A DNA stretch of 64,000 nt. It comes from Flavobacteriaceae bacterium. GTDB taxonomy: Bacteria; Bacteroidota; Bacteroidia; Flavobacteriales; Flavobacteriaceae. The stretch is taken from assembly GCA_028279515.1 (NCBI GenBank), contig JANQNQ010000005.1, positions 310,001 through 374,000 on the forward strand, given 5' to 3'. Positions 1-64,000 of this stretch are shown in pieces; the first letter of the stretch is position 1, and each line of letters opens with the position of its first letter. The notes beneath the pieces are model-generated. The model was not told the origin of the DNA. It saw only the letters and a program-made list of their open reading frames with translations, and made no database searches. Both the position numbers and the translations under genes were made by a program.

Positions 1-68
1 CAAGCAGCGTTAACAGCTATAAATACTATTACTAAAAAGGGCAATATATTTCTTTGAATGTTCTTCAT
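1..68 (-). CDS. N-terminus of an exported protein of the alginate PUL (partial, cut by window edge)
   Basis: An ATG on the minus strand at 68 opens a frame running off the left edge. The 22 visible residues begin MKNIQRN and continue with a hydrophobic stretch (ILPFLVIVFIAV), as expected for a signal peptide. It starts only 8 bases after the stop of the PKD lipoprotein gene, so it is very probably the next gene of the susC-susD operon. In comparable flavobacterial alginate loci this position often holds a further alginate lyase or binding protein, but nothing visible here identifies it. Confidence 0.6.
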   Translation of the reverse strand, partial: MKNIQRNILPFLVIVFIAVNAA

Positions 69-76
69 TTGACGTA

Positions 77-1078
77 TTAATCGTTAATGGCTGTGATGGT
101 CACAGAATCAACGCGGATTTCTTCATCTCCGCTATTATAACCGAAGTCACCTCCGCCACCGCCTGTAGCGGGTCCTCCAATTCCTCTTATAAAGAGGGCA
201 ACACTGTCATTGGCCCCTGCATTAAAGTTATACGTATATGTGATATAACTGTCGTCATTGGGATTTGAGATGGACTCGTTCAAGAGGTTGTTTCCAGCCT
301 CTTCCAATTGTGAAACAGAAGTGTATCCATAATTATCTTGCGGAAAGTCAACGGTATCGGTATAGTAGGTTGGGGTATAACCATCTGCATAACCAGCACC
401 CGCTAATACTCTTACTTCCAACATGCTAGGAAATGAACCTCCTGCCGGACTTTTAAAGGATGCCAGGACTTGAATGGTATAATCTGCGTTTGGTGTAACT
501 GCAAACTCTTGATATACATGGTCTGGCTCATTGTTGTCAAATTTAACCACGTTGTCAGAACCGCCATTTCCAGAGCTCGACTCTCCCTGATCTCCAACAC
601 TCTTGTTGATCCAAGCAGAGCATGAACAATCAGACCCTGAGGATTTAGGAAGCTTGTTAAAATCAGCGTTTATTAAAACCGGATCCGGAACGTTAGGCTC
701 TTCGGGTTCAACTACCTCGACGATCTCAGAATAGGTGCTTACCACACCCAATGCGTCAGAAGCAGTAAGTGTCACGGTGTAAGATCCTTCTCCGGGATAG
801 GTATTCACCCCGTCAACATCTGTTGAGGTATTGCCATCTCCAAAGTCCCAAGCATATGTTGTGGCACTGGTAGAAAGGTTGGCAAAAGTGTAATCTCTCC
901 ATTCTTCACCTGAACCAGCTCCTTGCGTATATGAGAAGTCGGCCATGGGTGGTGTAGCATCGGCAATAGAGCCCTCTTCAGGGAGCTCATAGGAGCCAAA
1001 TTCGTCACAAGAATGTACGGCCAGTCCAACAACAACTGCTGTTGCGATTCCAATAATTTTTTTACTATATCGTATCAT
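77..1078 (-). CDS. PKD-domain surface lipoprotein of the alginate PUL (SusE-like position)
   Basis: This 333-residue protein has a lipoprotein signal ending in LAVHSC, with Cys24 as the lipidated residue. A PKD domain covers about residues 45-123 (AWDFGDGNTST, then EGSYTVTLTASD). Residues 135-330 form a beta-rich region resembling a carbohydrate-binding jelly roll, with paired cysteines (CSCS) near its start and a glycine run near 310. The gene lies 15 bases after susD in the same operon, where SusE/SusF-type glycan-binding lipoproteins are found. It probably binds alginate at the cell surface and has no recognisable catalytic motif. The PKD call is firm; the ligand is inferred from context. 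Confidence 0.8.
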   Translation of the reverse strand: MIRYSKKIIGIATAVVVGLAVHSCDEFGSYELPEEGSIADATPPMADFSYTQGAGSGEEWRDYTFANLSTSATTYAWDFGDGNTSTDVDGVNTYPGEGSYTVTLTASDALGVVSTYSEIVEVVEPEEPNVPDPVLINADFNKLPKSSGSDCSCSAWINKSVGDQGESSSGNGGSDNVVKFDNNEPDHVYQEFAVTPNADYTIQVLASFKSPAGGSFPSMLEVRVLAGAGYADGYTPTYYTDTVDFPQDNYGYTSVSQLEEAGNNLLNESISNPNDDSYITYTYNFNAGANDSVALFIRGIGGPATGGGGGDFGYNSGDEEIRVDSVTITAIND

Positions 1079-1093
1079 GTCTCTGTGTTTTAA

Positions 1094-2524
1094 TTAGTAT
1101 CCTGGGTTTTGTGTCAAAACACCATTACTTAGGTTGATTTCTCTCTGCGGAATTGGCAGTAAAAGGTCTGATGCGTTAAAGCTATATCCATTGGCGGCCG
1201 AGAACGCCGAGAGCACTGTTTGTGCTTCGTTAAAGCGGATGAGGTCGAACAAGCGATGGTTCTCGAAAGCTAGTTCGACACGACGCTCGTCCATTAGCTC
1301 TTGTTTTGTAATGCTAGTGACGGCATCGGTAAGCCCTGCTCTGTCTCTAATTTGCTGAAAGGAGCTTAAGGCAGCAGCGGTCGAGGTATCGGTTCCTCCA
1401 GCCATGATGGCTTCTACGTGCATTAACAATACATCAGCATATCTTAGAACGATCCAGTCATTACCCGCTCTGGTTGGGTCACTCGATGTAGGAGCGATTC
1501 CTAAGGCATCATCCCCATCAGGTAAAAACTTGGCTACTTGAAATTGAGTAGGTTGTTCGGTGTCAACGCGATACGAATACAGCGTTCGGTTACCTCCCAA
1601 AGCATCTAGTGCGTTTCTAACATCGGCCGTGGTATAATTGACCCCACTTGTTCTACCTACGGCATTGAGCCATTCGGCAGAGAAGTTTTGACTGTCTTCT
1701 GAATCTGGGAAATAGCCAACAGCAAAAATGATCTCATTGTTCAGTTCGTTGTAGAATATATCCTTAAAGTTGGTTTCTAAAGAAAAACCACTTCCCATGA
1801 CAGCTTCGCACAAGCTTTGTGCTTCGACGTAGTTAGTGCCCAAGGTCAAGTATACTTTAGCGAGCATGGCTTGAGCCGCCGCTTTTGACCCACGCGTTTT
1901 ATAGGTGTTGTCAAGACCGCTTATGGCAATGTTTAGGTCTTCGACAATCAAGTCGTAGATGTCAGCCGTAGCAACTCTGGTGAATGAAACATCGGTGTCT
2001 TGATTTCCGATGACTCTGTCTACCAGTGGAATGTCTCCGTACAATCTTACCAAGTTGAAGTAAGCATAGGCTCTCACAAACTTCGCTTCGGCTTCAAACT
2101 TCAATCGATTCTCATCAGATGCGACATCGAGATTCTCGAGTACAATATTGGCTCTAAAGATCACATTGTACATGCTTCTGTAATAGTCGGCAACAATTCC
2201 ATTGTTAGCTTCGATGGTGTAGCTTTCAAACTGAGCGGCTTCACCTTCACTACTTTTCGTTCTTGTATTATCGCTACGCATCTCGGTCAAATAGAATTCG
2301 ACCTGGATCGAGTGGTAGGATTCAGAATTGGTATCATTTACCCCTTGTATGCCATCATACATATTGATCACTGCTGTTTCTAGCTCGGCTTCATTGGTAT
2401 AATAGATATCTGCATTTACCAGTGATTCTAATTCAGGTGATAAGAAATCATCACTGCAAGAAGACAGGCTACAGATGCATAACAGCAATGCGACAATTTT
2501 TATAGGTTTCATAATTTTCTGCAT
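1094..2524 (-). CDS. susD: RagB/SusD family nutrient-uptake outer membrane lipoprotein
   Basis: 476 residues. The lipoprotein signal ends in SLSSC (Cys23) followed by SDDFL, typical of SusD proteins. An N-terminal TPR-like helical region (FVRAYAYFNLVRLYGDIPLV) and the C-terminal family signature ERRVELAFENHRLFDLIRF are both present, and the protein ends with LLPIP...NPGY as most SusD homologues do. SusD caps the SusC pore and delivers oligosaccharides to it; here the likely ligand is an alginate oligomer, inferred from the PL7 lyase nearby. It is 19 bases downstream of susC and 15 bases upstream of the PKD lipoprotein gene. The start could also be Met5. Confidence 0.95.
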   Translation of the reverse strand: MQKIMKPIKIVALLLCICSLSSCSDDFLSPELESLVNADIYYTNEAELETAVINMYDGIQGVNDTNSESYHSIQVEFYLTEMRSDNTRTKSSEGEAAQFESYTIEANNGIVADYYRSMYNVIFRANIVLENLDVASDENRLKFEAEAKFVRAYAYFNLVRLYGDIPLVDRVIGNQDTDVSFTRVATADIYDLIVEDLNIAISGLDNTYKTRGSKAAAQAMLAKVYLTLGTNYVEAQSLCEAVMGSGFSLETNFKDIFYNELNNEIIFAVGYFPDSEDSQNFSAEWLNAVGRTSGVNYTTADVRNALDALGGNRTLYSYRVDTEQPTQFQVAKFLPDGDDALGIAPTSSDPTRAGNDWIVLRYADVLLMHVEAIMAGGTDTSTAAALSSFQQIRDRAGLTDAVTSITKQELMDERRVELAFENHRLFDLIRFNEAQTVLSAFSAANGYSFNASDLLLPIPQREINLSNGVLTQNPGY

Positions 2525-2543
2525 TTTTTGTTTTAGTGTTAAA

Positions 2544-5500
2544 CTAGAATTCTATGTTCAACCCTAAGGTTACTGTTTTATTGATAGGAGACCCTGCTCG
2601 CTGATAGCCATAGGTGGTAGGCGAGGTGTCGTTTATAGACTCAGGATTGAATCCTGTATAGTCGCTTGCCGTAAAGTACAATAGGTTTTGTCCAGTGGCA
2701 AAGATGCGTGCTTTTCTGATGTGTAATTTAGAAAGCAAGTCTTCAGGGAATGTAAAGCCAATGTTGATGGTTCTTAGTGCAACATACGAGGCATCCTGAA
2801 TGATGTCGTCAGTAAATATCTTTTGCTTGATAAATTCTTGGTCTGGTGTAATGCTCGGGTCGAAATCTTGAGAGCTATTAAAGTGATTGAACAGATACTG
2901 GTCTCCCATGTTTCGAATCTCGGCACCATGACTTCCTTGGAATAGGAATGAAAGGTCGAAAGCTCCAATTTTGAAATCGTTCGAAACACTCCAGATAAGA
3001 TCTGGGTATGGGTCTCCAAGAATGGTCTTATCATCGTCGTCGATCAAACCATCTCCATTAAGGTCTTTTACATACACGTCCTGTGCTTCTGCACCCACTG
3101 GGTGAAAAGGGTCTCTGATAAATTCTAAAGGAATGTCGCGGTCCACAACCCATCCATAATATGAAGATATCGGATTTCCGACCAGGTTGATCCACTCGGC
3201 AGCTCTTTTGCTATCTACATTTTGGATCTGTCCGTTTGAATCGGCAAAATCAACCAATTCATTTTTGTTTCTGGAAGCCAAAATGGTTGTAGACCATCTG
3301 AATTTCTCTTTAGAGATGTTTCTGGTACGAAGCTCAATCTCAAAACCTTTGTTCTCGACCTCACCGATGTTGATCAAACCACTATCAAAACCAGTAGTTA
3401 CTGAAACAGGATTGTCAATCAGCAATTGATCACTTGTTCTCTTGTAATACTCAACCGATCCTGTAATGGCGTTGTTGAAAAGTCCGAAGTCGATTCCCGG
3501 GTTTATCTCGATAGAGCGTTCCCATTGTAAGTCGGGGTTCGCCAAGTTGATCGGATTGAATCCTGGGGTCACCGTACCATCGACTACCGCAGATGAAGAC
3601 TCTAGCAAGGCTAGGTATGGAAACTTATCTACCAATACGTTGTTGGTGTCAAAGAACGGATTTCCTGTCACTCCGTAGCTAGCACGCAGTTTTAAAGTGC
3701 TCAGCACTTCACTTTCATTCAAGAAGTTTTCATTACTTACGATCCAGCCAATAGAGGCAGCTGGGAAGTTTCCGTATTTGTTATTTTCGCCAAAGGCGGA
3801 ATATCCATCCCTTCTTAAACTTAGCGATAGAAGGTACTTATCGTCATAGGCGTAATTAACCCTTCCGAGGTAAGAAAGCAAGCGTTCAGAATATTCAAAC
3901 GAATCACCTTCAACCGTAGTTGGGTCTGCCGCGGCAATGGTCTGAACTAGGTCTGAATCATATCCAGCACCTCGAACGCTCTCAAAGGTAGTGTCCCACT
4001 TTTCCGCAGAAAAACCGACAATGGCGTTGATTTCGTGCTTTCCAATAAATTTATCGAAAGATAAAATGTTATCTGTCACAATATGAATTCTGTTTTGTGT
4101 AGAAAGGTCAAGCTGGGTAGCAGCGGCTCCGTTTCTGCTTGATAGCACACCTTGCCAGCGGTCTCTTTTGGTGTTCTGATAATCTCCGGCAAGCGATGAT
4201 CTAAAGGCCAGGCTTTCGGTGATGTTGTACTTTCCGTAGAAATTACCCGCGACTTTGAATTTGTAATCGTTGCGATCACGCTCGAGCACTTTGGCTCCCG
4301 GATTGGTGTTCGATGTGTTACTGATGTCCGTTCCGCCAGAAGCGATTGGTATCATGTTGTCCAGATCGTAGTCATCGAACATACGTTGTATGGCATAATC
4401 ACCTATTTGCGCATCGGCATATCGCCCACCATCTCGCAATCTGTTAACGTATCGAATGGTGTTGGCGTCCAGACGCAATGGCAACCATGGTGTTTGTCTT
4501 AAGATGTCATGGGTAGATCCATCAAACCTTCTTCTGTTTGTGTAGGTAGGAGAGATGTTAACCCCAAAAGATAATTTGTCATTTAATTTAGTGTCCACCT
4601 TTAAACGCAAGGAGTACTTTTTATAATCGTCTGTGAGCAAAACCCCTTCGTCATGCACATAGTTAAGAGCTGTGCTGAATCTGGTGCGTTTGCTACCACC
4701 CCTAGCACTGAACGAGTGACTATTTATAACACCGCCATCAAATGCGATGTCCTGCCAGTCCTGGTCGACACCGAGAAGTTGCTTGTAGCGTGTACGGTCT
4801 GATAGTGAACCGTTACGTGCGAGTTCGGCCGCGGCCGTTTTAGCCACTGAAAAATAATAGGCGTCACTTTGACGCGCTTCTTTAAATCCTGTGAAAGAAT
4901 TATAGGTGAATCTCGTTTGTCCTTCTTTTCCTTGTTTGGTGGTGATCAAGATGACCCCGTTGGCACCTCTTGAACCGTAAATAGAACTGGATGCGGCATC
5001 TTTAAGAACTTCAAAAGAGTCGATATCGTTCATGTCGAGAGACCCCAAAAAGTCATTGTCAACGACGAGTCCGTCGACAACAATGGCAGGATCTGAGCTA
5101 CCTGTGATGGACCCAGTTCCTCGAATACGGATGGTAGGAGCGGATCCTGCTTCTCCTTCTGTGGCTTGAATGTTTACCCCAGAAACTTGGCCGACGAGTG
5201 CTTCGTCAACACGGGGTACGGCAATTTGGTCAAGGTCTTCATTTTTAACCTTAGAAATAGCACCGGTCAAGTGACTTTTTTTCTGAGTACCGTATCCAAT
5301 GACGACTACTTCGTCTAATTGGTTCGGGTCTTCGGCCAGCGAAACATCAATGGTAGTTTGGTTATTGATAATAATCGTCTGTGTCACGAATCCGACGTAC
5401 GAAAACTGAAGCACGTCATCCCTGCTTACCTGAATCGAATACTTACCATCAAAGTCTGTTGAGGTACCGTTATTCGAATTTACAACGACCACATTGACGC

Positions 5501-5624
5501 CAGGCATCGGAGCATTGTCTGTTGCAGACGTGACCGTTCCTGTAACCGTAAAACTGTCTTGTGCAATCATCGCAACGCTGCAAAACAGCACCACGAGTAA
5601 GGCCAGTTTAGTTTTTAAATTCAT
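2544..5624 (-). CDS. susC: SusC/RagA family TonB-dependent oligosaccharide importer
   Basis: 1026 residues, normal for the family. A signal peptide (about 1-21, ending MIAQ) is followed by a carboxypeptidase-regulatory-like beta-sandwich (about 24-100, with GTVTSA and DFDGKYSI), the conserved segment DEVVVIGYGTQ near 105, a plug domain with GSRGANGVILITTK, and an outer membrane beta-barrel ending in LGLNIEF with the usual terminal Phe. It imports SusD-bound oligosaccharides using TonB energy. As the first gene of the operon susC-susD-PKD it has an unusually long leader of about 200 bases containing several inverted repeats, and a promoter-operator also found before the PL7 lyase gene. Alginate as substrate is inferred from the locus. 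Confidence 0.96.
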   Translation of the reverse strand: MNLKTKLALLVVLFCSVAMIAQDSFTVTGTVTSATDNAPMPGVNVVVVNSNNGTSTDFDGKYSIQVSRDDVLQFSYVGFVTQTIIINNQTTIDVSLAEDPNQLDEVVVIGYGTQKKSHLTGAISKVKNEDLDQIAVPRVDEALVGQVSGVNIQATEGEAGSAPTIRIRGTGSITGSSDPAIVVDGLVVDNDFLGSLDMNDIDSFEVLKDAASSSIYGSRGANGVILITTKQGKEGQTRFTYNSFTGFKEARQSDAYYFSVAKTAAAELARNGSLSDRTRYKQLLGVDQDWQDIAFDGGVINSHSFSARGGSKRTRFSTALNYVHDEGVLLTDDYKKYSLRLKVDTKLNDKLSFGVNISPTYTNRRRFDGSTHDILRQTPWLPLRLDANTIRYVNRLRDGGRYADAQIGDYAIQRMFDDYDLDNMIPIASGGTDISNTSNTNPGAKVLERDRNDYKFKVAGNFYGKYNITESLAFRSSLAGDYQNTKRDRWQGVLSSRNGAAATQLDLSTQNRIHIVTDNILSFDKFIGKHEINAIVGFSAEKWDTTFESVRGAGYDSDLVQTIAAADPTTVEGDSFEYSERLLSYLGRVNYAYDDKYLLSLSLRRDGYSAFGENNKYGNFPAASIGWIVSNENFLNESEVLSTLKLRASYGVTGNPFFDTNNVLVDKFPYLALLESSSAVVDGTVTPGFNPINLANPDLQWERSIEINPGIDFGLFNNAITGSVEYYKRTSDQLLIDNPVSVTTGFDSGLINIGEVENKGFEIELRTRNISKEKFRWSTTILASRNKNELVDFADSNGQIQNVDSKRAAEWINLVGNPISSYYGWVVDRDIPLEFIRDPFHPVGAEAQDVYVKDLNGDGLIDDDDKTILGDPYPDLIWSVSNDFKIGAFDLSFLFQGSHGAEIRNMGDQYLFNHFNSSQDFDPSITPDQEFIKQKIFTDDIIQDASYVALRTINIGFTFPEDLLSKLHIRKARIFATGQNLLYFTASDYTGFNPESINDTSPTTYGYQRAGSPINKTVTLGLNIEF

Positions 5625-5638
5625 AATTGAATAGTTTA

Positions 5639-5659
5639 ATTAGTTAGTATTTAACTAAT
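5639..5659 (-). repeat. 8-bp inverted repeat just upstream of the susC start codon
   Basis: Arms ATTAGTTA (5639-5646) and TAACTAAT (5652-5659) enclose a 5-base loop, 15-35 bases before the susC ATG. In the mRNA this forms a small AU-rich hairpin in the ribosome entry region. A role in translational control is inferred only. Confidence 0.5.
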
Positions 5660-5728
5660 CACTTAAAAACACGATCCTGCTATCAAAATGATTTGTTTTT
5701 TGTATTTTAGCAGCATTCATGTTACGTT

Positions 5729-5767
5729 AAGTAATTATGGATAATTACTTCCCTCCAAAGAAGTAAC
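5729..5767 (-). promoter_or_regulatory. Two overlapping, mutually exclusive hairpins in the susC leader
   Basis: Hairpin B is a perfect 10-bp inverted repeat, AAGTAATTAT / ATAATTACTT, with a 2-base loop (5729-5750). Hairpin A pairs 5744-5751 with 5760-5767 (7 Watson-Crick pairs plus one G-U in the minus-strand RNA). Both need bases 5744-5750, so only one can form at a time. Such an arrangement suits a leader switch or an operator dyad; no riboswitch class is recognised. Confidence 0.45.
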
Positions 5768-5771
5768 TTTC

Positions 5772-5803
5772 AAAAAGGATAGGCGTGCACCTGTCCTTTT
5801 TTT
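5772..5803. terminator. Terminator-like hairpin within the susC upstream region
   Basis: Arms AAAAAGGATAGG (5772-5783) and CCTGTCCTTTTT (5790-5801) form a 12-bp stem with a 6-base loop. The plus-strand RNA has one U-G pair and is followed by seven T; the minus-strand RNA has one A-C mismatch and ends in five U. It lies downstream of kdgF and also inside the predicted susC leader, so it may end the PL7-kdgF transcript, attenuate susC, or end an antisense plus-strand RNA. Confidence 0.55.
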
Positions 5804-5816
5804 ATAGTTCAAAAAA

Positions 5817-5842
5817 TTGGTTTACCAGATTGGTTTACCAAA
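5817..5842. promoter_or_regulatory. Double TGGTTTACCA operator before susC
   Basis: Two copies of TGGTTTACCA (5818-5827 and 5831-5840) lie 13 bases apart, start to start. The same arrangement occurs before the PL7 lyase gene at 7246-7268. The near-palindrome TTGGTTWACCAA resembles the hexuronate operators of the GntR-family regulators UxuR and ExuR of E. coli. It overlaps the end of the -7 box and the likely transcription start, which suggests repression. The regulator gene is not in the window. Confidence 0.75.
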
Positions 5843-5868
5843 TATATGAAAAAAGAATTGTTATGCAA
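5839..5868 (-). promoter_or_regulatory. Bacteroidota-type promoter of the susC operon
   Basis: On the minus strand TTG (5868-5866) is followed after exactly 19 bases by TATATTTG (5846-5839), matching the TTG / TAnnTTTG consensus. Predicted transcription start is near 5832, giving a leader of about 205 bases before the susC ATG at 5624. Confidence 0.8.
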
Positions 5869-5925
5869 GAAAATCGAAAGATATAATGCGTTAAAATTCA
5901 TAAGGTTCGGTGGAAATCACAGTGT

Positions 5926-6273
5926 TTACTCCATAAAATCCTCGCGAATCGGACTGAATACATCGATCAAGATTCCGGGTTTTGTGCAGATGGCTCCATG
6001 CATGACATGTGGGGGAATGTAAAATGAATCGCCACCTTTCATGGTTTTCGTTTCTTCACCGATGGTCAATTCGAACTCACCGCTTTCTACATAGGTGACC
6101 TGTGAGTGATAATGTTCGTGCATGACACCTACGGCGCCAACGTCGAAATGAACTTTAACTAGCATGATCTTGTCGTCATAGCCCATTATCTTTCGTTTTA
6201 GTCCTTCTCCTACGACTTCCCATTCGAGGTCATCTCCGAAAATAAATTCTTTACTGGTTCCAAATGATTTCAT
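5926..6273 (-). CDS. kdgF: KdgF-type cupin (unsaturated uronate linearisation)
   Basis: 115 residues forming a single cupin domain. The likely metal-binding set is visible: His52, His54 and Gln58 in HEHYHSQ, and His92 in the second cupin motif (PPHVMHG). KdgF proteins convert the cyclic 4,5-unsaturated monouronate released by pectin or alginate lyases into the linear keto-sugar that enters catabolism. No signal peptide is seen, so it acts in the cytoplasm. It follows the PL7 lyase by 29 bases and is probably co-transcribed, which favours an alginate-derived substrate. A generic cupin of other function is possible but less likely. Confidence 0.85.
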   Translation of the reverse strand: MKSFGTSKEFIFGDDLEWEVVGEGLKRKIMGYDDKIMLVKVHFDVGAVGVMHEHYHSQVTYVESGEFELTIGEETKTMKGGDSFYIPPHVMHGAICTKPGILIDVFSPIREDFME

Positions 6274-6302
6274 TGGTTATCTTTTTTTTGGTTGATTGTT
6301 TT

Positions 6303-7229
6303 TTAGTGCGAGACACTCAGATTGTAATATTTCACATAAGAAAACGCCCCAGGGTCTGAGGTTATCAAATAATTGCCTGCTTTGAAGTAGTTTTCAAAGG
6401 GCCATTTTTCAAGACTGATGTCTTCATATACGAATGGGGCTTCGTTGTTGAGCGTGACTTCTAATTTTCCTTCGGAAGCGACGATCTTTAGGTTAAAGGG
6501 TTCGTAGCCTACATAGCCGAAGTTGTGTTTGATATCGTACCAAGTGTTGCTTGACGTATCTAAAAGATCGTCACCGCTGGTGCTTTCGTCTATCAATGAT
6601 TTCTTATGTGCCCAAACATACCCATCTTTCCAGTACATCTTTATTAGCGGTGGGCCATTATTTGAGGAGAACCCATGGGTGTCCATATCTTGTTCAGAAA
6701 TAATACCGTGAATCTGCATGATGATGATACGATGAAAATCATTGTTGCTTTGGGCGTCTTCTGAAACTGAAGGAACACTTAGGCGGCCTGTCATGATGCC
6801 GCCTTCGGCAAGGGTCCAATTTTCTCTTGAGTTGCTTGGATTGATCAATTCTCGCAATTCAGTTCTTGAATACGAGCTATTGGCGGTGGATGACTCAGGA
6901 TAGGTGTAAAATACGATTGAGGCGTCCTCAACGTCGTCGTACATAAACGGCTGTACAGCAGTAAGTGATTGGTATCCCAGATTAACCAACTGTGACGGTT
7001 GGTATTCATCTGGGCTGCCGTTATTATTTTGGTCAACAGGAAGCGTTACCTTCCAATTGGCGAATTCGATGTCTGCATAGGTTACGGGGTCAACGACCTC
7101 TTCCACTTCTTCCTCCTCCTCAATGACGACCTCTGTATCGTTGTCGTTCATGGAATCCGAGCAGCTTAATAGCAATCCTAAGATGCTTGTTGCTAGAAAG
7201 ATACTTAATGGTCGTTGAAGTGATTTCAT
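6303..7229 (-). CDS. PL7 family alginate lyase, lipoprotein
   Basis: From Met at 7229 the protein has 308 residues. The signal ends in LLLSC (Cys23), followed by an acidic linker (about 27-47) and one alginate_lyase2 domain. The three PL7 signatures are present: SRTELRE (121-127), QIH (172-174) and YFKAGNY (281-287), supplying the catalytic Arg, Gln, His and Tyr. The QIH rather than QVH form is usually linked to guluronate-containing blocks. It cleaves alginate by beta-elimination, probably anchored at the cell surface. The frame is also open from 7256, but that Met lies inside the operator and almost on the predicted transcription start, so 7229 is preferred. Confidence 0.95.
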   Translation of the reverse strand: MKSLQRPLSIFLATSILGLLLSCSDSMNDNDTEVVIEEEEEVEEVVDPVTYADIEFANWKVTLPVDQNNNGSPDEYQPSQLVNLGYQSLTAVQPFMYDDVEDASIVFYTYPESSTANSSYSRTELRELINPSNSRENWTLAEGGIMTGRLSVPSVSEDAQSNNDFHRIIIMQIHGIISEQDMDTHGFSSNNGPPLIKMYWKDGYVWAHKKSLIDESTSGDDLLDTSSNTWYDIKHNFGYVGYEPFNLKIVASEGKLEVTLNNEAPFVYEDISLEKWPFENYFKAGNYLITSDPGAFSYVKYYNLSVSH

Positions 7230-7244
7230 GAGGGTATTTATTAA

Positions 7245-7268
7245 TTGGTTAACCAATCTGGTTTACCA
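7245..7268. promoter_or_regulatory. Double TGGTTWACCA operator before the PL7 lyase gene
   Basis: TTGGTTAACCAA (7245-7256) is a perfect 12-base palindrome, followed 13 bases on (start to start) by TGGTTTACCA (7259-7268). Spacing, sequence and overlap with the -7 box are the same as at 5817-5842, indicating shared control of the two PUL transcription units. Confidence 0.75.
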
Positions 7269-7297
7269 AATATATGTATATTTATGAAGGAGGCAAA
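7267..7297 (-). promoter_or_regulatory. Bacteroidota-type promoter of PL7-kdgF
   Basis: On the minus strand TTTG (7297-7294) is followed by 19 bases and TATATTTG (7274-7267). The predicted start near 7260 leaves a leader of about 31 bases before the ATG at 7229. Confidence 0.8.
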
Positions 7298-7383
7298 TTT
7301 TTTAACGAAAAACTTTGGGTTCGTAGGGTTTAAGGATGAGTGTCAAGGGAGGTTGGGAACCTCTATTTTTCCGAAGAAAAAAC

Positions 7384-7412
7384 AAAAAACCCGAAACAAC
7401 TGTTCCGGGTTC
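7384..7412 (-). terminator. Terminator after the head-repeat surface protein gene
   Basis: The minus-strand sequence AACCCGGAACAGTTGTTTCGGGTT folds into a stem and is followed by a T run. It lies about 30 bases after the stop at 7444 and separates this gene from the PL7-kdgF promoter. Confidence 0.75.
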
Positions 7413-7443
7413 TTAAACTAACTGTAAACTATGTTTAGAAGAA

Positions 7444-9315
7444 TTACTCTTTTTTGACGCTCAGTAATTTGGTCATCATGGCCTTTAATTCTTTAACCTC
7501 ATTTTCGAGGGCTTCGATGCGCGCGTCTTTGTCGTCGAGCTCCTTTGCGAATCGCTCATTCTCAGAAGATGTGAGATTTTCGGCATATTTGGCCCTTAAG
7601 GCATATGGAACACTAACAAACGGCGTCGTACCCATATTTGCATAGTTTCCACCTCCAGTGGGATCTAGCTCGACTCTCAACGAAATGCTGTTTGACCAAT
7701 CGATGTCGGCAAAGGTTCCGGATACGACGTTGCCATCACCGATTCTAAAATCTACTAACCCCGTGCCCGAAGTACTTACATTGTGGATCTCAGAGTATAC
7801 GGTTACGTTTCCGCCGCTAACGTCCACAATATTCATTCTAAAGCTAACCGATTGGTTGGCCAGAGGGTCACCAGACCCATCTTTTACTACACTTTGATAA
7901 TTGAGCAATTCTGGTACGGCGGCAACCCCAGAGCCTTGAGAGGAGCCTCCAACTTCGCCCCAGGCGGCGCCATCCCATATGTACAGTGAATTTTCTGTGG
8001 TGTCGTATACCATCAAGCCTGTATCAGCCCCACTCAATGGAGATCCCGATGCAGGGGCTGCTATCATGGCATTGCGTTGTGCGGTGGTCACTCGGTTGAT
8101 GAGTAGTCCCTTGTCGGTGTCGGCTAACGTGAGGGATGCATTTGTATTGGCGATCGTGGTTCCGATAGCGACACTAAATCTATTGGAAACGGTGTTGCCC
8201 CCTAACAATAAAGTGTTCGGAACATTGTTTGACACGTTGTTTCCAATGATGGCAGCTCTGCTTTGAAATGTTTGACTGTTTGCCCCTATAACAATTTGAT
8301 TACTTCTATCAATCGAAGTACTTGTCCTCGAATTATAGCCAAGAATAACATTGTCTGAGCCTCGGACTCTTGATTCATTTCCGATAAAAACGTTTCGGTT
8401 GGCCCCAGAGGTCAATGCGAAGTTTGCATTATGACCAAGACCCACATTATCATTCCCGGATCGGTTTAACGAACCTGCGATGGCTCCTAGATAAGTGTTT
8501 CTGTTTCCACCGATTAAGGTCGTTTCAGAGGTGTCATTGTTCCAGCCGGCTCCATAGCCCACAAAGGTGTTTAGGTCTCCTGCTTCGTTTCTGGCGCCTG
8601 CATTGTACCCAAGAAAGGTATTGGCCGTTCCATCAAGATTCGAGTGTCCCGATCCTCCTCCAAAGAAGGCATTGGCGATTCCGGTGTTGTTGGCAAAGCC
8701 GCTTCCTCTAAATGTAACAAGGTCTAAGTCGTATTGGTTTGTATTACCGAAAAATGCGTCGACATTGGTTTGTTCTCCAGTTTCTCCGCCTACAAAGGTG
8801 TTTCCGTTCCCGGTAGTGTTTGATCTACCTGCGGTTGAACCTATAAAGGTGTTTGATGCTCCTGTAGAATTGTTGAAACCCGAGTCTTCACCAACAAAGG
8901 TGTTGTTGGAGCCCGAGTCGTTGTTGGTTCCGGATTCTTCCCCGATAAAGGTGTTGTCTGTTCCTGTATTGTTTTGTTCTCCTGCTTCGGATCCAACAAA
9001 AGTGTTGTCGAATGTAGTGGTAAATTTACCAGCCTCGTGACCAACAAAAACATTTTCTCCGTCATTGGTGGCGCTGGCTCCTGCCATACTGCCGACCATT
9101 ACATTTCTCGAACCAGAGTTAAGGCTGGCTCCAGCTCCATCTCCGATCAACGTGTCAAAATCTCCTGTGGTCAGTGAGCCTCCAGTTGTATAGGTCACTT
9201 GCATTCCACCTTGATCAAAAGAAATAACGCTTTGTCCGAGGACTTCATTTGCAGTTTGGGCATGAATCGTAATACATCCGCATAAAAATGCGAACAGTAG
9301 TAATTTCGTTTTCAT
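7444..9315 (-). CDS. Secreted repeat protein with trimeric-adhesin-like head repeats and C-terminal coiled coil
   Basis: 623 residues with a signal peptide (about 1-20, ending IHAQ). About residues 55-375 consist of short repeats of the form NTFxGxxxGxxN, like the head repeats of YadA-type adhesins and some tail-fibre proteins. A segment with QRNAMIAAPASGSPLSGADT and LYIWDGAAW (about 410-455) and a beta domain (about 465-575, ending VPYALRAKYAEN) are common in Bacteroidota surface proteins. The C-terminus (about 580-623) is a charged coiled coil (DDKDARIEALENEVKELKAMM), suggesting trimers. No type IX sorting domain or membrane anchor is recognised. An adhesive or surface-layer role is inferred; the target is unknown. 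It has its own terminator and appears monocistronic. Confidence 0.75.
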   Translation of the reverse strand: MKTKLLLFAFLCGCITIHAQTANEVLGQSVISFDQGGMQVTYTTGGSLTTGDFDTLIGDGAGASLNSGSRNVMVGSMAGASATNDGENVFVGHEAGKFTTTFDNTFVGSEAGEQNNTGTDNTFIGEESGTNNDSGSNNTFVGEDSGFNNSTGASNTFIGSTAGRSNTTGNGNTFVGGETGEQTNVDAFFGNTNQYDLDLVTFRGSGFANNTGIANAFFGGGSGHSNLDGTANTFLGYNAGARNEAGDLNTFVGYGAGWNNDTSETTLIGGNRNTYLGAIAGSLNRSGNDNVGLGHNANFALTSGANRNVFIGNESRVRGSDNVILGYNSRTSTSIDRSNQIVIGANSQTFQSRAAIIGNNVSNNVPNTLLLGGNTVSNRFSVAIGTTIANTNASLTLADTDKGLLINRVTTAQRNAMIAAPASGSPLSGADTGLMVYDTTENSLYIWDGAAWGEVGGSSQGSGVAAVPELLNYQSVVKDGSGDPLANQSVSFRMNIVDVSGGNVTVYSEIHNVSTSGTGLVDFRIGDGNVVSGTFADIDWSNSISLRVELDPTGGGNYANMGTTPFVSVPYALRAKYAENLTSSENERFAKELDDKDARIEALENEVKELKAMMTKLLSVKKE

Positions 9316-9554
9316 AGGGGTGTTATTTAGTTATGTTAACAATGAGCGTATTCCTGTAAACTGTTGTCTTGAAGGGGGATACGCGGTTTTTCCGGTCGTA
9401 AATGTACAGATTCTATGCGCTTTCCAACAGGGTATTTTCGACTAAGCTAAAGGGTGATTTTCCCCTTGAGAAGTCTTAAAATAAATTGTAATAGAAGTTG
9501 AGTTTTATTTGAATCAGGAGTGTTTTGTGGAGATGAAATTTTTTATAGGAGAGG
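9316..9554. other. Intergenic region upstream of the surface protein gene
   Basis: No gene is seen. The region must carry the minus-strand promoter of the surface protein gene, but I could not find a clear TTG/TAnnTTTG pair. The stretch is AT-rich and without obvious repeats until the first 38-base element begins. Confidence 0.4.
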
Positions 9555-9559
9555 TTTCC

Positions 9560-9597
9560 CCAGGATTAACTTCGCTTCGCTCGTTTTTCCTGTCGTC
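9560..9597. repeat. 38-base repeat, copy 1
   Basis: Begins CCAGGATTAAC and ends CCTGTCGTC, with the inner phased motif CTTCGCTTCGCTCG. It is identical over 38 bases to copies at 9677 and 9780. The flank after it (TAGAGTTGCGTATGCC) differs from the other two copies. Confidence 0.9.
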
Positions 9598-9676
9598 TAG
9601 AGTTGCGTATGCCAATCTCGAGGTTTTCGGTTATTTCTTTTCTTCGGAAGGGTCTTGGTTAGGTTGGGAGCTTTCC

Positions 9677-9714
9677 CCAGGATTAACTTCGCTTCGCTCG
9701 TTTTTCCTGTCGTC
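9677..9714. repeat. 38-base repeat, copy 2
   Basis: Identical to copies 1 and 3. Its right flank CCGAATTTGCAAATGCA (to 9731) is shared with copy 3 and contains the palindrome ATTTGCAAAT. Confidence 0.9.
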
Positions 9715-9779
9715 CCGAATTTGCAAATGCAGGCCCGGCCTTTCTGTTTCTTTAGAGTTTTGAGGAAGGATGGTTTCCT

Positions 9780-9817
9780 CCAGGATTAACTTCGCTTCGC
9801 TCGTTTTTCCTGTCGTC
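9780..9817. repeat. 38-base repeat, copy 3
   Basis: Identical core, same right flank as copy 2 (to 9834), followed by a small perfect hairpin AACTGCC-GTT-GGCAGTT at about 9840-9856. The three units are spaced 117 and 103 bases apart, start to start. Confidence 0.9.
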
Positions 9818-9912
9818 CCGAATTTGCAAATGCAAAACCCAACTGCCGTTGGCAGTTTCTTTTTTGTTCTTCGGTTTCTCAGGAAAGTGAACTTTCCTTC
9901 AAATCCTAGAAC

Positions 9913-9943
9913 AAAAAAACCCGAAACTCTCGTTTCGGGTTTT
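9913..9943 (-). terminator. Terminator downstream of tRNA-Phe
   Basis: Perfect 12-bp arms AAAACCCGAAAC (9916-9927) and GTTTCGGGTTTT (9932-9943) with a 4-base loop. On the minus strand the hairpin ends in seven T, directly after the tRNA. Confidence 0.9.
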
Positions 9944-9953
9944 GCACTTGTTG

Positions 9954-10026
<73 letters not shown>

Positions 10027-10124
10027 TCGCTAAAGCGGATGCAAATATAAAATGCTTTTAATTATTCCCAAAAGAATTTTTTAAAAAAATCAGTTTCGTA
10101 AATTTACGCTTTTTAAGCGAGAAT

Positions 10125-10853
10125 ATGAATCTTATTATTGACGCAGGGAATACGCAGGTGAAAGCTGCTGTATTTCAACAAAATGAAATCATCTATCGAG
10201 ACGAAGTGTCCTATGATGCGTTGGATTCATTTTTCGAAAAATTACTTCAAGATTTTGATCAGGTAGATCATGCGATTCTGTCCTCTGTGGCACGCGTGCC
10301 TGAGAAGGTCGTTAAAAACCTTTCTAAAAAAGTGTCAGTGCTCCAATTGAGCCATGAGACTCGGGTTCCTTTTGAGAATTGCTACACCTCTCCAGAAACT
10401 TTGGGGGTAGATCGCATAGCTCTTGTGGTGGCGGCCACTATGAAATATCCTGGGGAAAATGTGCTGGTTATCGATGCCGGAACATGTGTTACCTTTGATT
10501 TCAAGAACGAAAATGAACAATATGTAGGTGGAGCCATTTCACCAGGAATTCGCATGCGTTATCAGTCGCTCAACGACCTTACCGCCAATCTTCCCTTGCT
10601 TGATACCGACCTGCCGAAATCCTATATCGGAGATTCCACGGCAAATTCGATCCATTCGGGAGTAGTTAACGGAATTTTAAGAGAAATAGAGGGGGTCATT
10701 GATCAGTATCTGCAAGAATTTCAACATTTAACAGTTATTTTAACAGGAGGAGACGCGCTATTTTTGTCAAAATCTCTAAAAAATAGCATATTTGCGAATT
10801 CAAATTTCTTGCTAGAGGGATTGAATTTCATAGTTGAATACAACAAAAATTAG
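10125..10853 (+). CDS. coaX: Type III pantothenate kinase
   Basis: 242 residues, the usual size for CoaX. The ATP-binding N-terminal motif DAGNTQ (Asp6), the GVDR motif (94-97) and the IDAGT motif (116-120) followed by GGAISPG (135-141) match type III pantothenate kinases of the ASKHA fold. It phosphorylates pantothenate in the first step of coenzyme A synthesis, in the cytoplasm, and is insensitive to CoA feedback in characterised members. It is the first gene of a plus-strand cluster; its stop TAG touches the ATG of the next gene, so the two are translationally linked. Confidence 0.95.
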   Translation: MNLIIDAGNTQVKAAVFQQNEIIYRDEVSYDALDSFFEKLLQDFDQVDHAILSSVARVPEKVVKNLSKKVSVLQLSHETRVPFENCYTSPETLGVDRIALVVAATMKYPGENVLVIDAGTCVTFDFKNENEQYVGGAISPGIRMRYQSLNDLTANLPLLDTDLPKSYIGDSTANSIHSGVVNGILREIEGVIDQYLQEFQHLTVILTGGDALFLSKSLKNSIFANSNFLLEGLNFIVEYNKN

Positions 10854-12101
10854 ATGGTCAGAAAGATTTTTATCGCAATGGCGATGGTAGTAGCGACCTT
10901 AAGCTACGCTCAAGAAGGAACGGCATCTCCTTATTCGTTTACTGGATTAGGAGAGCTAAAGTTCAAAGGAACGGTGGAGAATAGAACGATGGGGGGCTTG
11001 AGTGTTTTTGGCGATAGTATTCACCTTAACCTAAATAACCCTGCGGCTTTTAGTGAGCTAAAACTTACTACGTACGCTATCGGGGTTGATTACAGTACAA
11101 CACGACTTAATGCGGCTTCGGGTAGCGATAACACCACAGCGGCTTCTGTGAATTATTTGGCAGTTGGTATCCCAGCTGGAAAATTTTCTTTTGGTTTCGG
11201 ACTACTTCCTTTTACCTCTGTTGGCTATCGTTTACAATCTACAAATGATGACGAGACAATCACAAATCTATATCAAGGAGAGGGCGGAGTTAACAAAGTA
11301 TTCTTATCTTTAGGGTATCAGATTGTAGATGGTCTAAGTGTCGGTGCTACAGGTAATTATAACTTCGGGAACATTCGAAATCAAAATACGCGTGTTATCC
11401 AAGATGTACAGTATGCAACACGAGAAGATAACCGATCGGATCTAAGAGGGCTTGATTTTAAGTTTGCCGTTAACTACAAAAAACTGATCAATTCGAAGAA
11501 TACACTTTATGCTTCGGTGCTTTTTACCCCCAAATATGACCTAAGTTCTGAGAACTCAAGAACAGTAGCGGTTATCCCTACATTTGACCAGCAACCAGGA
11601 GGTGATTCTGAAGATATTGACCTTGGCGTTTTAAGAAAAACTGACCTCACGCTTCCGTCTAGCTTTACGGTAGGTTTGGGGTATGGAGAAAATAAAAAAT
11701 GGTTTGTTGGGTTGGATTATACCACACAAAAGACCAGCGATTTTGAAAATGTTCTGGTGAATCTCGATAATGTAACGTACGAAGACGCAAGTAAAATTTC
11801 GATAGGAGGATTTTATATCCCGAAATACGATTCGTTTTCAAGTTACTGGAGTCGAATCACTTACAGGGCTGGATTACGCATTGAAAAGACTGGGCTGAAC
11901 ATCAACGGAGAGTCAATAAATGACTTTGGCATGAGTTTTGGATTAGGTTTGCCAGTTCGAGGATTTTCAAATGTAAACATAGGATTTGAACTTGGACAAA
12001 GAGGAACCAACAATGCTGGGTTGATTAAAGAAAATTATTTTAATTTGCGCCTAAGTTTATCGTTAAACGACAAATGGTTTCAAAAATCAAAGTATAATTA
12101 A
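10854..12101 (+). CDS. Outer membrane beta-barrel protein
   Basis: 415 residues with a signal peptide (about 1-20, ending LSYAQ). The rest alternates beta strands and turns rich in Gly, Asn and aromatic residues (for example FSFGFGLLPFTSVGYRL and FWKSY-like strand ends), and it starts with ASPYSFTGLGELKFKGTVENR, a segment common in flavobacterial outer membrane proteins next to coaX. The C-terminal region LRLSLSLNDKWF fits a last barrel strand. Substrate and function are unknown. It starts directly at the coaX stop and is followed after 19 bases by a TPR protein, which suggests joint expression. Confidence 0.75.
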   Translation: MVRKIFIAMAMVVATLSYAQEGTASPYSFTGLGELKFKGTVENRTMGGLSVFGDSIHLNLNNPAAFSELKLTTYAIGVDYSTTRLNAASGSDNTTAASVNYLAVGIPAGKFSFGFGLLPFTSVGYRLQSTNDDETITNLYQGEGGVNKVFLSLGYQIVDGLSVGATGNYNFGNIRNQNTRVIQDVQYATREDNRSDLRGLDFKFAVNYKKLINSKNTLYASVLFTPKYDLSSENSRTVAVIPTFDQQPGGDSEDIDLGVLRKTDLTLPSSFTVGLGYGENKKWFVGLDYTTQKTSDFENVLVNLDNVTYEDASKISIGGFYIPKYDSFSSYWSRITYRAGLRIEKTGLNINGESINDFGMSFGLGLPVRGFSNVNIGFELGQRGTNNAGLIKENYFNLRLSLSLNDKWFQKSKYN

Positions 12102-12120
12102 CCACATAACTTTTAAAGAG

Positions 12121-13503
12121 ATGAAAAAGAAGATTACATTAATGATCGTGGGATTGGTTGCCGGAGTAGGTTTACTAACTGCTCAAGACAACCAAGAGTG
12201 TATGACCAATCTTTCCATTTTTGCAGAACATGCAAAGGTTAAAAATTACGATGCAGCTTACGAGCCTTGGATGAAGGTGAGAAAGGATTGCCCAAAGTTA
12301 AACGTTGCGACGTTCTCTTATGGTGAAAAAATCCTAAAGCACAAGATCAAGAATGCATCAGCAGGAGAAAAAACACAGTATGTTAATTCATTGTTGAGTC
12401 TTTATGATGAGTGGCTTGCGAACTTCCCATCTAAGAAAGGGAAAAGCGTCAAAGGAAGCATCATCAGTAAGAAAGGACAGGCGATGGTAGACTATAAGAA
12501 AGGTTCTAAGAAGGATATTTACGATACTTTCGATAAGGCCTACACTACTGATAAAGAGAGTTTCTCTTATCCTAAGAGTTTGTACTACTACTTCTCTACC
12601 TTGTACGATTTGTATAAGACCAATGGGGTTAGCATGGAGCAACTTTTTGACAAGTACGAGGATGTTTCTGAAAAGTTTGAGGATGAAGGCAAGAAACTTG
12701 CTAAGAAATTGGATGTGATCCTTAATAAAGAAGAAGCTGGTACACCACTTACTTCTAGAGAGACAAAAAACAAAAGAGTATACAATGTAAACTCTACAGC
12801 TATCGGAAAGTATTCTGGAAACATGGATGCCATCATCGCTAAAGAGTCTACTTGTGAGAACTTGATTCCTTTGTACAAAAGAAACTTCGATGCAAACAAA
12901 AATAATGCACTGTGGATTAAAAGAGCAGCGAGTAGAATGGATGCTAAGGATTGTTCTGACGACCCATTGTTCGTAGAGTTGGTTGAAGCGCTACATGCTT
13001 TAGAGCCTTCTGCAAAGTCAGCATATTACCTTGGGTTCTTGAACGACAAGAAAGGAAAAACTTCTGAAGCAATCAGATATTACGAAGAGTCTATCAATCT
13101 GGAGACTGACGGTTACGAAAAAGCGAAGACGCTTTATAAGATCGCTACCAAGTTCAAGAAAAGAGGACAAAAGTCAAAAGCGAGAAGCTATGCAAGACAA
13201 GCACTTAAGTTTCAGCCTTCAATGGGGAAAGCGTACTTGTTGATCGCTAACCTATACGCAAGCAGTGCTAACCAATGCGGAAACACGCAGTTCGAAAAAA
13301 GAGCCGTGTACTGGTTGGCTGCTAACACAGCAAGAAAAGCTGGAAACGTAGATGCTTCAGTAAAGTCTTTGGCTAACAAGACTGCAGCGAGTTACTCAGG
13401 TAGAGCGCCAAGTAAAACGGATATCTTTACCGAAGGAATGCAAGGTAAGACCGTTACCTTCAACTGCTGGATCGGAAGCAGCGTTAAGGTGCCAAACCTA
13501 TAA
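12121..13503 (+). CDS. Exported tetratricopeptide-repeat protein
   Basis: 460 residues with a signal peptide ending LLTAQ (about 1-22). TPR-like helical hairpins are visible around residues 290-385 (AYYLGFLNDKKGKTSEAIRYYEESINL, then KAKTLYKIATKFKKRGQKSKARSYARQALKF). It is lysine-rich, unlike its neighbours. It is probably periplasmic and acts as a protein-interaction scaffold for the envelope cluster in which it lies, between an outer membrane protein gene and lptC. No enzyme motif is seen. A terminator-like hairpin occurs 35 bases after its stop, inside the next gene. Confidence 0.75.
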   Translation: MKKKITLMIVGLVAGVGLLTAQDNQECMTNLSIFAEHAKVKNYDAAYEPWMKVRKDCPKLNVATFSYGEKILKHKIKNASAGEKTQYVNSLLSLYDEWLANFPSKKGKSVKGSIISKKGQAMVDYKKGSKKDIYDTFDKAYTTDKESFSYPKSLYYYFSTLYDLYKTNGVSMEQLFDKYEDVSEKFEDEGKKLAKKLDVILNKEEAGTPLTSRETKNKRVYNVNSTAIGKYSGNMDAIIAKESTCENLIPLYKRNFDANKNNALWIKRAASRMDAKDCSDDPLFVELVEALHALEPSAKSAYYLGFLNDKKGKTSEAIRYYEESINLETDGYEKAKTLYKIATKFKKRGQKSKARSYARQALKFQPSMGKAYLLIANLYASSANQCGNTQFEKRAVYWLAANTARKAGNVDASVKSLANKTAASYSGRAPSKTDIFTEGMQGKTVTFNCWIGSSVKVPNL

Positions 13504-13505
13504 GA

Positions 13506-14063
13506 ATGAAGCATCTCTTTAAAAATATATTTAGAAGCATTGTCACAGTATTCACTGTGACAATGTTTTTTTCATGCGAAGATAATTTTAGAGAGATCCA
13601 AAAAATTAACCTTACTTCGCTCTCACCAGCAGGTGTAGGAGAGGACATTCGCATGGTCTATACAGATTCGGCAAGGGTAAGAGCCATTCTTACCAGTCCG
13701 CGTTATCAGGATTACTCAAATCGGTCATTTGAGTTTGCAGAATTTCCGGATGGAGTTATGGTCGAATTCTTCGATGATAACAACAATAAAAGTACCATCA
13801 AGGCCGATTATGGGATTCTGTACAATCAGACCAGCTTGGTCGATTTGCAGGGCAATGTTGAGCTGGTAACTCATGATGGTGTTACGCTCACGACATCACA
13901 ATTGTACTGGGACCAGAAGAACGAATGGATTTTTACGGAAAAAAGATTTAAATTTACCAGTGAAGACTTTGATGTTGACGCCGAAAGATTGGATGCCAAC
14001 CGAGACTTCACAACGTTTTTCACCGGGGAAGGTACCGGAGATGTCAACCTAGACGAAAACTAA
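13506..14063 (+). CDS. lptC: LPS export protein LptC
   Basis: 185 residues. The N-terminus is hydrophobic and ends in FFSC (Cys24), so this is a lipoprotein form of LptC. The body matches the LptC/OstA fold: SFEFAEFPDGVMVEFFDD, IKADYGILYNQTSLVDLQGNVELV and LTTSQLYWDQKNEWIFTEK, the repeated beta-strand pattern of the periplasmic LPS bridge. It takes LPS from the LptBFG complex and passes it to LptA-like proteins. The gene begins 2 bases after the TPR gene. Codons 11-23 contain a strong terminator-like hairpin, which is unusual. An internal ATG at 13563 would remove the signal and is unlikely to be the start. Confidence 0.88.
   Translation: MKHLFKNIFRSIVTVFTVTMFFSCEDNFREIQKINLTSLSPAGVGEDIRMVYTDSARVRAILTSPRYQDYSNRSFEFAEFPDGVMVEFFDDNNNKSTIKADYGILYNQTSLVDLQGNVELVTHDGVTLTTSQLYWDQKNEWIFTEKRFKFTSEDFDVDAERLDANRDFTTFFTGEGTGDVNLDEN
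13535..13572 (+). terminator. Terminator-like hairpin inside the 5' end of lptC
   Basis: Perfect 11-bp arms CATTGTCACAG (13538-13548) and CTGTGACAATG (13555-13565), extendable to 14 pairs with flanking AAG/TTT, a 6-base loop and then seven T (13566-13572). It has every mark of an intrinsic terminator but lies within the signal-peptide codons of lptC. It may terminate untranslated transcripts from the upstream genes. Confidence 0.7.
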
Positions 14064-14079
14064 CAACCACATCACTACG

Positions 14080-14280
14080 ATGAAATATCACAAATTCTCA
14101 GAGATCATTTACGCGATCATTGCACTCATTGCTACGTATAAAACCTATACCGAGTGGAATATCGACAGAAACCGCGCCTACCTTTTTCTAGGTTTCGCAA
14201 TACTTTCGCTATTTATGTTCTTCTTTAGAAGGCACTTCAGAAAGAAATTCGAAAAGAGAAAGAATCAGAACCAGAGCTAA
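14080..14280 (+). CDS. Small two-helix membrane protein of unknown function
   Basis: 66 residues with two predicted membrane helices (about 7-22 and 33-50) and a very basic C-terminus (RRHFRKKFEKRKNQNQS). It sits between lptC (16-base gap) and the CorC-like gene (0-base gap, TAA followed at once by ATG), so it is surely expressed with them. I do not recognise a named family. The basic tail would lie in the cytoplasm. Confidence 0.75.
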   Translation: MKYHKFSEIIYAIIALIATYKTYTEWNIDRNRAYLFLGFAILSLFMFFFRRHFRKKFEKRKNQNQS

Positions 14281-15576
14281 ATGGTTTTCTCGATAGCGAT
14301 CATAGTTATTTGCTTATTGCTTTCGGCATTTTTTTCTGGGATGGAGATTGCCTATGTTTCTGCGAATAAGATCCATATCGAGATCGAGAAGAAGCAAGAG
14401 GGCTTTCTCTCTAATCTCCTAAAAACCCTTACCAAAAAACCTTCAAAGTTTATCGCCACCATGTTGGTCGGTAATAATATAGCCTTGGTCATTTACGGGT
14501 ATTTTATGGGAGAGCTTTTGACCAATTGGTTCAAGCAGTCACTTCCCATTGAAGGTAACTGGTCATTTTTGAACATACTGCTTACCGATTTTAGTCTGCT
14601 TACTCAAACACTGATCTCAACGTTTGTCATTTTAGTGACAGCCGAGTTTCTACCCAAAGTGTTTTTTCAGATCTATGCCAATAGCTTCTTAAAAGTATTT
14701 GCACTTCCAGCATCGTTTTTCTATTACTTATTTTGGCCAATTTCTTGGGGCGTTATGCGCGTCTCTGACTTGGTGCTGAAGAAATTTTTGAAGACAGATG
14801 GTGACAACGTGCAATCGGCCTTTAGTAAGGTAGAGCTTGGGGATTATATCTCAGAACAGATGGAATCGGTCGAAGACAGTGAAGAAGTGGATTCTGAGAT
14901 CCAGATCTTTCAGAATGCGCTCGAATTTACAGCCGTGAAAGCCCGTGAGGTCATGGTGCCTCGAACAGAGATAGTCGCGGTGGCGTTAAGCGAAACACCG
15001 AAGCAGTTACGTCAATTGTTCATCGATACGGGTTATTCTAAGATATTGGTCTTTAAGGATACGATTGATGATATCATTGGCTATGTGCATTCGTTTGAGC
15101 TTTTTAAGAAGCCCAAAACCTTGCGGAGTGTACTCTTGCCAGTGGAATTTGTTCCCGAAACTATGCTAATAAACGATATCTTGGATGTCCTTACCAAAAA
15201 GCGAAAGAGCATGGCGGTAGTTCTTGATGAGTATGGAGGGACTTCAGGAATTCTCACCGTTGAAGATATCATTGAAGAGCTCTTTGGAGAGATCATCGAT
15301 GAGCATGATACGGTAGCACTTTTAGAAGAAAGGATCGATGAATACGAATATCGACTTTCTGCCCGAATCGAGGTAGATTATCTCAACGAAAACTACAAGT
15401 TAGACCTTCCTGAAAGTGAGAATTATGAGACCTTGGGAGGGCTGATCGTAAATCATACCGAAGAGATTCCAGAACAGGGAGAAGTAGTTACGATTCAGAA
15501 TTTTCAGTTCACGGTTGAAGAAGTTTCAAACACAAAGATCGACACCCTTTTTCTCAAAGTGTTAAAGCCTGAATAA
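14281..15576 (+). CDS. CNNM/CBS-domain transporter-like protein (CorC/HlyC family)
   Basis: 431 residues. The N-terminal DUF21/CNNM membrane domain covers about 1-185 with four hydrophobic segments (ISIAIIVICLLLSAFFSGMEIAYVS is typical). Two CBS motifs lie at about 205-325 (VMVPRTEIVAV; KSMAVVLDEYGGTSGILTVEDIIEELFGEI), and a CorC/HlyC domain at about 340-425. Family members are linked to magnesium or cobalt export and, in Bacteroidota, to gliding-associated protein GldE. GldE is a related protein, so this could be a GldE paralogue; the sequence does not settle it. It lies in the lptC-ppiD envelope cluster. Confidence 0.85.
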   Translation: MVFSIAIIVICLLLSAFFSGMEIAYVSANKIHIEIEKKQEGFLSNLLKTLTKKPSKFIATMLVGNNIALVIYGYFMGELLTNWFKQSLPIEGNWSFLNILLTDFSLLTQTLISTFVILVTAEFLPKVFFQIYANSFLKVFALPASFFYYLFWPISWGVMRVSDLVLKKFLKTDGDNVQSAFSKVELGDYISEQMESVEDSEEVDSEIQIFQNALEFTAVKAREVMVPRTEIVAVALSETPKQLRQLFIDTGYSKILVFKDTIDDIIGYVHSFELFKKPKTLRSVLLPVEFVPETMLINDILDVLTKKRKSMAVVLDEYGGTSGILTVEDIIEELFGEIIDEHDTVALLEERIDEYEYRLSARIEVDYLNENYKLDLPESENYETLGGLIVNHTEEIPEQGEVVTIQNFQFTVEEVSNTKIDTLFLKVLKPE

Positions 15577-15676
15577 TTTTTCTGCAAAATCCTCAATTAA
15601 TCAACTTTTTGGCTTTCATTATTAAATACTAAATCGTATTTTCGCCCACTGTAATTTTATAAAAAGTTAAAGAAAA

Positions 15677-17791
15677 ATGGCAATTCTTGGAAAAATTAGA
15701 CAACGTTCTATCTTTTTGATCTTAGTGATCGGTTTGGCGTTGTTTGCTTTCGTAATCTCTGGTGTTTTTGACAACAGTGGTAGTGTGAGCACATCGCCTA
15801 ATGTTGCGACAGTGAATGGAGAAGATATATCGATTGCTGAATTCCGTGGAGAAGTTGATGCGGCGCAAAGAAGATACGGAGCGAACATGTCGTCTACACA
15901 AGCGGCTAATATTGTTTGGAACCAAAAAATCAGACAAGCAGTTCTTAACGGACAGTTTGATGAATTGGGATTGGATATCGGCAAAGACCAACTTTCTGAT
16001 TTGATCACCAACAACCCAGGTTTTGCTTCGAATCCAGAATTTCAAAACGAAGCAGGGCTTTTCGATATCAATAAGTATATCGATTATCTAAAAGATGCCA
16101 AAGTCAACAATGTACAAGCGTACAATTTCTATAAGCAACAAGAAGATTACGCAGTGGCTGCTGCCAAAGAGCAAATGTACTTCAACCTGATCAGAGCAGG
16201 TGTTGGAGGAACATTCAAAGATGGTGAGCTAGAGTACAGATTAGAGAATGATAAAGTAGACATCAGCTTTGTTCAAATTCCTTACTCATCTATCGCTGAC
16301 AGTACTGTACAGATAACCAAAGGCGAAATCAAGAAATACATTGAGTCTCACCAAGATGATTTTCAGGTGGAAGATGCTCGCGATCTTCAGTTCGTCGTAT
16401 TCGAAGACAAAGCCTCTAAAGAAGATGAAGTAAACATCGAAGCTGATATCACAGCTTTGTTAGATGATACTGTTGAATACAACGACGTTTCTAAGTTGAA
16501 CGATTCAATTCCTGGATTTAAGAATGCTGCTGATGTTGATGAGTTCTTGGCAAAGCACTCTGATGTTAAGTATGATTCTATTTTCAAAGCGAAGAAAGAC
16601 CTTCCAGCAGTATTTGCCGATTCTATCTTCAATCTAGAAAAAGGAGCTATTTACGGTCCGTATAGAGATGGTGAGTACTTCAAGTTGACCAAGATGATCG
16701 ACAAGAAGGCAGAAGGTTCTGTAAAGGCAAGCCATATCCTAGTAGCTTATAAAGGAGCAACAAGAGCAGCTGAGACGGTGACAAGAACTAAGGAAGAAGC
16801 TGAAGCAAGAGCAAAAGAATTGTTGGCTGAAGTAAAAGGAGATGTTGAGAAGTTTGCAGACGTAGCTCGTGCAAATTCTGATGGGCCTTCAAAATCTCAA
16901 GGTGGTGACCTTGGATACTTCGAAGAAGGAGCCATGGTGAAAGATTTCAACGACTTCGTTTTTGGAAACGCAGTAGGAGCTGTTGACCTCGTTGAAACTG
17001 AATTTGGATTCCACGTAATCAAAGTTGATGACAAGCAAGATATCGTAAGAGTAGCGACCTTGGCAAAAGAAGTTGAGTCTTCAGAGAAGACCCAGAACGC
17101 TTTGTTCAACACGGCTTCTAAGTTCGAAATTGCTGCTGGTGAAACTGGAGATTTCGGAGAGACAGCAAAGACAAGCAACTACAATGTTCGTAGAGCAGAC
17201 AACGTAAAAGAGTTGGACGAAAACCTGCCAGGTATGCAAAGCCAGAGAGGAATCGTACAATGGGCGTTCAATCCAGAGACCAAAATTGGCGACATCAAAA
17301 GATTCCAGGTAAATGGAGGATATGCTGTTGTACAGGTTACTGGTGCAACTGAAGCTGGACTTTCATCTGTAGAAGATGCTTCAGCTCGTGTATTACCAAT
17401 CCTTAAGAAGCAAAAGAAAGCGAAAATGATCATGGATAAGAATGCAGATGCGATTGAGCTTACTGCTTTGGCTACGGCTAACAATACAACCGTGAGAACG
17501 GCTTCTGCTTTGAATATGAAAAACCCAACCATTCCTGGTGCCACAAGAGAGCCTAAAGTAGTAGGAGCTGCTTTTGGACTTGGACAAGGTACAGTTTCTG
17601 ACTTTATCGAAGGAGAAGCTGGTGTTTATAAGATCGCAGTTAACCGTGTTGAAAAGGCGCCAGACCTACCAAGTTATGCGGCTTACGCGAACACCGTAAA
17701 AGGAAACTTAAAGAGTCGAGCAAACAATGCAGCGTACAACGCGCTTAAAGATGCTGCCGACATTGAGGATAACAGAGCAGAATTTTACTAG
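15677..17791 (+). CDS. ppiD: Periplasmic peptidyl-prolyl isomerase/chaperone PpiD-like (SurA N-domain and PpiC domain)
   Basis: 704 residues. One N-terminal membrane anchor (about 12-30, SIFLILVIGLALFAFVISGVF) is followed by a SurA_N-type helical domain (to about 190) and a parvulin rotamase domain (about 345-455: KASHILVAYKG, GGDLGYFEEGAMVKDFNDFVF, EFGFHVIKV). A second, degenerate parvulin-like segment may follow. PpiD assists folding of proteins leaving the Sec channel. It is 100 bases after the CorC-like gene and ends at a terminator. The length is typical for Bacteroidota, somewhat longer than the E. coli protein of about 620 residues. Confidence 0.92.
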   Translation: MAILGKIRQRSIFLILVIGLALFAFVISGVFDNSGSVSTSPNVATVNGEDISIAEFRGEVDAAQRRYGANMSSTQAANIVWNQKIRQAVLNGQFDELGLDIGKDQLSDLITNNPGFASNPEFQNEAGLFDINKYIDYLKDAKVNNVQAYNFYKQQEDYAVAAAKEQMYFNLIRAGVGGTFKDGELEYRLENDKVDISFVQIPYSSIADSTVQITKGEIKKYIESHQDDFQVEDARDLQFVVFEDKASKEDEVNIEADITALLDDTVEYNDVSKLNDSIPGFKNAADVDEFLAKHSDVKYDSIFKAKKDLPAVFADSIFNLEKGAIYGPYRDGEYFKLTKMIDKKAEGSVKASHILVAYKGATRAAETVTRTKEEAEARAKELLAEVKGDVEKFADVARANSDGPSKSQGGDLGYFEEGAMVKDFNDFVFGNAVGAVDLVETEFGFHVIKVDDKQDIVRVATLAKEVESSEKTQNALFNTASKFEIAAGETGDFGETAKTSNYNVRRADNVKELDENLPGMQSQRGIVQWAFNPETKIGDIKRFQVNGGYAVVQVTGATEAGLSSVEDASARVLPILKKQKKAKMIMDKNADAIELTALATANNTTVRTASALNMKNPTIPGATREPKVVGAAFGLGQGTVSDFIEGEAGVYKIAVNRVEKAPDLPSYAAYANTVKGNLKSRANNAAYNALKDAADIEDNRAEFY

Positions 17792-17818
17792 TAGTTAGTT
17801 TCTGTTTAGATATAAGAA

Positions 17819-17847
17819 GAAGGATGCTCGAAAGAGCGTCCTTTTTT
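17819..17847. terminator. Terminator after ppiD
   Basis: AAGGATGCTC-GAAA-GAGCGTCCTT stem with one T-G pair, followed by six T. It touches the stop codon of the convergent GHMP kinase gene and could serve both strands. Confidence 0.85.
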
Positions 17848-18781
17848 ATTTGACCATTTCTGAGTAAGGTACGATGGTTTTAAACCCCTTTTTAGCGAAG
17901 TAATCAAAGACTAGGTCACTTGCTCCCGTAGCAAGGACAAAATCCCCTCCCCAAGCACCTAGACTTTTAATACTGTGTGGATACGCATCAAAAAGTCGTT
18001 CTTTTACCGTAGGTAATTTGATGATCGAAGCAATGAGCTGCTCATGTTCATCAAGTAGAGACTCAAATGATGACAATGATGTGGCCTTGGACAATTTCTC
18101 GGTAATGTTTGATATAGCAGCAATCGATGAAGCTAGGTCTCCTGTATACTCACGATAGCGTGCAATACCTTCACGGCTATTCTGTTTTGCGTTTAAGTGA
18201 ACAAAGAATAGTTGATCTTTGAAACTCGGCTCAAACGTAACTGGAGTCGCTTTGGGCTCTTTGTTGTTCAACTGATAAGTAATAGGCTGGTCGTGTTGGG
18301 CGCAGGCAATGTCATATCCACTCCCCGAAAAGGCATTCCAAAGCAATATGTAAGGGTCAACCTCGGCCCATTGCGCAATGTTATTGATCAAGGTCGATGA
18401 AGACCCAAGCCCCCACGCAGGGTCAAAGTCCAGTTGAGTGATAACCTCATATCCAGCTTCCTCTAAAAGGAAACTTGGACGCAAACGGTGTGCTTCCGAT
18501 AACAGACGAACGAGTGTCTCGGTAACGCCTCGATAATTTAGCCCTTCCCCCGAAAGGGGAATAATATCAAGTGTATTTTCTTTTTTTTCTATGCGGAAGG
18601 CACCCTCGAACCAAACCTGGCCTTGGTGGTCCAAGCTGGTCCATTTTAGGATAGATGCATCCAAAGGTCGCGCCTGAAGCGATTGCCCTTTTTTAGTCGG
18701 TACGGCAAGTGAAAGAGCTCCGTCGAGTACTAGATACTCACCGCTGATCAAGAGTTTTCCGTTGCTGTAGAATTCTTTCAA
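17846..18781 (-). CDS. GYDIA-family GHMP kinase, phosphomevalonate-kinase-like
   Basis: 311 residues with GHMP kinase motifs: GKLLISGEYLVLDGALSLAVP near the N-terminus, the ATP-binding WGLGSSST (about 121-128), GSGYDIACA (about 148-156) and GAWGGDFVLA (about 273-282). The GKxLxxGEYxVLD and GSG(Y/F)D(I/V)A motifs resemble phosphomevalonate kinases such as Erg8. It overlaps the HMG-CoA reductase gene by 4 bases (ATGA), so the two are translationally coupled, which supports a step in the mevalonate pathway. Which phosphorylation it performs is inferred, not shown. It has no signal peptide and should be cytoplasmic. Confidence 0.85.
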   Translation of the reverse strand: MKEFYSNGKLLISGEYLVLDGALSLAVPTKKGQSLQARPLDASILKWTSLDHQGQVWFEGAFRIEKKENTLDIIPLSGEGLNYRGVTETLVRLLSEAHRLRPSFLLEEAGYEVITQLDFDPAWGLGSSSTLINNIAQWAEVDPYILLWNAFSGSGYDIACAQHDQPITYQLNNKEPKATPVTFEPSFKDQLFFVHLNAKQNSREGIARYREYTGDLASSIAAISNITEKLSKATSLSSFESLLDEHEQLIASIIKLPTVKERLFDAYPHSIKSLGAWGGDFVLATGASDLVFDYFAKKGFKTIVPYSEMVK

Positions 18782-20109
18782 CTTGTGGCCTTTTCTTCTC
18801 TTAAGTTATGGAGCATTTCAACAACAGCACTGTGCGATACCGTATTGTCCTTAAAGTGCGAGATGATCTTTTCGCGCTCACCATCTGTCGCCTTCAATTG
18901 ATTCAGAATGTTCTTTAAATGCATTTTCATATGTCCTTCCTGAATCCCTGTAGTAGTCAATGAACGCAGCGCCGCAAAGTTTTGAGCCAGTCCGGCAACA
19001 GCGACAATCTGCATGAGCTCTCTTGCAGAAGGTCTGCCCAAGATCTCAAGCGCTAGTTTTACCAGTGGGTGAAGCGAAGTGAGTCCGCCCACGGTGCCCA
19101 GAGCCAACGGTACCTCGATCCAAAACTTGAAGATACCATCATTTATCTCGGCATGCGTTAGAGAGCGATACATGCCATCTTTGGCTGCGTATGCATGCAC
19201 GCCCGCTTCAACGGCTCTAAAGTCGTTTCCGGTGGCCAATACAACAGCATCAATACCGTTCATGATGCCCTTGTTGTGAGTGACGGCACGATGCTTTTCG
19301 ATTTCGGCAATACGCACAGCAAGAACAAATTTTTCGGCAAACGCTTGGCCAGAAATTCCTTTATCTTCATTTAGTTGTTCAACTGGGCAACTAACTTCGG
19401 CTCTAACCACACATTGAGGCACATAATTCGACAAGATGCTCATCACTACTTGAATTTCACGTTCAGAGGTTGTGAAGTCGTTATAAGTCATTGCCTCTTC
19501 CTTCAGCGTTTTGGCAAATTGCTCTAAACACGAATTGATGAAGTTGGCACCCATCGAATCGACGGTCTCAAAAGTAGCGTGCAATTGATAATAATTGGGC
19601 ATTTCTGCAGTCTTGTCACGTAGCTCAATATCCAAAATACCGCCGCCTCTCTTTTGCATATTCTTGGTGATGGGTTCGGTGGCTTCAAAAAACAGTGGTT
19701 TTATGCTATTGAAGAAATCAGAAAGCTTCTGCTTATCACCATTATAAATAAAGTGAACCTGCCCTATTTTTTGGGTGTCGATGACTTTTGCTTTGAAACC
19801 TCCTCGGTCTAACCAGAATTTGGCCGATCGGCTTGCGGCAGCTACCACAGAACTCTCTTCAATAGCCATCGGAATATTGATCAATTTTCCGTTGATCGAA
19901 AAGTTAGGAGCTATCGCAAATGGAAGGTAATAGTTAGAGATCGTATTCTCAATAAACTCATCGTGAAGCCTTTGCAATGCTTCGTCATCGTTCCAGTACA
20001 TTTTCAGTGTGGCGATACCTTCTTTTTCATCGGTGAAGCAGGTCTTGGCCAGCCACTGTATCTTTTCTTCTTTAGTAAGTTTAGAGAACCCTTTTATAGG
20101 AGTATTCAT
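18778..20109 (-). CDS. mvaA: Class II (degradative-type) hydroxymethylglutaryl-CoA reductase
   Basis: 443 residues, the soluble bacterial class II size. Motifs include ENTISNYYLPFAIAPNF, DSMGANFINSCLE, THNKGIMNGIDAVVLATGND with the catalytic Lys and Asp region, and ALGTVGGLTSLHP. It has no membrane segments. The enzyme reduces HMG-CoA to mevalonate, giving isoprenoid precursors; although the class is called degradative, in flavobacteria it serves biosynthesis through the mevalonate pathway. The next gene overlaps it by 4 bases and encodes a phosphomevalonate-kinase-like protein. It is divergent from the DPP-IV gene, with 179 bases between the start codons. Confidence 0.95.
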   Translation of the reverse strand: MNTPIKGFSKLTKEEKIQWLAKTCFTDEKEGIATLKMYWNDDEALQRLHDEFIENTISNYYLPFAIAPNFSINGKLINIPMAIEESSVVAAASRSAKFWLDRGGFKAKVIDTQKIGQVHFIYNGDKQKLSDFFNSIKPLFFEATEPITKNMQKRGGGILDIELRDKTAEMPNYYQLHATFETVDSMGANFINSCLEQFAKTLKEEAMTYNDFTTSEREIQVVMSILSNYVPQCVVRAEVSCPVEQLNEDKGISGQAFAEKFVLAVRIAEIEKHRAVTHNKGIMNGIDAVVLATGNDFRAVEAGVHAYAAKDGMYRSLTHAEINDGIFKFWIEVPLALGTVGGLTSLHPLVKLALEILGRPSARELMQIVAVAGLAQNFAALRSLTTTGIQEGHMKMHLKNILNQLKATDGEREKIISHFKDNTVSHSAVVEMLHNLREEKATS

Positions 20110-20288
20110 CGATCGGTAATATTATATGAACATTGGCAAAGATAGTTATTTAATGGTCTATATTATCTGGGGAAGGGACCAGTTAAATTAAAGCAGATTT
20201 ACTATCTTGGCAGCTTTAACATTAAATCTGCATGTTTTTTGCCAAATTATTAGTAAACTTGGCAGATTTATATTCTTTTCAAAATAAA

Positions 20289-22460
20289 ATGAGAGTTAAT
20301 TTACGTATTCTTCTATTTCTAGTGGCCACGGTTACTTCGGTCACAGCTCAACAAAAAATCACTTTAGAAGAAATTTGGGGAGGTGCCTTCAGAACCCAAG
20401 GCATGGACGTACTGCATTCTATGAACAGTGGAAAGCAGTACACGGTATTAAATTTTGACCGTGCTAGCGGAACTTCTGCAGTGATTAAATATGACTATGA
20501 AACCCTGCAAGCGACCGACACGATCGTTTCTTCACAAAATATCGAAGGAATCGATCGTTTTTCGTCTTATACCTTTAGTGATGATGAAAGCAAGCTTATT
20601 CTTGCAACCGACGTAGAGCCAATCTACAGGCGTTCCCGTCTTGGAAATTATTATGTGTATGATACGAAGACGCAGAAAGCGAAACTTATCTACGACAAAA
20701 AAATACAAGAGCCCACATTTTCTCCGAACGGAAAAAAGGTGGCTTTTGTTTTTGAGAACAATATTTATGTGAAGGATTTGGACCTTGAGTTTGTGACGCA
20801 GATCACTACCGACGGAAAGATCAATCACATCATTAACGGAATCACCGATTGGGTGTATGAAGAAGAGTTCGCTTTTGTGCGTGCCTTCGAATGGAATAGC
20901 GATGGAACACAACTGGCGTACATTCGTTTTGACGAAACCAATGTTCCTGAATTCTCTATGGACGTCTACGGAAAGGCATTGTACCCAAAGCAGCAAGTCT
21001 TTAAATACCCGAAGGCGGGTGAAGCCAATGCCAAAGTTTCCTTACACGTGTATGACTTCGCTAAGAAAGCACAGCACAAAGCCTTTTTAGGGAATTATAA
21101 CGATTTCTACATTCCACGAATCAAATGGACCAACGGTCCTGATGTGTTAAGTGTTCAGGTAATCAATCGCCATCAAAACGATTTGGACCTGATCTTTTAC
21201 AACGTTAAAGGTGGAAAGTTCAATGTGGTGCTTAACGATACCGATAAAGCGTATGTTGACATAACAGACAATCTTACCTTCTTGAAAGATGACAGCTTTA
21301 TCTGGACCAGTGAAAAAGATGGCTTCAATCATATCTACCATTATGACAAAACCGGAAAGTTGATTAACCAGATCACAAAAGGCAACTGGGAAGTGACCAA
21401 CTACTACGGGTATGATGAAAAAGCAGGTCGCATTTTTTATCAGTCGGTAGAAAATGGGTCGATCAATCGCGATGTGTATTCTATTAAGCTTAATGGAAAG
21501 GACAAAAAGCGTCTCTCAACCAAAGAGGGAAATAACAGTGCGACCTTCAGCTCAAATTTCACCTACTTCATCAATCGTTTTTCAAACGCAGATACTCCAA
21601 CAATGCATACGTTGCACGCTGCGAAGGATGGAAAACTAGTAAAAGAGATCGTAAATAACAATGCGCTAAAGCAAAAGCTTTCGGCATATAATCTTCCAAA
21701 AAAGGAATTCTTCACCTTGACCACAGAAAAGGGGCATGAGCTCAATGCTTGGATGATCAAACCTGCCGATTTTGATGCTTCAAAGAAATATCCACTATTC
21801 ATGTATCAATACAGTGGTCCAGGATCACAATCTGTGGCCAATCGCTGGAATGGATCCAATGATTATTGGTACTATATGTTAGCACAGCAAGGCTATATTG
21901 TTGTTTGTGTCGACGGAAGAGGAACAGGATACAAAGGAGCAGACTTCAAGAAAGTGACTTATAAAGAGCTTGGCAAATATGAAGTAGAAGATCAGATAGA
22001 TGCAGCCAAGGAGCTTGGAAAACGTTCTTATGTAGACGCCAACCGCATTGGTATTTGGGGATGGAGCTACGGAGGGTTCATGTCTAGTAACTGTTTGCTA
22101 AAAGGAAACGATGTCTTTAAAATGGCCATTGCCGTAGCACCTGTTACGAGCTGGAGATTCTATGACACGATCTATACAGAGCGTTACATGCAAACGCCGC
22201 AAGAAAACGCAAGTGGTTATGACGAAAACTCACCGATCAACCATGTCGAAAAGCTCAAAGGAGCCTATTTATTGATACATGGAACTGGGGATGACAACGT
22301 GCATGTACAGAATACCATGCGCATGATTGAAGCGTTAGTGCAAGCCAACAAGCAATTTGACTGGGCGATCTATCCAGACAAGAATCACGGCATTTACGGA
22401 GGCTATACGCGTCTGCAACTTTACAACAAAATGACCAAGTTCATCAAGGATAACTTGTAA
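20289..22460 (+). CDS. Secreted prolyl dipeptidyl peptidase (DPP-IV, S9B family)
   Basis: From Met at 20289 the protein has 723 residues with a clean signal peptide ending TSVTAQ; an earlier in-frame ATG at 20232 would add 19 residues before the signal and is not preferred. The N-terminal beta-propeller contains the DWVYEEEF motif whose glutamates bind the substrate amino end. The C-terminal alpha/beta-hydrolase domain has the triad Ser593 (GWSYGGF), Asp668 (GDDNVH) and His700 (KNHG), spaced as in human DPP-IV. It releases X-Pro dipeptides in the periplasm or at the surface. A POT peptide importer follows after 47 bases. Confidence 0.95.
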   Translation: MRVNLRILLFLVATVTSVTAQQKITLEEIWGGAFRTQGMDVLHSMNSGKQYTVLNFDRASGTSAVIKYDYETLQATDTIVSSQNIEGIDRFSSYTFSDDESKLILATDVEPIYRRSRLGNYYVYDTKTQKAKLIYDKKIQEPTFSPNGKKVAFVFENNIYVKDLDLEFVTQITTDGKINHIINGITDWVYEEEFAFVRAFEWNSDGTQLAYIRFDETNVPEFSMDVYGKALYPKQQVFKYPKAGEANAKVSLHVYDFAKKAQHKAFLGNYNDFYIPRIKWTNGPDVLSVQVINRHQNDLDLIFYNVKGGKFNVVLNDTDKAYVDITDNLTFLKDDSFIWTSEKDGFNHIYHYDKTGKLINQITKGNWEVTNYYGYDEKAGRIFYQSVENGSINRDVYSIKLNGKDKKRLSTKEGNNSATFSSNFTYFINRFSNADTPTMHTLHAAKDGKLVKEIVNNNALKQKLSAYNLPKKEFFTLTTEKGHELNAWMIKPADFDASKKYPLFMYQYSGPGSQSVANRWNGSNDYWYYMLAQQGYIVVCVDGRGTGYKGADFKKVTYKELGKYEVEDQIDAAKELGKRSYVDANRIGIWGWSYGGFMSSNCLLKGNDVFKMAIAVAPVTSWRFYDTIYTERYMQTPQENASGYDENSPINHVEKLKGAYLLIHGTGDDNVHVQNTMRMIEALVQANKQFDWAIYPDKNHGIYGGYTRLQLYNKMTKFIKDNL

Positions 22461-22507
22461 TAGAAATAATCTAACCAACTAAACTAGTCTAACTAATATC
22501 AAATCAT

Positions 22508-24100
22508 ATGGAATTTAAATTTGGAGGTTCAGAGATCAATCAGAGAACGGTGCTCAACCACCCATCAGGGTTATTTGTACTGTTCTTTACAGAAATGTGG
22601 GAGCGCTTCTCGTATTACGGAATGCGCGCTTTACTCGTACTATTTTTAACAGCGGCCATTTTAGATGAAGGCGGCTGGGGCTGGGAAAGAGACAACGCGC
22701 TCTTGCTCTATGGATGGTACACAGGTTTAGTGTATGTAACACCTATTTTCGGGGGATTGATCGCCGACAAAATTTTAGGATATAGAAACGCGGTGACGCT
22801 TGGGGCTTTAATCATGACCTTAGGACATGCATCGATGGCACTTGAGGTTTCTGCAGACTTCTTCTTCTATATCGGTTTGGTCTTATTGATTATTGGAAAC
22901 GGTTTATTTAAGCCGAATATCTCTTCAATAGTTGGACAATTGTACAAAACGCAAGGAAAGGAAAAAGATGCAGGATATACCATCTTCTACATGGGTATCA
23001 ACGCAGGAGCCTTCCTCGGAATCCTTCTTTGTGGGTATATCGGAGAAAAAGTAGGATGGCATTGGGGCTTCGGTCTTGCCGGAATCTTCATGTTCTTAGG
23101 AATGCTTCAATTCTGGTATGCGCAAAAGATCTTTGGAAAAATAGGCCTGAAACCTGGTAAGGTTGAAGAATTAGATGATGTAATCGAAGACAGTATTGAA
23201 GAAGTAGAAGATGCTATTGAAGATGTTCAGGAAGAGGTGGCTTCTTCAAAAGTGTCAAGAGATCGAGTCTTTGTAATCGGAGTTTTTGCTTTCTTTACAG
23301 TATTCTTCTGGTGGGCCTTTGAACAGGCCGGAGGTTCCATGACTATTTTTGCGGCCGATTATACTGATCGAGCTCTTGAAGGAACCGCAGCAAATACATT
23401 TAAGACGATCAATGCGATCATTACCATCGTGCCAATGATTGTCATAACCTGGGTGCTAGCCATGTTGTTTAAGCAGACCTTTAAGGCGTACTCGTTATCA
23501 AACATAATTTTAGGAACGAGTTTCGTGATCATCTGGGGAATCGTTATCTGGATGTTACAAAGAGAGTTTGCTTCTGATGAAACTGAAGTTCCTGCTTCTT
23601 GGTTCTCAGTACTGAACTCATTGTTCATTATCCTATTTGCACCGGTATTCTCAAGAATTTGGGAGAAAGTGGTGAATCCATCAGGTCCGATTAAGTTTGC
23701 AATTGGTTTGATATTGTTGGCCATCGGATTTGGAGCGCTGGCATATGGAGCATCGACGATTCCGTTAGGAGCTAAAACTGCGGCCGTAAGTATGATCTGG
23801 CTTGTATTAGCATATTTCTTCCACACTATGGGAGAACTATGTATTTCACCTGTAGGATTATCGTATGTAAGTAAGTTGGCCCCAGCAAAGTTGGTAGGGC
23901 TAATGTTCGGTATTTGGTTCTTATCTAACTTTGTGGCAAACTTGTTAGCAGGTGTTACAGGTAGCTTTATCGACCCAATTTCTGAAGAATACGGACTTTC
24001 TACGTTCTTCTTGATCTTTACGTTGATACCATTGCTTATGGGATTGGTAATGATTGCGATCAACAAAATGTTATTGAAGAAAATGCACGGAATTCGTTAA
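22508..24100 (+). CDS. POT-family proton-coupled oligopeptide transporter
   Basis: 530 residues with about 12-14 membrane helices. Family motifs are clear: EMWERFSYYGMRALL (the ExxERFxYY signature) near residue 30 and the PTR2 signature FYMGINAGAFLG near 160. A long acidic cytoplasmic loop (about 218-253) separates the two halves, as is common in Bacteroidota members. It imports di- and tripeptides with protons. Following the secreted DPP-IV gene by 47 bases, it very likely takes up the dipeptides that enzyme produces. Confidence 0.95.
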   Translation: MEFKFGGSEINQRTVLNHPSGLFVLFFTEMWERFSYYGMRALLVLFLTAAILDEGGWGWERDNALLLYGWYTGLVYVTPIFGGLIADKILGYRNAVTLGALIMTLGHASMALEVSADFFFYIGLVLLIIGNGLFKPNISSIVGQLYKTQGKEKDAGYTIFYMGINAGAFLGILLCGYIGEKVGWHWGFGLAGIFMFLGMLQFWYAQKIFGKIGLKPGKVEELDDVIEDSIEEVEDAIEDVQEEVASSKVSRDRVFVIGVFAFFTVFFWWAFEQAGGSMTIFAADYTDRALEGTAANTFKTINAIITIVPMIVITWVLAMLFKQTFKAYSLSNIILGTSFVIIWGIVIWMLQREFASDETEVPASWFSVLNSLFIILFAPVFSRIWEKVVNPSGPIKFAIGLILLAIGFGALAYGASTIPLGAKTAAVSMIWLVLAYFFHTMGELCISPVGLSYVSKLAPAKLVGLMFGIWFLSNFVANLLAGVTGSFIDPISEEYGLSTFFLIFTLIPLLMGLVMIAINKMLLKKMHGIR

Positions 24101-24166
24101 TACGAAACATCCAGTGTAAATTAGGAACGCTTTTTGCGACTGTGATAAATAAATAATCTACTAGAT

Positions 24167-24715
24167 ATGAAGAAGTTTATATTACTGATGTTAATAGGTG
24201 TCTTTAGCGTTGCTCTGCAAGCGCAAGATGGCATCAATTGGATGAGCCTAGAAGAGGCGGTCGCCGCTCAGAAAAAAGAGCCACGTAAGATCATGATGGA
24301 CGTGTACACCAATTGGTGTGGTCCTTGTAAGCTGTTGGACAAAAGAACCTTTGCCAATAAGGACGTGGCCAAATATGTCAATGATAACTTTTACGCGGTA
24401 AAATTTAATGCCGAAGGCGACAAGTCGCTTACCTATAAGGACAAGGAATTTACTAACCCAGGATACGACCCTGCTAAAAAGAACAAGAGAAACAGTTCGC
24501 ATCAGTTTGCTTCGTATCTTCAAGTAAGAGGGTATCCGTCAATCGTATTCTTTGATGAAAACGCAGATTTGATCACTCCGTTAACTGGGTTTTTGACACC
24601 ACAACAGTTAGAGTTGTATCTGAAGCTTTTTGTAGATGACAAACACAAAGAAATAAAGAGCCGTGAGGCGTTCCAAAAATACCAAAGTCAATTCGTAGCC
24701 GAATTTAAGGGCTAA
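24167..24715 (+). CDS. Periplasmic thioredoxin-family protein
   Basis: 182 residues with a signal peptide ending ALQAQ (about 1-20). The thioredoxin active site CGPC lies at 51-54 in YTNWCGPCKLLDKRTF, and the cis-proline loop is in VRGYPSIVFFD. The N-terminal SLEEAVAAQKKEPRKIMMDVYTNWC form matches the DUF255-like/thioredoxin_7 type found in Bacteroidota. It should handle disulfide exchange in the periplasm. It lies 66 bases after the POT gene in the same direction; a functional link to peptide use is not evident. Confidence 0.9.
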   Translation: MKKFILLMLIGVFSVALQAQDGINWMSLEEAVAAQKKEPRKIMMDVYTNWCGPCKLLDKRTFANKDVAKYVNDNFYAVKFNAEGDKSLTYKDKEFTNPGYDPAKKNKRNSSHQFASYLQVRGYPSIVFFDENADLITPLTGFLTPQQLELYLKLFVDDKHKEIKSREAFQKYQSQFVAEFKG

Positions 24716-24723
24716 CTCAATAA

Positions 24724-26751
24724 TTATTCTATTTCAAAAGCTCCTTTTTCACCAGTATAGTGAAAAGGGAGCTTTTTTTGTTGGCAGGTTTTACGCCAAC
24801 GCTCGATATAACTGTGGTAGTTGCTTCCGTCGACGATGATGCGTTTCGGTTTTAGATAGTCGATGACACGTTCTAAATGAATCTTCGGAGACTGAGTAAG
24901 TAGAAGGTAGTACGGCTGTAGATCTTCTACTTTATAAATTCCCAAACTATCAATGACCAAGAGAGTCTTCCCCTTAAATGAAAACACGTTTTTAAGTGCT
25001 TCTTTTGAGACTTTCTCAATATTGACCCCAAGAGCATATTGATGTACCGTTTTGTCAATTACCGAAGCGCTATCTGAATGAAAAAGATGCAATCGTTCCC
25101 CATTCCTTTTTACGATAGCGGTGTGCCTACTTTTATGAAAGATTAAGAAAGCATCTGTGGTTTCGCGCTCGTATCGTTGATACAGAAAAACAACCTGAAA
25201 ACTCAAGACGGCTGATAAGAGATAAATAATCCGTTTCAAAGATTGCGTCTCTACATATTTGACCAACATAATGATCAAGAGATAGCATGAAACCAATAAC
25301 CATTTGTCAAACGCAACGTCTTTAAAGATAAAAGCTTCCTGTTTCGAAATCCATCGAACCAAGCCATTCATCCATTCGAGAATGGTTTGGTAGCCCCTCA
25401 TTAAAAATTCAGGCAATTGGCCCAGCAGTGAGAGGGCAATCACCAAGATACCAAACCCCAGTATCAACCCTAAAAACGGAACGATGATTAAATTGGACAC
25501 AAAGAACAGTCCGGGAAACTGATGAAAATATAGCAAGCTGATTGGGAGCACACCCAGCTGAGCAGAAAATGTCACTGTGGTGAGTTCCCATAACTTTTTA
25601 AGAGCCCAAAAGCGAGGGATCCAAAAAGCTGCCAATAAGGGTTGGATCCAAACGATTGAAAATACTGCTGCATAGCTCAATTGAAAGCCAACATCGAACA
25701 GGTAGTTAGGACGTGCCAGAAGTAAAAAGAACATCGACAAGACCAAGGTGTTATAGGTATTGGTCGCTCGTTTTAGATGCATCGACAAGGCAACTGCTGT
25801 GAACATAGTGACGGCTCGCACTACCGAAGCCGATAGTCCGGCTATTATGGCAAAGCTCCATAGCCCAATTATGAGGAAGACAAGCCGCAGTGTTTTGCCA
25901 TTTTTTAGATAAAGAAGTGGACTAAAAAGGGTGTTCATCAAAAGAAGTAGGATACCGACGTGCAACCCTGAAACCGCCAAAATGTGAATAGCACCTGCCG
26001 ATGTATAACTTTCCCGAAGTTCAGTACTCACTTCGTTTCTTTGGCCTAGTAGCAAGGCGTTGAAAATTGAAAGTTCATCCCCTTTGAATCCGTGATCTGT
26101 TAGGGCGATGTTGATTTTGTATCGTAAAGAAGCCGCCAAGCTATGTATTGATGTTTTTTTATTTAGAGGAAGAATTACATCTCGTCGCGTATTGACCTGA
26201 TGATAGATATATTGTTTTTGGAGGAAACGTTTGTAATCAAATTGATGCGGATTTAACACGGGTCGGATCGATTGAATGTGATCTCGAATTAAGAACCTAT
26301 CACCAACGTCGAAACTACCCAGCGAATCTTTTTTCACGTAAACCAATACTTTGCCCGAAACAGAAAGCCCGTTTAAAGTGATTATATCAGCGATATATCT
26401 TTCATTGTAGTTGTTGGCTCTCAAGACTTCTCGAATGGACAGGGTAGCCGTTTGAATGCTTCCTATTTGTAGGTGGTTTGTATAATGCGAAGGATGGTTT
26501 TTCTCGTCATGAAGTGACATAGTCAATATTCCCAAACTACATGAAAGTGCGAAGGCCGCTAAACCAAACCAAATAGAACGATTATAAGTGCGATTCGAAA
26601 AGTAGAAGAATATGCAATTAGCAAAGAATGCAGTACCAAAAAGAAGCGTAGAAGCTTCCGCAGAAAAAGGAAAAAAAGAACCTATGATAATTCCTGCGAC
26701 AAGACAGGCGGTTAATTTGATCAAGATAAAGTTTAAGAGATTCCTCTTCAT
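24724..26751 (-). CDS. comEC: ComEC/Rec2-type DNA uptake channel protein
   Basis: From Met at 26751 the protein has 675 residues; an earlier ATG at 26769 adds six. An N-terminal membrane and DUF4131-like region is followed by the competence core, with the signature ILAVSGLHVGILL near 255 and about ten membrane helices. The C-terminal 130 residues are soluble but show no HxHxDH motif, so the metallo-beta-lactamase-like domain of long ComEC proteins is degenerate or absent. It should carry single-stranded DNA across the inner membrane. It lies 185 bases after the NlpC/P60 gene. Its last codons contain the hairpin that also terminates the convergent thioredoxin gene. Confidence 0.9.
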   Translation of the reverse strand: MKRNLLNFILIKLTACLVAGIIIGSFFPFSAEASTLLFGTAFFANCIFFYFSNRTYNRSIWFGLAAFALSCSLGILTMSLHDEKNHPSHYTNHLQIGSIQTATLSIREVLRANNYNERYIADIITLNGLSVSGKVLVYVKKDSLGSFDVGDRFLIRDHIQSIRPVLNPHQFDYKRFLQKQYIYHQVNTRRDVILPLNKKTSIHSLAASLRYKINIALTDHGFKGDELSIFNALLLGQRNEVSTELRESYTSAGAIHILAVSGLHVGILLLLMNTLFSPLLYLKNGKTLRLVFLIIGLWSFAIIAGLSASVVRAVTMFTAVALSMHLKRATNTYNTLVLSMFFLLLARPNYLFDVGFQLSYAAVFSIVWIQPLLAAFWIPRFWALKKLWELTTVTFSAQLGVLPISLLYFHQFPGLFFVSNLIIVPFLGLILGFGILVIALSLLGQLPEFLMRGYQTILEWMNGLVRWISKQEAFIFKDVAFDKWLLVSCYLLIIMLVKYVETQSLKRIIYLLSAVLSFQVVFLYQRYERETTDAFLIFHKSRHTAIVKRNGERLHLFHSDSASVIDKTVHQYALGVNIEKVSKEALKNVFSFKGKTLLVIDSLGIYKVEDLQPYYLLLTQSPKIHLERVIDYLKPKRIIVDGSNYHSYIERWRKTCQQKKLPFHYTGEKGAFEIE
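24736..24779. terminator. Bidirectional terminator between thioredoxin gene and comEC
   Basis: AAAAGCTCC..TTTTCAC (24736-24752) pairs with GTGAAAA..GGAGCTTTT, ending in a run of seven T on the plus strand. It lies within the final codons of comEC and 20 bases after the thioredoxin gene stop. Confidence 0.8.
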
Positions 26752-26917
26752 GACATACCTAAGTACCATAGTATTTTCTGAGGAACCATAAAAGTAAGAC
26801 GCGAAAGTGTTACTTCATGACCGAATGTAATAAGTGGGCTTTTTCAGATATAAGAAGTAAGATATATGTAGTAAGCGATTTTTTAGTTCTTAACCAGAAA
26901 ATCTAACAAGGCCCAAT

Positions 26918-26938
26918 GACCAACGACTAAAGACCATT
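26918..26938. repeat. Short degenerate heptamer tandem repeat
   Basis: Three adjacent 7-base units GACCAAC, GACTAAA and GACCATT end at the stop codon of the NlpC/P60 gene. Such GACYAAN heptads occur in intergenic spacers of Bacteroidota. No function is apparent. Confidence 0.45.
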
Positions 26939-27434
26939 ACAGAACCGTTCTAGCCTCGGCAAATGCATTCTTCCAATACCGTTCTTTTATTGAAGAGATC
27001 AATACCCCTTTAGAGGTAGTAGCATGAATGAATTTGATTTCACCTTTGATCTCGACCACGAGTCCGACGTGATTGATGCGGTTATGATTCTTATTGGTTC
27101 TAAAAAAGAGAAGGTCTCCTTTTTGTACTTGTGAGAGTTTGATCTTTTGTCCTTTTTTGGCTTGCTCTCTTGAGATTCTGGGTAAGGTAATGCCATGATT
27201 TTTAAAAGAGGTGTACATCAACCCAGAGCAGTCCATTCCTTTTCGTGTGGTACCCCCGTAGCGATAGCGTGTTCCGTTATAGGTCAATGCCGTTTTGACA
27301 ATGGCATCAGCCTTTTTTTCGACTTTGGTCGTTTTGGACTTGGAGGTTGTTTTAGAGGTAGAGGTGGTTTTTTTGCTAGATCCACAAGAACTGATCAGCA
27401 CAGCAAGCAGTAAAAAGAGTAATGTTTTCTTCAT
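26937..27434 (-). CDS. NlpC/P60 (C40) cell-wall peptidase lipoprotein
   Basis: 165 residues. The lipoprotein signal ends in LISSC (Cys17), followed by a Ser/Thr/Lys linker (about 18-45). The NlpC/P60 domain carries the catalytic Cys in KGMDCSGLMY, the His in RINHVGLVVE and a third polar residue in FIHATTS. It cleaves peptide stems of peptidoglycan, between D-gamma-glutamyl and meso-diaminopimelate in characterised relatives. It is 30 bases after lpxB on the same strand. Confidence 0.92.
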   Translation of the reverse strand: MKKTLLFLLLAVLISSCGSSKKTTSTSKTTSKSKTTKVEKKADAIVKTALTYNGTRYRYGGTTRKGMDCSGLMYTSFKNHGITLPRISREQAKKGQKIKLSQVQKGDLLFFRTNKNHNRINHVGLVVEIKGEIKFIHATTSKGVLISSIKERYWKNAFAEARTVL

Positions 27435-27464
27435 TAAGATCGGGTTTGCGCCAAATTACACATT

Positions 27465-28580
27465 TTAGCTAATATTTTCAAAAATCAGCTTGGCTGTCTT
27501 TTCACTGGCTCCTTTTCCGCCCAATTTCTTTTCAAGGTCGTAGTAGTCCAAAAATAACTGGATACGACGGTCTTCGGTCAAGATCTTTTGGAGCTCTTCC
27601 TTCAGGCGTTTGGTGTTCATCTCGTGTTGGATCAATTCGGTCACAACCTCTTTGTCCATGATCAAATTCACCAGTGAGATGTAATCTAACTTGATAATAC
27701 GCTTTGCAATCTGGTAACTGATATTGCTTCCTTTGTAACAGACCACTTGGGGTATTTTAAACAAGGCAGTTTCTAAAGTGGCCGTGCCACTGGTCACTAA
27801 AGCCGCAAATGAAACATTGAGCAAGTCGTAGGTTTTATTGCTGATGAAATGCACACTGTCATTGTTGATGAATTGCTTGTAAAAGTCATACTCTTGACTT
27901 GGTGCGCCAGCAATCACAAACTGGTAGTCGGTAAAGTCGTCAACGATACTCAACATCACCGATAGCATCTTCTTGATTTCCTGTTTTCGACTTCCTGGGA
28001 GCAAGGCGATGATCGGACGCTGCTCATCTAGGCCGTGTTCTCTTCTAAAAGTAAGCTCGTCTACCTGCTTCCGGTCAGAAATAGCATCGATTAACGGATG
28101 TCCCACGAAATGCACATTGAACTGGTGCTTTTCCTCATAAAAATCTTTGACAAACGGAAGGATCACATACATATGGTCGATATACTGTTTGATGGTCTCG
28201 ACCCGTCCTTCACGGGACGCCCATACTTGCGGGCTGATATAGTAATGTGTTTTGTATCCTGCAGGCTTGGCCCATTTGGCAATTCGCAAATTAAAGCCCG
28301 AATAGTCAATGAAGATCAGCGCATCAGGATTGTATTGAGCAATATCCTCTTTACATCGTTTGATGTTTTTGAGCGCCGTTCCCAGATTCATGATGACCTC
28401 AATAAAGCCCATGAACGATCGCTCTTTGTAATGCATCACTTGGGTTCCGCCCTGTGCCTCCATAAGGTCACCACCCCAAAAACGAAACTCAGCCTCGACA
28501 TCGACCTTTTTTAAGGCCTTCATGAGGTTGGATGCGTGGAGGTCTCCAGATGCTTCACCAACGATGATGTAATACTTCAT
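27465..28580 (-). CDS. lpxB: Lipid-A-disaccharide synthase
   Basis: 371 residues, the usual length of LpxB. The N-terminal GEASGDLHAS motif, GGDLMEAQG, MGFIEV, YYISPQVWA, VGHPLIDA, ALLPGSRKQEI and TSGTATLET are all recognised LpxB blocks. It joins UDP-2,3-diacylglucosamine and lipid X to make the lipid A disaccharide at the inner membrane. It lies in the minus-strand run surE-small membrane protein-lpxB-NlpC/P60. The next gene follows after 30 bases. Confidence 0.96.
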   Translation of the reverse strand: MKYYIIVGEASGDLHASNLMKALKKVDVEAEFRFWGGDLMEAQGGTQVMHYKERSFMGFIEVIMNLGTALKNIKRCKEDIAQYNPDALIFIDYSGFNLRIAKWAKPAGYKTHYYISPQVWASREGRVETIKQYIDHMYVILPFVKDFYEEKHQFNVHFVGHPLIDAISDRKQVDELTFRREHGLDEQRPIIALLPGSRKQEIKKMLSVMLSIVDDFTDYQFVIAGAPSQEYDFYKQFINNDSVHFISNKTYDLLNVSFAALVTSGTATLETALFKIPQVVCYKGSNISYQIAKRIIKLDYISLVNLIMDKEVVTELIQHEMNTKRLKEELQKILTEDRRIQLFLDYYDLEKKLGGKGASEKTAKLIFENIS

Positions 28581-28630
28581 AATGTGCTTAAATATATAAA
28601 GCTAAGGTAAGTCAAAAATTAATGGCTTTT

Positions 28631-28915
28631 CTAGAAAAACTTGTATATCATGACCACAATGGCAACGAGCAATGTAGCGATTAAAACGCCCTGTGCACGA
28701 TGGTCTCTTTTGATCTTTAAAAAACCAAAGAAGGCCAGTAGATTCGGAATGGCACCCAAGGTGAGCAAACCACCAAGATAGCCACTTTCTTTGGCTGCCT
28801 TATACGTTTCTTCCAAGCTGAGGTCAGAAAATAGTAGTACGTATAGCAATGTTCCGATGACGGTGCAGATAATGCCGACCGCCATGCCGATAAGGATTTC
28901 CTTGTTCTTATTCAT
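28631..28915 (-). CDS. Small three-helix membrane protein of unknown function
   Basis: 94 residues with three hydrophobic helices (about 8-30, 46-66 and 76-93). It overlaps the end of surE by 8 bases and lies 50 bases before lpxB, so it is expressed with both. No known domain is recognised. A role near the inner membrane in the envelope pathway is a guess from position only. Confidence 0.75.
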   Translation of the reverse strand: MNKNKEILIGMAVGIICTVIGTLLYVLLFSDLSLEETYKAAKESGYLGGLLTLGAIPNLLAFFGFLKIKRDHRAQGVLIATLLVAIVVMIYKFF

Positions 28916-29684
28916 TGAGCTTCCAGGTGTTTAGTTGTTGGATAGCATGGTGGGCAGTCAGGTCGAACTGCACAGGAACCACAGATACGTAGCCGTTGGC
29001 CAAGGCCCATTCATCAGTATCTTCACCATGGTCTTCGTTGACAAATTGCCCAGTAAGCCAGTAATAGCTTCTTCCTTGCGGATTGGTTCGTTTGTCGAAT
29101 TCTTCGACCCAATGAGCACGTGCCTGTCTACACACTTTGACTCCTTTGATTTCGTCGGCTTTTAACTTCGGAAAATTCACGTTGAGAACCACTCCGTTAG
29201 GAAGTCCGTTTTCCAACACGTTCTCTGTGATAGTTTTGACAAAGCTTTTGGTAGACTCGAAGTCGGCTTCCCAATTGTAGTCCAATAACGAAAACCCAAT
29301 TGCCGGAATACCTTCGATTCCTGCTTCAACCGCGGCACTCATTGTGCCCGAGTAGATCACGTTGATCGAAGAATTGGATCCGTGATTGATTCCCGAAACA
29401 CAAATGTCTGGCGGTCTGTTGAGAATTTCATTGACGGCAAGTTTAACGCAATCGGCTGGTGTTCCAGAACACGTGTATTCAATTTGTTCGTTGTCATCAA
29501 TGGTGATCGGGCTGCAATACAGTGTCGAGTTGATGGTGATCGCGTGTCCCATAGCCGATTGAGGGCTGTCGGGAGCTACTACCACAACGTCTCCGATGGT
29601 GTTCATCACTTTAATCAACGCCCGAATACCGGGAGCCGTTATTCCGTCGTCATTGGTGACAAGGATCAAGGGTTTTTCTGTCAT
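28908..29684 (-). CDS. surE: 5'/3'-nucleotidase SurE
   Basis: 258 residues, the usual SurE size. The N-terminal metal site LVTNDDG (Asp-Asp near 12-13), APDSPQSAMGHAIT and SGINHGSN are the family motifs. SurE removes phosphate from nucleoside 5'- and 3'-monophosphates and short polyphosphate in a divalent-metal-dependent way, in the cytoplasm. It opens the minus-strand cluster leading to lpxB and is divergent from the tail-specific protease gene, with 133 bases between them. Confidence 0.95.
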   Translation of the reverse strand: MTEKPLILVTNDDGITAPGIRALIKVMNTIGDVVVVAPDSPQSAMGHAITINSTLYCSPITIDDNEQIEYTCSGTPADCVKLAVNEILNRPPDICVSGINHGSNSSINVIYSGTMSAAVEAGIEGIPAIGFSLLDYNWEADFESTKSFVKTITENVLENGLPNGVVLNVNFPKLKADEIKGVKVCRQARAHWVEEFDKRTNPQGRSYYWLTGQFVNEDHGEDTDEWALANGYVSVVPVQFDLTAHHAIQQLNTWKLNE

Positions 29685-29817
29685 TGTTTACATCTTTAGA
29701 AGCAGGCACTAAAATACACATTTTAGGCGTTATATTGGGGATGTTGAGTTTTAACAAATAATTAGTTATCTTGTACCACTATGGCATAATTTTTTCACTA
29801 ATTTAGTTGAAAAATTA

Positions 29818-31977
29818 ATGAAGAAAATCGTTTCGTTTATGAAGAGGAATTATAAAATCTTGCTGCTGGTCGTCCTAGTATCGGCAGTGCTGTGGAGCTT
29901 TCGTTCCAAATCTGAAGACTTTGACAACCCTGATAAAGACAAACTACTGATTGAATTGATCACCTACGTGTTGGATCGTGGTCACTTTGACCCGAAGGAT
30001 GTCAATGATAATTTCTCAGAAAATGTCTTCATGGATTTCATCGGTGCCCTTGACGCACAAAAGCGTTATTTCTTGGCATCAGACCTTAAAGATTTCGAGA
30101 AGTTCAAATACGAGTTGGACGAGCAGATCAAACAGACAGATATCTCGTTCTTCAATAGGGCGCACTTAAAACTCATGAAACGAATGAGCGAAGTGAAGGA
30201 TATTTATCCAAAGATCCTTGCTGAACCTTTTGATTTCACTAAGGACGAAGCGATCAATGTTGATTATGAAAAACTTCCATATTCCTCTTCAAAAAAGGAA
30301 TTGACAGACAGATGGCGTAAGCAATTAAAGCTATCTGCGTTGACTCAGTTCTATGACAAACTTCAAGAAGAAAAAACTAAGAAAGAGGAAGACGATTCTT
30401 ATGAAATGAAGTCTGAAGAAACGCTGGAAAAAGAAGCCAGAGAGTCGATTCTTAAAAACATGGATGAGTACTTCAACTTCATGGACGAGATCGAGCGTAA
30501 AGATTGGTTTACCGTATACGTTAATGCGATCGTTGAAGAATTCGACCCACATACGTTCTACTTTGCACCAAACGAGAAAGAACGTTTTGACATGAATATG
30601 TCAGGTAAGTTCGAAGGAATTGGGGCACGACTTCAAAAAAGATATGACGAAATTAAAGTGGCCGAAATCATTTCTGGCGGACCTGCCTGGAGAGACAAGT
30701 CTATCGAAGTGGGTGACATCATTTTAAAAGTAGCACAAGGAGAAGATGAGCCTGTTGATATTGTAGGCATGCGTTTGGATGATGCCGTTAAACTGATCAA
30801 AGGCCCGAAAGGAACCGAAGTTAGACTTACTGTAAAGCGTGTTGATGGTACGATTGAGGTAATCCCAGTGATTCGCGATGTAGTAGAGCTAGAAGAAGCG
30901 TTTGCTAAAACTTCGCTAATTACGAAAGACAATAGAAAATTCGGACTCATCAACCTTCCTAAATTCTATGTTGATTTTACCGATTATAAAGAAAGAAATG
31001 CAGCAACCGATGTAAAGAAAGAGATCGAGCGTCTTAAAGAGGAAGGCATGGAAGGCCTGGTCATCGACCTTAGAGATAACGGCGGTGGTTCACTAAAGAC
31101 GGTTGTTGACATGGCCGGATTGTTCATTAAAGACGGACCCATTGTTCAGGTGAAGTCGATTGGTGAAGGAAAAGAAGTATTGAAAGACAGAGACAAGTCG
31201 ATTGTTTGGGATGGCCCATTGGTAATCCTGGTAAATGAACTATCGGCATCTGCTTCAGAGATATTGGCGGCTGCCATGCAAGATTACAAAAGAGCTATCG
31301 TTATCGGAAGTAAGCAAACCTACGGTAAAGGAACCGTTCAAAATGTGATTGATTTAAATCAGTTTTTACGCGGAAGCAGCTACGGAGACGTTGGTGCATT
31401 GAAGCTTACCACACAGAAATTCTACCGTGTTAACGGAGGTTCAACACAATTAGAAGGCGTCAAGAGCGACGTGATCATGCCAGACCGTTACAGCTATATC
31501 AACATCGGAGAGAAAGATCAAGATAACCCACTTCCTTGGGACAAGATCGATGCTGCTGATTTTGATGTTTGGGACGGGTACATTGACTTCAATGAGACCA
31601 TTTCAAAGAGCAAGCAACGAATGGCACAAAACGATTACATCAGTTTGATCGAAGAAAATGCCAAGTGGGTAAAGCAACAACAGGAGGATTACGAATATCC
31701 TCTCAACTACACGGCGTACGCAAAAGAGATAGAAGAAAACGAAGAATACGCGAAGCGTTTTAAGGACCTTTCTAAATACGAGACCAACCTTACATTCAAC
31801 TCTTTGCCGTATGAGCTAGAGCAGATCCAAAAGGACGATGTGCTCAAAGAAAAGAGAGAACGTTGGCACGAAGACCTCATGAAGGATGTATACGTAGAAG
31901 AAGCGGTAAACGTACTGCAAGACCTTAAGATCAACTTCTTGAAAAACAAAAAATTGGCTAATGTAAATAAAGGATAA
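29818..31977 (+). CDS. prc: Tail-specific (C-terminal processing) protease, S41 family
   Basis: 719 residues. An N-terminal membrane or signal segment (about 10-27) is followed by an N-terminal helical domain, a PDZ domain (about 235-330, with SGKFEGIGARLQ and GDIILKVAQG), and the S41 protease core. The catalytic dyad is Ser478 in ELSASASEI and Lys504 in YGKGTVQ, spaced as in E. coli Prc (with one inserted residue). A C-terminal helical extension completes the long Prc type. It trims or degrades periplasmic proteins from their C-termini and affects peptidoglycan hydrolase levels in other species. An alternative start is Met8. Confidence 0.95.
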   Translation: MKKIVSFMKRNYKILLLVVLVSAVLWSFRSKSEDFDNPDKDKLLIELITYVLDRGHFDPKDVNDNFSENVFMDFIGALDAQKRYFLASDLKDFEKFKYELDEQIKQTDISFFNRAHLKLMKRMSEVKDIYPKILAEPFDFTKDEAINVDYEKLPYSSSKKELTDRWRKQLKLSALTQFYDKLQEEKTKKEEDDSYEMKSEETLEKEARESILKNMDEYFNFMDEIERKDWFTVYVNAIVEEFDPHTFYFAPNEKERFDMNMSGKFEGIGARLQKRYDEIKVAEIISGGPAWRDKSIEVGDIILKVAQGEDEPVDIVGMRLDDAVKLIKGPKGTEVRLTVKRVDGTIEVIPVIRDVVELEEAFAKTSLITKDNRKFGLINLPKFYVDFTDYKERNAATDVKKEIERLKEEGMEGLVIDLRDNGGGSLKTVVDMAGLFIKDGPIVQVKSIGEGKEVLKDRDKSIVWDGPLVILVNELSASASEILAAAMQDYKRAIVIGSKQTYGKGTVQNVIDLNQFLRGSSYGDVGALKLTTQKFYRVNGGSTQLEGVKSDVIMPDRYSYINIGEKDQDNPLPWDKIDAADFDVWDGYIDFNETISKSKQRMAQNDYISLIEENAKWVKQQQEDYEYPLNYTAYAKEIEENEEYAKRFKDLSKYETNLTFNSLPYELEQIQKDDVLKEKRERWHEDLMKDVYVEEAVNVLQDLKINFLKNKKLANVNKG

Positions 31978-31983
31978 TCCTTA

Positions 31984-33090
31984 ATGCCAGAAACAGCATC
32001 ATTATCTCAATTGGCGCTCCAAAAATTCAAACGGAATTTTTGGGGCGTTTTGAGTTTTTGGTTCATTGTAGCTGTCGGTATTGTTGCCTTATTGGCCTAT
32101 GCCATTGCGCCCGACGATTCTCAAAATGCCAATCAGATGCACCTCTCCATCCATTCGATGAAACCGGGGTTTCAAGTACAGATCCTGACCCTTCCGTCGA
32201 AAGAAGAAGCCGATCAATCTGTGATTAGCAAGTTTTTCTTCGGAAAGAAAACAACGGCAACCGAACAGCCTATTTCTGATTTTAAAGTAGTTGATGATCA
32301 ACTTCAGATTACCGAATACGCGACTGACGGAGTCGTTGGGCTGACGAAAATTATTCCGAAGGAAAAATTTCCCGAAGGACTCAGCGTGCAACAAATTACA
32401 GACACCTATATTCGAAAGCACACGTTTTATTTGGGCACAGATAAATACGGAAGAGACCTGCTCAGTAGAATGCTCGTTGGTGCTAGAATATCCTTTTCAA
32501 TCGGTTTTGTCGCCGTTTTCATCTCTCTCGTCATCGGAATCTTTATGGGTGCTATAGCCGGTTATTTCGGCGGAAAAATAGACGCTGCCATCATGTGGGT
32601 TATCAATGTGACCTGGTCCATACCGACCTTGTTACTTGTGATCGCCATCACATTAGCCCTAGGAAAGGGTTTTTGGCAGGTTTTTATCGCCGTCGGGCTC
32701 ACCATGTGGGTTGAGGTGGCTAGAGTTGTTAGAGGACAAGTCATGGGCGTAAAACAGATGCAATACGTCACTGCAGCCCGAGCTTTAGGTTATACAGACA
32801 TGCGGATTATTGCGAAACATATATTGCCCAATGTATTGGCACCTGTGATCGTAATCTCTGCGGCCAATTTTGCAGGAGCTATTTTGATCGAAAGTGGACT
32901 CAGCTTTTTAGGAATCGGAGCGCAGCCACCAATGCCAAGCTGGGGCGGAATGATCAAAGACCATTATAATTACATCATCTTAGGGAAACCGTATCTAGCC
33001 ATTATTCCGGGAATCGCCATCATGAGTTTGGTGATGGCCTTTATGCTCGTCGGAAATGCCTTAAGAGACGCCTTAGATGTCAAAGGATAA
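31984..33090 (+). CDS. OppC/DppC-type ABC transporter permease (orphan)
   Basis: 368 residues. One N-terminal helix (about 20-40) is followed by a large periplasmic insertion (about 45-145) and then five membrane helices. The EAA loop is visible in YVTAARALGYTDMRIIAKHILPN, the contact to the ATPase, and the end SGLSFLGIGAQPPMPSWGGMI is typical of OppC. It is expected to form half of a peptide or nickel importer channel, but no partner permease, ATPase or binding protein is next to it. It starts 6 bases after the protease gene, so it is co-transcribed with it. Confidence 0.88.
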   Translation: MPETASLSQLALQKFKRNFWGVLSFWFIVAVGIVALLAYAIAPDDSQNANQMHLSIHSMKPGFQVQILTLPSKEEADQSVISKFFFGKKTTATEQPISDFKVVDDQLQITEYATDGVVGLTKIIPKEKFPEGLSVQQITDTYIRKHTFYLGTDKYGRDLLSRMLVGARISFSIGFVAVFISLVIGIFMGAIAGYFGGKIDAAIMWVINVTWSIPTLLLVIAITLALGKGFWQVFIAVGLTMWVEVARVVRGQVMGVKQMQYVTAARALGYTDMRIIAKHILPNVLAPVIVISAANFAGAILIESGLSFLGIGAQPPMPSWGGMIKDHYNYIILGKPYLAIIPGIAIMSLVMAFMLVGNALRDALDVKG

Positions 33091-33111
33091 CACCTAACCG
33101 AAGAATACACA

Positions 33112-33948
33112 TTGAAACGAAACAAGATTTACCCCATTGTCGTACTGCTCATAGCCGTCGCGCTATTCATCTACGAAAGCTATTACGACAAGCCAATTAA
33201 AGACAATCCAGTAAAGGTTGAAGATGTCATTCCGTTGCCAGAAGATAAAAGTCAACCAACGGCTACCACCAACGAGTACTATCTTCCCACATCTACCACG
33301 GGAGAAGTAGTGCATCACAATTATTATTCGCTGTCGTATAGCGAAAGGCATGAACAACCCGAGTGGGTGGCGTATGAGCTTAAAAAGTCACACCTGTCAA
33401 GGCAGGATCGAAAACGTCCTTATTTTGAGATCGACCGTTCGGTCTCCACACGCTCGGCTGATTGGCGAAACTACAAAGGTTCTGGCTATGATCGCGGGCA
33501 TCTATGCCCTGCGGGGGACCGTCGTTTTTCAAAAGAAGCCTATACCGAAACGTTCTTCACGTCAAATATTTCTCCGCAAAAACACGAGTTCAATTCTGGG
33601 GTTTGGAACCGCCTTGAGCAAAAGGTGCGTTACTGGGCGCAACGTTACGACGGCGTGTATGTCATTACCGGAGGAATCTTGGAAAAAGGACTTCCTTCCA
33701 TAGGTGATGAAGATGTTTCAGTACCAAAGCGTTTTTACAAGATATTGTTAGATAATTCAGATGGAAAAACCAAGGTGATAGCCTTCTTGATGCCGCACAA
33801 AGAATCCAATCGTCCGCTATATGAGTTCGTGGTTTCAGTCGACGAGATTGAAGCCCTCACCGGAATTGATTTTTTTGCAACGCTTGAAGATTCAAAAGAG
33901 CAACGCCTCGAAGCCTCTGATAGCTATAAGGATTGGAGTTTTCGATAG
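33112..33948 (+). CDS. Secreted DNA/RNA non-specific endonuclease (NUC1 family)
   Basis: 278 residues from a TTG start. An N-terminal membrane anchor (about 7-22) is followed by a low-complexity linker and the beta-beta-alpha-metal nuclease domain. The signature DRGH (127-130, catalytic His130) is followed by LCPAGDR and the metal-binding Asn in FFTSNISPQ. It cleaves DNA and RNA outside the cytoplasm, for nutrient scavenging or for removing extracellular DNA. No immunity gene is adjacent, so a toxin role is not suggested. It lies 21 bases after the ABC permease and converges on rodA with a 4-base gap. Confidence 0.9.
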   Translation: MKRNKIYPIVVLLIAVALFIYESYYDKPIKDNPVKVEDVIPLPEDKSQPTATTNEYYLPTSTTGEVVHHNYYSLSYSERHEQPEWVAYELKKSHLSRQDRKRPYFEIDRSVSTRSADWRNYKGSGYDRGHLCPAGDRRFSKEAYTETFFTSNISPQKHEFNSGVWNRLEQKVRYWAQRYDGVYVITGGILEKGLPSIGDEDVSVPKRFYKILLDNSDGKTKVIAFLMPHKESNRPLYEFVVSVDEIEALTGIDFFATLEDSKEQRLEASDSYKDWSFR

Positions 33949-33952
33949 ATGA

Positions 33953-35218
33953 TTACCACTCGTTGATTCGGTTGGCATCCAGTTTTACAAAGATGAACAG
34001 CAGTATTGTAAAGCCCCAAAGTCCTGAGCCACCATAACTAAAGAAAGGCAATGGAATACCTACCGTTGGCAATAGACCGATCACCATCCCGACGTTGATG
34101 ACAAAGTGAAAGAAGAGTATAGAGGCCACACCGTACCCATATATCCGGCTAAACTGGCTCTTTTGCCGCTCTGCAAGAGCAATTACTCTAAGAATGAGCA
34201 GCACAAATAGAAGCACTACGAGCGAAGCTCCTAAAAAGCCCCATTCTTCACCAACCGTACTAAAGATGTAATCGGTGTGTTGTTCGGGCACAAAACCTCC
34301 TTTTGTTTGCGTTCCTTCTAAAAACCCTTTTCCAGTCCATCCACCTGATCCGATGGCGATTTGTGATTGATTCGTGTTGTACCCAATCCCTTTGGTGTCG
34401 ACACTTTTTCCGAGAACAATATTAAAACGGTCACGGTGACGTTGTTCAAAGACATTGTTGAAAATGTAATTAACAGAGTAAGAGAAGGCCACACAGATCA
34501 AAAGTCCCAAGATATATGGGGCCAGTTTCGTTTTCTTGTTCCGTTTTTTCTTAATCCAATACACGAATAAAGCGAGTACAGCCAATCCAACCGAAACATA
34601 CAATGGCGTAAAGAGAAGGGTGACGATAAAGAGGCCGATCATGCTAAACCCTAAGATTAAATAACCCGTTGACAATCCTTCGCGATGCAACACAAAAAAG
34701 AAGGCCGCATAGACTAAGGCGCTTCCGGGGTCGGGTTGTGGTACGATGAGTAATGCAGGCAGCACTACAATCAAAAATGCCCGCAGCTGATGCTTCAGGT
34801 CTTTGATGTTGGTCTGTATATCACTTAAATACTTGGCTAGAGCCAAGGCCGTTGCCGCTTTGGCAAATTCTGACGGCTGAAACGTGAAGCCTCCGATGGC
34901 ATACCAAGAGGTGGCGCCATTGATATTTTTTCCGAAGACAAATAAACCGAGTAACGATAGCAATGAGGCAAGGTAAATAACACTTCCGAAGCGTTCATAG
35001 AATTTGGCTTCTATACCCAAAATAAGGACAATCAATATGAGTCCGACGCCAATGAATAGCAACTGTTTTCCGTACGGTGCGCTAAGATCTAAGATATTTG
35101 AAGCGTCGCTCAACGAAGCCGAATAGATGTTTCCCCAGCCAAAACCAACTAACAGAAAATACAGTAAGAAGGTGACCCAGTCAAAGTTGGTAATGATCTT
35201 GTTGCCCGAATAACTCAT
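33953..35218 (-). CDS. rodA: Rod shape-determining SEDS glycosyltransferase RodA
   Basis: 421 residues with about ten membrane helices. SEDS signatures include NGATSWYAIGGFTFQPSEFAK, PDPGSALV, GWTGKGFLEGTQTKGGFVPEQHTDYIFSTVGEEWGF (positions about 275-315) and FSYGGSGL. RodA polymerises lipid II glycan strands during cell elongation together with PBP2. It overlaps the PBP2 gene by 4 bases and is the last gene of the mre operon. Confidence 0.96.
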   Translation of the reverse strand: MSYSGNKIITNFDWVTFLLYFLLVGFGWGNIYSASLSDASNILDLSAPYGKQLLFIGVGLILIVLILGIEAKFYERFGSVIYLASLLSLLGLFVFGKNINGATSWYAIGGFTFQPSEFAKAATALALAKYLSDIQTNIKDLKHQLRAFLIVVLPALLIVPQPDPGSALVYAAFFFVLHREGLSTGYLILGFSMIGLFIVTLLFTPLYVSVGLAVLALFVYWIKKKRNKKTKLAPYILGLLICVAFSYSVNYIFNNVFEQRHRDRFNIVLGKSVDTKGIGYNTNQSQIAIGSGGWTGKGFLEGTQTKGGFVPEQHTDYIFSTVGEEWGFLGASLVVLLFVLLILRVIALAERQKSQFSRIYGYGVASILFFHFVINVGMVIGLLPTVGIPLPFFSYGGSGLWGFTILLFIFVKLDANRINEW

Positions 35219-37083
35219 TGATTGATCTCAAAAGGTTCTCCACTAAGTGGTTTTGCATATTCCTCCTCCAAACTCCCTAACAACATACGCTGTTCAAGAT
35301 AATCACGATCGACCTCTCCATTGATATATTTTTCAATCATTAAACTGGCAATAGGCGCTGCCCATCGACCTCCCCAGTAGCCATTTTCTACAAAGACGGC
35401 AATGGCGATCTTGGGATTTTCCTTGGGTGCAAAGGCAACAAAAATAGAGTGGTCGGTTAATTGTGTATGCTTGCCATCGATGGTAGTGAAATTCTCAGCT
35501 GTACCCGTCTTTCCGCAGACTTCAATGCCCTTGATCTTGGCAATTTTGGCCGTACCCTTTTCGATCACATTGTGCATACCATCAACCACAGTTTCAAAAT
35601 GCTTTGAATCAATGGTCGTGTACTTACGGGTCGTATATTTACGATTGACCGTGTCGTTTTCGATGGACTTAATGATATGGGGAGTGTAAAAATACCCTCT
35701 GTTGGCAATGGCCGCTGTGAAATTAGCCAATTGAATAGGTGTGGCCAAGACCTCTCCTTGTCCGATGGCATTAGAGATGGTGGTCACGGCCTTCCAGCCG
35801 CCTTTGTCTCTTGGATACACAATGTCGTAATATTTTGAATTAGGTACCTTGCCCGGCTGACCGATGGGTAGGTCGTATCCTAGATAATTGCCCAACCCAA
35901 AGCTCTTGATATGATTTTTCCAAGTGTCTATACCTTTTTTGTGGTCCTCGTATTTTTCGATGGCACGTCGGTACACATTAGAGAAATAGGTGTTGCAAGA
36001 TTCATAGATGCCACGATTCATATTGTTACGAGCACCATAGTTACAGTGACAACCCATAAACGCTCCTCGGGCATAATAGTGTCCTCTATGACAGGTAATC
36101 GTCGTGTTTGGGTCAATAACACCTTCTTGTAAAGCCACAAGGGCGTTTAACGTTTTAAAGGGAGACCCTGGAGGGTATTGTGCCTGCAGCCCACGATCAA
36201 AAAACGGATTGCTGATCGTATCAGAATCTAGCTTTGCATAGTTTGCCGAGCGCTCTCGTCCAACTAATAGAGCTGGATTATAGGTGGGGGCGCTTACCAA
36301 GGCAAGGATTTCTCCCGTAGAAGGTTCAAGCGCGACAATACCGCCGCGTTTGCTGTTCATCAGTAATTCACCATATTCTTGAAGCGCAGCATCAATGGTA
36401 ATATAGATGTCTTTCCCCTGCTGAGGCAGTGTATCGAACTTTCCTTCTTTGTACGCCCCGATGGTTCGGTTGTACTTGTCTTTTTGCAGGTATTTTACCC
36501 CCTTAACACCACGCAACGCACTTTCATATGATTTTTCTACGCCCTGCCTTCCGATCAACTCGCCTGATTGGTAATAGGCGTTTCGCTTCAGGTCATGGTC
36601 GTTTACCTCACTAATGTAGCCAAGCACATTGGCTCCCACGTTGGTCTGATAGTCGCGTAACGAACGCTTTTGGATGTAGAACCCCTCAAACTTTCGCATC
36701 TTTTCTTGCAGCGAAGCATAATCTTGCTTAGACAACTGCGCAACGAATACCGAAGGAATCCTCGGCGAGTATCTGCGAGCCTTTTTATATTTTTTAATGA
36801 AATCTTCTTTGGTGATCTTCAGAAGTTTGCAAAACTGCATGGTGTCTAGCGGTTTCACATCCTTCGGAATGATCATGATGTCGTATGCCGGTTGATTGGC
36901 CACCAAAAGGGTTCCGTTGCGATCGTAGATATAACCACGCTCGGGATAATCGTATACTGCTTTTATAGCATTGTCTCGCGAGAGTTCTTCAAAATTCGTG
37001 TCAAATATTTGCAGGTAGAACAGTCGGCCTACAAAGACAAGGCCAATGAAGATGACGCTAGAAAAGAGTAATAATTTTCTCAT
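35215..37083 (-). CDS. mrdA: Penicillin-binding protein 2 (elongation transpeptidase)
   Basis: 622 residues. One N-terminal membrane anchor (about 5-22) is followed by the PBP dimer domain and the transpeptidase domain. The three active-site motifs are Ser307-x-x-Lys310 (PPGSPFK), SCN (about 358) and KTG in CGKTGTAE (about 523). It cross-links the glycan made by RodA in the elongasome. Overlaps of 4 bases with both mreD and rodA show tight translational coupling. Confidence 0.96.
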   Translation of the reverse strand: MRKLLLFSSVIFIGLVFVGRLFYLQIFDTNFEELSRDNAIKAVYDYPERGYIYDRNGTLLVANQPAYDIMIIPKDVKPLDTMQFCKLLKITKEDFIKKYKKARRYSPRIPSVFVAQLSKQDYASLQEKMRKFEGFYIQKRSLRDYQTNVGANVLGYISEVNDHDLKRNAYYQSGELIGRQGVEKSYESALRGVKGVKYLQKDKYNRTIGAYKEGKFDTLPQQGKDIYITIDAALQEYGELLMNSKRGGIVALEPSTGEILALVSAPTYNPALLVGRERSANYAKLDSDTISNPFFDRGLQAQYPPGSPFKTLNALVALQEGVIDPNTTITCHRGHYYARGAFMGCHCNYGARNNMNRGIYESCNTYFSNVYRRAIEKYEDHKKGIDTWKNHIKSFGLGNYLGYDLPIGQPGKVPNSKYYDIVYPRDKGGWKAVTTISNAIGQGEVLATPIQLANFTAAIANRGYFYTPHIIKSIENDTVNRKYTTRKYTTIDSKHFETVVDGMHNVIEKGTAKIAKIKGIEVCGKTGTAENFTTIDGKHTQLTDHSIFVAFAPKENPKIAIAVFVENGYWGGRWAAPIASLMIEKYINGEVDRDYLEQRMLLGSLEEEYAKPLSGEPFEINQ

Positions 37084-37586
37084 TTGTTTTTTCGGCTAAA
37101 CAAAAAGATGAATAAAAGACTCAATAAGATAGTAAAGATACTGGAGAATAACGTCTTTTTCAGGATCAAAAGTATATTCGAAATGTTAAAAATCTCTAGT
37201 AAGAAAAGCACAAAATGATGTACGAATACTAAGATGAAAGTATAGGTAAATCGCTCCCCAATTGTGGTCTTATTCAATTTGATCGACTGGTACTCATAGC
37301 TCGTACCAAAAGAAAAGCGCAATACTACGGGTCTGATGTACGCTATGACCAGACAGGCGGCGGCATTGATGCCTCCAGCGTCAGTAAATATGTCAAGCAG
37401 AAGCCCATAGATAAAGCTTACAAAAATGAAGACCGTTCTGTTATTTTTGAACGGGTATAGCAAGATGAAGATGACATAGATATACGGGTCAATGTATCCC
37501 AAAAAGTCAATGTTGTTGAATATCAGCACCTGCGCAAGAAGCAGCACTACAAAGCGTCCGATATTTTTGACCAATTCATTATTCAT
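37080..37586 (-). CDS. mreD: Rod shape-determining protein MreD
   Basis: 168 residues, nearly all within five to six membrane helices. YGLLLDIFTDAGGINAAACLVIAYIRP is the conserved MreD segment. It links MreC to RodA/PBP2 in the inner membrane. Its start overlaps the end of mreC by 8 bases and its end overlaps mrdA by 4 bases. Confidence 0.93.
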   Translation of the reverse strand: MNNELVKNIGRFVVLLLAQVLIFNNIDFLGYIDPYIYVIFILLYPFKNNRTVFIFVSFIYGLLLDIFTDAGGINAAACLVIAYIRPVVLRFSFGTSYEYQSIKLNKTTIGERFTYTFILVFVHHFVLFLLEIFNISNILLILKKTLFSSIFTILLSLLFIFLFSRKNK

Positions 37587-38406
37587 TCTCAGTGGCTTCT
37601 TGTAGACTTAAGATTTCTTGTGCATCTTTGTTTTCAATGACATATACATGACCCAAATTCGTCATATCGGCGAAAAGTTGGACGTCGATGAGGTAATAGT
37701 TCTCAGATTGGTCTAAGGCGTATTTGACGATTGTTCCCACGGGAACCCCTTTCGGAAATATAGTTGACATGCCTCCGGTAATGACCGTGTCGCCCACTGC
37801 CACAGATGCCAGTCTTGGGATATCGGTCAACTGTACAATGTTTGTCTGCTCGCCATTCCAACCTAAGGTTCCAAATTGATTTGAGTTTTTCAGCTTTGCA
37901 TTGATGCTCGAATTTTCATGAAGTACAGAGATCACCGTAGCATAACCGCTAGAAGTTTGGTCAATGATACCCACAATTCCTTCGGAAGTGATGACACCCA
38001 TATCTTGCTTGATACTATCAGAAGCACCGCTATTGATCGTGAGTGTGTTGTTAGGCTTGTTAAAGCTGTTCTTTATTACTTTGGAAGCTCTAAAGATGTA
38101 CTGTTCTTCAAACGAAGTACTATCGATAAAAGAGGTGATAGCTGTCGAATCAACATTGTTGAATAACACTTTTCTAAGTCGAAGGTTTTCGTCGATCAAA
38201 CGTTGATTGCGTTCCTTGAGTGAAAAGTAATCATTGACGCCACTGATCGATTCATATACGCCACCAGTGAGCCAATTGGCCGAATTGATAAACTTACTCT
38301 TGTGATACGAATGTGATTGAATGGTCAACCCCAGTGAAACAACAAACAGCAGTAAAAACAGAATAAAATTCTTATTCCTAATGAAAAAGTTGATGATCTG
38401 CTGCAT
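37579..38406 (-). CDS. mreC: Rod shape-determining protein MreC
   Basis: 275 residues. One N-terminal membrane helix (about 13-30) precedes a coiled coil (SLKERNQRLIDENLRLRKVL, about 62-81) and the periplasmic two-barrel domain (VITSEGIVGIID, TVITGGMSTIFPKGVPVG). It scaffolds the elongasome and activates PBP2. It lies 13 bases after mreB and overlaps mreD. Confidence 0.95.
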   Translation of the reverse strand: MQQIINFFIRNKNFILFLLLFVVSLGLTIQSHSYHKSKFINSANWLTGGVYESISGVNDYFSLKERNQRLIDENLRLRKVLFNNVDSTAITSFIDSTSFEEQYIFRASKVIKNSFNKPNNTLTINSGASDSIKQDMGVITSEGIVGIIDQTSSGYATVISVLHENSSINAKLKNSNQFGTLGWNGEQTNIVQLTDIPRLASVAVGDTVITGGMSTIFPKGVPVGTIVKYALDQSENYYLIDVQLFADMTNLGHVYVIENKDAQEILSLQEATENE

Positions 38407-38419
38407 AGAATGTTGTTAC

Positions 38420-39448
38420 CTATTTGATCAATACACTCTTATAGCGTTCGAGGTTTTTAAGCGTTATTCCTGTACCGCGTACTACCGCTCTTAAAGGATC
38501 TTCGGCTATATAAACTGGCAGATCGGTCTTTTGCGACAGACGCTTGTCTAAACCACGAAGCATAGATCCCCCACCAGCTAGATAGATTCCGGTATTGTAA
38601 ATATCAGCAGCCAATTCTGGAGGTGTTTGTGATAAGGTTTCCATAACGGCATCCTCGATACGCAAGATCGACTTGTCAAGCGCCTTGGCAATTTCACGAT
38701 ACGAGATCTGTACTTGCTTCGGCTTTCCAGTCAAAAGGTCACGCCCTTGTACAGACATTTCCTCTGGTGGAAGTTCAAGATCTTCGGTTGCGGCACCGAT
38801 CTGAATTTTGATCTTCTCTGCAGTGCGTTCTCCTACGTACAAGTTGTGCTGCGTACGCATGTAGTAAATGATATCATTGGTGAATACATCCCCCGCAATC
38901 TTCACTGACTTGTCACAGACAATTCCACCTAAAGCGATGACAGCAATCTCGGTTGTACCACCACCGATGTCAACGATCATGTTTCCTTTTGGTTGCATGA
39001 TGTCAACTCCGATACCAATGGCTGCCGCCATCGGTTCATGGATCAAGTATACTTCTTTCCCGTTTACACGTTCGGCTGATTCTTTTACCGCACGCATCTC
39101 TACTTCGGTGATTCCTGAAGGAATACAGATAACCATTCGTAAAGCAGGAGTGAATAATTTCTTTTTTAAGGAAGGAATGTTCTTGATGAACATACTGATC
39201 ATCTTCTCTGAAGCGTCAAAGTCGGCAATTACACCGTCTTTCAAAGGTCGGATGGTCTTGATGTTCTCATGGGTCTTTCCTTGCATCATATTGGCTTCTT
39301 TTCCAACAGCAATGATCTTTCCGGAAGTTCTATCTCTAGCAACAATCGACGGACTGTCTACAACGACCTTGTCATTATGTATGATCAGTGTATTTGCCGT
39401 TCCTAGGTCGATGGCAATTTCCTCAGTTAAGAAGTCAAAAAATCCCAT
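38420..39448 (-). CDS. mreB: Rod shape-determining actin homologue MreB
   Basis: 342 residues with actin-fold motifs: IAIDLGTANTLI (phosphate 1), MIVDIGGGTTEIAVIALGG (phosphate 2) and IYLAGGGSMLRGLD (adenosine). It forms membrane-bound filaments that guide elongation of the cell wall. It is the first gene of mreB-mreC-mreD-mrdA-rodA. The preceding gene on the same strand is purH, 67 bases upstream. Confidence 0.97.
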   Translation of the reverse strand: MGFFDFLTEEIAIDLGTANTLIIHNDKVVVDSPSIVARDRTSGKIIAVGKEANMMQGKTHENIKTIRPLKDGVIADFDASEKMISMFIKNIPSLKKKLFTPALRMVICIPSGITEVEMRAVKESAERVNGKEVYLIHEPMAAAIGIGVDIMQPKGNMIVDIGGGTTEIAVIALGGIVCDKSVKIAGDVFTNDIIYYMRTQHNLYVGERTAEKIKIQIGAATEDLELPPEEMSVQGRDLLTGKPKQVQISYREIAKALDKSILRIEDAVMETLSQTPPELAADIYNTGIYLAGGGSMLRGLDKRLSQKTDLPVYIAEDPLRAVVRGTGITLKNLERYKSVLIK

Positions 39449-39515
39449 ATTTTGTTTTAGGTATTATAGGGGGTTAGGTACTAAATTATGGTCAAAGTAT
39501 GTAAAAATACTAAAA

Positions 39516-41042
39516 TTAATGTTTAAAATGGCGGGTTCCAGTAAATACCATGGATACGCCGTTATCGTTACAATAATCAATTGAAAGTTGATCCTTGATC
39601 GAACCTCCTGGTTGGATCACCGAAGTGATACCTGCATTGTCTGCAATCTCTACACAATCTGGAAACGGGAAGAACGCATCACTTGCCATCACAGCTCCTT
39701 TTAAGTCGAATTTAAAGGAATTGGCCTTTTCGATGGCTTGACGCAAGGCGTCTACACGTGAGGTCTGCCCTGTACCCGAAGCACAAAGTTGCTTGTTCTT
39801 GGCCAAAACGATCGTGTTAGACTTGGTATGCTTACAGATCTTTGAGGCGAAGATCAGGTCTTCTAACTCATTTTCAGAAGGTTTATTGTTTGTTTTGTGT
39901 TCCAATTCTGAAACAGCATCCGTTTTAAGATCCTTGTCTTGTACCAAAACACCGTTCAGACACGTTCTTACTTGTGTTTTTGGCAAGGCTACTTCTTTCT
40001 GAATCAATAGGATTCTGTTTTTCTTTCCTTTTAAGACCTCAAGAGCATCATCGCTAAAAGAAGGAGCAATGACTACTTCACAGAATAGCTTGTGGATCTC
40101 TTCAGCGGTTGGCTTGTCGATTTGCGTGTTAGCGATCAAAATACCTCCAAATGCCGAAACAGGGTCACCTGCAAGTGCTGCGACATATGCATCATGGATG
40201 GTCGATCTTGTGGCGATTCCGCAGGCGTTGTTATGCTTCAAAATAGCGAACGTTGGATCGTCATTTGCGAATTCTCCCATCAAGTTCACTGCAGCATCAA
40301 CGTCCAATAGATTGTTGTACGACAATTCTTTTCCGTGTAGTTTATCGAACATGGCGTCAAACTCTCCGAAGAAGTATCCTTCTTGATGTGGGTTCTCGCC
40401 GTAGCGAAGTTTCTTTCCTTCGGTAATGCTGGCCTTGTAGACTACTTCTTCCGCATTAAAATAATTGAAAATAGCAGTGTCGTAGTGTGAAGACACGTTG
40501 AAGGCTTTGGCGGCAAAACGCTTTCTGTCTTCAGCTGATGTCTGTCCGTTCTTTTCATTCAACAAGTTCAAAAATTCAGCGTAGTCGTTTACTGAAGAAA
40601 CACAGAGCACATCAGCAAAGTTCTTAGCGGCTGCACGAATGAGCGAGATACCACCGATATCGATCTTCTCGATAATATCCTGCTCTGAAGCACCCGAAGC
40701 AACAGTTTTTTCAAACGGATATAGGTCGACGATAACAATGTCGATCTGCGGAATTTCATATTCCTGCAATTCTGCTACGTCGCTCTCATTGTTTTGACGA
40801 TTCAGGATACCTCCAAATACTTTAGGGTGAAGGGTTTTCACTCTTCCGCCTAAAATAGAAGGGTACGAAGTCACGTCTTCAACAGGAATCACGTTGATGC
40901 CTTGCTCTTTGATAAACTTCTCTGTGCCTCCGGTCGAATAGATGGTGATGCCAAGTTCGTCTAGCTTCTTAACAATAGGGGCCAGTCCGTCTTTACTGAA
41001 TACGGAAACCAGTGCAGATTTTGCAGTTTTAATGGAATTCAT
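39516..41042 (-). CDS. purH: Bifunctional AICAR transformylase/IMP cyclohydrolase
   Basis: 508 residues. The N-terminal IMP cyclohydrolase (MGS-like) domain has SVFSKDGL, STGGTEKFI and GGRVKTLHPKVFGGIL; the C-terminal transformylase domain has LRYGENPHQ, KHNNACG and SDAFFPFPD. It catalyses the last two steps of IMP synthesis in the cytoplasm. The start at 41042 is preceded by a clear TACTTTTG box. The linkage to mreB is common in Flavobacteriia. Confidence 0.97.
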   Translation of the reverse strand: MNSIKTAKSALVSVFSKDGLAPIVKKLDELGITIYSTGGTEKFIKEQGINVIPVEDVTSYPSILGGRVKTLHPKVFGGILNRQNNESDVAELQEYEIPQIDIVIVDLYPFEKTVASGASEQDIIEKIDIGGISLIRAAAKNFADVLCVSSVNDYAEFLNLLNEKNGQTSAEDRKRFAAKAFNVSSHYDTAIFNYFNAEEVVYKASITEGKKLRYGENPHQEGYFFGEFDAMFDKLHGKELSYNNLLDVDAAVNLMGEFANDDPTFAILKHNNACGIATRSTIHDAYVAALAGDPVSAFGGILIANTQIDKPTAEEIHKLFCEVVIAPSFSDDALEVLKGKKNRILLIQKEVALPKTQVRTCLNGVLVQDKDLKTDAVSELEHKTNNKPSENELEDLIFASKICKHTKSNTIVLAKNKQLCASGTGQTSRVDALRQAIEKANSFKFDLKGAVMASDAFFPFPDCVEIADNAGITSVIQPGGSIKDQLSIDYCNDNGVSMVFTGTRHFKH

Positions 41043-41065
41043 TCTCGTTGTGTTGTTTAAAGTTG

Positions 41066-41073
41066 CAAAAGTA
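41066..41073 (-). promoter_or_regulatory. Probable -7 box of purH
   Basis: TACTTTTG on the minus strand matches TAnnTTTG and lies 24 bases before the purH ATG. No TTG at the usual 19-22 base distance was found, so only the -7 element is called. Confidence 0.5.
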
Positions 41074-41158
41074 GCTTTTTTGCATCAAAATCACCACGAG
41101 AAATGGGCTATTTTTTTGAAAGAAAATGCCTTCCGCAGAAAACTAAAAAAAGTAAATT

Positions 41159-41614
41159 TTAAAGGAGCTCAGCCACTTTTTGATTGACGAACTCTAACAG
41201 ACGTTCATCGTCTTCTGTAAATGGATCTGCAGTATTTGAATCGATATCGATCTGACCGATATTCTCGCCATTGACAAACAACGGAATTACGATCTCGGCT
41301 TTTACCGTGATGCTGCACGCAATGTAGTTGTCTTGCGCCTTCACATCTGGCACTACAAAGTTCTCGTTGCTAACCGCCACCTGTCCACAGATGCCTTTTC
41401 CGAAAGGAATGATGGTATGGTCAGTTGGAGCTCCTACGTAAGGTCCCAATTTCAACTCTTCCTTGTCGCCGTTTCTAAAGTAGTAACCCACCCAATCGTA
41501 ATAAGAAATACTCTCGCGCAGTAAGTTGCACAAGGCGTACAGTCGCTCGTTGACGGTAGCTTCGGTGTTGTTGAGTATATCGAGGATCTCTGGTTTTAGA
41601 TATTCAAAGCGCAT
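41159..41614 (-). CDS. GAF-domain protein, free methionine-(R)-sulfoxide reductase-like
   Basis: From Met at 41614 the protein is 151 residues; upstream in-frame codons to 41749 lack family sequence and overlap the divergent xrtF gene, so they are excluded. It is a single GAF domain with YYDWVGYY, GKGICGQVA, YIACSITVKAEIVIPL and GQIDIDSNTADPFTEDDE, matching the YebR/fRMsr family. Cysteines in GICG and YIAC correspond to conserved cysteines of that family. It should reduce free methionine-R-sulfoxide in the cytoplasm. Confidence 0.85.
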   Translation of the reverse strand: MRFEYLKPEILDILNNTEATVNERLYALCNLLRESISYYDWVGYYFRNGDKEELKLGPYVGAPTDHTIIPFGKGICGQVAVSNENFVVPDVKAQDNYIACSITVKAEIVIPLFVNGENIGQIDIDSNTADPFTEDDERLLEFVNQKVAELL

Positions 41615-41686
41615 AGCGGTTATTTTTGAGTGCGAAATTACAGGTTTTTCTAAAAGCTTAAAAGGCGAGTGGCTGTTAAATTGTTC

Positions 41687-41694
41687 TATATTTG
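41687..41694 (+). promoter_or_regulatory. Probable -7 box of xrtF, very close to the start codon
   Basis: TATATTTG matches the consensus perfectly and ends only 5 bases before the ATG at 41700. The transcript would be leaderless or nearly so. The expected TTG upstream is not obvious. Confidence 0.5.
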
Positions 41695-41699
41695 TTGAA

Positions 41700-42230
41700 A
41701 TGCTTCCGCTTTTTAAAAAATACAAAGCAGCCATCATCTTTATCGCCAAATTCTTTCTGGTCTATATGGTCCTGACCTTTGTGTATGGCAAGTATTTAGA
41801 CGCATTTTCTGGTGAACCTGACAGCGTTACCAAAATTGTGGCCAATCAAAGCAATACGGTCATTAATTGGTTTGGATATCAAGGTGAAGTAACACCTCAT
41901 GAAAGCGAGCCGACCATGAAAATGATCATTAATGGGAAGTATGTTGGCCGAGTGATCGAAGGCTGTAATTCGATCAGCGTATTGATTTTGTTTGTAACCT
42001 TTGTGATTGCATTTGCTGGACCTTGGAAACGTACGCTCATTTTCATTTTAGCAGGGAGCGCCTTGATCTATTTGGTCAATGTTGCCCGTATTGTAATCTT
42101 GGGCATCGGACTCTATGAATACCCCGAAAAGGAATACCTTTTACATCAATTGATTTTCCCTGCGATCGTCTACGGAATGGTCTTACTGTTATGGATGTTT
42201 TGGGTGAATAAATTCTCGAAACGCTCATGA
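41700..42230 (+). CDS. xrtF: Exosortase family protein XrtF
   Basis: From Met at 41700 the protein is 176 residues with about five membrane helices; the frame continues upstream but there overlaps the GAF gene in antisense. The exosortase/archaeosortase catalytic residues are visible: Cys89 in EGCNSISV, Arg130 in NVARI and His149 in LLHQ. Exosortases are transpeptidase-like membrane proteases that recognise short C-terminal sorting tails. XrtF is widespread in Flavobacteriia but its substrates are not established. It overlaps the next gene by 4 bases. Confidence 0.92.
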   Translation: MLPLFKKYKAAIIFIAKFFLVYMVLTFVYGKYLDAFSGEPDSVTKIVANQSNTVINWFGYQGEVTPHESEPTMKMIINGKYVGRVIEGCNSISVLILFVTFVIAFAGPWKRTLIFILAGSALIYLVNVARIVILGIGLYEYPEKEYLLHQLIFPAIVYGMVLLLWMFWVNKFSKRS

Positions 42231-42661
42231 AAAAGATCGTAACCTATAGCGTTATTGGTTTCCTTTTTCTGCTTTTGGTGGCAGTGAGAGCGTTTGAAGG
42301 CATGCTGTTTTACGACCCATTTCTAGAGTTCTTTAAGAATGACTATCTGTTGGCCAAGATTCCAGACTATGACGGGATGAAACTCTTTTGGAGTCATCTG
42401 TTTCGCTATACAGTAAATACACTGCTGTCGTTGGCAATTTTGTATGTAGCTTTCAAGGATCGCCAGATCGTGGTGTTGTCGTCGATTCTTTACGGTTTTG
42501 TCTTTGTGATCTTAATCGTGGCGTACTTCTACTTGATCAAACACGATTTAAAAGAAGATTATTTGCTTACGTTTTATGTACGTCGATTTTTGATTCAGCC
42601 GATATTGCTTTTGGTGTTGTTGCCGGCATTTTATTATCAAAAGAAGCAACAGTCAAAGTAG
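42227..42661 (+). CDS. Exosortase F system-associated membrane protein
   Basis: 144 residues with about four membrane helices (near 5-20, 50-70, 78-98, 115-135). The segments YDPFLEFFKNDYL and LFRYTVNTLLSLAILYVAF are typical of the small partner protein always found after xrtF. The 4-base overlap with xrtF indicates coupled translation and a likely complex. Its function is unknown. It converges on the next gene with a 2-base gap and no terminator. Confidence 0.88.
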   Translation: MKKIVTYSVIGFLFLLLVAVRAFEGMLFYDPFLEFFKNDYLLAKIPDYDGMKLFWSHLFRYTVNTLLSLAILYVAFKDRQIVVLSSILYGFVFVILIVAYFYLIKHDLKEDYLLTFYVRRFLIQPILLLVLLPAFYYQKKQQSK

Positions 42662-42663
42662 GG

Positions 42664-43620
42664 TCACTGGACCATTTTAACCGAATTGATATTCCCTTTG
42701 TAATCGTATTCTTTTACTGGATTCTGTGGGTCCGTCATCCACTTACCATCGACAATGAATTTGTAGTGATGTTTTCCACCAGGGAGATCTAATGTGTAAA
42801 GCCACTTTCCATCCATATGGGTCATGGTCATTGACTCTTCATTCCAATCATTAAAAGAGCCTGCCAAGACGACTTTCTCAGCGTCGTTGAACCCTTCCAG
42901 GGTAAAAGTCACTTTTCCGGTTACCACGGCCACCGAGTTGTAGGTGTCAAACTCATTGATCACTTTTTCGGGATTGTGTGGGTCATGCATCCAGTGTCCG
43001 TCAACAATAAACTTGTATTGATAGACATCTGGTTTCAAAGAGAGAGTGAGTTTCCATCCGCCTTCGATCTTCTTCATTTTAAAGGCGTGTTCGTTCCATT
43101 TATTGAAAGATCCCGCTAAGATCACTTCGTGTGCGTCGGTGTACCCAGGCAGGTGAAAATCAACATTTCCTTCGTCATCTATCTGTGCTGTGTACAATTT
43201 AAGATTGTATACATGCAACCATTGGTTGCCTTCTTTAGCATCTGCCAAATTCGAAGCTTTGTCGTCAGACGGCTCAGCCCAATATCTATTGTTGACAATA
43301 AACTTGAACTCCCACGAGAATTCATCTGTAAAATCAGCCAGTTTCTTGCGTAGTTCAAAGGTATTGGTATCCAGTTTTTTCATGACCCACCCTTCTCTTG
43401 ACCAGTTGTTAAACTGACCAGAGACAGATACTTTATAAATCTCTAAGTCTTCGAAATCCAAGCGATCATGGGTGCCATCTTCTGTGGCCTCATAATAATC
43501 TCGAGGATCAAAAGTAAACACCACTACATCCCCTTCGATTCGATATCCAAGGGTCGCGTTCTGGGCCTGTGTAAAAAGCCCAAACAAAAGCGTGAGTATG
43601 ATGAGAGTGTTTCGTAGCAT
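42664..43620 (-). CDS. Secreted protein with three CBM48/AMPK-type glycan-binding domains
   Basis: 318 residues with a signal peptide ending LFTQAQ (about 1-20). Three E-set domains follow, each with a G(Q/S)FNxW motif: VSVSGQFNNWS (about 65), VILAGSFNKWNEHAFKMKK (about 170) and VVLAGSFNDWNEESMTM (about 250). The last two end in YKFIVDGxWMxDP(H/Q)NP. Such domains bind glycogen-like alpha-glucans in AMPK and branching enzymes, but here no catalytic domain is attached. It is 3 bases after the aspartyl protease gene. Function is unknown; glycan binding is inferred. Confidence 0.85.
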   Translation of the reverse strand: MLRNTLIILTLLFGLFTQAQNATLGYRIEGDVVVFTFDPRDYYEATEDGTHDRLDFEDLEIYKVSVSGQFNNWSREGWVMKKLDTNTFELRKKLADFTDEFSWEFKFIVNNRYWAEPSDDKASNLADAKEGNQWLHVYNLKLYTAQIDDEGNVDFHLPGYTDAHEVILAGSFNKWNEHAFKMKKIEGGWKLTLSLKPDVYQYKFIVDGHWMHDPHNPEKVINEFDTYNSVAVVTGKVTFTLEGFNDAEKVVLAGSFNDWNEESMTMTHMDGKWLYTLDLPGGKHHYKFIVDGKWMTDPQNPVKEYDYKGNINSVKMVQ

Positions 43621-43623
43621 AAG

Positions 43624-44592
43624 CTAATTGTATGGTAATTTTACAAAGTACAACTTTTTCTTTCTATAATTGATGACCAATCTGCGCATGGCGATAAACT
43701 CGTACCCTAGTACGCCATCTATTTTCGTGCCATAAGCTTCATTCATTTTTCGCAAGTTGGTGATGATAGTTCGCATGACACCGCAATACACTCGATCCGT
43801 TAGTTTTACTCCGTACAGTTTCCCGGCAAGAACCTCGATCTTTCGTTGGTCCATTCCCCTGAGTTTAATACGCTTGATAGGTCTAAATTTCTTCAATACT
43901 TTTTTAGAAACCGATTTGCTTAGTTGGTTGATCTCGGCACCCGTATCCAGCGCAAAGTTAAGCGATTCTCCATTGACCGATCCTTGCAAAACAATGCTGT
44001 GTTTCTTGAGTTTGAAATCAACACTGTCGGTTACTTTTTCAAGAAACAGATGGGTATCGATTCGGTTGCCTTTTCGGTCGGTTTTGAATAGGGTGATCTG
44101 TTTTAGATAGAAATCGATAAATACCTCGTATTCCTTTAAGATATCATAACCTATGATACCGATCAATCGAATTTTTTTCGTCTTTTCGAGATGAGATAGA
44201 TTGATGATCTGTGCGTTCTTATGTTTAATGTTGAAGTCTCTTAGTAGGAATTCGGGAACTCTTTTTTCATCACTAATGGACACGGCACCATTGACACCAG
44301 CTCCTGTCTTTGAAGAATACGAATTGTATGATTTTTTAAAATGTACTTCATTTAGAAGCAAGCCCTCAGATCCTGTGTCGATGATGAAGTTGCCCACTTG
44401 CCCATAGGTTTTGGCTTCGACCACGATCAAATGGTCCACCAATTTAAATGGAATTCGGGTTGTGTGCTCTGTGAGCACCTCGACTTTGGTAAATTGAATG
44501 TCATCAATCGGACTCGTTGACGCCAATGCGCTTTGAAGTTGTATTCCAAGCAGGAACACAAGTGCATATAGAAAGGTTGGCTTAGGCATCAA
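43624..44592 (-). CDS. Exported retropepsin-like aspartyl protease, two lobes in one chain
   Basis: 322 residues with a signal peptide (about 1-25). Two aspartyl protease active-site motifs are present: FIIDTGSEGL (Asp72) and FALDTGAEI (Asp216), with IGIIGYDIL and DGVLGYEFI as the matching hydrophobic-glycine motifs. Retroviral-type proteases work as dimers; here both halves are fused, as in pepsin. It probably acts in the periplasm. It shares an operon-like arrangement with the triple CBM48-like protein (3-base gap). Substrate unknown. Confidence 0.85.
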   Translation of the reverse strand: MMPKPTFLYALVFLLGIQLQSALASTSPIDDIQFTKVEVLTEHTTRIPFKLVDHLIVVEAKTYGQVGNFIIDTGSEGLLLNEVHFKKSYNSYSSKTGAGVNGAVSISDEKRVPEFLLRDFNIKHKNAQIINLSHLEKTKKIRLIGIIGYDILKEYEVFIDFYLKQITLFKTDRKGNRIDTHLFLEKVTDSVDFKLKKHSIVLQGSVNGESLNFALDTGAEINQLSKSVSKKVLKKFRPIKRIKLRGMDQRKIEVLAGKLYGVKLTDRVYCGVMRTIITNLRKMNEAYGTKIDGVLGYEFIAMRRLVINYRKKKLYFVKLPYN

Positions 44593-44654
44593 GAGTGGTC
44601 TTTTATTAAAAGACTGATTTGCTCGAGATGCGTTACACCTTTTAAGAGGTTATT

Positions 44655-45314
44655 TTAGTTTTTTAACTTTTGATTAAGGATGCTGATCAAACTATCGCAA
44701 AGTGAGACCCCTTTTTCAGATTCTTTGAGTTGAATCTTACTCGATGCTGAAAGGCTCTGAATAATACTCTTAAGCAGTTTTTCATTTTCAAACGGAAACT
44801 TCCCTTCACGCATCAAGTCAAAATTAGCATGATGAATATAGTAGTCACCTAGGTATTCTTTGTGAATATTGTCTTGGCGGTCGTACGCTCTTTTTATCTG
44901 CGGAATGTCGTATGAATAATACCTTTGAATGGATGTCTTTAGTTTGAAGTCTTTAAAAAGACGAAGGTCTCCAGAGTTGATTAAGGTATTGAAAGTCACA
45001 TCTTGTGGGTGAAACTCGATGGCATTCGATACTTTGAAGATGTTGTTGATGAGGCGCATTTTCTGGTCAGAATCACTATTCAAATGCGGAACCACTTCAT
45101 CAGCTACTTTTGCAAAATCGGTCAACTGGGTTACGTTAGTTTCAAGGTTTTGGCGGTCGGCTTCGATGTCGCTTTTCAGGTTTTCGAGATAAGTTTGTTT
45201 TAGCGTGCTGTCCTTTTGATTTTCGGCGCATCGATTCATGCTAAAGGCGATGGTGATACCGATGATGACGATTAGGATCTCACCAAACGCATACTGCCAG
45301 TTGATTTTTTTCAT
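44655..45314 (-). CDS. DUF6090-type single-helix membrane protein
   Basis: From Met at 45314 the protein is 219 residues; an upstream in-frame ATG at 45371 would start within the groL terminator and is rejected. An N-terminal membrane helix lies in the conserved stretch YAFGEILIVIIGITIAFSMN (about 7-26), followed by a helical soluble domain. This N-terminus is characteristic of DUF6090 proteins, common in multiple copies in Bacteroidota. Function is unknown. It lies 62 bases before the aspartyl protease gene on the same strand. Confidence 0.75.
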   Translation of the reverse strand: MKKINWQYAFGEILIVIIGITIAFSMNRCAENQKDSTLKQTYLENLKSDIEADRQNLETNVTQLTDFAKVADEVVPHLNSDSDQKMRLINNIFKVSNAIEFHPQDVTFNTLINSGDLRLFKDFKLKTSIQRYYSYDIPQIKRAYDRQDNIHKEYLGDYYIHHANFDLMREGKFPFENEKLLKSIIQSLSASSKIQLKESEKGVSLCDSLISILNQKLKN

Positions 45315-45353
45315 GAGCTGGTTGTTTGTTATAAAGCTATGAAAATCAAAGGT

Positions 45354-45384
45354 CAAAAAAAACCGCCTCATGTTAGAGGCGGTT
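45354..45384 (-). terminator. Terminator after groL
   Basis: On the minus strand AACCGCCTC pairs with GAGGCGGTT around a 6-base loop and is followed by eight T. It separates groL from the DUF6090-type gene. Confidence 0.9.
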
Positions 45385-45410
45385 CGGTCTATATAAATGA
45401 GATCTTTCGA

Positions 45411-47057
<1,647 letters not shown>

Positions 47058-47061
47058 TTAA

Positions 47062-47087
47062 GCTTTGGTCGATGGTAATGCCAAAGC
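47062..47087 (-). repeat. Inverted repeat between groS and groL
   Basis: GCTTTGG (47062-47068) and CCAAAGC (47081-47087) enclose 12 bases, 17-42 bases before the groL ATG. It would form an mRNA hairpin between the two cistrons, possibly affecting processing or the GroES:GroEL ratio. Confidence 0.5.
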
Positions 47088-47143
47088 GAATAGTTAGTGT
47101 TTAATGAATAAGGTTTTTGAAATACAATGTACTTGTGGTTCGA

Positions 47144-47422
47144 TTAAACGATTGCAAGCAAGTCGCTTTCGCGCATCATAAGATAGTCTTTGCCATCTAG
47201 CTTTAGTTCGGTACCGGCGTATTTTCCATAAAGAACAGTTTCACCAACTTTTACGGTTACTGCAGCATCCTTTGTACCAGGACCTACAGCAACGACCACA
47301 CCTTTTTGAGGCTTTTCTTTAGCGGTGTCAGGAATGATGATCCCTGAGGCCGTTGTGGTTTCAGCTTCAACAGGCTCGATAAGAACTCTGTCTGCAAGCG
47401 GTTTAATGTTGACTTTACTCAT
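47144..47422 (-). CDS. groS: Co-chaperonin GroES
   Basis: 92 residues. [11 protein letters not shown], the mobile loop [22 protein letters not shown], and [14 protein letters not shown] with EKx-type end [14 protein letters not shown] are standard GroES segments. It caps GroEL. Its own promoter region follows a terminator after secG. Confidence 0.98.
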
Positions 47423-47471
47423 CGTTGTATAATTTTTTGATTAATTATGTTACTATATATAGTTGTACTGT

Positions 47472-47500
47472 TTGGCAGAAATTATGCCAATGCAAATTTA
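47472..47500 (-). promoter_or_regulatory. Probable groS promoter box and overlapping palindrome
   Basis: TAAATTTG (47500-47493 on the minus strand) fits the -7 box. Immediately downstream, at the predicted transcription start, TTGGCA and TGCCAA (47472-47477 and 47485-47490) form an inverted repeat with a 7-base spacer. This is not a CIRCE element. The -33 position has TTT instead of TTG. Confidence 0.5.
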
Positions 47501-47518
47501 CTGACACATTGTGAAAAT

Positions 47519-47555
47519 AAAAATGCCAGCTTGTCATAAGCTGGCATTTTTATTT
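47519..47555. terminator. Terminator after secG
   Basis: AAAAATGCCAGCTT pairs with AAGCTGGCATTTTT around a 5-base loop. T runs occur on both strands. It lies 18 bases after the secG stop and before the groS promoter. Confidence 0.9.
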
Positions 47556-47572
47556 TATGTTCGAAACAACGC

Positions 47573-47926
47573 TTAGTTGTTAGTGTCACTATCGTCGTTA
47601 GTAGCAGGGTCAGTTGCTGGTGTATCAGTGTCAACTGGCTGCGTTGTTTGTTGCTGATCTCCGTCTAATAGTTTCGAGTTGTCTGCGGCGCCACCAGAGA
47701 TGGTTACGTTAGACAAAAGGATCAATGCCAATAACAAAGTGGCTAGAATCCAAGTACTCTTATCTAGGAAATCTGTCGTTTTTTGAACTCCACCTAATTG
47801 CTGTGTTCCGCTCCCGCCAAAAGAAGACGAAAGTCCGCCACCTTTTGGATTCTGCACCATAATTACTAGCACTAACAAGAATGCTACGATAATTATCAAT
47901 CCTAAAAATATATTAAATGTAGTCAT
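47573..47926 (-). CDS. secG: Preprotein translocase subunit SecG
   Basis: 117 residues with two membrane helices (about 4-24 and 56-76), and between them the conserved MVQNPKGGGLSSSFGGSGTQQLGG segment around 23-46. The acidic, Thr-rich C-terminal tail (about 80-117) is longer than in E. coli and common in Bacteroidota. SecG assists SecYEG translocation. It is 6 bases after a TPR protein gene. Confidence 0.93.
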   Translation of the reverse strand: MTTFNIFLGLIIIVAFLLVLVIMVQNPKGGGLSSSFGGSGTQQLGGVQKTTDFLDKSTWILATLLLALILLSNVTISGGAADNSKLLDGDQQQTTQPVDTDTPATDPATNDDSDTNN

Positions 47927-47932
47927 TAGAAA

Positions 47933-48868
47933 TTATGAATTATTTTGTTGTAACTTTTTTACTGCTTTAATTTGGTCTGCAAAGAAACCACTTTTTTCTG
48001 GATATTTCAAACTTAATATCTTATAGGCTTGAATGGCCTTTTTGTACTTTTTTTGCTCTAAATAAACCTTGGCCAAAGTCTCGGTCATCAACTGGTTTTT
48101 ATCGATGCTAACCTGCTCTGCCAGATTGACTTCACTGGTCTGTTTTTTAACCGGAACGATCTTCGGACTCTTCTCAATAAAACGATCGATAAGTGCGAAT
48201 TTATCCTGCTTGGTTTGGTCTACTGAATCGGGCGTTGAAACTTCCTCTGAAAGGGCTGTTTCTTCCGTTTCTTCTTTGGCTTCTTCTCTAATAATTGGTT
48301 TGAAGGAAGAGAGCTTTAACCACTCGTTGAATGAATGTGTTTCGGTCTTGTCAAAAGACAGGGGTTTGCCAAGTTGAAGTGTTTCTTCTGGACTGGTTTC
48401 TTGCTGAGGTGTTTCGGTCGTAGCGACCTTTTCTTCTTCAACCGTTTCAACGGGTGTTTCTTTGGGTTGAAATAACTCAGGATCCAACACGGCTTTCGCT
48501 TCTGACAACTTCGTGCGCAACGAATTTTCCATCGCTAGGTTCATGTCGGGTTCTACGACATCGGCTTCCACTTCAATTCCTTTAAGATCAAAAGACTGCT
48601 CCTTGATCTTTTCTGAAACTTTATGCTGCAAGAATTTTTTCGACGTGATAAAATCAAATAAAATATCGCGGTCGGTTGTGTAGGCCGCCGCAGTTTTTAG
48701 CGCCTGATTGTACTTGAAACTGTCTTGATTTTTCAGTCCTTTAAGATGTACCGCCCGTGCCGATTGAAAATACGGAAACTCCTTGATGATCGTCGCGACA
48801 GCTTCAGTTTGCTGTTCATTGATCTTCTCGGGTTTTTGAAGCAGGTATGTGAAGTCTGAAATGTTCAT
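47933..48868 (-). CDS. Cytoplasmic TPR-like protein of unknown function between lptE and secG
   Basis: 311 residues and no signal peptide. A conserved N-terminal helical region (about 1-90, with EFPYFQSARAVHLKGLKNQDSFKYNQALK) is followed by a long Glu/Thr-rich low-complexity linker (about 125-235) and one C-terminal TPR motif (LAKVYLEQKKYKKAIQAYKILSLKYPE, about 268-295). The ATG starts directly after the lptE stop with no gap, and secG follows after 6 bases. The gene order is conserved in Flavobacteriia, but no function is known to me. Confidence 0.75.
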   Translation of the reverse strand: MNISDFTYLLQKPEKINEQQTEAVATIIKEFPYFQSARAVHLKGLKNQDSFKYNQALKTAAAYTTDRDILFDFITSKKFLQHKVSEKIKEQSFDLKGIEVEADVVEPDMNLAMENSLRTKLSEAKAVLDPELFQPKETPVETVEEEKVATTETPQQETSPEETLQLGKPLSFDKTETHSFNEWLKLSSFKPIIREEAKEETEETALSEEVSTPDSVDQTKQDKFALIDRFIEKSPKIVPVKKQTSEVNLAEQVSIDKNQLMTETLAKVYLEQKKYKKAIQAYKILSLKYPEKSGFFADQIKAVKKLQQNNS

Positions 48869-49375
48869 TTACCAGTTGGCCAAAGAAGCGTTAAATATGT
48901 CTTGTAAAAGTCGCTCAAAGATGACGTCTTGGGCTTCAGCCTTAACACTTTCTAACTGTGTTGTCGCTGGAAAATCATAGAAAAACGAAAAGCGTCTGTC
49001 AAAGTTAGACTCTTCGTCTTTGATGCTCGTGTAACGAACCTGCACACCAATAGTTAATCGGTTTTGTGCAGCGGTTTGATTGGCTGTTGCCGACATCGGA
49101 CTCACGCGGTACTCGACAATCTCTCCTTCAAAGATAAGGTCACCGTTACTCTTCACCAATTTAAGATTGGTCTGATTAAGAAACAGGTCCTGAAGGGCAA
49201 AAGTGAAATCCCTGTCCAAGCCCGGTTCAATGATGGGTGCGTTATTCGGGAAAAAATTGACCTGATAGGTTTCTGTTCCTTCTGGAATATTGGCTCCCGT
49301 GAATGAGTAGGCTCCGCATCCAACCATTACCACGGTCGAAATAGCAAAAAGCACGATGATCGAGATTCTCTTCAT
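48869..49375 (-). CDS. lptE: LPS-assembly lipoprotein LptE family
   Basis: From Met at 49375 the protein is 168 residues; the ATG at 49390 adds five residues before the signal. The lipobox is MVGC, followed by GAYSFTGANIPEGTETYQVNFFPNNAP, the recognised start of Bacteroidota LptE proteins. LptE plugs LptD in the outer membrane and helps insert LPS. It lies in the operon miaB-sigma-54 activator-lptE-TPR protein-secG. Confidence 0.9.
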   Translation of the reverse strand: MKRISIIVLFAISTVVMVGCGAYSFTGANIPEGTETYQVNFFPNNAPIIEPGLDRDFTFALQDLFLNQTNLKLVKSNGDLIFEGEIVEYRVSPMSATANQTAAQNRLTIGVQVRYTSIKDEESNFDRRFSFFYDFPATTQLESVKAEAQDVIFERLLQDIFNASLANW

Positions 49376-49395
49376 ATGTTTTGTTGTCACAACCT

Positions 49396-50682
49396 TTACA
49401 GGTCGTATTGTTTTATTTTTCGATAGAGTGTTCGCTCTGAAATTCCTAATTCTCTGGCGGCTGCTTTTCGTTTGCCTTTATTGCGCTCTAGTGCTTTGAT
49501 GATCAGCTCTAGTTCTTTGTCTTGAAGTGATAGGGTCTCTTCTTCGACGATCTCTTCGGCAAAATGGTACTTGTCCTGTGTAGGTTGCACCGGTGTTGCC
49601 GGGATAGGTGTAACCGGGGTAACAGTTGTTTGTGCTTGCTGCGGAATATGTAATACCTCCATGGCGTCTTCCATACTCTCTACAGAAGCTTCCTCTTCTC
49701 CATAGATCTTTTGGATCAAGCCTTCATTTTCTTTCTGAACCTCTTTCGAATTGCCATGTTGCATCAGTTCCATGGTCAGCTTCTTCAAATCGTTGAGGTC
49801 ATTCTTCATGTCAAACAGCACCTTGTACAGGATCTCGCGTTCACTGCTAAAATCGCTCTTAGATTCTTTCGGGTCGATGACCGCAGGCAGATTGCTTCCA
49901 GCGTTTGGCAAATACCCAGAGAGGGTTGCTGCGTCGATCATTCTGTTTTGTTCAAGAACGGAAACTTGCTCCGCTACATTGCGCAACTGTCTAATATTTC
50001 CGCTCCAACGATAATTAAGTAACATTCTGACCGCATTCTCATCCAGTCGAATGGTGGGCATTTTGTACTTCTGGGCAAAGTCGGCCGCAAACTTTCTAAA
50101 TAGTAAGTGAATGTCTTCCTGGCGCTCGCGCAAAGGCGGCAAGTTGATCTCTACAGTACTCAATCGGTAGTAGAGATCTTCGCGAAATTTTTCCTTTTTA
50201 ATAGCTTCGAACATCTGCACATTGGTCGCAGCGACGATACGTACGTCCGTTTTCTGAACCTTAGAAGAACCTACTTTGATAAACTCTCCGTTTTCCAAAA
50301 CACGTAACAAACGCACTTGTGTTGGAAGGGGGAGTTCACCTACTTCATCTAAGAAGATGGTACCGCCATCGGCCACTTCAAAATACCCACTACGGGTAGA
50401 TGTCGCACCCGTAAAGGCACCTTTTTCGTGTCCGAAAAGCTCACTGTCGATCGTTCCTTCAGGAATAGCACCGCAGTTAACCGCGATGTACTTTCCGTGC
50501 TTTCGATGCGACAGCTGGTGTATGATCTTTGGAATACTTTCTTTACCCACACCACTTTCTCCTGTAACCAATACCGAGATGTCTGTAGGTGCAACCTGAA
50601 TCGCCTTTTCGATGGCGCGGTTGAGCCCAGCATCGTTACCGATGATTCCAAAACGTTGTTTTATGGCTTGAACTGATTCCAT
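49396..50682 (-). CDS. Sigma-54-dependent transcriptional activator without receiver domain
   Basis: From Met at 50682 the protein is 428 residues; upstream codons to 50772 overlap miaB in another frame and are rejected. The AAA+ domain begins almost at the N-terminus: Walker A GESGVGKE (about 40), the sigma-54 contact loop GAFTGA (about 85), Walker B TIFLDE and the arginine region FREDLYYRL. A Pro/Thr/Val-rich linker (about 350-375) leads to a Fis-type helix-turn-helix (RKAAARELGISERTLYRKIK). It lacks a phosphorylation or ligand-binding domain, so the signal is not evident. It activates RpoN-dependent promoters. Confidence 0.93.
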   Translation of the reverse strand: MESVQAIKQRFGIIGNDAGLNRAIEKAIQVAPTDISVLVTGESGVGKESIPKIIHQLSHRKHGKYIAVNCGAIPEGTIDSELFGHEKGAFTGATSTRSGYFEVADGGTIFLDEVGELPLPTQVRLLRVLENGEFIKVGSSKVQKTDVRIVAATNVQMFEAIKKEKFREDLYYRLSTVEINLPPLRERQEDIHLLFRKFAADFAQKYKMPTIRLDENAVRMLLNYRWSGNIRQLRNVAEQVSVLEQNRMIDAATLSGYLPNAGSNLPAVIDPKESKSDFSSEREILYKVLFDMKNDLNDLKKLTMELMQHGNSKEVQKENEGLIQKIYGEEEASVESMEDAMEVLHIPQQAQTTVTPVTPIPATPVQPTQDKYHFAEEIVEEETLSLQDKELELIIKALERNKGKRKAAARELGISERTLYRKIKQYDL

Positions 50683-50717
50683 TTGTTTTTTTGATTTAGA
50701 GGAAGGTGGCCTGCCTC

Positions 50718-52163
50718 TTAGTTGTTTTCTGAATGCCCAATGGCCTCGCCGATAAGCGTGGCAGAGGTGCACTCATTGATCTTCACATTGACGAAGTCAC
50801 CTACTTTGTAGTGTTCTTTCGGGAAGACCACTACGGTATTCTGAGTGTTGCGACCCATCCAGTGTTGATCCGATTTTTTAGAGTTGCCTTCGATCAAGAC
50901 CTCTTCGGTCTTACCGACATGCTGTAGTGTACGATACGCACTGTGTTTTTGTTGCAAGTTGATTACCTCAGTAAGACGTCTCTTTTTGACTTCTTCAGGA
51001 ATGTCATCTTCCATCTTACGAGCTGCCAACGTACCTGGGCGTTCTGAATAGGCAAACATGAAACCAAAGTCATATTTAACATACTCCATTAGTGACAGGG
51101 TGTCTTGATGATCTTCTTCGGTCTCTGTTGGGAAACCAGTGATCATATCTTGAGAGATGCCACACTCTGGGAGTATCTTACGAATGTTGTCAATCAATTC
51201 GAAATATTCTTCCCGCGTGTGCAGACGATTCATCTCTTTTAGCATTCGGTTGCTTCCACTTTGAACAGGCAAGTGAATGTATTTGCAAATATTGCGATAC
51301 GCCGCCATGGTCTCGATCACGTCGAGTGTCATGTCCTGCGGATTGGAGGTCGAGAAGCGAATACGCATCTTCGGTTGTGCCTCGGCCACCATGCTCAACA
51401 GTTTGGCAAAGTTTACCGAAGTAGCTTTTTCCATTTCGGAAGCTTTTTCGAAATCCTTCTTCAAACCACCACCATACCAAAGGTAGCTGTCGACATTTTG
51501 CCCTAAAAGGGTTATCTCTTTAAAACCTCTCTCCCAAAGGTCATTTACCTCTTCGATGATCGATTGTGGGTCACGACTACGTTCTCTTCCTCTGGTAAAA
51601 GGTACTACACAGAAGGTGCACATATTGTCACAACCACGAGTAATCGATACAAAGGCAGACACGCCATTACTATTTAATCGAACAGGAGCAATGTCTCCGT
51701 AAGTCTCTTCTTTAGACAGAATAACGTTGACAGCGTTGCGTCCTTCGTCGATTTCTTTTACCAAATTCGGAAGGTCCTTATAGGCATCCGGTCCAACTAC
51801 CATATCAACGATCTTTTCCTCTTCCAAGAACTTGCTTTTAAGACGTTCTGCCATGCAGCCCAATACACCAACTTTCATGTCGGGATTGATCTTTTTGACC
51901 GCGTTGAATTTCTCCAAACGCTTGCGCACAGTTTGTTCGGCTTTGTCTCTAATAGAGCAAGTATTTACCAATACAAGGTCGGCCTCCTCTAATTGTTGGG
52001 TGGTATTGAATCCTTCATTGGCAAGGATCGAAGCAACGATCTCGCTGTCTGAAAAATTCATTTGGCAACCATAGCTTTCAATGTATAGCTTACGGCTGTT
52101 ATCTGTTTTTTGTTGGGTGACAAGGGTTTCTCCTTGTTTGTTCTCGTCAATTACCTTCTCCAT
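50718..52163 (-). CDS. miaB: tRNA-2-methylthio-N6-dimethylallyladenosine synthase
   Basis: 481 residues. The N-terminal UPF0004 cysteines lie in [17 protein letters not shown] and LGCMAE; the radical SAM motif is CDNMCTFC; the C-terminal TRAM domain includes [11 protein letters not shown]. It adds a methylthio group to i6A37 of tRNAs that read UNN codons. It is the first gene of the minus-strand operon ending at secG and has a clear -7 box upstream. Confidence 0.97.
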
Positions 52164-52201
52164 AGGTTTAATAATGCCTTATTGCGTTATCAAATAGGGT
52201 G

Positions 52202-52209
52202 CAAAGATA
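52202..52209 (-). promoter_or_regulatory. Probable -7 box of the miaB operon
   Basis: TATCTTTG on the minus strand matches TAnnTTTG, about 39 bases before the miaB ATG, giving a leader of about 30 bases. No clear TTG lies 19 bases upstream. Confidence 0.5.
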
Positions 52210-52308
52210 TGTTTTTATGCGAAGAAGTGACAGAATGTCAGCATAATTTTAACGCAACCTTTTGATTTGATTTTCATCTCTTTTAAACAAAAACAAAACA
52301 ACCAAGCA

Positions 52309-53553
52309 ATGATGAGAACAAAAAGTATGATGAGTTGTTTAGTGGCGGTGCTGCTATTCACCTCGTGTGACAAAGACGAATACGAACTGGTCAATGTGGC
52401 TACGCCGGTAACGCAGAGCGTGGCAGAATTTAGGGCTTCTGTGAATGTTGAGTCTCCGCAAGACATTCAAGAGTCAGGTAAGATCTACTCTTATGAGAAT
52501 TTTATTCTGGTCGGAGATAAAAATCGAGGTATTCATATTATTGACAATCGCATCGCGACCGATCCACAAGCGATTGGATTTATAAATATTCCTCTAAACA
52601 ATGACATGTCGGTCAAGAATGATATTCTTTATGCCGATAGCGGAACGGACATCGTGGTGTTTGACATTTCGGATATGACCAATATCACGCAGGTGGGAAG
52701 AGCAAATGATGTTTTGTATAACTATTTTGAATATCCAGCCGAAGCTGATAGAGTAAACTGGGAGGGATATGATTACAATGGGGTCATTGTCGATTGGGTT
52801 GTCGAGGCCAAATACATTAAAAAAGAAGACGATATCCAGTTTTTGGCGAATTCAGAAGACAGCGCTTTTGATGGTTCAACCACAGGGCAGGGTGGCTCGT
52901 TGGCTCGATTTAAGATCGTAGATGATTACTTGTATGCCGTTGATGATTGGAATATCAGAACCTTTGATATTACAACCCTGGCTGAGCCAAATTTGGTACA
53001 TCAGGAAACGGTAAGCTGGTTGGCCGAAACCATCTTTAATACAGGAGATAAATTGTTTATTGGAAGCACGACAGGGATGTTCATTTACGACATCTCAAAT
53101 GCGGCGCAACCGACCTATGTGTCCGAGTTTTTGCATGCTACTTTTTGTGATCCCGTGGTTGTTGATGGCGATTATGCATATGTGACATTGAGAGCAGGGA
53201 ATGAATGTCCAGGATGGACCAACTTTGGCCCACCGCTTGAAAGCCAGTTGAATATTATTGACATCTCTAACATCGCGAACCCAGAACTAGAATCAGTGTA
53301 TCTGATGGATGAACCTTATGGACTTGGTATCAAAGACGAAAAACTTTTTATCTGTGACGGTGATTCTGGATTGAAAGTATATGATAAAACCGACGTGAAC
53401 AGTCTTCAACTTTTAGATCATTTTGAGAACATCAACACTTTTGATGTGATTCCGTTACAAGAGCGACTGGTAATGATCGGAAACAATACGTTGTACCAAT
53501 ATAAGTATAACAATCAGGGTATTGAATTGCTCAGTACCTTCTCTTTAGACTAA
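52309..53553 (+). CDS. LVIVD-repeat beta-propeller lipoprotein
   Basis: From Met at 52309 the protein is 414 residues; the ATG at 52267 adds 14 residues before the signal. The lipobox is LLFTSC. The rest is built of LVIVD-type repeats (IHIIDNRIATDPQAIGF, IVVFDISDMTNITQVG, IRTFDITTLAEPNLV, MFIYDISNAAQPTYV, LNIIDISNIANPELE, LKVYDKTDVNSLQLL), six or more blades of a beta-propeller. It is probably at the outer membrane; family members occur at bacterial surfaces but have no established role. It is followed by a terminator. Confidence 0.88.
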   Translation: MMRTKSMMSCLVAVLLFTSCDKDEYELVNVATPVTQSVAEFRASVNVESPQDIQESGKIYSYENFILVGDKNRGIHIIDNRIATDPQAIGFINIPLNNDMSVKNDILYADSGTDIVVFDISDMTNITQVGRANDVLYNYFEYPAEADRVNWEGYDYNGVIVDWVVEAKYIKKEDDIQFLANSEDSAFDGSTTGQGGSLARFKIVDDYLYAVDDWNIRTFDITTLAEPNLVHQETVSWLAETIFNTGDKLFIGSTTGMFIYDISNAAQPTYVSEFLHATFCDPVVVDGDYAYVTLRAGNECPGWTNFGPPLESQLNIIDISNIANPELESVYLMDEPYGLGIKDEKLFICDGDSGLKVYDKTDVNSLQLLDHFENINTFDVIPLQERLVMIGNNTLYQYKYNNQGIELLSTFSLD

Positions 53554-53572
53554 GTGTTTTTTTATTGAAATT

Positions 53573-53603
53573 TGGAGTCCGCTGTAACGGCGGACTTTTT
53601 TTT
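53573..53603 (+). terminator. Terminator after the LVIVD-repeat gene
   Basis: AGTCCGC pairs with GCGGACT around a 7-base loop and is followed by eight T, about 20 bases after the stop. Confidence 0.88.
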
Positions 53604-53669
53604 GCGCCATATTCTGTGAACGCATAAAATTGATAGAAAAAACTATATTTACCAACTAAACTAACCTTT

Positions 53670-54443
53670 ATGAATATTGATACCCTAATGCAAAAGATCC
53701 ACAGTGCTTCCGAATTAGATTTCGGAGATATTTTTAATGGATCTGTCGAACTATTTAAAAAAGTCTGGGCACAAGGATTGTTGCTCATGCTCTTCAATGT
53801 GATTCTTGTCCTTCCTATAGTTATTATTCTCTATGCGCCTATAGTGGCCATAGCTGTTGCTGCGGATGGGGGTTATGTGCCTGAAGACAACCCTTTTGTG
53901 GCCGGAGGTCTTTCGATAGGCATGATTTTGCTGGTTACCCTATTGGGATTACTTGTTACCACCATTAGCTTGGGGCTTATAGCTGGTTTTTTCAAGATAT
54001 GCAAAGAAGTGGATCATGATCGCAAGCCAGAGATCAGCATGTTCTTTAGCTTTTTGAACGGCCAGTATTTAGGCAAGTTGTTTACATTGAGTGTCATAGT
54101 GATTTTGATTTCAGTCATTGCTTTGTCTCTTTGTATTCTCCCTATTTTTTATGTAATGGTCCCACTGTCCTTTCTATATGCTGTTTTAGCGTTCAATTCA
54201 GAATTGAGCCCGATGGATGTTGTCAAAGGGGCATTTGCTATCGGAAATAAGAAGTGGTTGCTTGCATTTGGACTTATGCTAGTCATTGGTATCTGTGTGC
54301 AGATTATTAGCTACTTCACGTGTGGTCTTGGCGCTATTTTTCTAGGTTGCTTCTCTTACCTTCCGACGTATCTAATATATAAAAAGGCTGTCGGTTTTGA
54401 AGATGAACACGAGATCGACCAAATCGGAACCGAAACGTTTTAA
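53670..54443 (+). CDS. Multi-pass membrane protein of unknown function
   Basis: 257 residues with five to six membrane helices (about 32-57, 75-105, 125-150, 155-175, 185-215, 220-235). A conserved start SELDFGDIFNGSVELFKKVWAQG resembles glycerophosphodiester phosphodiesterase membrane-domain-like proteins, but no enzyme domain is present. It is monocistronic, between two terminators and before topA. Confidence 0.75.
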   Translation: MNIDTLMQKIHSASELDFGDIFNGSVELFKKVWAQGLLLMLFNVILVLPIVIILYAPIVAIAVAADGGYVPEDNPFVAGGLSIGMILLVTLLGLLVTTISLGLIAGFFKICKEVDHDRKPEISMFFSFLNGQYLGKLFTLSVIVILISVIALSLCILPIFYVMVPLSFLYAVLAFNSELSPMDVVKGAFAIGNKKWLLAFGLMLVIGICVQIISYFTCGLGAIFLGCFSYLPTYLIYKKAVGFEDEHEIDQIGTETF

Positions 54444-54463
54444 ACAACGATAAATAAAGGAGA

Positions 54464-54492
54464 AAGGCTCGTGCGTGCGCGAGCCTTTTTTA
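54464..54492 (+). terminator. Terminator between membrane protein gene and topA
   Basis: AAAGGCTCG pairs with CGAGCCTTT around an 8-base loop and continues into a T run. Confidence 0.88.
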
Positions 54493-54511
54493 TTTTATGA
54501 TTTTCAAAATT

Positions 54512-54544
54512 TTGATTTCAAATTAAAAATTCTCCATACTTTTG
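54512..54544 (+). promoter_or_regulatory. Probable topA promoter
   Basis: TTG (54512-54514), a 22-base spacer and TACTTTTG (54537-54544) fit the Bacteroidota consensus. The start near 54551 leaves a leader of about 13 bases. Confidence 0.6.
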
Positions 54545-54563
54545 TAGTCCAAAAAACGCGTAT

Positions 54564-57041
54564 ATGGCAAAGAATTTAGTCATCGTTGAGTCCCCCGCAA
54601 AGGCAAAAACTATCGAAAAATTTTTAGGAAAGGATTTTAAAGTAGAGTCCAGTTTTGGGCATATTGCAGACCTTCCCTCTAAAGAGCTTGGGGTCGATGT
54701 CGACGGAGATTTTAAACCTAAATATATTGTCTCGAAAGACAAGAAGGCAGTCGTCAAAAAATTGAAGGACCTTGCAAAGAATGCCGAAATGGTTTGGCTG
54801 GCAAGTGATGAAGACCGTGAAGGAGAGGCCATCGCATGGCATTTGGCCGAGACTTTGAAATTGGACCCGGATAAGATTCGTCGTATCGTGTTTCACGAGA
54901 TTACCAAGTCGGCAATTCAAAAGGCGATTCAAAATCCTAGAGGAATTGACTACAATCTGGTCAATGCGCAACAAGCAAGACGTGTGTTAGACCGTCTAGT
55001 AGGATATGAGCTTTCTCCCGTTTTATGGAGAAAAGTAAAAGGAGGATTATCAGCAGGACGTGTGCAATCGGTTTCAGTTCGATTGATTGTCGAACGTGAG
55101 AGAGATATCCAAGCGTTTGAACCAAAAGCGTCCTATAAAGTAGTGGCTGAGTTTAAGAATGCCAACGGAAAAGTGTTTAAGGCTACCTTGCCAAAAGCAT
55201 TTGGAACAGAAGAAGAGGCCAAAGCATTCTTGGCTTCAAATAGCCACGCAGATTTTAGTATTGCCGACCTCACGAAAAAGCCAGCAAAAAAATCACCTGC
55301 GGCTCCGTTTACCACTTCTACTTTGCAACAGGAAGCCTCAAGAAAATTGTATTTTTCGGTAAGCAAAACTATGATGTTGGCGCAACGATTGTATGAAGCT
55401 GGTTTGATCACCTATATGAGAACGGATAGTGTAAACCTGTCAAATGATGCCCGCAACGCTGCACAACAAGAGATTAGTGCTTCCTATGGAGAGCAGTATA
55501 GTAAACCAAGAAACTACAGTACAAAGAGCAAAGGAGCGCAAGAGGCGCACGAAGCCATCCGACCGACAGATATGTCAAGGCATTCTGTAAGTGTAGATCG
55601 CGATCAAACGCGTTTGTACGAATTGATATGGAAGCGTACCATCGCTTCTCAAATGAGCGACGCTCAATTGGAACGAACCAATGTGAAGATTTCGGCGAGC
55701 TCTCACCAACAACTCTTCTCGGCAGATGGAGAGGTCATCAAATTTGACGGATTCTTAAAAGTCTATTTAGAAGGAACCGATGACGAAGAGCAAGAGCAGG
55801 AAGGAATGCTTCCAGCGATGCAGGTGGGTGAGCATGTGACCAACAATTACATGACCGCGACACAGCGTTTCTCAAGACCTCCTTACAGGTATACGGAAGC
55901 GTCTCTGGTAAAAAAGCTTGAAGAGCTTGGCATCGGAAGACCTTCTACATATGCACCAACCATTTCTACCATTCAGAATAGAAATTATGTAGAAAAAGGA
56001 ACGGTTGACGGTGTTGCTCGTAACTACGTGCAGCTTACGTTAAAGAATGGCGAGGTTTCAGATAAAACCCTAACTGAAAAGGTAGGTTCAGACAAAGGAA
56101 AATTGGTCCCAACCGATATTGGGATGATCGTCAATGATTTCTTGGTAGCCAATTTTGAGAACATATTAGATTATCATTTTACGGCCAAAGTAGAACAGGA
56201 TTTCGATGACATTGCAGCCGGAAGTGAAGAGTGGACCCAAATGATGAAAGACTTCTACAAGGATTTTCATCCGCAAGTAGAAGATGTTCAGGAGAATGCT
56301 GAACGCGAAACAGGTGAACGTGTGTTAGGAGTGGATCCTAATACAGGAAGGCAGGTGAGTGTTCGTCTCGGAAAATTTGGGCCTATGGTGCAGATCGGTA
56401 CTGTGGATGAAGAGGAAAAGCCTTTGTTCGCAAGTTTAGGGCCAGATCAACAATTGAACACCATCACCTTTGAAGAGGCGATGGACCTCTTTAAGCTTCC
56501 AAAGGCATTGGGTGAATATGAAGGGCAGTCTGTTGAGGTAAACAATGGAAGATACGGACCTTATGTGCGTTTCGGCAAAACCTTCGTTTCCCTTCCTAAA
56601 GGTGAAAACCCAATGGACGTAACCATGGATCGTGCAGTTGAGCTGATCAAAGAAAAGCAAAAGGCCGATGCACCTATCGCTACTTATCAAGGGCTGGAAG
56701 TGACCAAAGGAAAAGGTCGTTTCGGACCCTTTATTAAGTGGAATGGCATGTTCATCAATGTCAATAAGAAATACGATTTTGACAATCTTTCGAACGAGGA
56801 TATCGTTGCCTTGATCGAAGATAAAAAGCGGAAGGATGCCGAAAAGCTTGTGCATCATTGGGAAGCCGATGGAATCAAGGTCGAAAAAGCCCGCTGGGGA
56901 AGACACACCATCACAAAAGGAAAGACCAAGATCGAACTCTCTAAAGATGTCGATGCAAAAGCATTGACCTTGGATGAGGTTAAGAAAATCATCGAAGAAC
57001 AATCTACCAAGAAGAAAAAGACGGCTAAAAAGAAAAAATAA
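54564..57041 (+). CDS. topA: DNA topoisomerase I (type IA)
   Basis: 825 residues. The Toprim domain at the N-terminus has VESPAKAKTIEKFLG and SDEDREGEAIAWH; the catalytic tyrosine is Tyr284 in ITYMRTDS. The C-terminal third contains repeated GxxGPxxxxG modules (GKFGPMVQIG, GRYGPYVRFG, GRFGPFIKWN) without zinc-finger cysteines, and ends in a lysine-rich tail. It relaxes negative supercoils. The stop codon shares one base with the next ATG, so the arginase-like gene is translationally linked. Confidence 0.97.
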   Translation: MAKNLVIVESPAKAKTIEKFLGKDFKVESSFGHIADLPSKELGVDVDGDFKPKYIVSKDKKAVVKKLKDLAKNAEMVWLASDEDREGEAIAWHLAETLKLDPDKIRRIVFHEITKSAIQKAIQNPRGIDYNLVNAQQARRVLDRLVGYELSPVLWRKVKGGLSAGRVQSVSVRLIVERERDIQAFEPKASYKVVAEFKNANGKVFKATLPKAFGTEEEAKAFLASNSHADFSIADLTKKPAKKSPAAPFTTSTLQQEASRKLYFSVSKTMMLAQRLYEAGLITYMRTDSVNLSNDARNAAQQEISASYGEQYSKPRNYSTKSKGAQEAHEAIRPTDMSRHSVSVDRDQTRLYELIWKRTIASQMSDAQLERTNVKISASSHQQLFSADGEVIKFDGFLKVYLEGTDDEEQEQEGMLPAMQVGEHVTNNYMTATQRFSRPPYRYTEASLVKKLEELGIGRPSTYAPTISTIQNRNYVEKGTVDGVARNYVQLTLKNGEVSDKTLTEKVGSDKGKLVPTDIGMIVNDFLVANFENILDYHFTAKVEQDFDDIAAGSEEWTQMMKDFYKDFHPQVEDVQENAERETGERVLGVDPNTGRQVSVRLGKFGPMVQIGTVDEEEKPLFASLGPDQQLNTITFEEAMDLFKLPKALGEYEGQSVEVNNGRYGPYVRFGKTFVSLPKGENPMDVTMDRAVELIKEKQKADAPIATYQGLEVTKGKGRFGPFIKWNGMFINVNKKYDFDNLSNEDIVALIEDKKRKDAEKLVHHWEADGIKVEKARWGRHTITKGKTKIELSKDVDAKALTLDEVKKIIEEQSTKKKKTAKKKK

Positions 57042-58195
57042 TGGATTTTGAATTTCTTTCTCCGGTTGAAGATGCCGTCGTAGCGCACAACCAATTACTA
57101 CCCAAACAAGCACTAGGAAGAAAGATAAGAATACATACTACAAAGTCGGGGTTACCAGATTTGACCAATGTGGCTGTGGCCATCTTTGGTGTGGGGCAGG
57201 TTCAGCATATTGAATCAGATAAAACAATAAGAACGCAGATCCGTCATCAGCTTTATCAACTCTTTCCAGGAAATTGGAATTACGAGATTGCCGACCTAGG
57301 TGATATTTTGCCAGGAGCAACACAAGAGGATACACACTTTGCCGTGAAAGAGCTGTGCGCTTTTTTATTACAACGTCGTATTATTCCGTTGGTGCTAGGT
57401 GATAGTCAAGAGCTTACGTATCCTACGTATAGAAGTTTTGATGTCCTAGGACGAACAGTGAATATTGTTTCGGTCGATACGCAATTCGATTTTGGAGAAG
57501 CTGATGAGTTGGTTTCTTCCCAATCCTATATGAGCAAGATCATCGTTGAAAAACCAAATATGTTATTCAACTTTTGCAACTTAGGCTACCAGACCTTCTT
57601 CAATGCCCAAGAAGAGATCGATCTGATGGACAAGCTCTTCTTTGAAGCCTACAGACTAGGAGAGGTTGTAAATGATATCACACTGGTCGAACCCGTTATG
57701 CGCGATGCAGATTTAGTGACAATAGATATGAATGTGGTGAAAGCGAGCGATATAGGGTATGTGCAAGGAGCTTCGCCAAATGGTTTAACTGGGATGCACA
57801 TGTGCGCTGTTTCGAGATATGCCGGGATTAGTGATCGTGTTTCTTTGTTTGGAGTCTACCAAATGAAAGAGGGTGAGCAATCATCGATGCTCATTGCGCA
57901 AATGCTGTGGTATTTCTTAGAAGGATACAATTATAGATATAACGAAACACCCAATGTTGACAATGCTAATTTCAAGCGTTATATCGTGCCGATAGATGCA
58001 GAGCAAGAGCAACTTACCTTTTTTAAGAGTGATGTTAGCGGTCGTTGGTGGGTAGAAATACCATTATTATCAAATTTGGATAATAAATTAAAAAGACACG
58101 CGTTATTACCTTGCATGCATAAAGATTATTTAGATGCTTGCGATAACAAAATTCCAGAACGCTGGTGGAAGGCGTTGCGAAAAACGGTCGTTTAG
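57041..58195 (+). CDS. Arginase-fold (formimidoylglutamase-like) protein with altered metal ligands
   Basis: 384 residues with the ureohydrolase fold: LGDSQELTYPTY, SVDTQFDFGE (about 147), TIDMNVVKASDIG (about 229) and a C-terminal helical region unlike classical arginases. In active enzymes the six manganese ligands lie in GGDHS, DAHxD and DxD. Here the equivalents read GDSQ, DTQFD and DMN, so three of six ligands are changed (His to Ser, His to Gln, Asp to Asn). It is usually annotated formimidoylglutamase, but catalysis is doubtful. It overlaps topA by one base and lies 138 bases before gldK. Confidence 0.8.
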   Translation: MDFEFLSPVEDAVVAHNQLLPKQALGRKIRIHTTKSGLPDLTNVAVAIFGVGQVQHIESDKTIRTQIRHQLYQLFPGNWNYEIADLGDILPGATQEDTHFAVKELCAFLLQRRIIPLVLGDSQELTYPTYRSFDVLGRTVNIVSVDTQFDFGEADELVSSQSYMSKIIVEKPNMLFNFCNLGYQTFFNAQEEIDLMDKLFFEAYRLGEVVNDITLVEPVMRDADLVTIDMNVVKASDIGYVQGASPNGLTGMHMCAVSRYAGISDRVSLFGVYQMKEGEQSSMLIAQMLWYFLEGYNYRYNETPNVDNANFKRYIVPIDAEQEQLTFFKSDVSGRWWVEIPLLSNLDNKLKRHALLPCMHKDYLDACDNKIPERWWKALRKTVV

Positions 58196-58333
58196 TCCTG
58201 TTGAGGAATTCGAAATTAAAGTAGCGTTTTATCGATAAGGTGTTGCTATAAGTATGGTTGCTGTTGTATTATTTGCAACAAAAAATTGTTTTTTTAAAAA
58301 TAAATAAATAGGTTTACGGCCTTAAATCTTAAA

Positions 58334-59710
58334 ATGAAAAAATTAACCTCAAGTTCTATGAAGAAGTTAGTAGCGTTTGCTGTCGTTTTAACTTTGCTCT
58401 CCAGTTGTGGCAAAAAAGATAGGGGAGAGTTAGTAGGTGCCAAGGGAAAGAAATGGTTCCCTGAAAAGCCTTACGGAATGACCTTAATCCCCGGTGGGTC
58501 GTTCATCATGGGTAAATCAGACTACGATATTGCTCAGACTCAAAATGCACCCACTAAAACGGTTACCGTGCGTTCATTCTATATGGACGAGACCGAAATC
58601 ACAAATAGCGAGTACCGCCAGTTTGTGAATTGGGTGAGAGATTCCATCGTTTACACAAAACTTGCGATTCTTGCAGATGAACTTGGTGAAGTTCCTGGAG
58701 GTGGAGGTATCGGAGAGTTTGCATTCAAGGATGCAGATACTGCCGACCTATCAGCATATGAGAAATATATGCTGGACAACTACGCAGGTTTGGGTGAAAC
58801 CGGATATGAAGGAAGAAGGATCAATCGTGAGATGGACCTTAACTGGAATACCGAAGATTACCCGGATGAGTACTATACCGAAGTAATGGATTCTTTGTAT
58901 TTGCCATTAGAAGAATCGTATAACGGACAGCGTACCATTGATGTAACCAGATTGAAATTCCAATACACTTGGATGGATATCGAGGCTGCAGCAAGAGCTA
59001 AAAAAGGAAGAAGAAAAGACTTCTTGAGAAAAGAAGAACTAGAGATATATCCTGATACCACAGTTTGGATCAAAGACTTCTCATACTCGTACAACGAGCC
59101 AATGCACAACGATTACTTCTCGCACGAAGCTTACGGAGAATACCCGGTTGTGGGTGTGTCTTGGAAGCAGGCAAAAGCCTTTTGTGCTTGGAGACAATTA
59201 TACAAGAACGCATACCAAAAGTCGCGTAAGAAGCAATTCGTAAACGGCTTTAGACTGCCAACAGAGGCAGAATGGGAATACGCAGCTCGTGGCGGACTAG
59301 AGTCTGGTACATACCCATGGGGAGGTCCTTACCTAATGAACGATAGAGGATGCTTCATGGCCAACTTCAAGCCACTACGTGGAGACTACGCTGCTGACGA
59401 ATCACTATACACGGTTGAGGCAAAATCATTTGAGCCTAACGACTACAACCTGTACAACATGGCAGGAAATGTTTCAGAATGGACCAACTCTTCTTATGAT
59501 CAAGGTTCTTATGAGTATGTTTCTTCAATGAACCCGAATGCTTCGGCGAATAGTAATATGAGAAAAGTGATCCGCGGTGGATCTTGGAAGGATGTTGCGT
59601 ACTTCCTACAAGTGAGCTCAAGAGACTTCGAATATGCTGATTCGGCAAGAAGTTACATCGGTTTCAGAACTGTTCAAGATTATATGGGTACTGACGTTAC
59701 CCAGCAATAA
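58334..59710 (+). CDS. gldK: Gliding motility/type IX secretion lipoprotein GldK
   Basis: 458 residues. The lipoprotein signal ends in LLSSC (Cys25). The body is an FGE-sulfatase (formylglycine-generating-enzyme-like) domain: MTLIPGGSFIMGKSDYD, MDETEITNSEYRQFV, PVVGVSWKQAKAFCAWR, RLPTEAEWEYAARGG, NMAGNVSEWT and IRGGSWKD. GldK (PorK) forms the periplasmic ring on the outer membrane with GldN. It is the first of gldKLMN. Met9 is an alternative start. Confidence 0.96.
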   Translation: MKKLTSSSMKKLVAFAVVLTLLSSCGKKDRGELVGAKGKKWFPEKPYGMTLIPGGSFIMGKSDYDIAQTQNAPTKTVTVRSFYMDETEITNSEYRQFVNWVRDSIVYTKLAILADELGEVPGGGGIGEFAFKDADTADLSAYEKYMLDNYAGLGETGYEGRRINREMDLNWNTEDYPDEYYTEVMDSLYLPLEESYNGQRTIDVTRLKFQYTWMDIEAAARAKKGRRKDFLRKEELEIYPDTTVWIKDFSYSYNEPMHNDYFSHEAYGEYPVVGVSWKQAKAFCAWRQLYKNAYQKSRKKQFVNGFRLPTEAEWEYAARGGLESGTYPWGGPYLMNDRGCFMANFKPLRGDYAADESLYTVEAKSFEPNDYNLYNMAGNVSEWTNSSYDQGSYEYVSSMNPNASANSNMRKVIRGGSWKDVAYFLQVSSRDFEYADSARSYIGFRTVQDYMGTDVTQQ

Positions 59711-59756
59711 TAAATATCCAACTCAAATTTAAACTTAACTAAAAAACTAAATTATT

Positions 59757-60398
59757 ATGGCACAGTCAAAATCAAGCAAGAGACTATTTAACATGGCCTA
59801 CGGGCTTGGAGCTTCTATCGTAATTTTAGGAGCGCTTTTCAAAATTCTTCACTGGGAGCTAGGACCACTTAATGGTGGATTACTACTTGCTATCGGTCTT
59901 ATTACAGAGGCGATCATTTTCGCGATCTCTGCTTTCGAACCAGTAGAAGACGATTTAGATTGGACCTTAGTATATCCTGAATTAGCTGGAGGTCTTACTA
60001 AAAAAGGAAAAGAGAAGCCACAAGATGCGCAAGGAATCCTTTCACAAAAACTAGATGAGTTATTGAAAGATGCTAAAATCGATGCTGGTCTTATGAGCAG
60101 CCTAGGAGAAAGCATCCGTAACTTCGAAGGTGCTGCTAAGAACATGGCGCCAACTGTTGATGCGATCTCTTCAACTAAGAAATACAGCGAAGAACTTTCA
60201 CTAGCGGCAGCGCAAATGGAATCTTTGAACAGTCTATACAAATCTCAATTAGAGAGCACTAGCCGTCAAGCTACCATCAACGAAGAAGTAGCTAACAACG
60301 CTAGCAAGCTTAAAGAGCAAATGGAATCTTTGGCATCAAACCTTTCTTCACTAAATGGAGTTTATGGTGGAATGCTATCTGCAATGAACAAAAGCTAA
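59757..60398 (+). CDS. gldL: Gliding motor/type IX secretion protein GldL
   Basis: 213 residues. Two N-terminal membrane helices (about 12-28 and 37-58) carry the conserved acidic and basic residues of the motor (FKILHW; LITEAIIFAISAFE), followed by a cytoplasmic helical domain with coiled coil. GldL pentamers surround GldM dimers to form the proton-driven motor. It lies 46 bases after gldK and 47 before gldM. Confidence 0.96.
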   Translation: MAQSKSSKRLFNMAYGLGASIVILGALFKILHWELGPLNGGLLLAIGLITEAIIFAISAFEPVEDDLDWTLVYPELAGGLTKKGKEKPQDAQGILSQKLDELLKDAKIDAGLMSSLGESIRNFEGAAKNMAPTVDAISSTKKYSEELSLAAAQMESLNSLYKSQLESTSRQATINEEVANNASKLKEQMESLASNLSSLNGVYGGMLSAMNKS

Positions 60399-60443
60399 TT
60401 AGTTAGTAAGTCATTTTTTATAAATCCTAAAAAAACTAATTAG
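60395..60443 (+). repeat. Inverted repeat spanning the gldL-gldM gap
   Basis: CTAATTAGT (60395-60403) and ACTAATTAG (60435-60443) are perfect 9-base arms around a 31-base loop, from the last gldL codon to 2 bases before the gldM ATG at 60446. It could form an mRNA stem hiding the gldM start region. Confidence 0.45.
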
Positions 60444-60445
60444 AC

Positions 60446-62011
60446 ATGGCAAGCGGAAAATTATCACCAAGGCAGAAGATGATTAACCTGATGTATCTGG
60501 TTTTCATCGCGATGTTGGCCTTGAATATGAGTAAAGAAGTACTTTCGGCTTTCGGTCTGTTAAACGAAAAGTTAACAGCTTCGAATGCGAAAGCAACTGA
60601 AAAGAATGCATTGGCATACGATGGTCTAGCGACCAAAGCAAGCGAGCAAGCCGATAAATTTGGCGCGCTGAATACCGATGCACAAAAAGTAAAAGCGTTA
60701 TCTTCTGAATTCTATAGCTACCTAGAAGGTGTTAAGACTAGCATCACAGCTAAGCAAGAAGACAAGCAAGACTACGAAACTATGGACAAAGCTGATTACC
60801 TAGATCAGATGTTCTTTAAAGGAGATAACTATTCTCCTGAAGGAAAAGAGTTCATGGACAATATTGCTAAGTATAGAGACGGTGTAACGGCTGTACTAGA
60901 TAGCTTCCCTCAAGTAAAATCAGCAGTTACAGAGCGTTTTGCAACGGGAGATGACAAAGGAAAGGTTCGTAACAGAGACAACCGTCCTGTAGATTGGTTA
61001 GATTACCACTTCAAAGGGTTCCCTTTGATTGCATCGGTAACCAAGCTTACACAAATGCAAACCGATATCAAAACTACCGAAGAGCAAGTATTGTCTACAA
61101 TGCTTACTGGTCAGTTGACCGAAGAGATCTCGATGACCAACTATACTACCTTGTTAGAGCAGCCTAAGTCGGCTTACTATCAAGGAGAGAAGTTTGATGG
61201 TAACATCGTTTTAGGTAGAAAGGATAACTCTACAAAACCAAACAGAGTAGAACTTAAGTTGGATGGTAGAGACCTTAAAGAAGATGAGTATACAATCGAA
61301 GAAGGTCGTGTGAAGTTAAACGTTAGCTCTGGTAGAGCTGGTGACCATACACTTACGGGACAACTGATTTTCGAGCAAGATGGTGAAGAAATCCCTGTAG
61401 AGGTTAACCAAACATTTGCTGTAATCACAAAGCCAAATGCGGCAGTGATCTCTGCAGATAAGATGAACGTTGTTTATCGTGGTGTTGCTAATCCAATGAC
61501 AATCTCTATCCCTGGTATTCCTGATAACAATGTATCAGCTAGTGCCGCTGGATTGACAAGGTCTTCAGGAAGCAAGTACATGATGCGTCCTAAGACAGGT
61601 CGTGAAGTAACGATTACCGCTTCAGGTAAGTTACCTGACGGACAAAGAATCAGCACAAGCTCAAAATTCCGTATTAAGGATATCCCAAGACCAGTAGCTA
61701 CGATTCGTGGTGAGGCAGGTTCAACTAAGATGTCTAGAAAGAATCTTGAGATCTCTACGGTAGGTGCCATGCTAGAAGATTTCGATTTCGATATTAAATT
61801 GAATGTTTCTTCGTTTAAGTTTAAAGTACCTGGTCAACCAACGGTTGAAGTTAGAGGTGGAAGAAAGCTAGATTCAAGAGCGAAGAGTGCATTGAAGAGA
61901 GCGAAGCGTGGAGACATCGTTCAAATATTTGATGTTAAGTCTTCGATCAAAGGAAACTCAGCGTACAGGCTGAAGAAAGTTTCTCCTGTAACGATCGAGC
62001 TTACAAACTAA
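60446..62011 (+). CDS. gldM: Gliding motor/type IX secretion protein GldM
   Basis: 521 residues. One N-terminal membrane helix (about 14-33) in the conserved start SGKLSPRQKMINLMYLVFIAMLALNMSKEVL, then four periplasmic domains (for example VYYRGVANPMTISIPG-like segment near 345 and the end VSPVTIEL). GldM passes motion from the GldLM motor to the GldKN ring. It is in the gldKLMN operon. Confidence 0.96.
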   Translation: MASGKLSPRQKMINLMYLVFIAMLALNMSKEVLSAFGLLNEKLTASNAKATEKNALAYDGLATKASEQADKFGALNTDAQKVKALSSEFYSYLEGVKTSITAKQEDKQDYETMDKADYLDQMFFKGDNYSPEGKEFMDNIAKYRDGVTAVLDSFPQVKSAVTERFATGDDKGKVRNRDNRPVDWLDYHFKGFPLIASVTKLTQMQTDIKTTEEQVLSTMLTGQLTEEISMTNYTTLLEQPKSAYYQGEKFDGNIVLGRKDNSTKPNRVELKLDGRDLKEDEYTIEEGRVKLNVSSGRAGDHTLTGQLIFEQDGEEIPVEVNQTFAVITKPNAAVISADKMNVVYRGVANPMTISIPGIPDNNVSASAAGLTRSSGSKYMMRPKTGREVTITASGKLPDGQRISTSSKFRIKDIPRPVATIRGEAGSTKMSRKNLEISTVGAMLEDFDFDIKLNVSSFKFKVPGQPTVEVRGGRKLDSRAKSALKRAKRGDIVQIFDVKSSIKGNSAYRLKKVSPVTIELTN

Positions 62012-62045
62012 AATTTAAAAGACAACAAAATATATCTATTGAGTT

Positions 62046-62942
62046 ATGAAATGGAGAAGTTTTATAGTAACAATTTCAGCTAGTTTAGTGGCTGCAAGCA
62101 GCTTTGCTCAGGCAAACTTGCTAAATGCCAAGACGCCAGACGAAGTTGGAGTTAGGACTGAGGAGCAAAAGATAGCCGACGACGACAATCCGTTGGAGTA
62201 TGGCTACGTCGATGACAGAGACGTGCTTTGGTCTAAAACAGTTTGGGAAAAGATCGATCTAGATGAGCGTATCAACTTCCCTTACTACTATCCTACCGAC
62301 ACAGTAGATATAGGTCCAGACCGTCGATCTTTGTATCACGTGCTTCTTACCAACGTTAAAAATGGTAACATCAAAGACGTGTATGTAGATTCATACTTTA
62401 CAGAAAAGAGAACTTACGACGATATCAAGGCAACTTTGAGAAAGGTAGATACACTTGACCTAGGGTACGAGCAATTGAACGCTGGTGAGCAAGTATCTCC
62501 TGAGTATATCGATATTCGCGACTTAACGGCTGCTGATATCGAAGAGATCAGAGTAAAAGGTATCTGGTATTTTGACAAGCGTCAAGGTGAGATGAAGTAC
62601 AGACTTCTTGGGTTGGCTCCAGTGGCTCCCGATGTTAACTTCATCGATGACGATGCTGAAACAAGAGACCTTGTAGAGCTTTTCTGGGTATGGTTCCCAA
62701 GTGTTAGAGAGATCTTGCATGAGGCAAAGGTGTTCAACAACCGAAACACGGCGATGCCGATTTCATATGACCACCTATTGAACTCAAGACGTTTCAACGG
62801 ATTGATCTACAGAGAAGACAACGTATACGGTGACAGAATCATTGAAGACTATATCAGAGAAAATGCATTGATGCAGCTGATCGAGTCTGATAAGATCAAA
62901 GACCGTGTTCGAGACTTTGAACAAGATATGTGGAGTTACTAA
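62046..62942 (+). CDS. gldN: Gliding motility/type IX secretion protein GldN
   Basis: 298 residues with a signal peptide (about 1-22, ending SSFAQ). DDRDVLWSKTVWEKIDLDERINFPYYYP and the C-terminal LFWVWFPSVREILHEAKVFNNRN and RIIEDYIRENALMQLIESDKIK are the conserved GldN/PorN segments. It forms the periplasmic ring with GldK. It ends the gldKLMN operon before a strong terminator. Confidence 0.96.
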   Translation: MKWRSFIVTISASLVAASSFAQANLLNAKTPDEVGVRTEEQKIADDDNPLEYGYVDDRDVLWSKTVWEKIDLDERINFPYYYPTDTVDIGPDRRSLYHVLLTNVKNGNIKDVYVDSYFTEKRTYDDIKATLRKVDTLDLGYEQLNAGEQVSPEYIDIRDLTAADIEEIRVKGIWYFDKRQGEMKYRLLGLAPVAPDVNFIDDDAETRDLVELFWVWFPSVREILHEAKVFNNRNTAMPISYDHLLNSRRFNGLIYREDNVYGDRIIEDYIRENALMQLIESDKIKDRVRDFEQDMWSY

Positions 62943-62964
62943 AACCGTAACCCAACACGATAAT

Positions 62965-62996
62965 AAAAAACGCTTACTTCGGTAAGCGTTTTTTTT
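62965..62996 (+). terminator. Terminator after gldKLMN
   Basis: Perfect arms AAAAAACGCTTAC and GTAAGCGTTTTTT around a TTCG tetraloop, followed by more T. It lies 23 bases after the gldN stop. Confidence 0.93.
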
Positions 62997-63042
62997 ATGC
63001 CAATTGTTTTCTCCCTGCCTAGGGCATTGCACAAAGGATACG

Positions 63043-63050
63043 TACCTTTG
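63043..63050 (+). promoter_or_regulatory. Probable -7 box directly before the FAD oxidoreductase start
   Basis: TACCTTTG matches TAnnTTTG and ends 4 bases before the GTG start codon, which would make the transcript leaderless or start within the gene. The TTG partner is not evident. Confidence 0.4.
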
Positions 63051-63054
63051 CTTC

Positions 63055-64000
63055 GTGAAAAAGTACGATTACATCATCGTGGGATTTGGTTTGGCAGGCA
63101 TGTGCTTTGCCGAAGTGCTACAAAAGCATAACAAATCGTTTGTGGTGTTTGATGACGATTCTCAGCGTTCTTCGACTGTGGCTGGCGGATTGTATAATCC
63201 CGTTATCCTAAAACGCTTCACAGCTGCTTGGAATGCCCAGGCTCAATTGCAAATCGCACTTCCGTTCTATGAGCAGATAGAAAAAAGATTGATGACAAAG
63301 GTGGACCATAAGGTTCCAGTATTGCGTCGTTTCGCTTCCGCGGAAGAGCAAAACGGTTGGTTCGAAGCTTCCGATAAGCCCAAACTAACACCCTTTCTAT
63401 CAACCAAGATTCTTCAAAATGAGAACTCACATGTCCATGCCGATTTCGGGTTTGGAGAAGTGTTGCACACCGGAAGAATAGACACGAAAGTACTATTATC
63501 TTCATATGCCGAAACATTAAAGGAAAAGGAAATGTTGGTCGAAGCTTCGTTTGATTATGATAAACTTAAGATCAAAGAAGAAGGGATAACCTACCAGAAC
63601 ATTGTAGCGAAACACATTGTGTTTGCCGAAGGTTTTGGGATACATAACAACCCTTGGTTTAAGCACCTTCCGCTTAAAGGAACAAAAGGAGAGTTGCTGA
63701 CCATAAAAGCACCTGACCTGAAGCTCCAAAATGTGTTAAAGTCGTCGGTGTTTTTAATACCCATAGGGGATGATATGTACAAGGTAGGAGCTACCTACAA
63801 TTGGAAAGATAAGACCAACAACCCAACTGAAGAAGCAAAGGAAGAACTGCTGACCAAACTAAAGACGTTCTTGAAATGTGATTTCGAGGTGATCGACCAT
63901 GTAGCAGGCATTCGTCCTACTGTAGGAGATCGCAGACCGCTGGTTGGACGCCATCCTGATCATTCAAACTTAGCCGTATTAAACGGTTTGGGTACAAGGG
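63055..64000 (+). CDS. FAD-dependent amino-acid-oxidase-type oxidoreductase (partial, cut by right edge)
   Basis: A GTG start at 63055 opens 315 codons to the edge without a stop. The N-terminal dinucleotide-binding motif is YDYIIVGFGLAGMCFAEVL with the acidic residue after beta-2 (VVFDDD). Later blocks include GGLYNPVILKRFT, IVFAEGFG, LKGTKGELLTI and AGIRPTVGDRRPLVGRHP, as in DAO-family FAD oxidoreductases. It follows gldN by 112 bases after a terminator, an order seen in many flavobacteria. The substrate is unknown. The C-terminus is missing only because the window ends. Confidence 0.85.
   Translation, partial: MKKYDYIIVGFGLAGMCFAEVLQKHNKSFVVFDDDSQRSSTVAGGLYNPVILKRFTAAWNAQAQLQIALPFYEQIEKRLMTKVDHKVPVLRRFASAEEQNGWFEASDKPKLTPFLSTKILQNENSHVHADFGFGEVLHTGRIDTKVLLSSYAETLKEKEMLVEASFDYDKLKIKEEGITYQNIVAKHIVFAEGFGIHNNPWFKHLPLKGTKGELLTIKAPDLKLQNVLKSSVFLIPIGDDMYKVGATYNWKDKTNNPTEEAKEELLTKLKTFLKCDFEVIDHVAGIRPTVGDRRPLVGRHPDHSNLAVLNGLGTR

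Follow-up and report, generated by a model that had tools for sequence, protein, structure and literature searches.

The locus raises the question of what a hairpin with the form of a transcription terminator does inside the signal-peptide codons of lptC, a gene whose product is required for LPS transport to the cell surface in those Gram-negative bacteria that have been studied well. The window (the whole 64,000-nt stretch of DNA that was analysed) carries coaX, OMP, TPR and lptC as one head-to-tail run, continued by a small membrane ORF, a CNNM/CorC-like gene and then a SurA/PpiD-like gene. The order coaX-OMP-TPR-lptC was retained in all of the relatives checked over 5-10 kb (9/9). The gene names of the original prediction, from coaX to the CorC-like gene, hold in the Pfam search, with the OMP match below the cut-off:

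10125-10853, + strand: coaX (Pfam Pan_kinase)
10854-12101, + strand: OMP, FadL-like (Toluene_X match below the Pfam cut-off)
12121..13503, + strand: TPR gene, directly upstream of lptC (Pfam TPR matches)
13506..14063, + strand: lptC, 185 aa, lipoprotein signal peptide with Cys at codon 24 (ORF; Pfam LptC PF06835, E 4e-10)
14080-14280, + strand: 66-aa membrane ORF between lptC and the CorC-like gene, without Pfam match
14281-15576, + strand: CNNM/CorC-like gene (Pfam search; close spacing)

On the - strand, the window also encodes at 7444-9315 a 623-aa secreted protein of repeated NTFVG..AG-type units, with the look of a repeat-rich surface protein. In another genome of the collection, the intact lptC is followed after about 1.4 kb by a second, broken lptC-like copy with three stops (G021:C1:1689972-1690316).

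The hairpin spans 13538-13572 and consists of a 12-bp Watson-Crick stem, a 4-nt loop and seven U, all within lptC codons 11-23 and reaching up to the lipobox codons:

13533..13537, + strand: outer flank AGAAG, able to form two G-U and three A-U pairs to the U-tract, as in the MFE structure
13538..13549, + strand: 5' arm of the stem, CATTGTCACAGT, lptC codons 11-15, with compensatory changes in 12/12 pairs
13550..13553, + strand: loop ATTC (sequence and fold)
13554..13565, + strand: 3' arm of the stem, ACTGTGACAATG, lptC codons 17-20, with compensatory changes
13566..13572, + strand: U-tract of seven T, codons 21-23 (Phe-Phe-Ser), predicted transcript 3' end

A perfect stem of 11 bp with a 6-base loop, 35 bases after the TPR stop, had been predicted. 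The stem is indeed perfect, with a length of 12 bp and a loop of 4 nt, and it starts 34 nt past the stop codon (13501-13503); the seven T and their placement in codons 11-23 are as described. Five extra pairs are gained if the U-run is drawn into the stem, as in the MFE structure, and only 5 of the 12 stem pairs are G-C. The MFE of the 71-nt segment is -22.1 kcal/mol (z = -5.0; 0/200 shuffles as stable), a significance that single-sequence shuffles overstate. Since the peptide VTVFTVT alone sets much of the pairing, relatives were needed, and the comparative tests are the decisive ones. A terminator scan of the window performed in this analysis scored the hairpin at -19.7 kcal/mol, within the range of the window's intergenic terminators, while a simple terminator scan overlooked it, probably because the stem runs into the T-run. 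The hairpin is unique in the 4.57-Mb genome, being the single significant match both of its palindrome and of a covariance model (for the model, E 1.1e-9; next 0.03). The Rfam search of 9000-18000 returned only tRNA-Phe above the gathering threshold and no relevant match at the hairpin, and a known RNA family was discarded on this result. Consensus promoter scans gave nothing decisive on an lptC promoter.

For the comparative tests, 181 loci from within the family and order supplied lptC 5' ends, 149 of them from Flavobacteriaceae; the window's genus is represented in the collection by this one genome, and the comparison was made at the family and order level. The 20 codons before the lipobox Cys have a median MFE of -20.5 kcal/mol in the 149 Flavobacteriaceae loci, and the same proteins written with random synonymous codons only reach a median of -8.8 kcal/mol (p <= 0.005 in 117/149 loci). 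The proposal that relatives keep the stem by codon choice was thus borne out by the comparison of lptC 5' ends, in which recoding loses stability and a terminator is present at the same lptC site in 130 of the 149 loci.

In the alignment of 148 sequences, double-sided compensatory changes were found at all 12 stem pairs (12/12). Stem cells are paired in 88.6% of cases. With the partner displaced by 1-3 columns, pairing over all of the 13-pair structure is 25-52%. Double-changed cells number 426 against 124 in shuffles (0/500); none of the 500 shuffles matched the observed pairing, double changes, pair types or covariation. Among the relatives, 115 different stems were counted. Both orientations of the G-U pair are present (82 and 61), a sign that the structure forms in single-stranded RNA with the sense of lptC. 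When the changes were mapped by Fitch parsimony onto a tree of the TPR proteins, about 152 double changes were reconstructed, of which 87 fall at codon positions 1/2 and usually alter the protein; these counts depend on the MAFFT alignment. The same fold is formed by unrelated peptides, such as SIAATLFAAML, VMVLLLTITL and LGLVVATSL. In one relative (L023, genome G006), the hairpin and T7 are intact, the lipobox now reads FFSF with its Cys lost, and a second lipoprotein signal peptide lies downstream. The comparative tests confirm, at the level of sequence, that the hairpin is selected as RNA on the lptC sense strand and, in the best explanation, the signal-peptide amino acids of LptC are partly dictated by the RNA stem.

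The U-tract is nearly invariant (set A1). In hairpin-bearing genes, TTT accounts for 96/96 and 121/122 Phe codons, against an expectation of 0.81; Leu, where it replaces Phe, is encoded by CTT in 30/30 (expected 0.19; p 4e-22). T-runs of 6-9 were found in 123 of the 130 relatives with the terminator, and lptC genes without the hairpin have mostly short T-runs. An intrinsic terminator needs both a stem and an adjoining U-run, a combination that no other obvious function calls for. The element combines three features of an intrinsic terminator, namely a stable short-loop stem (about -20 kcal/mol), an adjacent U-tract and RNA-level selection on the transcribed strand.

The position of the terminator was studied by scanning 1.6 kb per locus, with a call at <= -10 kcal/mol plus a T-run, thresholds that were chosen for this analysis. 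Apart from the lptC site, only 4-5 comparable sense-strand terminators were found in the 243 kb of the same loci. A TPR homologue lies directly upstream of lptC in every Flavobacteriaceae locus with sufficient upstream sequence, and the gap between the TPR stop and the lptC ATG is mostly -1 to +2 nt. The stem ends at a median of 62 nt past the TPR stop and 62 nt past the lptC ATG, the latter distance being near fixed in the family (57-66 nt, 5-95%). At longer TPR-lptC gaps, the hairpin stays in lptC, with the stem end up to 161 nt past the TPR stop; this staying with lptC, and not moving to the intergenic position, fits a link to lptC too. True losses were counted in 17 loci (e.g. L004, L063, L066, L075 and L120), setting aside L023 and L139, the latter with a broken T-run. 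Fourteen of the 17 losses are in genomes of 1.4-2.1 Mb. The terminator is dispensable in the small genomes that lost it, and the losses look as if streamlining genomes drop operon fine-tuning.

Outside the order, the presence of the terminator follows the upstream gene. In 90 loci of other orders, it was found in 19/37 with TPR upstream and in 2/53 without it (p 1.5e-7), an association confounded by phylogeny. Most other-order loci with OMP but no TPR upstream do not have the terminator, and it was discarded as a class-wide universal feature of lptC. Where present outside the order, it comes about 40-90 nt after the TPR stop. It lies in the lptC signal peptide in families f20, f47, f65, f24 and f44, begins at the lptC start codon in f25 (L205, L226, L246), and in f30 (L225, L228, L235, L248), and only there, is upstream of the likely lptC start and apparently intergenic. 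The TPR-lptC junction terminator of f51 (L188, L203) has a long nested stem. In four loci of family f5, no TPR gene was found within 1.8 kb; in the three of them that were read in detail (L174, L177, L183), OMP lies directly upstream of lptC and the signal-peptide codons of lptC still hold a terminator-like hairpin, though its sequence differs. The covariance model recognises the same element outside Flavobacteriaceae in L157, L158, L170, L222, L240, L230 and L186. Taken together, the comparison shows that the hairpin and U-tract go with the gene boundary that follows TPR (or OMP).

As an indirect measure of expression, the fraction of C-ending Phe/Tyr/Asn/Ile codons (WWC) was calculated. It is 0.67 for TPR, in the range of this genome's ribosomal-protein genes, compared with 0.31 for coaX, 0.36 for OMP, 0.42 for lptC and 0.39 for CorC, and TPR exceeds lptC in this proxy in 109/148 loci (p 8e-11). 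Since the codon bias of TPR is the highest, the terminator sits just behind the most highly expressed-looking gene among those in front, and the TPR product is probably very abundant, judging from its codons. The OMP had originally been taken as the abundant upstream product; the codon-optimised gene is TPR and not OMP. The more general idea is supported, namely a selected hairpin of terminator type that stands between lptC and a gene with the codon bias of high expression, and that every lptC transcript has to pass.

The reading that we favour, with a probability of about 0.66, is that the hairpin is the intrinsic terminator of the coaX-OMP-TPR unit, and that lptC and the genes behind it are fed by read-through at a fixed low ratio. 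RNA polymerase leaving the TPR gene would transcribe the stem and U7 and in most cases let go of the RNA near 13572, so that the TPR mRNA ends in a 3' tail of about 69 nt; the minority of RNA from read-through would carry lptC together with the small membrane gene and the CorC-like one. In its simplest form, this would be a partial terminator that acts constitutively: most TPR transcripts would end there, a minority would be passed on, and the lptC genes would be kept at a fixed low ratio to the TPR gene. On this reading, the terminator is embedded in the first 23 codons of lptC because TPR and lptC abut. Since any lptC RNA from the start codon contains the hairpin, lptC and its followers would need read-through, unless a downstream promoter serves the followers. 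Probably, most mRNA ends after the TPR gene and LptC is made only from read-through. We infer termination itself, its efficiency, and stoichiometry as the benefit of the hairpin.

A translation-gated attenuator was weighed as the first alternative. Here, ribosomes re-initiating at lptC after TPR, close behind RNA polymerase, would cover the 5' arm and suppress termination. The geometry in Flavobacteriaceae is ideal for such coupling, with the stem end 57-66 nt from the ATG and a TPR-lptC gap of about -1 to +2, and the hairpin stays with the ATG as the gap grows. In F. johnsoniae, the region from -20 to +20 is kept unpaired for translation initiation (PMC6847099), and the stem begins just beyond that zone. 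Nevertheless, gating demands that the hairpin be in the translated part and at a workable distance, and with the f30 terminators before the likely start and those of f25 at the start codon, the geometry is no general requirement. In addition, no antiterminator helix beyond controls was found upstream: the longest complement to the 5' arm in the 155 nt upstream was 6.5, compared with 6.2 in control stretches. By our reasoning, the ribosome would also have to trail the polymerase by 35-50 nt after one stop and one start, and gating is not needed to explain the hairpin. For the same reasons of position and missing antiterminator partner, the ribosome-entry switch of the original prediction is not supported in the form in which it was put. 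Given that the terminator lies before or at the lptC start in some families, together with its association with TPR, fixed attenuation is favoured over a ribosome-gated switch, which we regard as unlikely, though worth keeping in mind.

It is less probable still that the lptC signal peptide acts as its own regulated attenuator, conserved across Flavobacteriales, in which opening of the stem would follow ribosome movement through the nascent lipoprotein signal. If this were true, LptC supply would respond to the envelope translation or export state.

Another function for the stem would be in stability or processing, either protecting or defining an RNase-made 3' end of the TPR mRNA, or slowing ribosomes in the signal peptide for membrane targeting. 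In favour of such roles is the stable stem in the signal-peptide codons of most Flavobacteriaceae. However, the adjacent T-run is selected beyond amino-acid need, which is predicted by termination and not by these alternatives, and the f30 terminators hold the same junction outside the coding part, with no signal peptide involved. Two other lipoprotein genes of the window's genome that partly match the model (L283, L286) do not have such a stem, as judged by eye. We consider these roles distinctly improbable.

The stem could also be read as DNA, as an operator for a CRP/FNR-like regulator, since in the window TTGTCACAGT-N4-ACTGTGACAA makes up a 24-bp inverted repeat whose only imperfection is its 4-nt centre; a sequence-specific operator is ruled out, with very little probability left to it, by a stem that varies freely with compensation and accepts G-U pairs, the pattern of RNA folding, and by its near-uniqueness, with just two further, imperfect sites in the 4.57-Mb genome at <= 3 mismatches. 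Finally, Val (GTN) and Thr (ACN) codons are complementary in register, wobble opposite wobble, so that the alternating peptide VTVFTVT by itself sets most of the stem pairs in the window sequence and, with the Phe-Phe codons after it, might look palindromic by chance or inheritance, but this by-product is ruled out as practically negligible by the loss of fold on synonymous recoding, the slide and shuffle controls, the 115 distinct stems and unrelated peptides with the same fold, the compensatory changes at codon positions 1/2, and the relative L023, which keeps the stem without the lipobox.

Under partial termination with read-through, the prediction is that Flavobacteriaceae LptC is made only from read-through transcripts. 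The locus would then be a clear order-wide case of a terminator inside protein-coding sequence, with RNA pairing, alongside protein function, choosing amino acids in the signal peptide of a conserved envelope protein. Gene-by-gene annotation and terminator searches limited to intergenic regions miss such elements. The finding also advises caution against recoding the start of lptC or treating its signal peptide as freely variable.

In the literature on lptC in Flavobacterium and on intrinsic terminators in Bacteroidetes, covered in part and by titles and abstracts, no such element was reported, and the search, again of partial coverage, found no Flavobacterium Term-seq paper. In the parts of the main text of the F. 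psychrophilum transcriptome that were consulted (PMC9723704), nothing on the TPR-lptC locus was found. Conserved RNA structures are known in the same bacteria, as in Rfam families such as Flavo-1 of Flavobacteriaceae, but the lptC site has no relevant Rfam match.

Translation-dependent transcription attenuators are of the trp/his leader type. The lptC hairpin resembles them in being a terminator that a ribosome could override. Unlike those leaders, it has no separate leader peptide or antiterminator partner. It is lptC itself that supplies the coding part, and where the hairpin lies with respect to the start codon varies from family to family.

Closer parallels are found among internal terminators. 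ORF-internal 3' ends and premature termination have been described in E. coli, some via intrinsic terminators, e.g. aceK int (PMC7815308, consulted in part), and share with lptC a transcript end, here a predicted one, inside a coding region. Those ends were found by 3'-end mapping, and the part of that work consulted contains no signal-peptide terminator with order-wide compensatory evolution. At the SBP-translocator junctions of Clostridia ABC importers, operon-internal intrinsic terminators in long intergenic regions set stoichiometry (PMC9045158), and internal transcription termination is common in an archaeon, according to the part of the report consulted (PMC10450193). As in these systems, a hairpin and U-run lie at lptC within one gene run, here between parts that look high- and low-expressed by codon bias, and partial termination would set the ratio. 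Internal terminators themselves are known; what seems new is one whose whole sequence also encodes a signal peptide and which is maintained by compensatory evolution that changes amino acids. Whereas the Clostridia terminators are intergenic, that of lptC is wholly protein-coding and sits in the signal peptide, and its pairing shapes the protein across the order.
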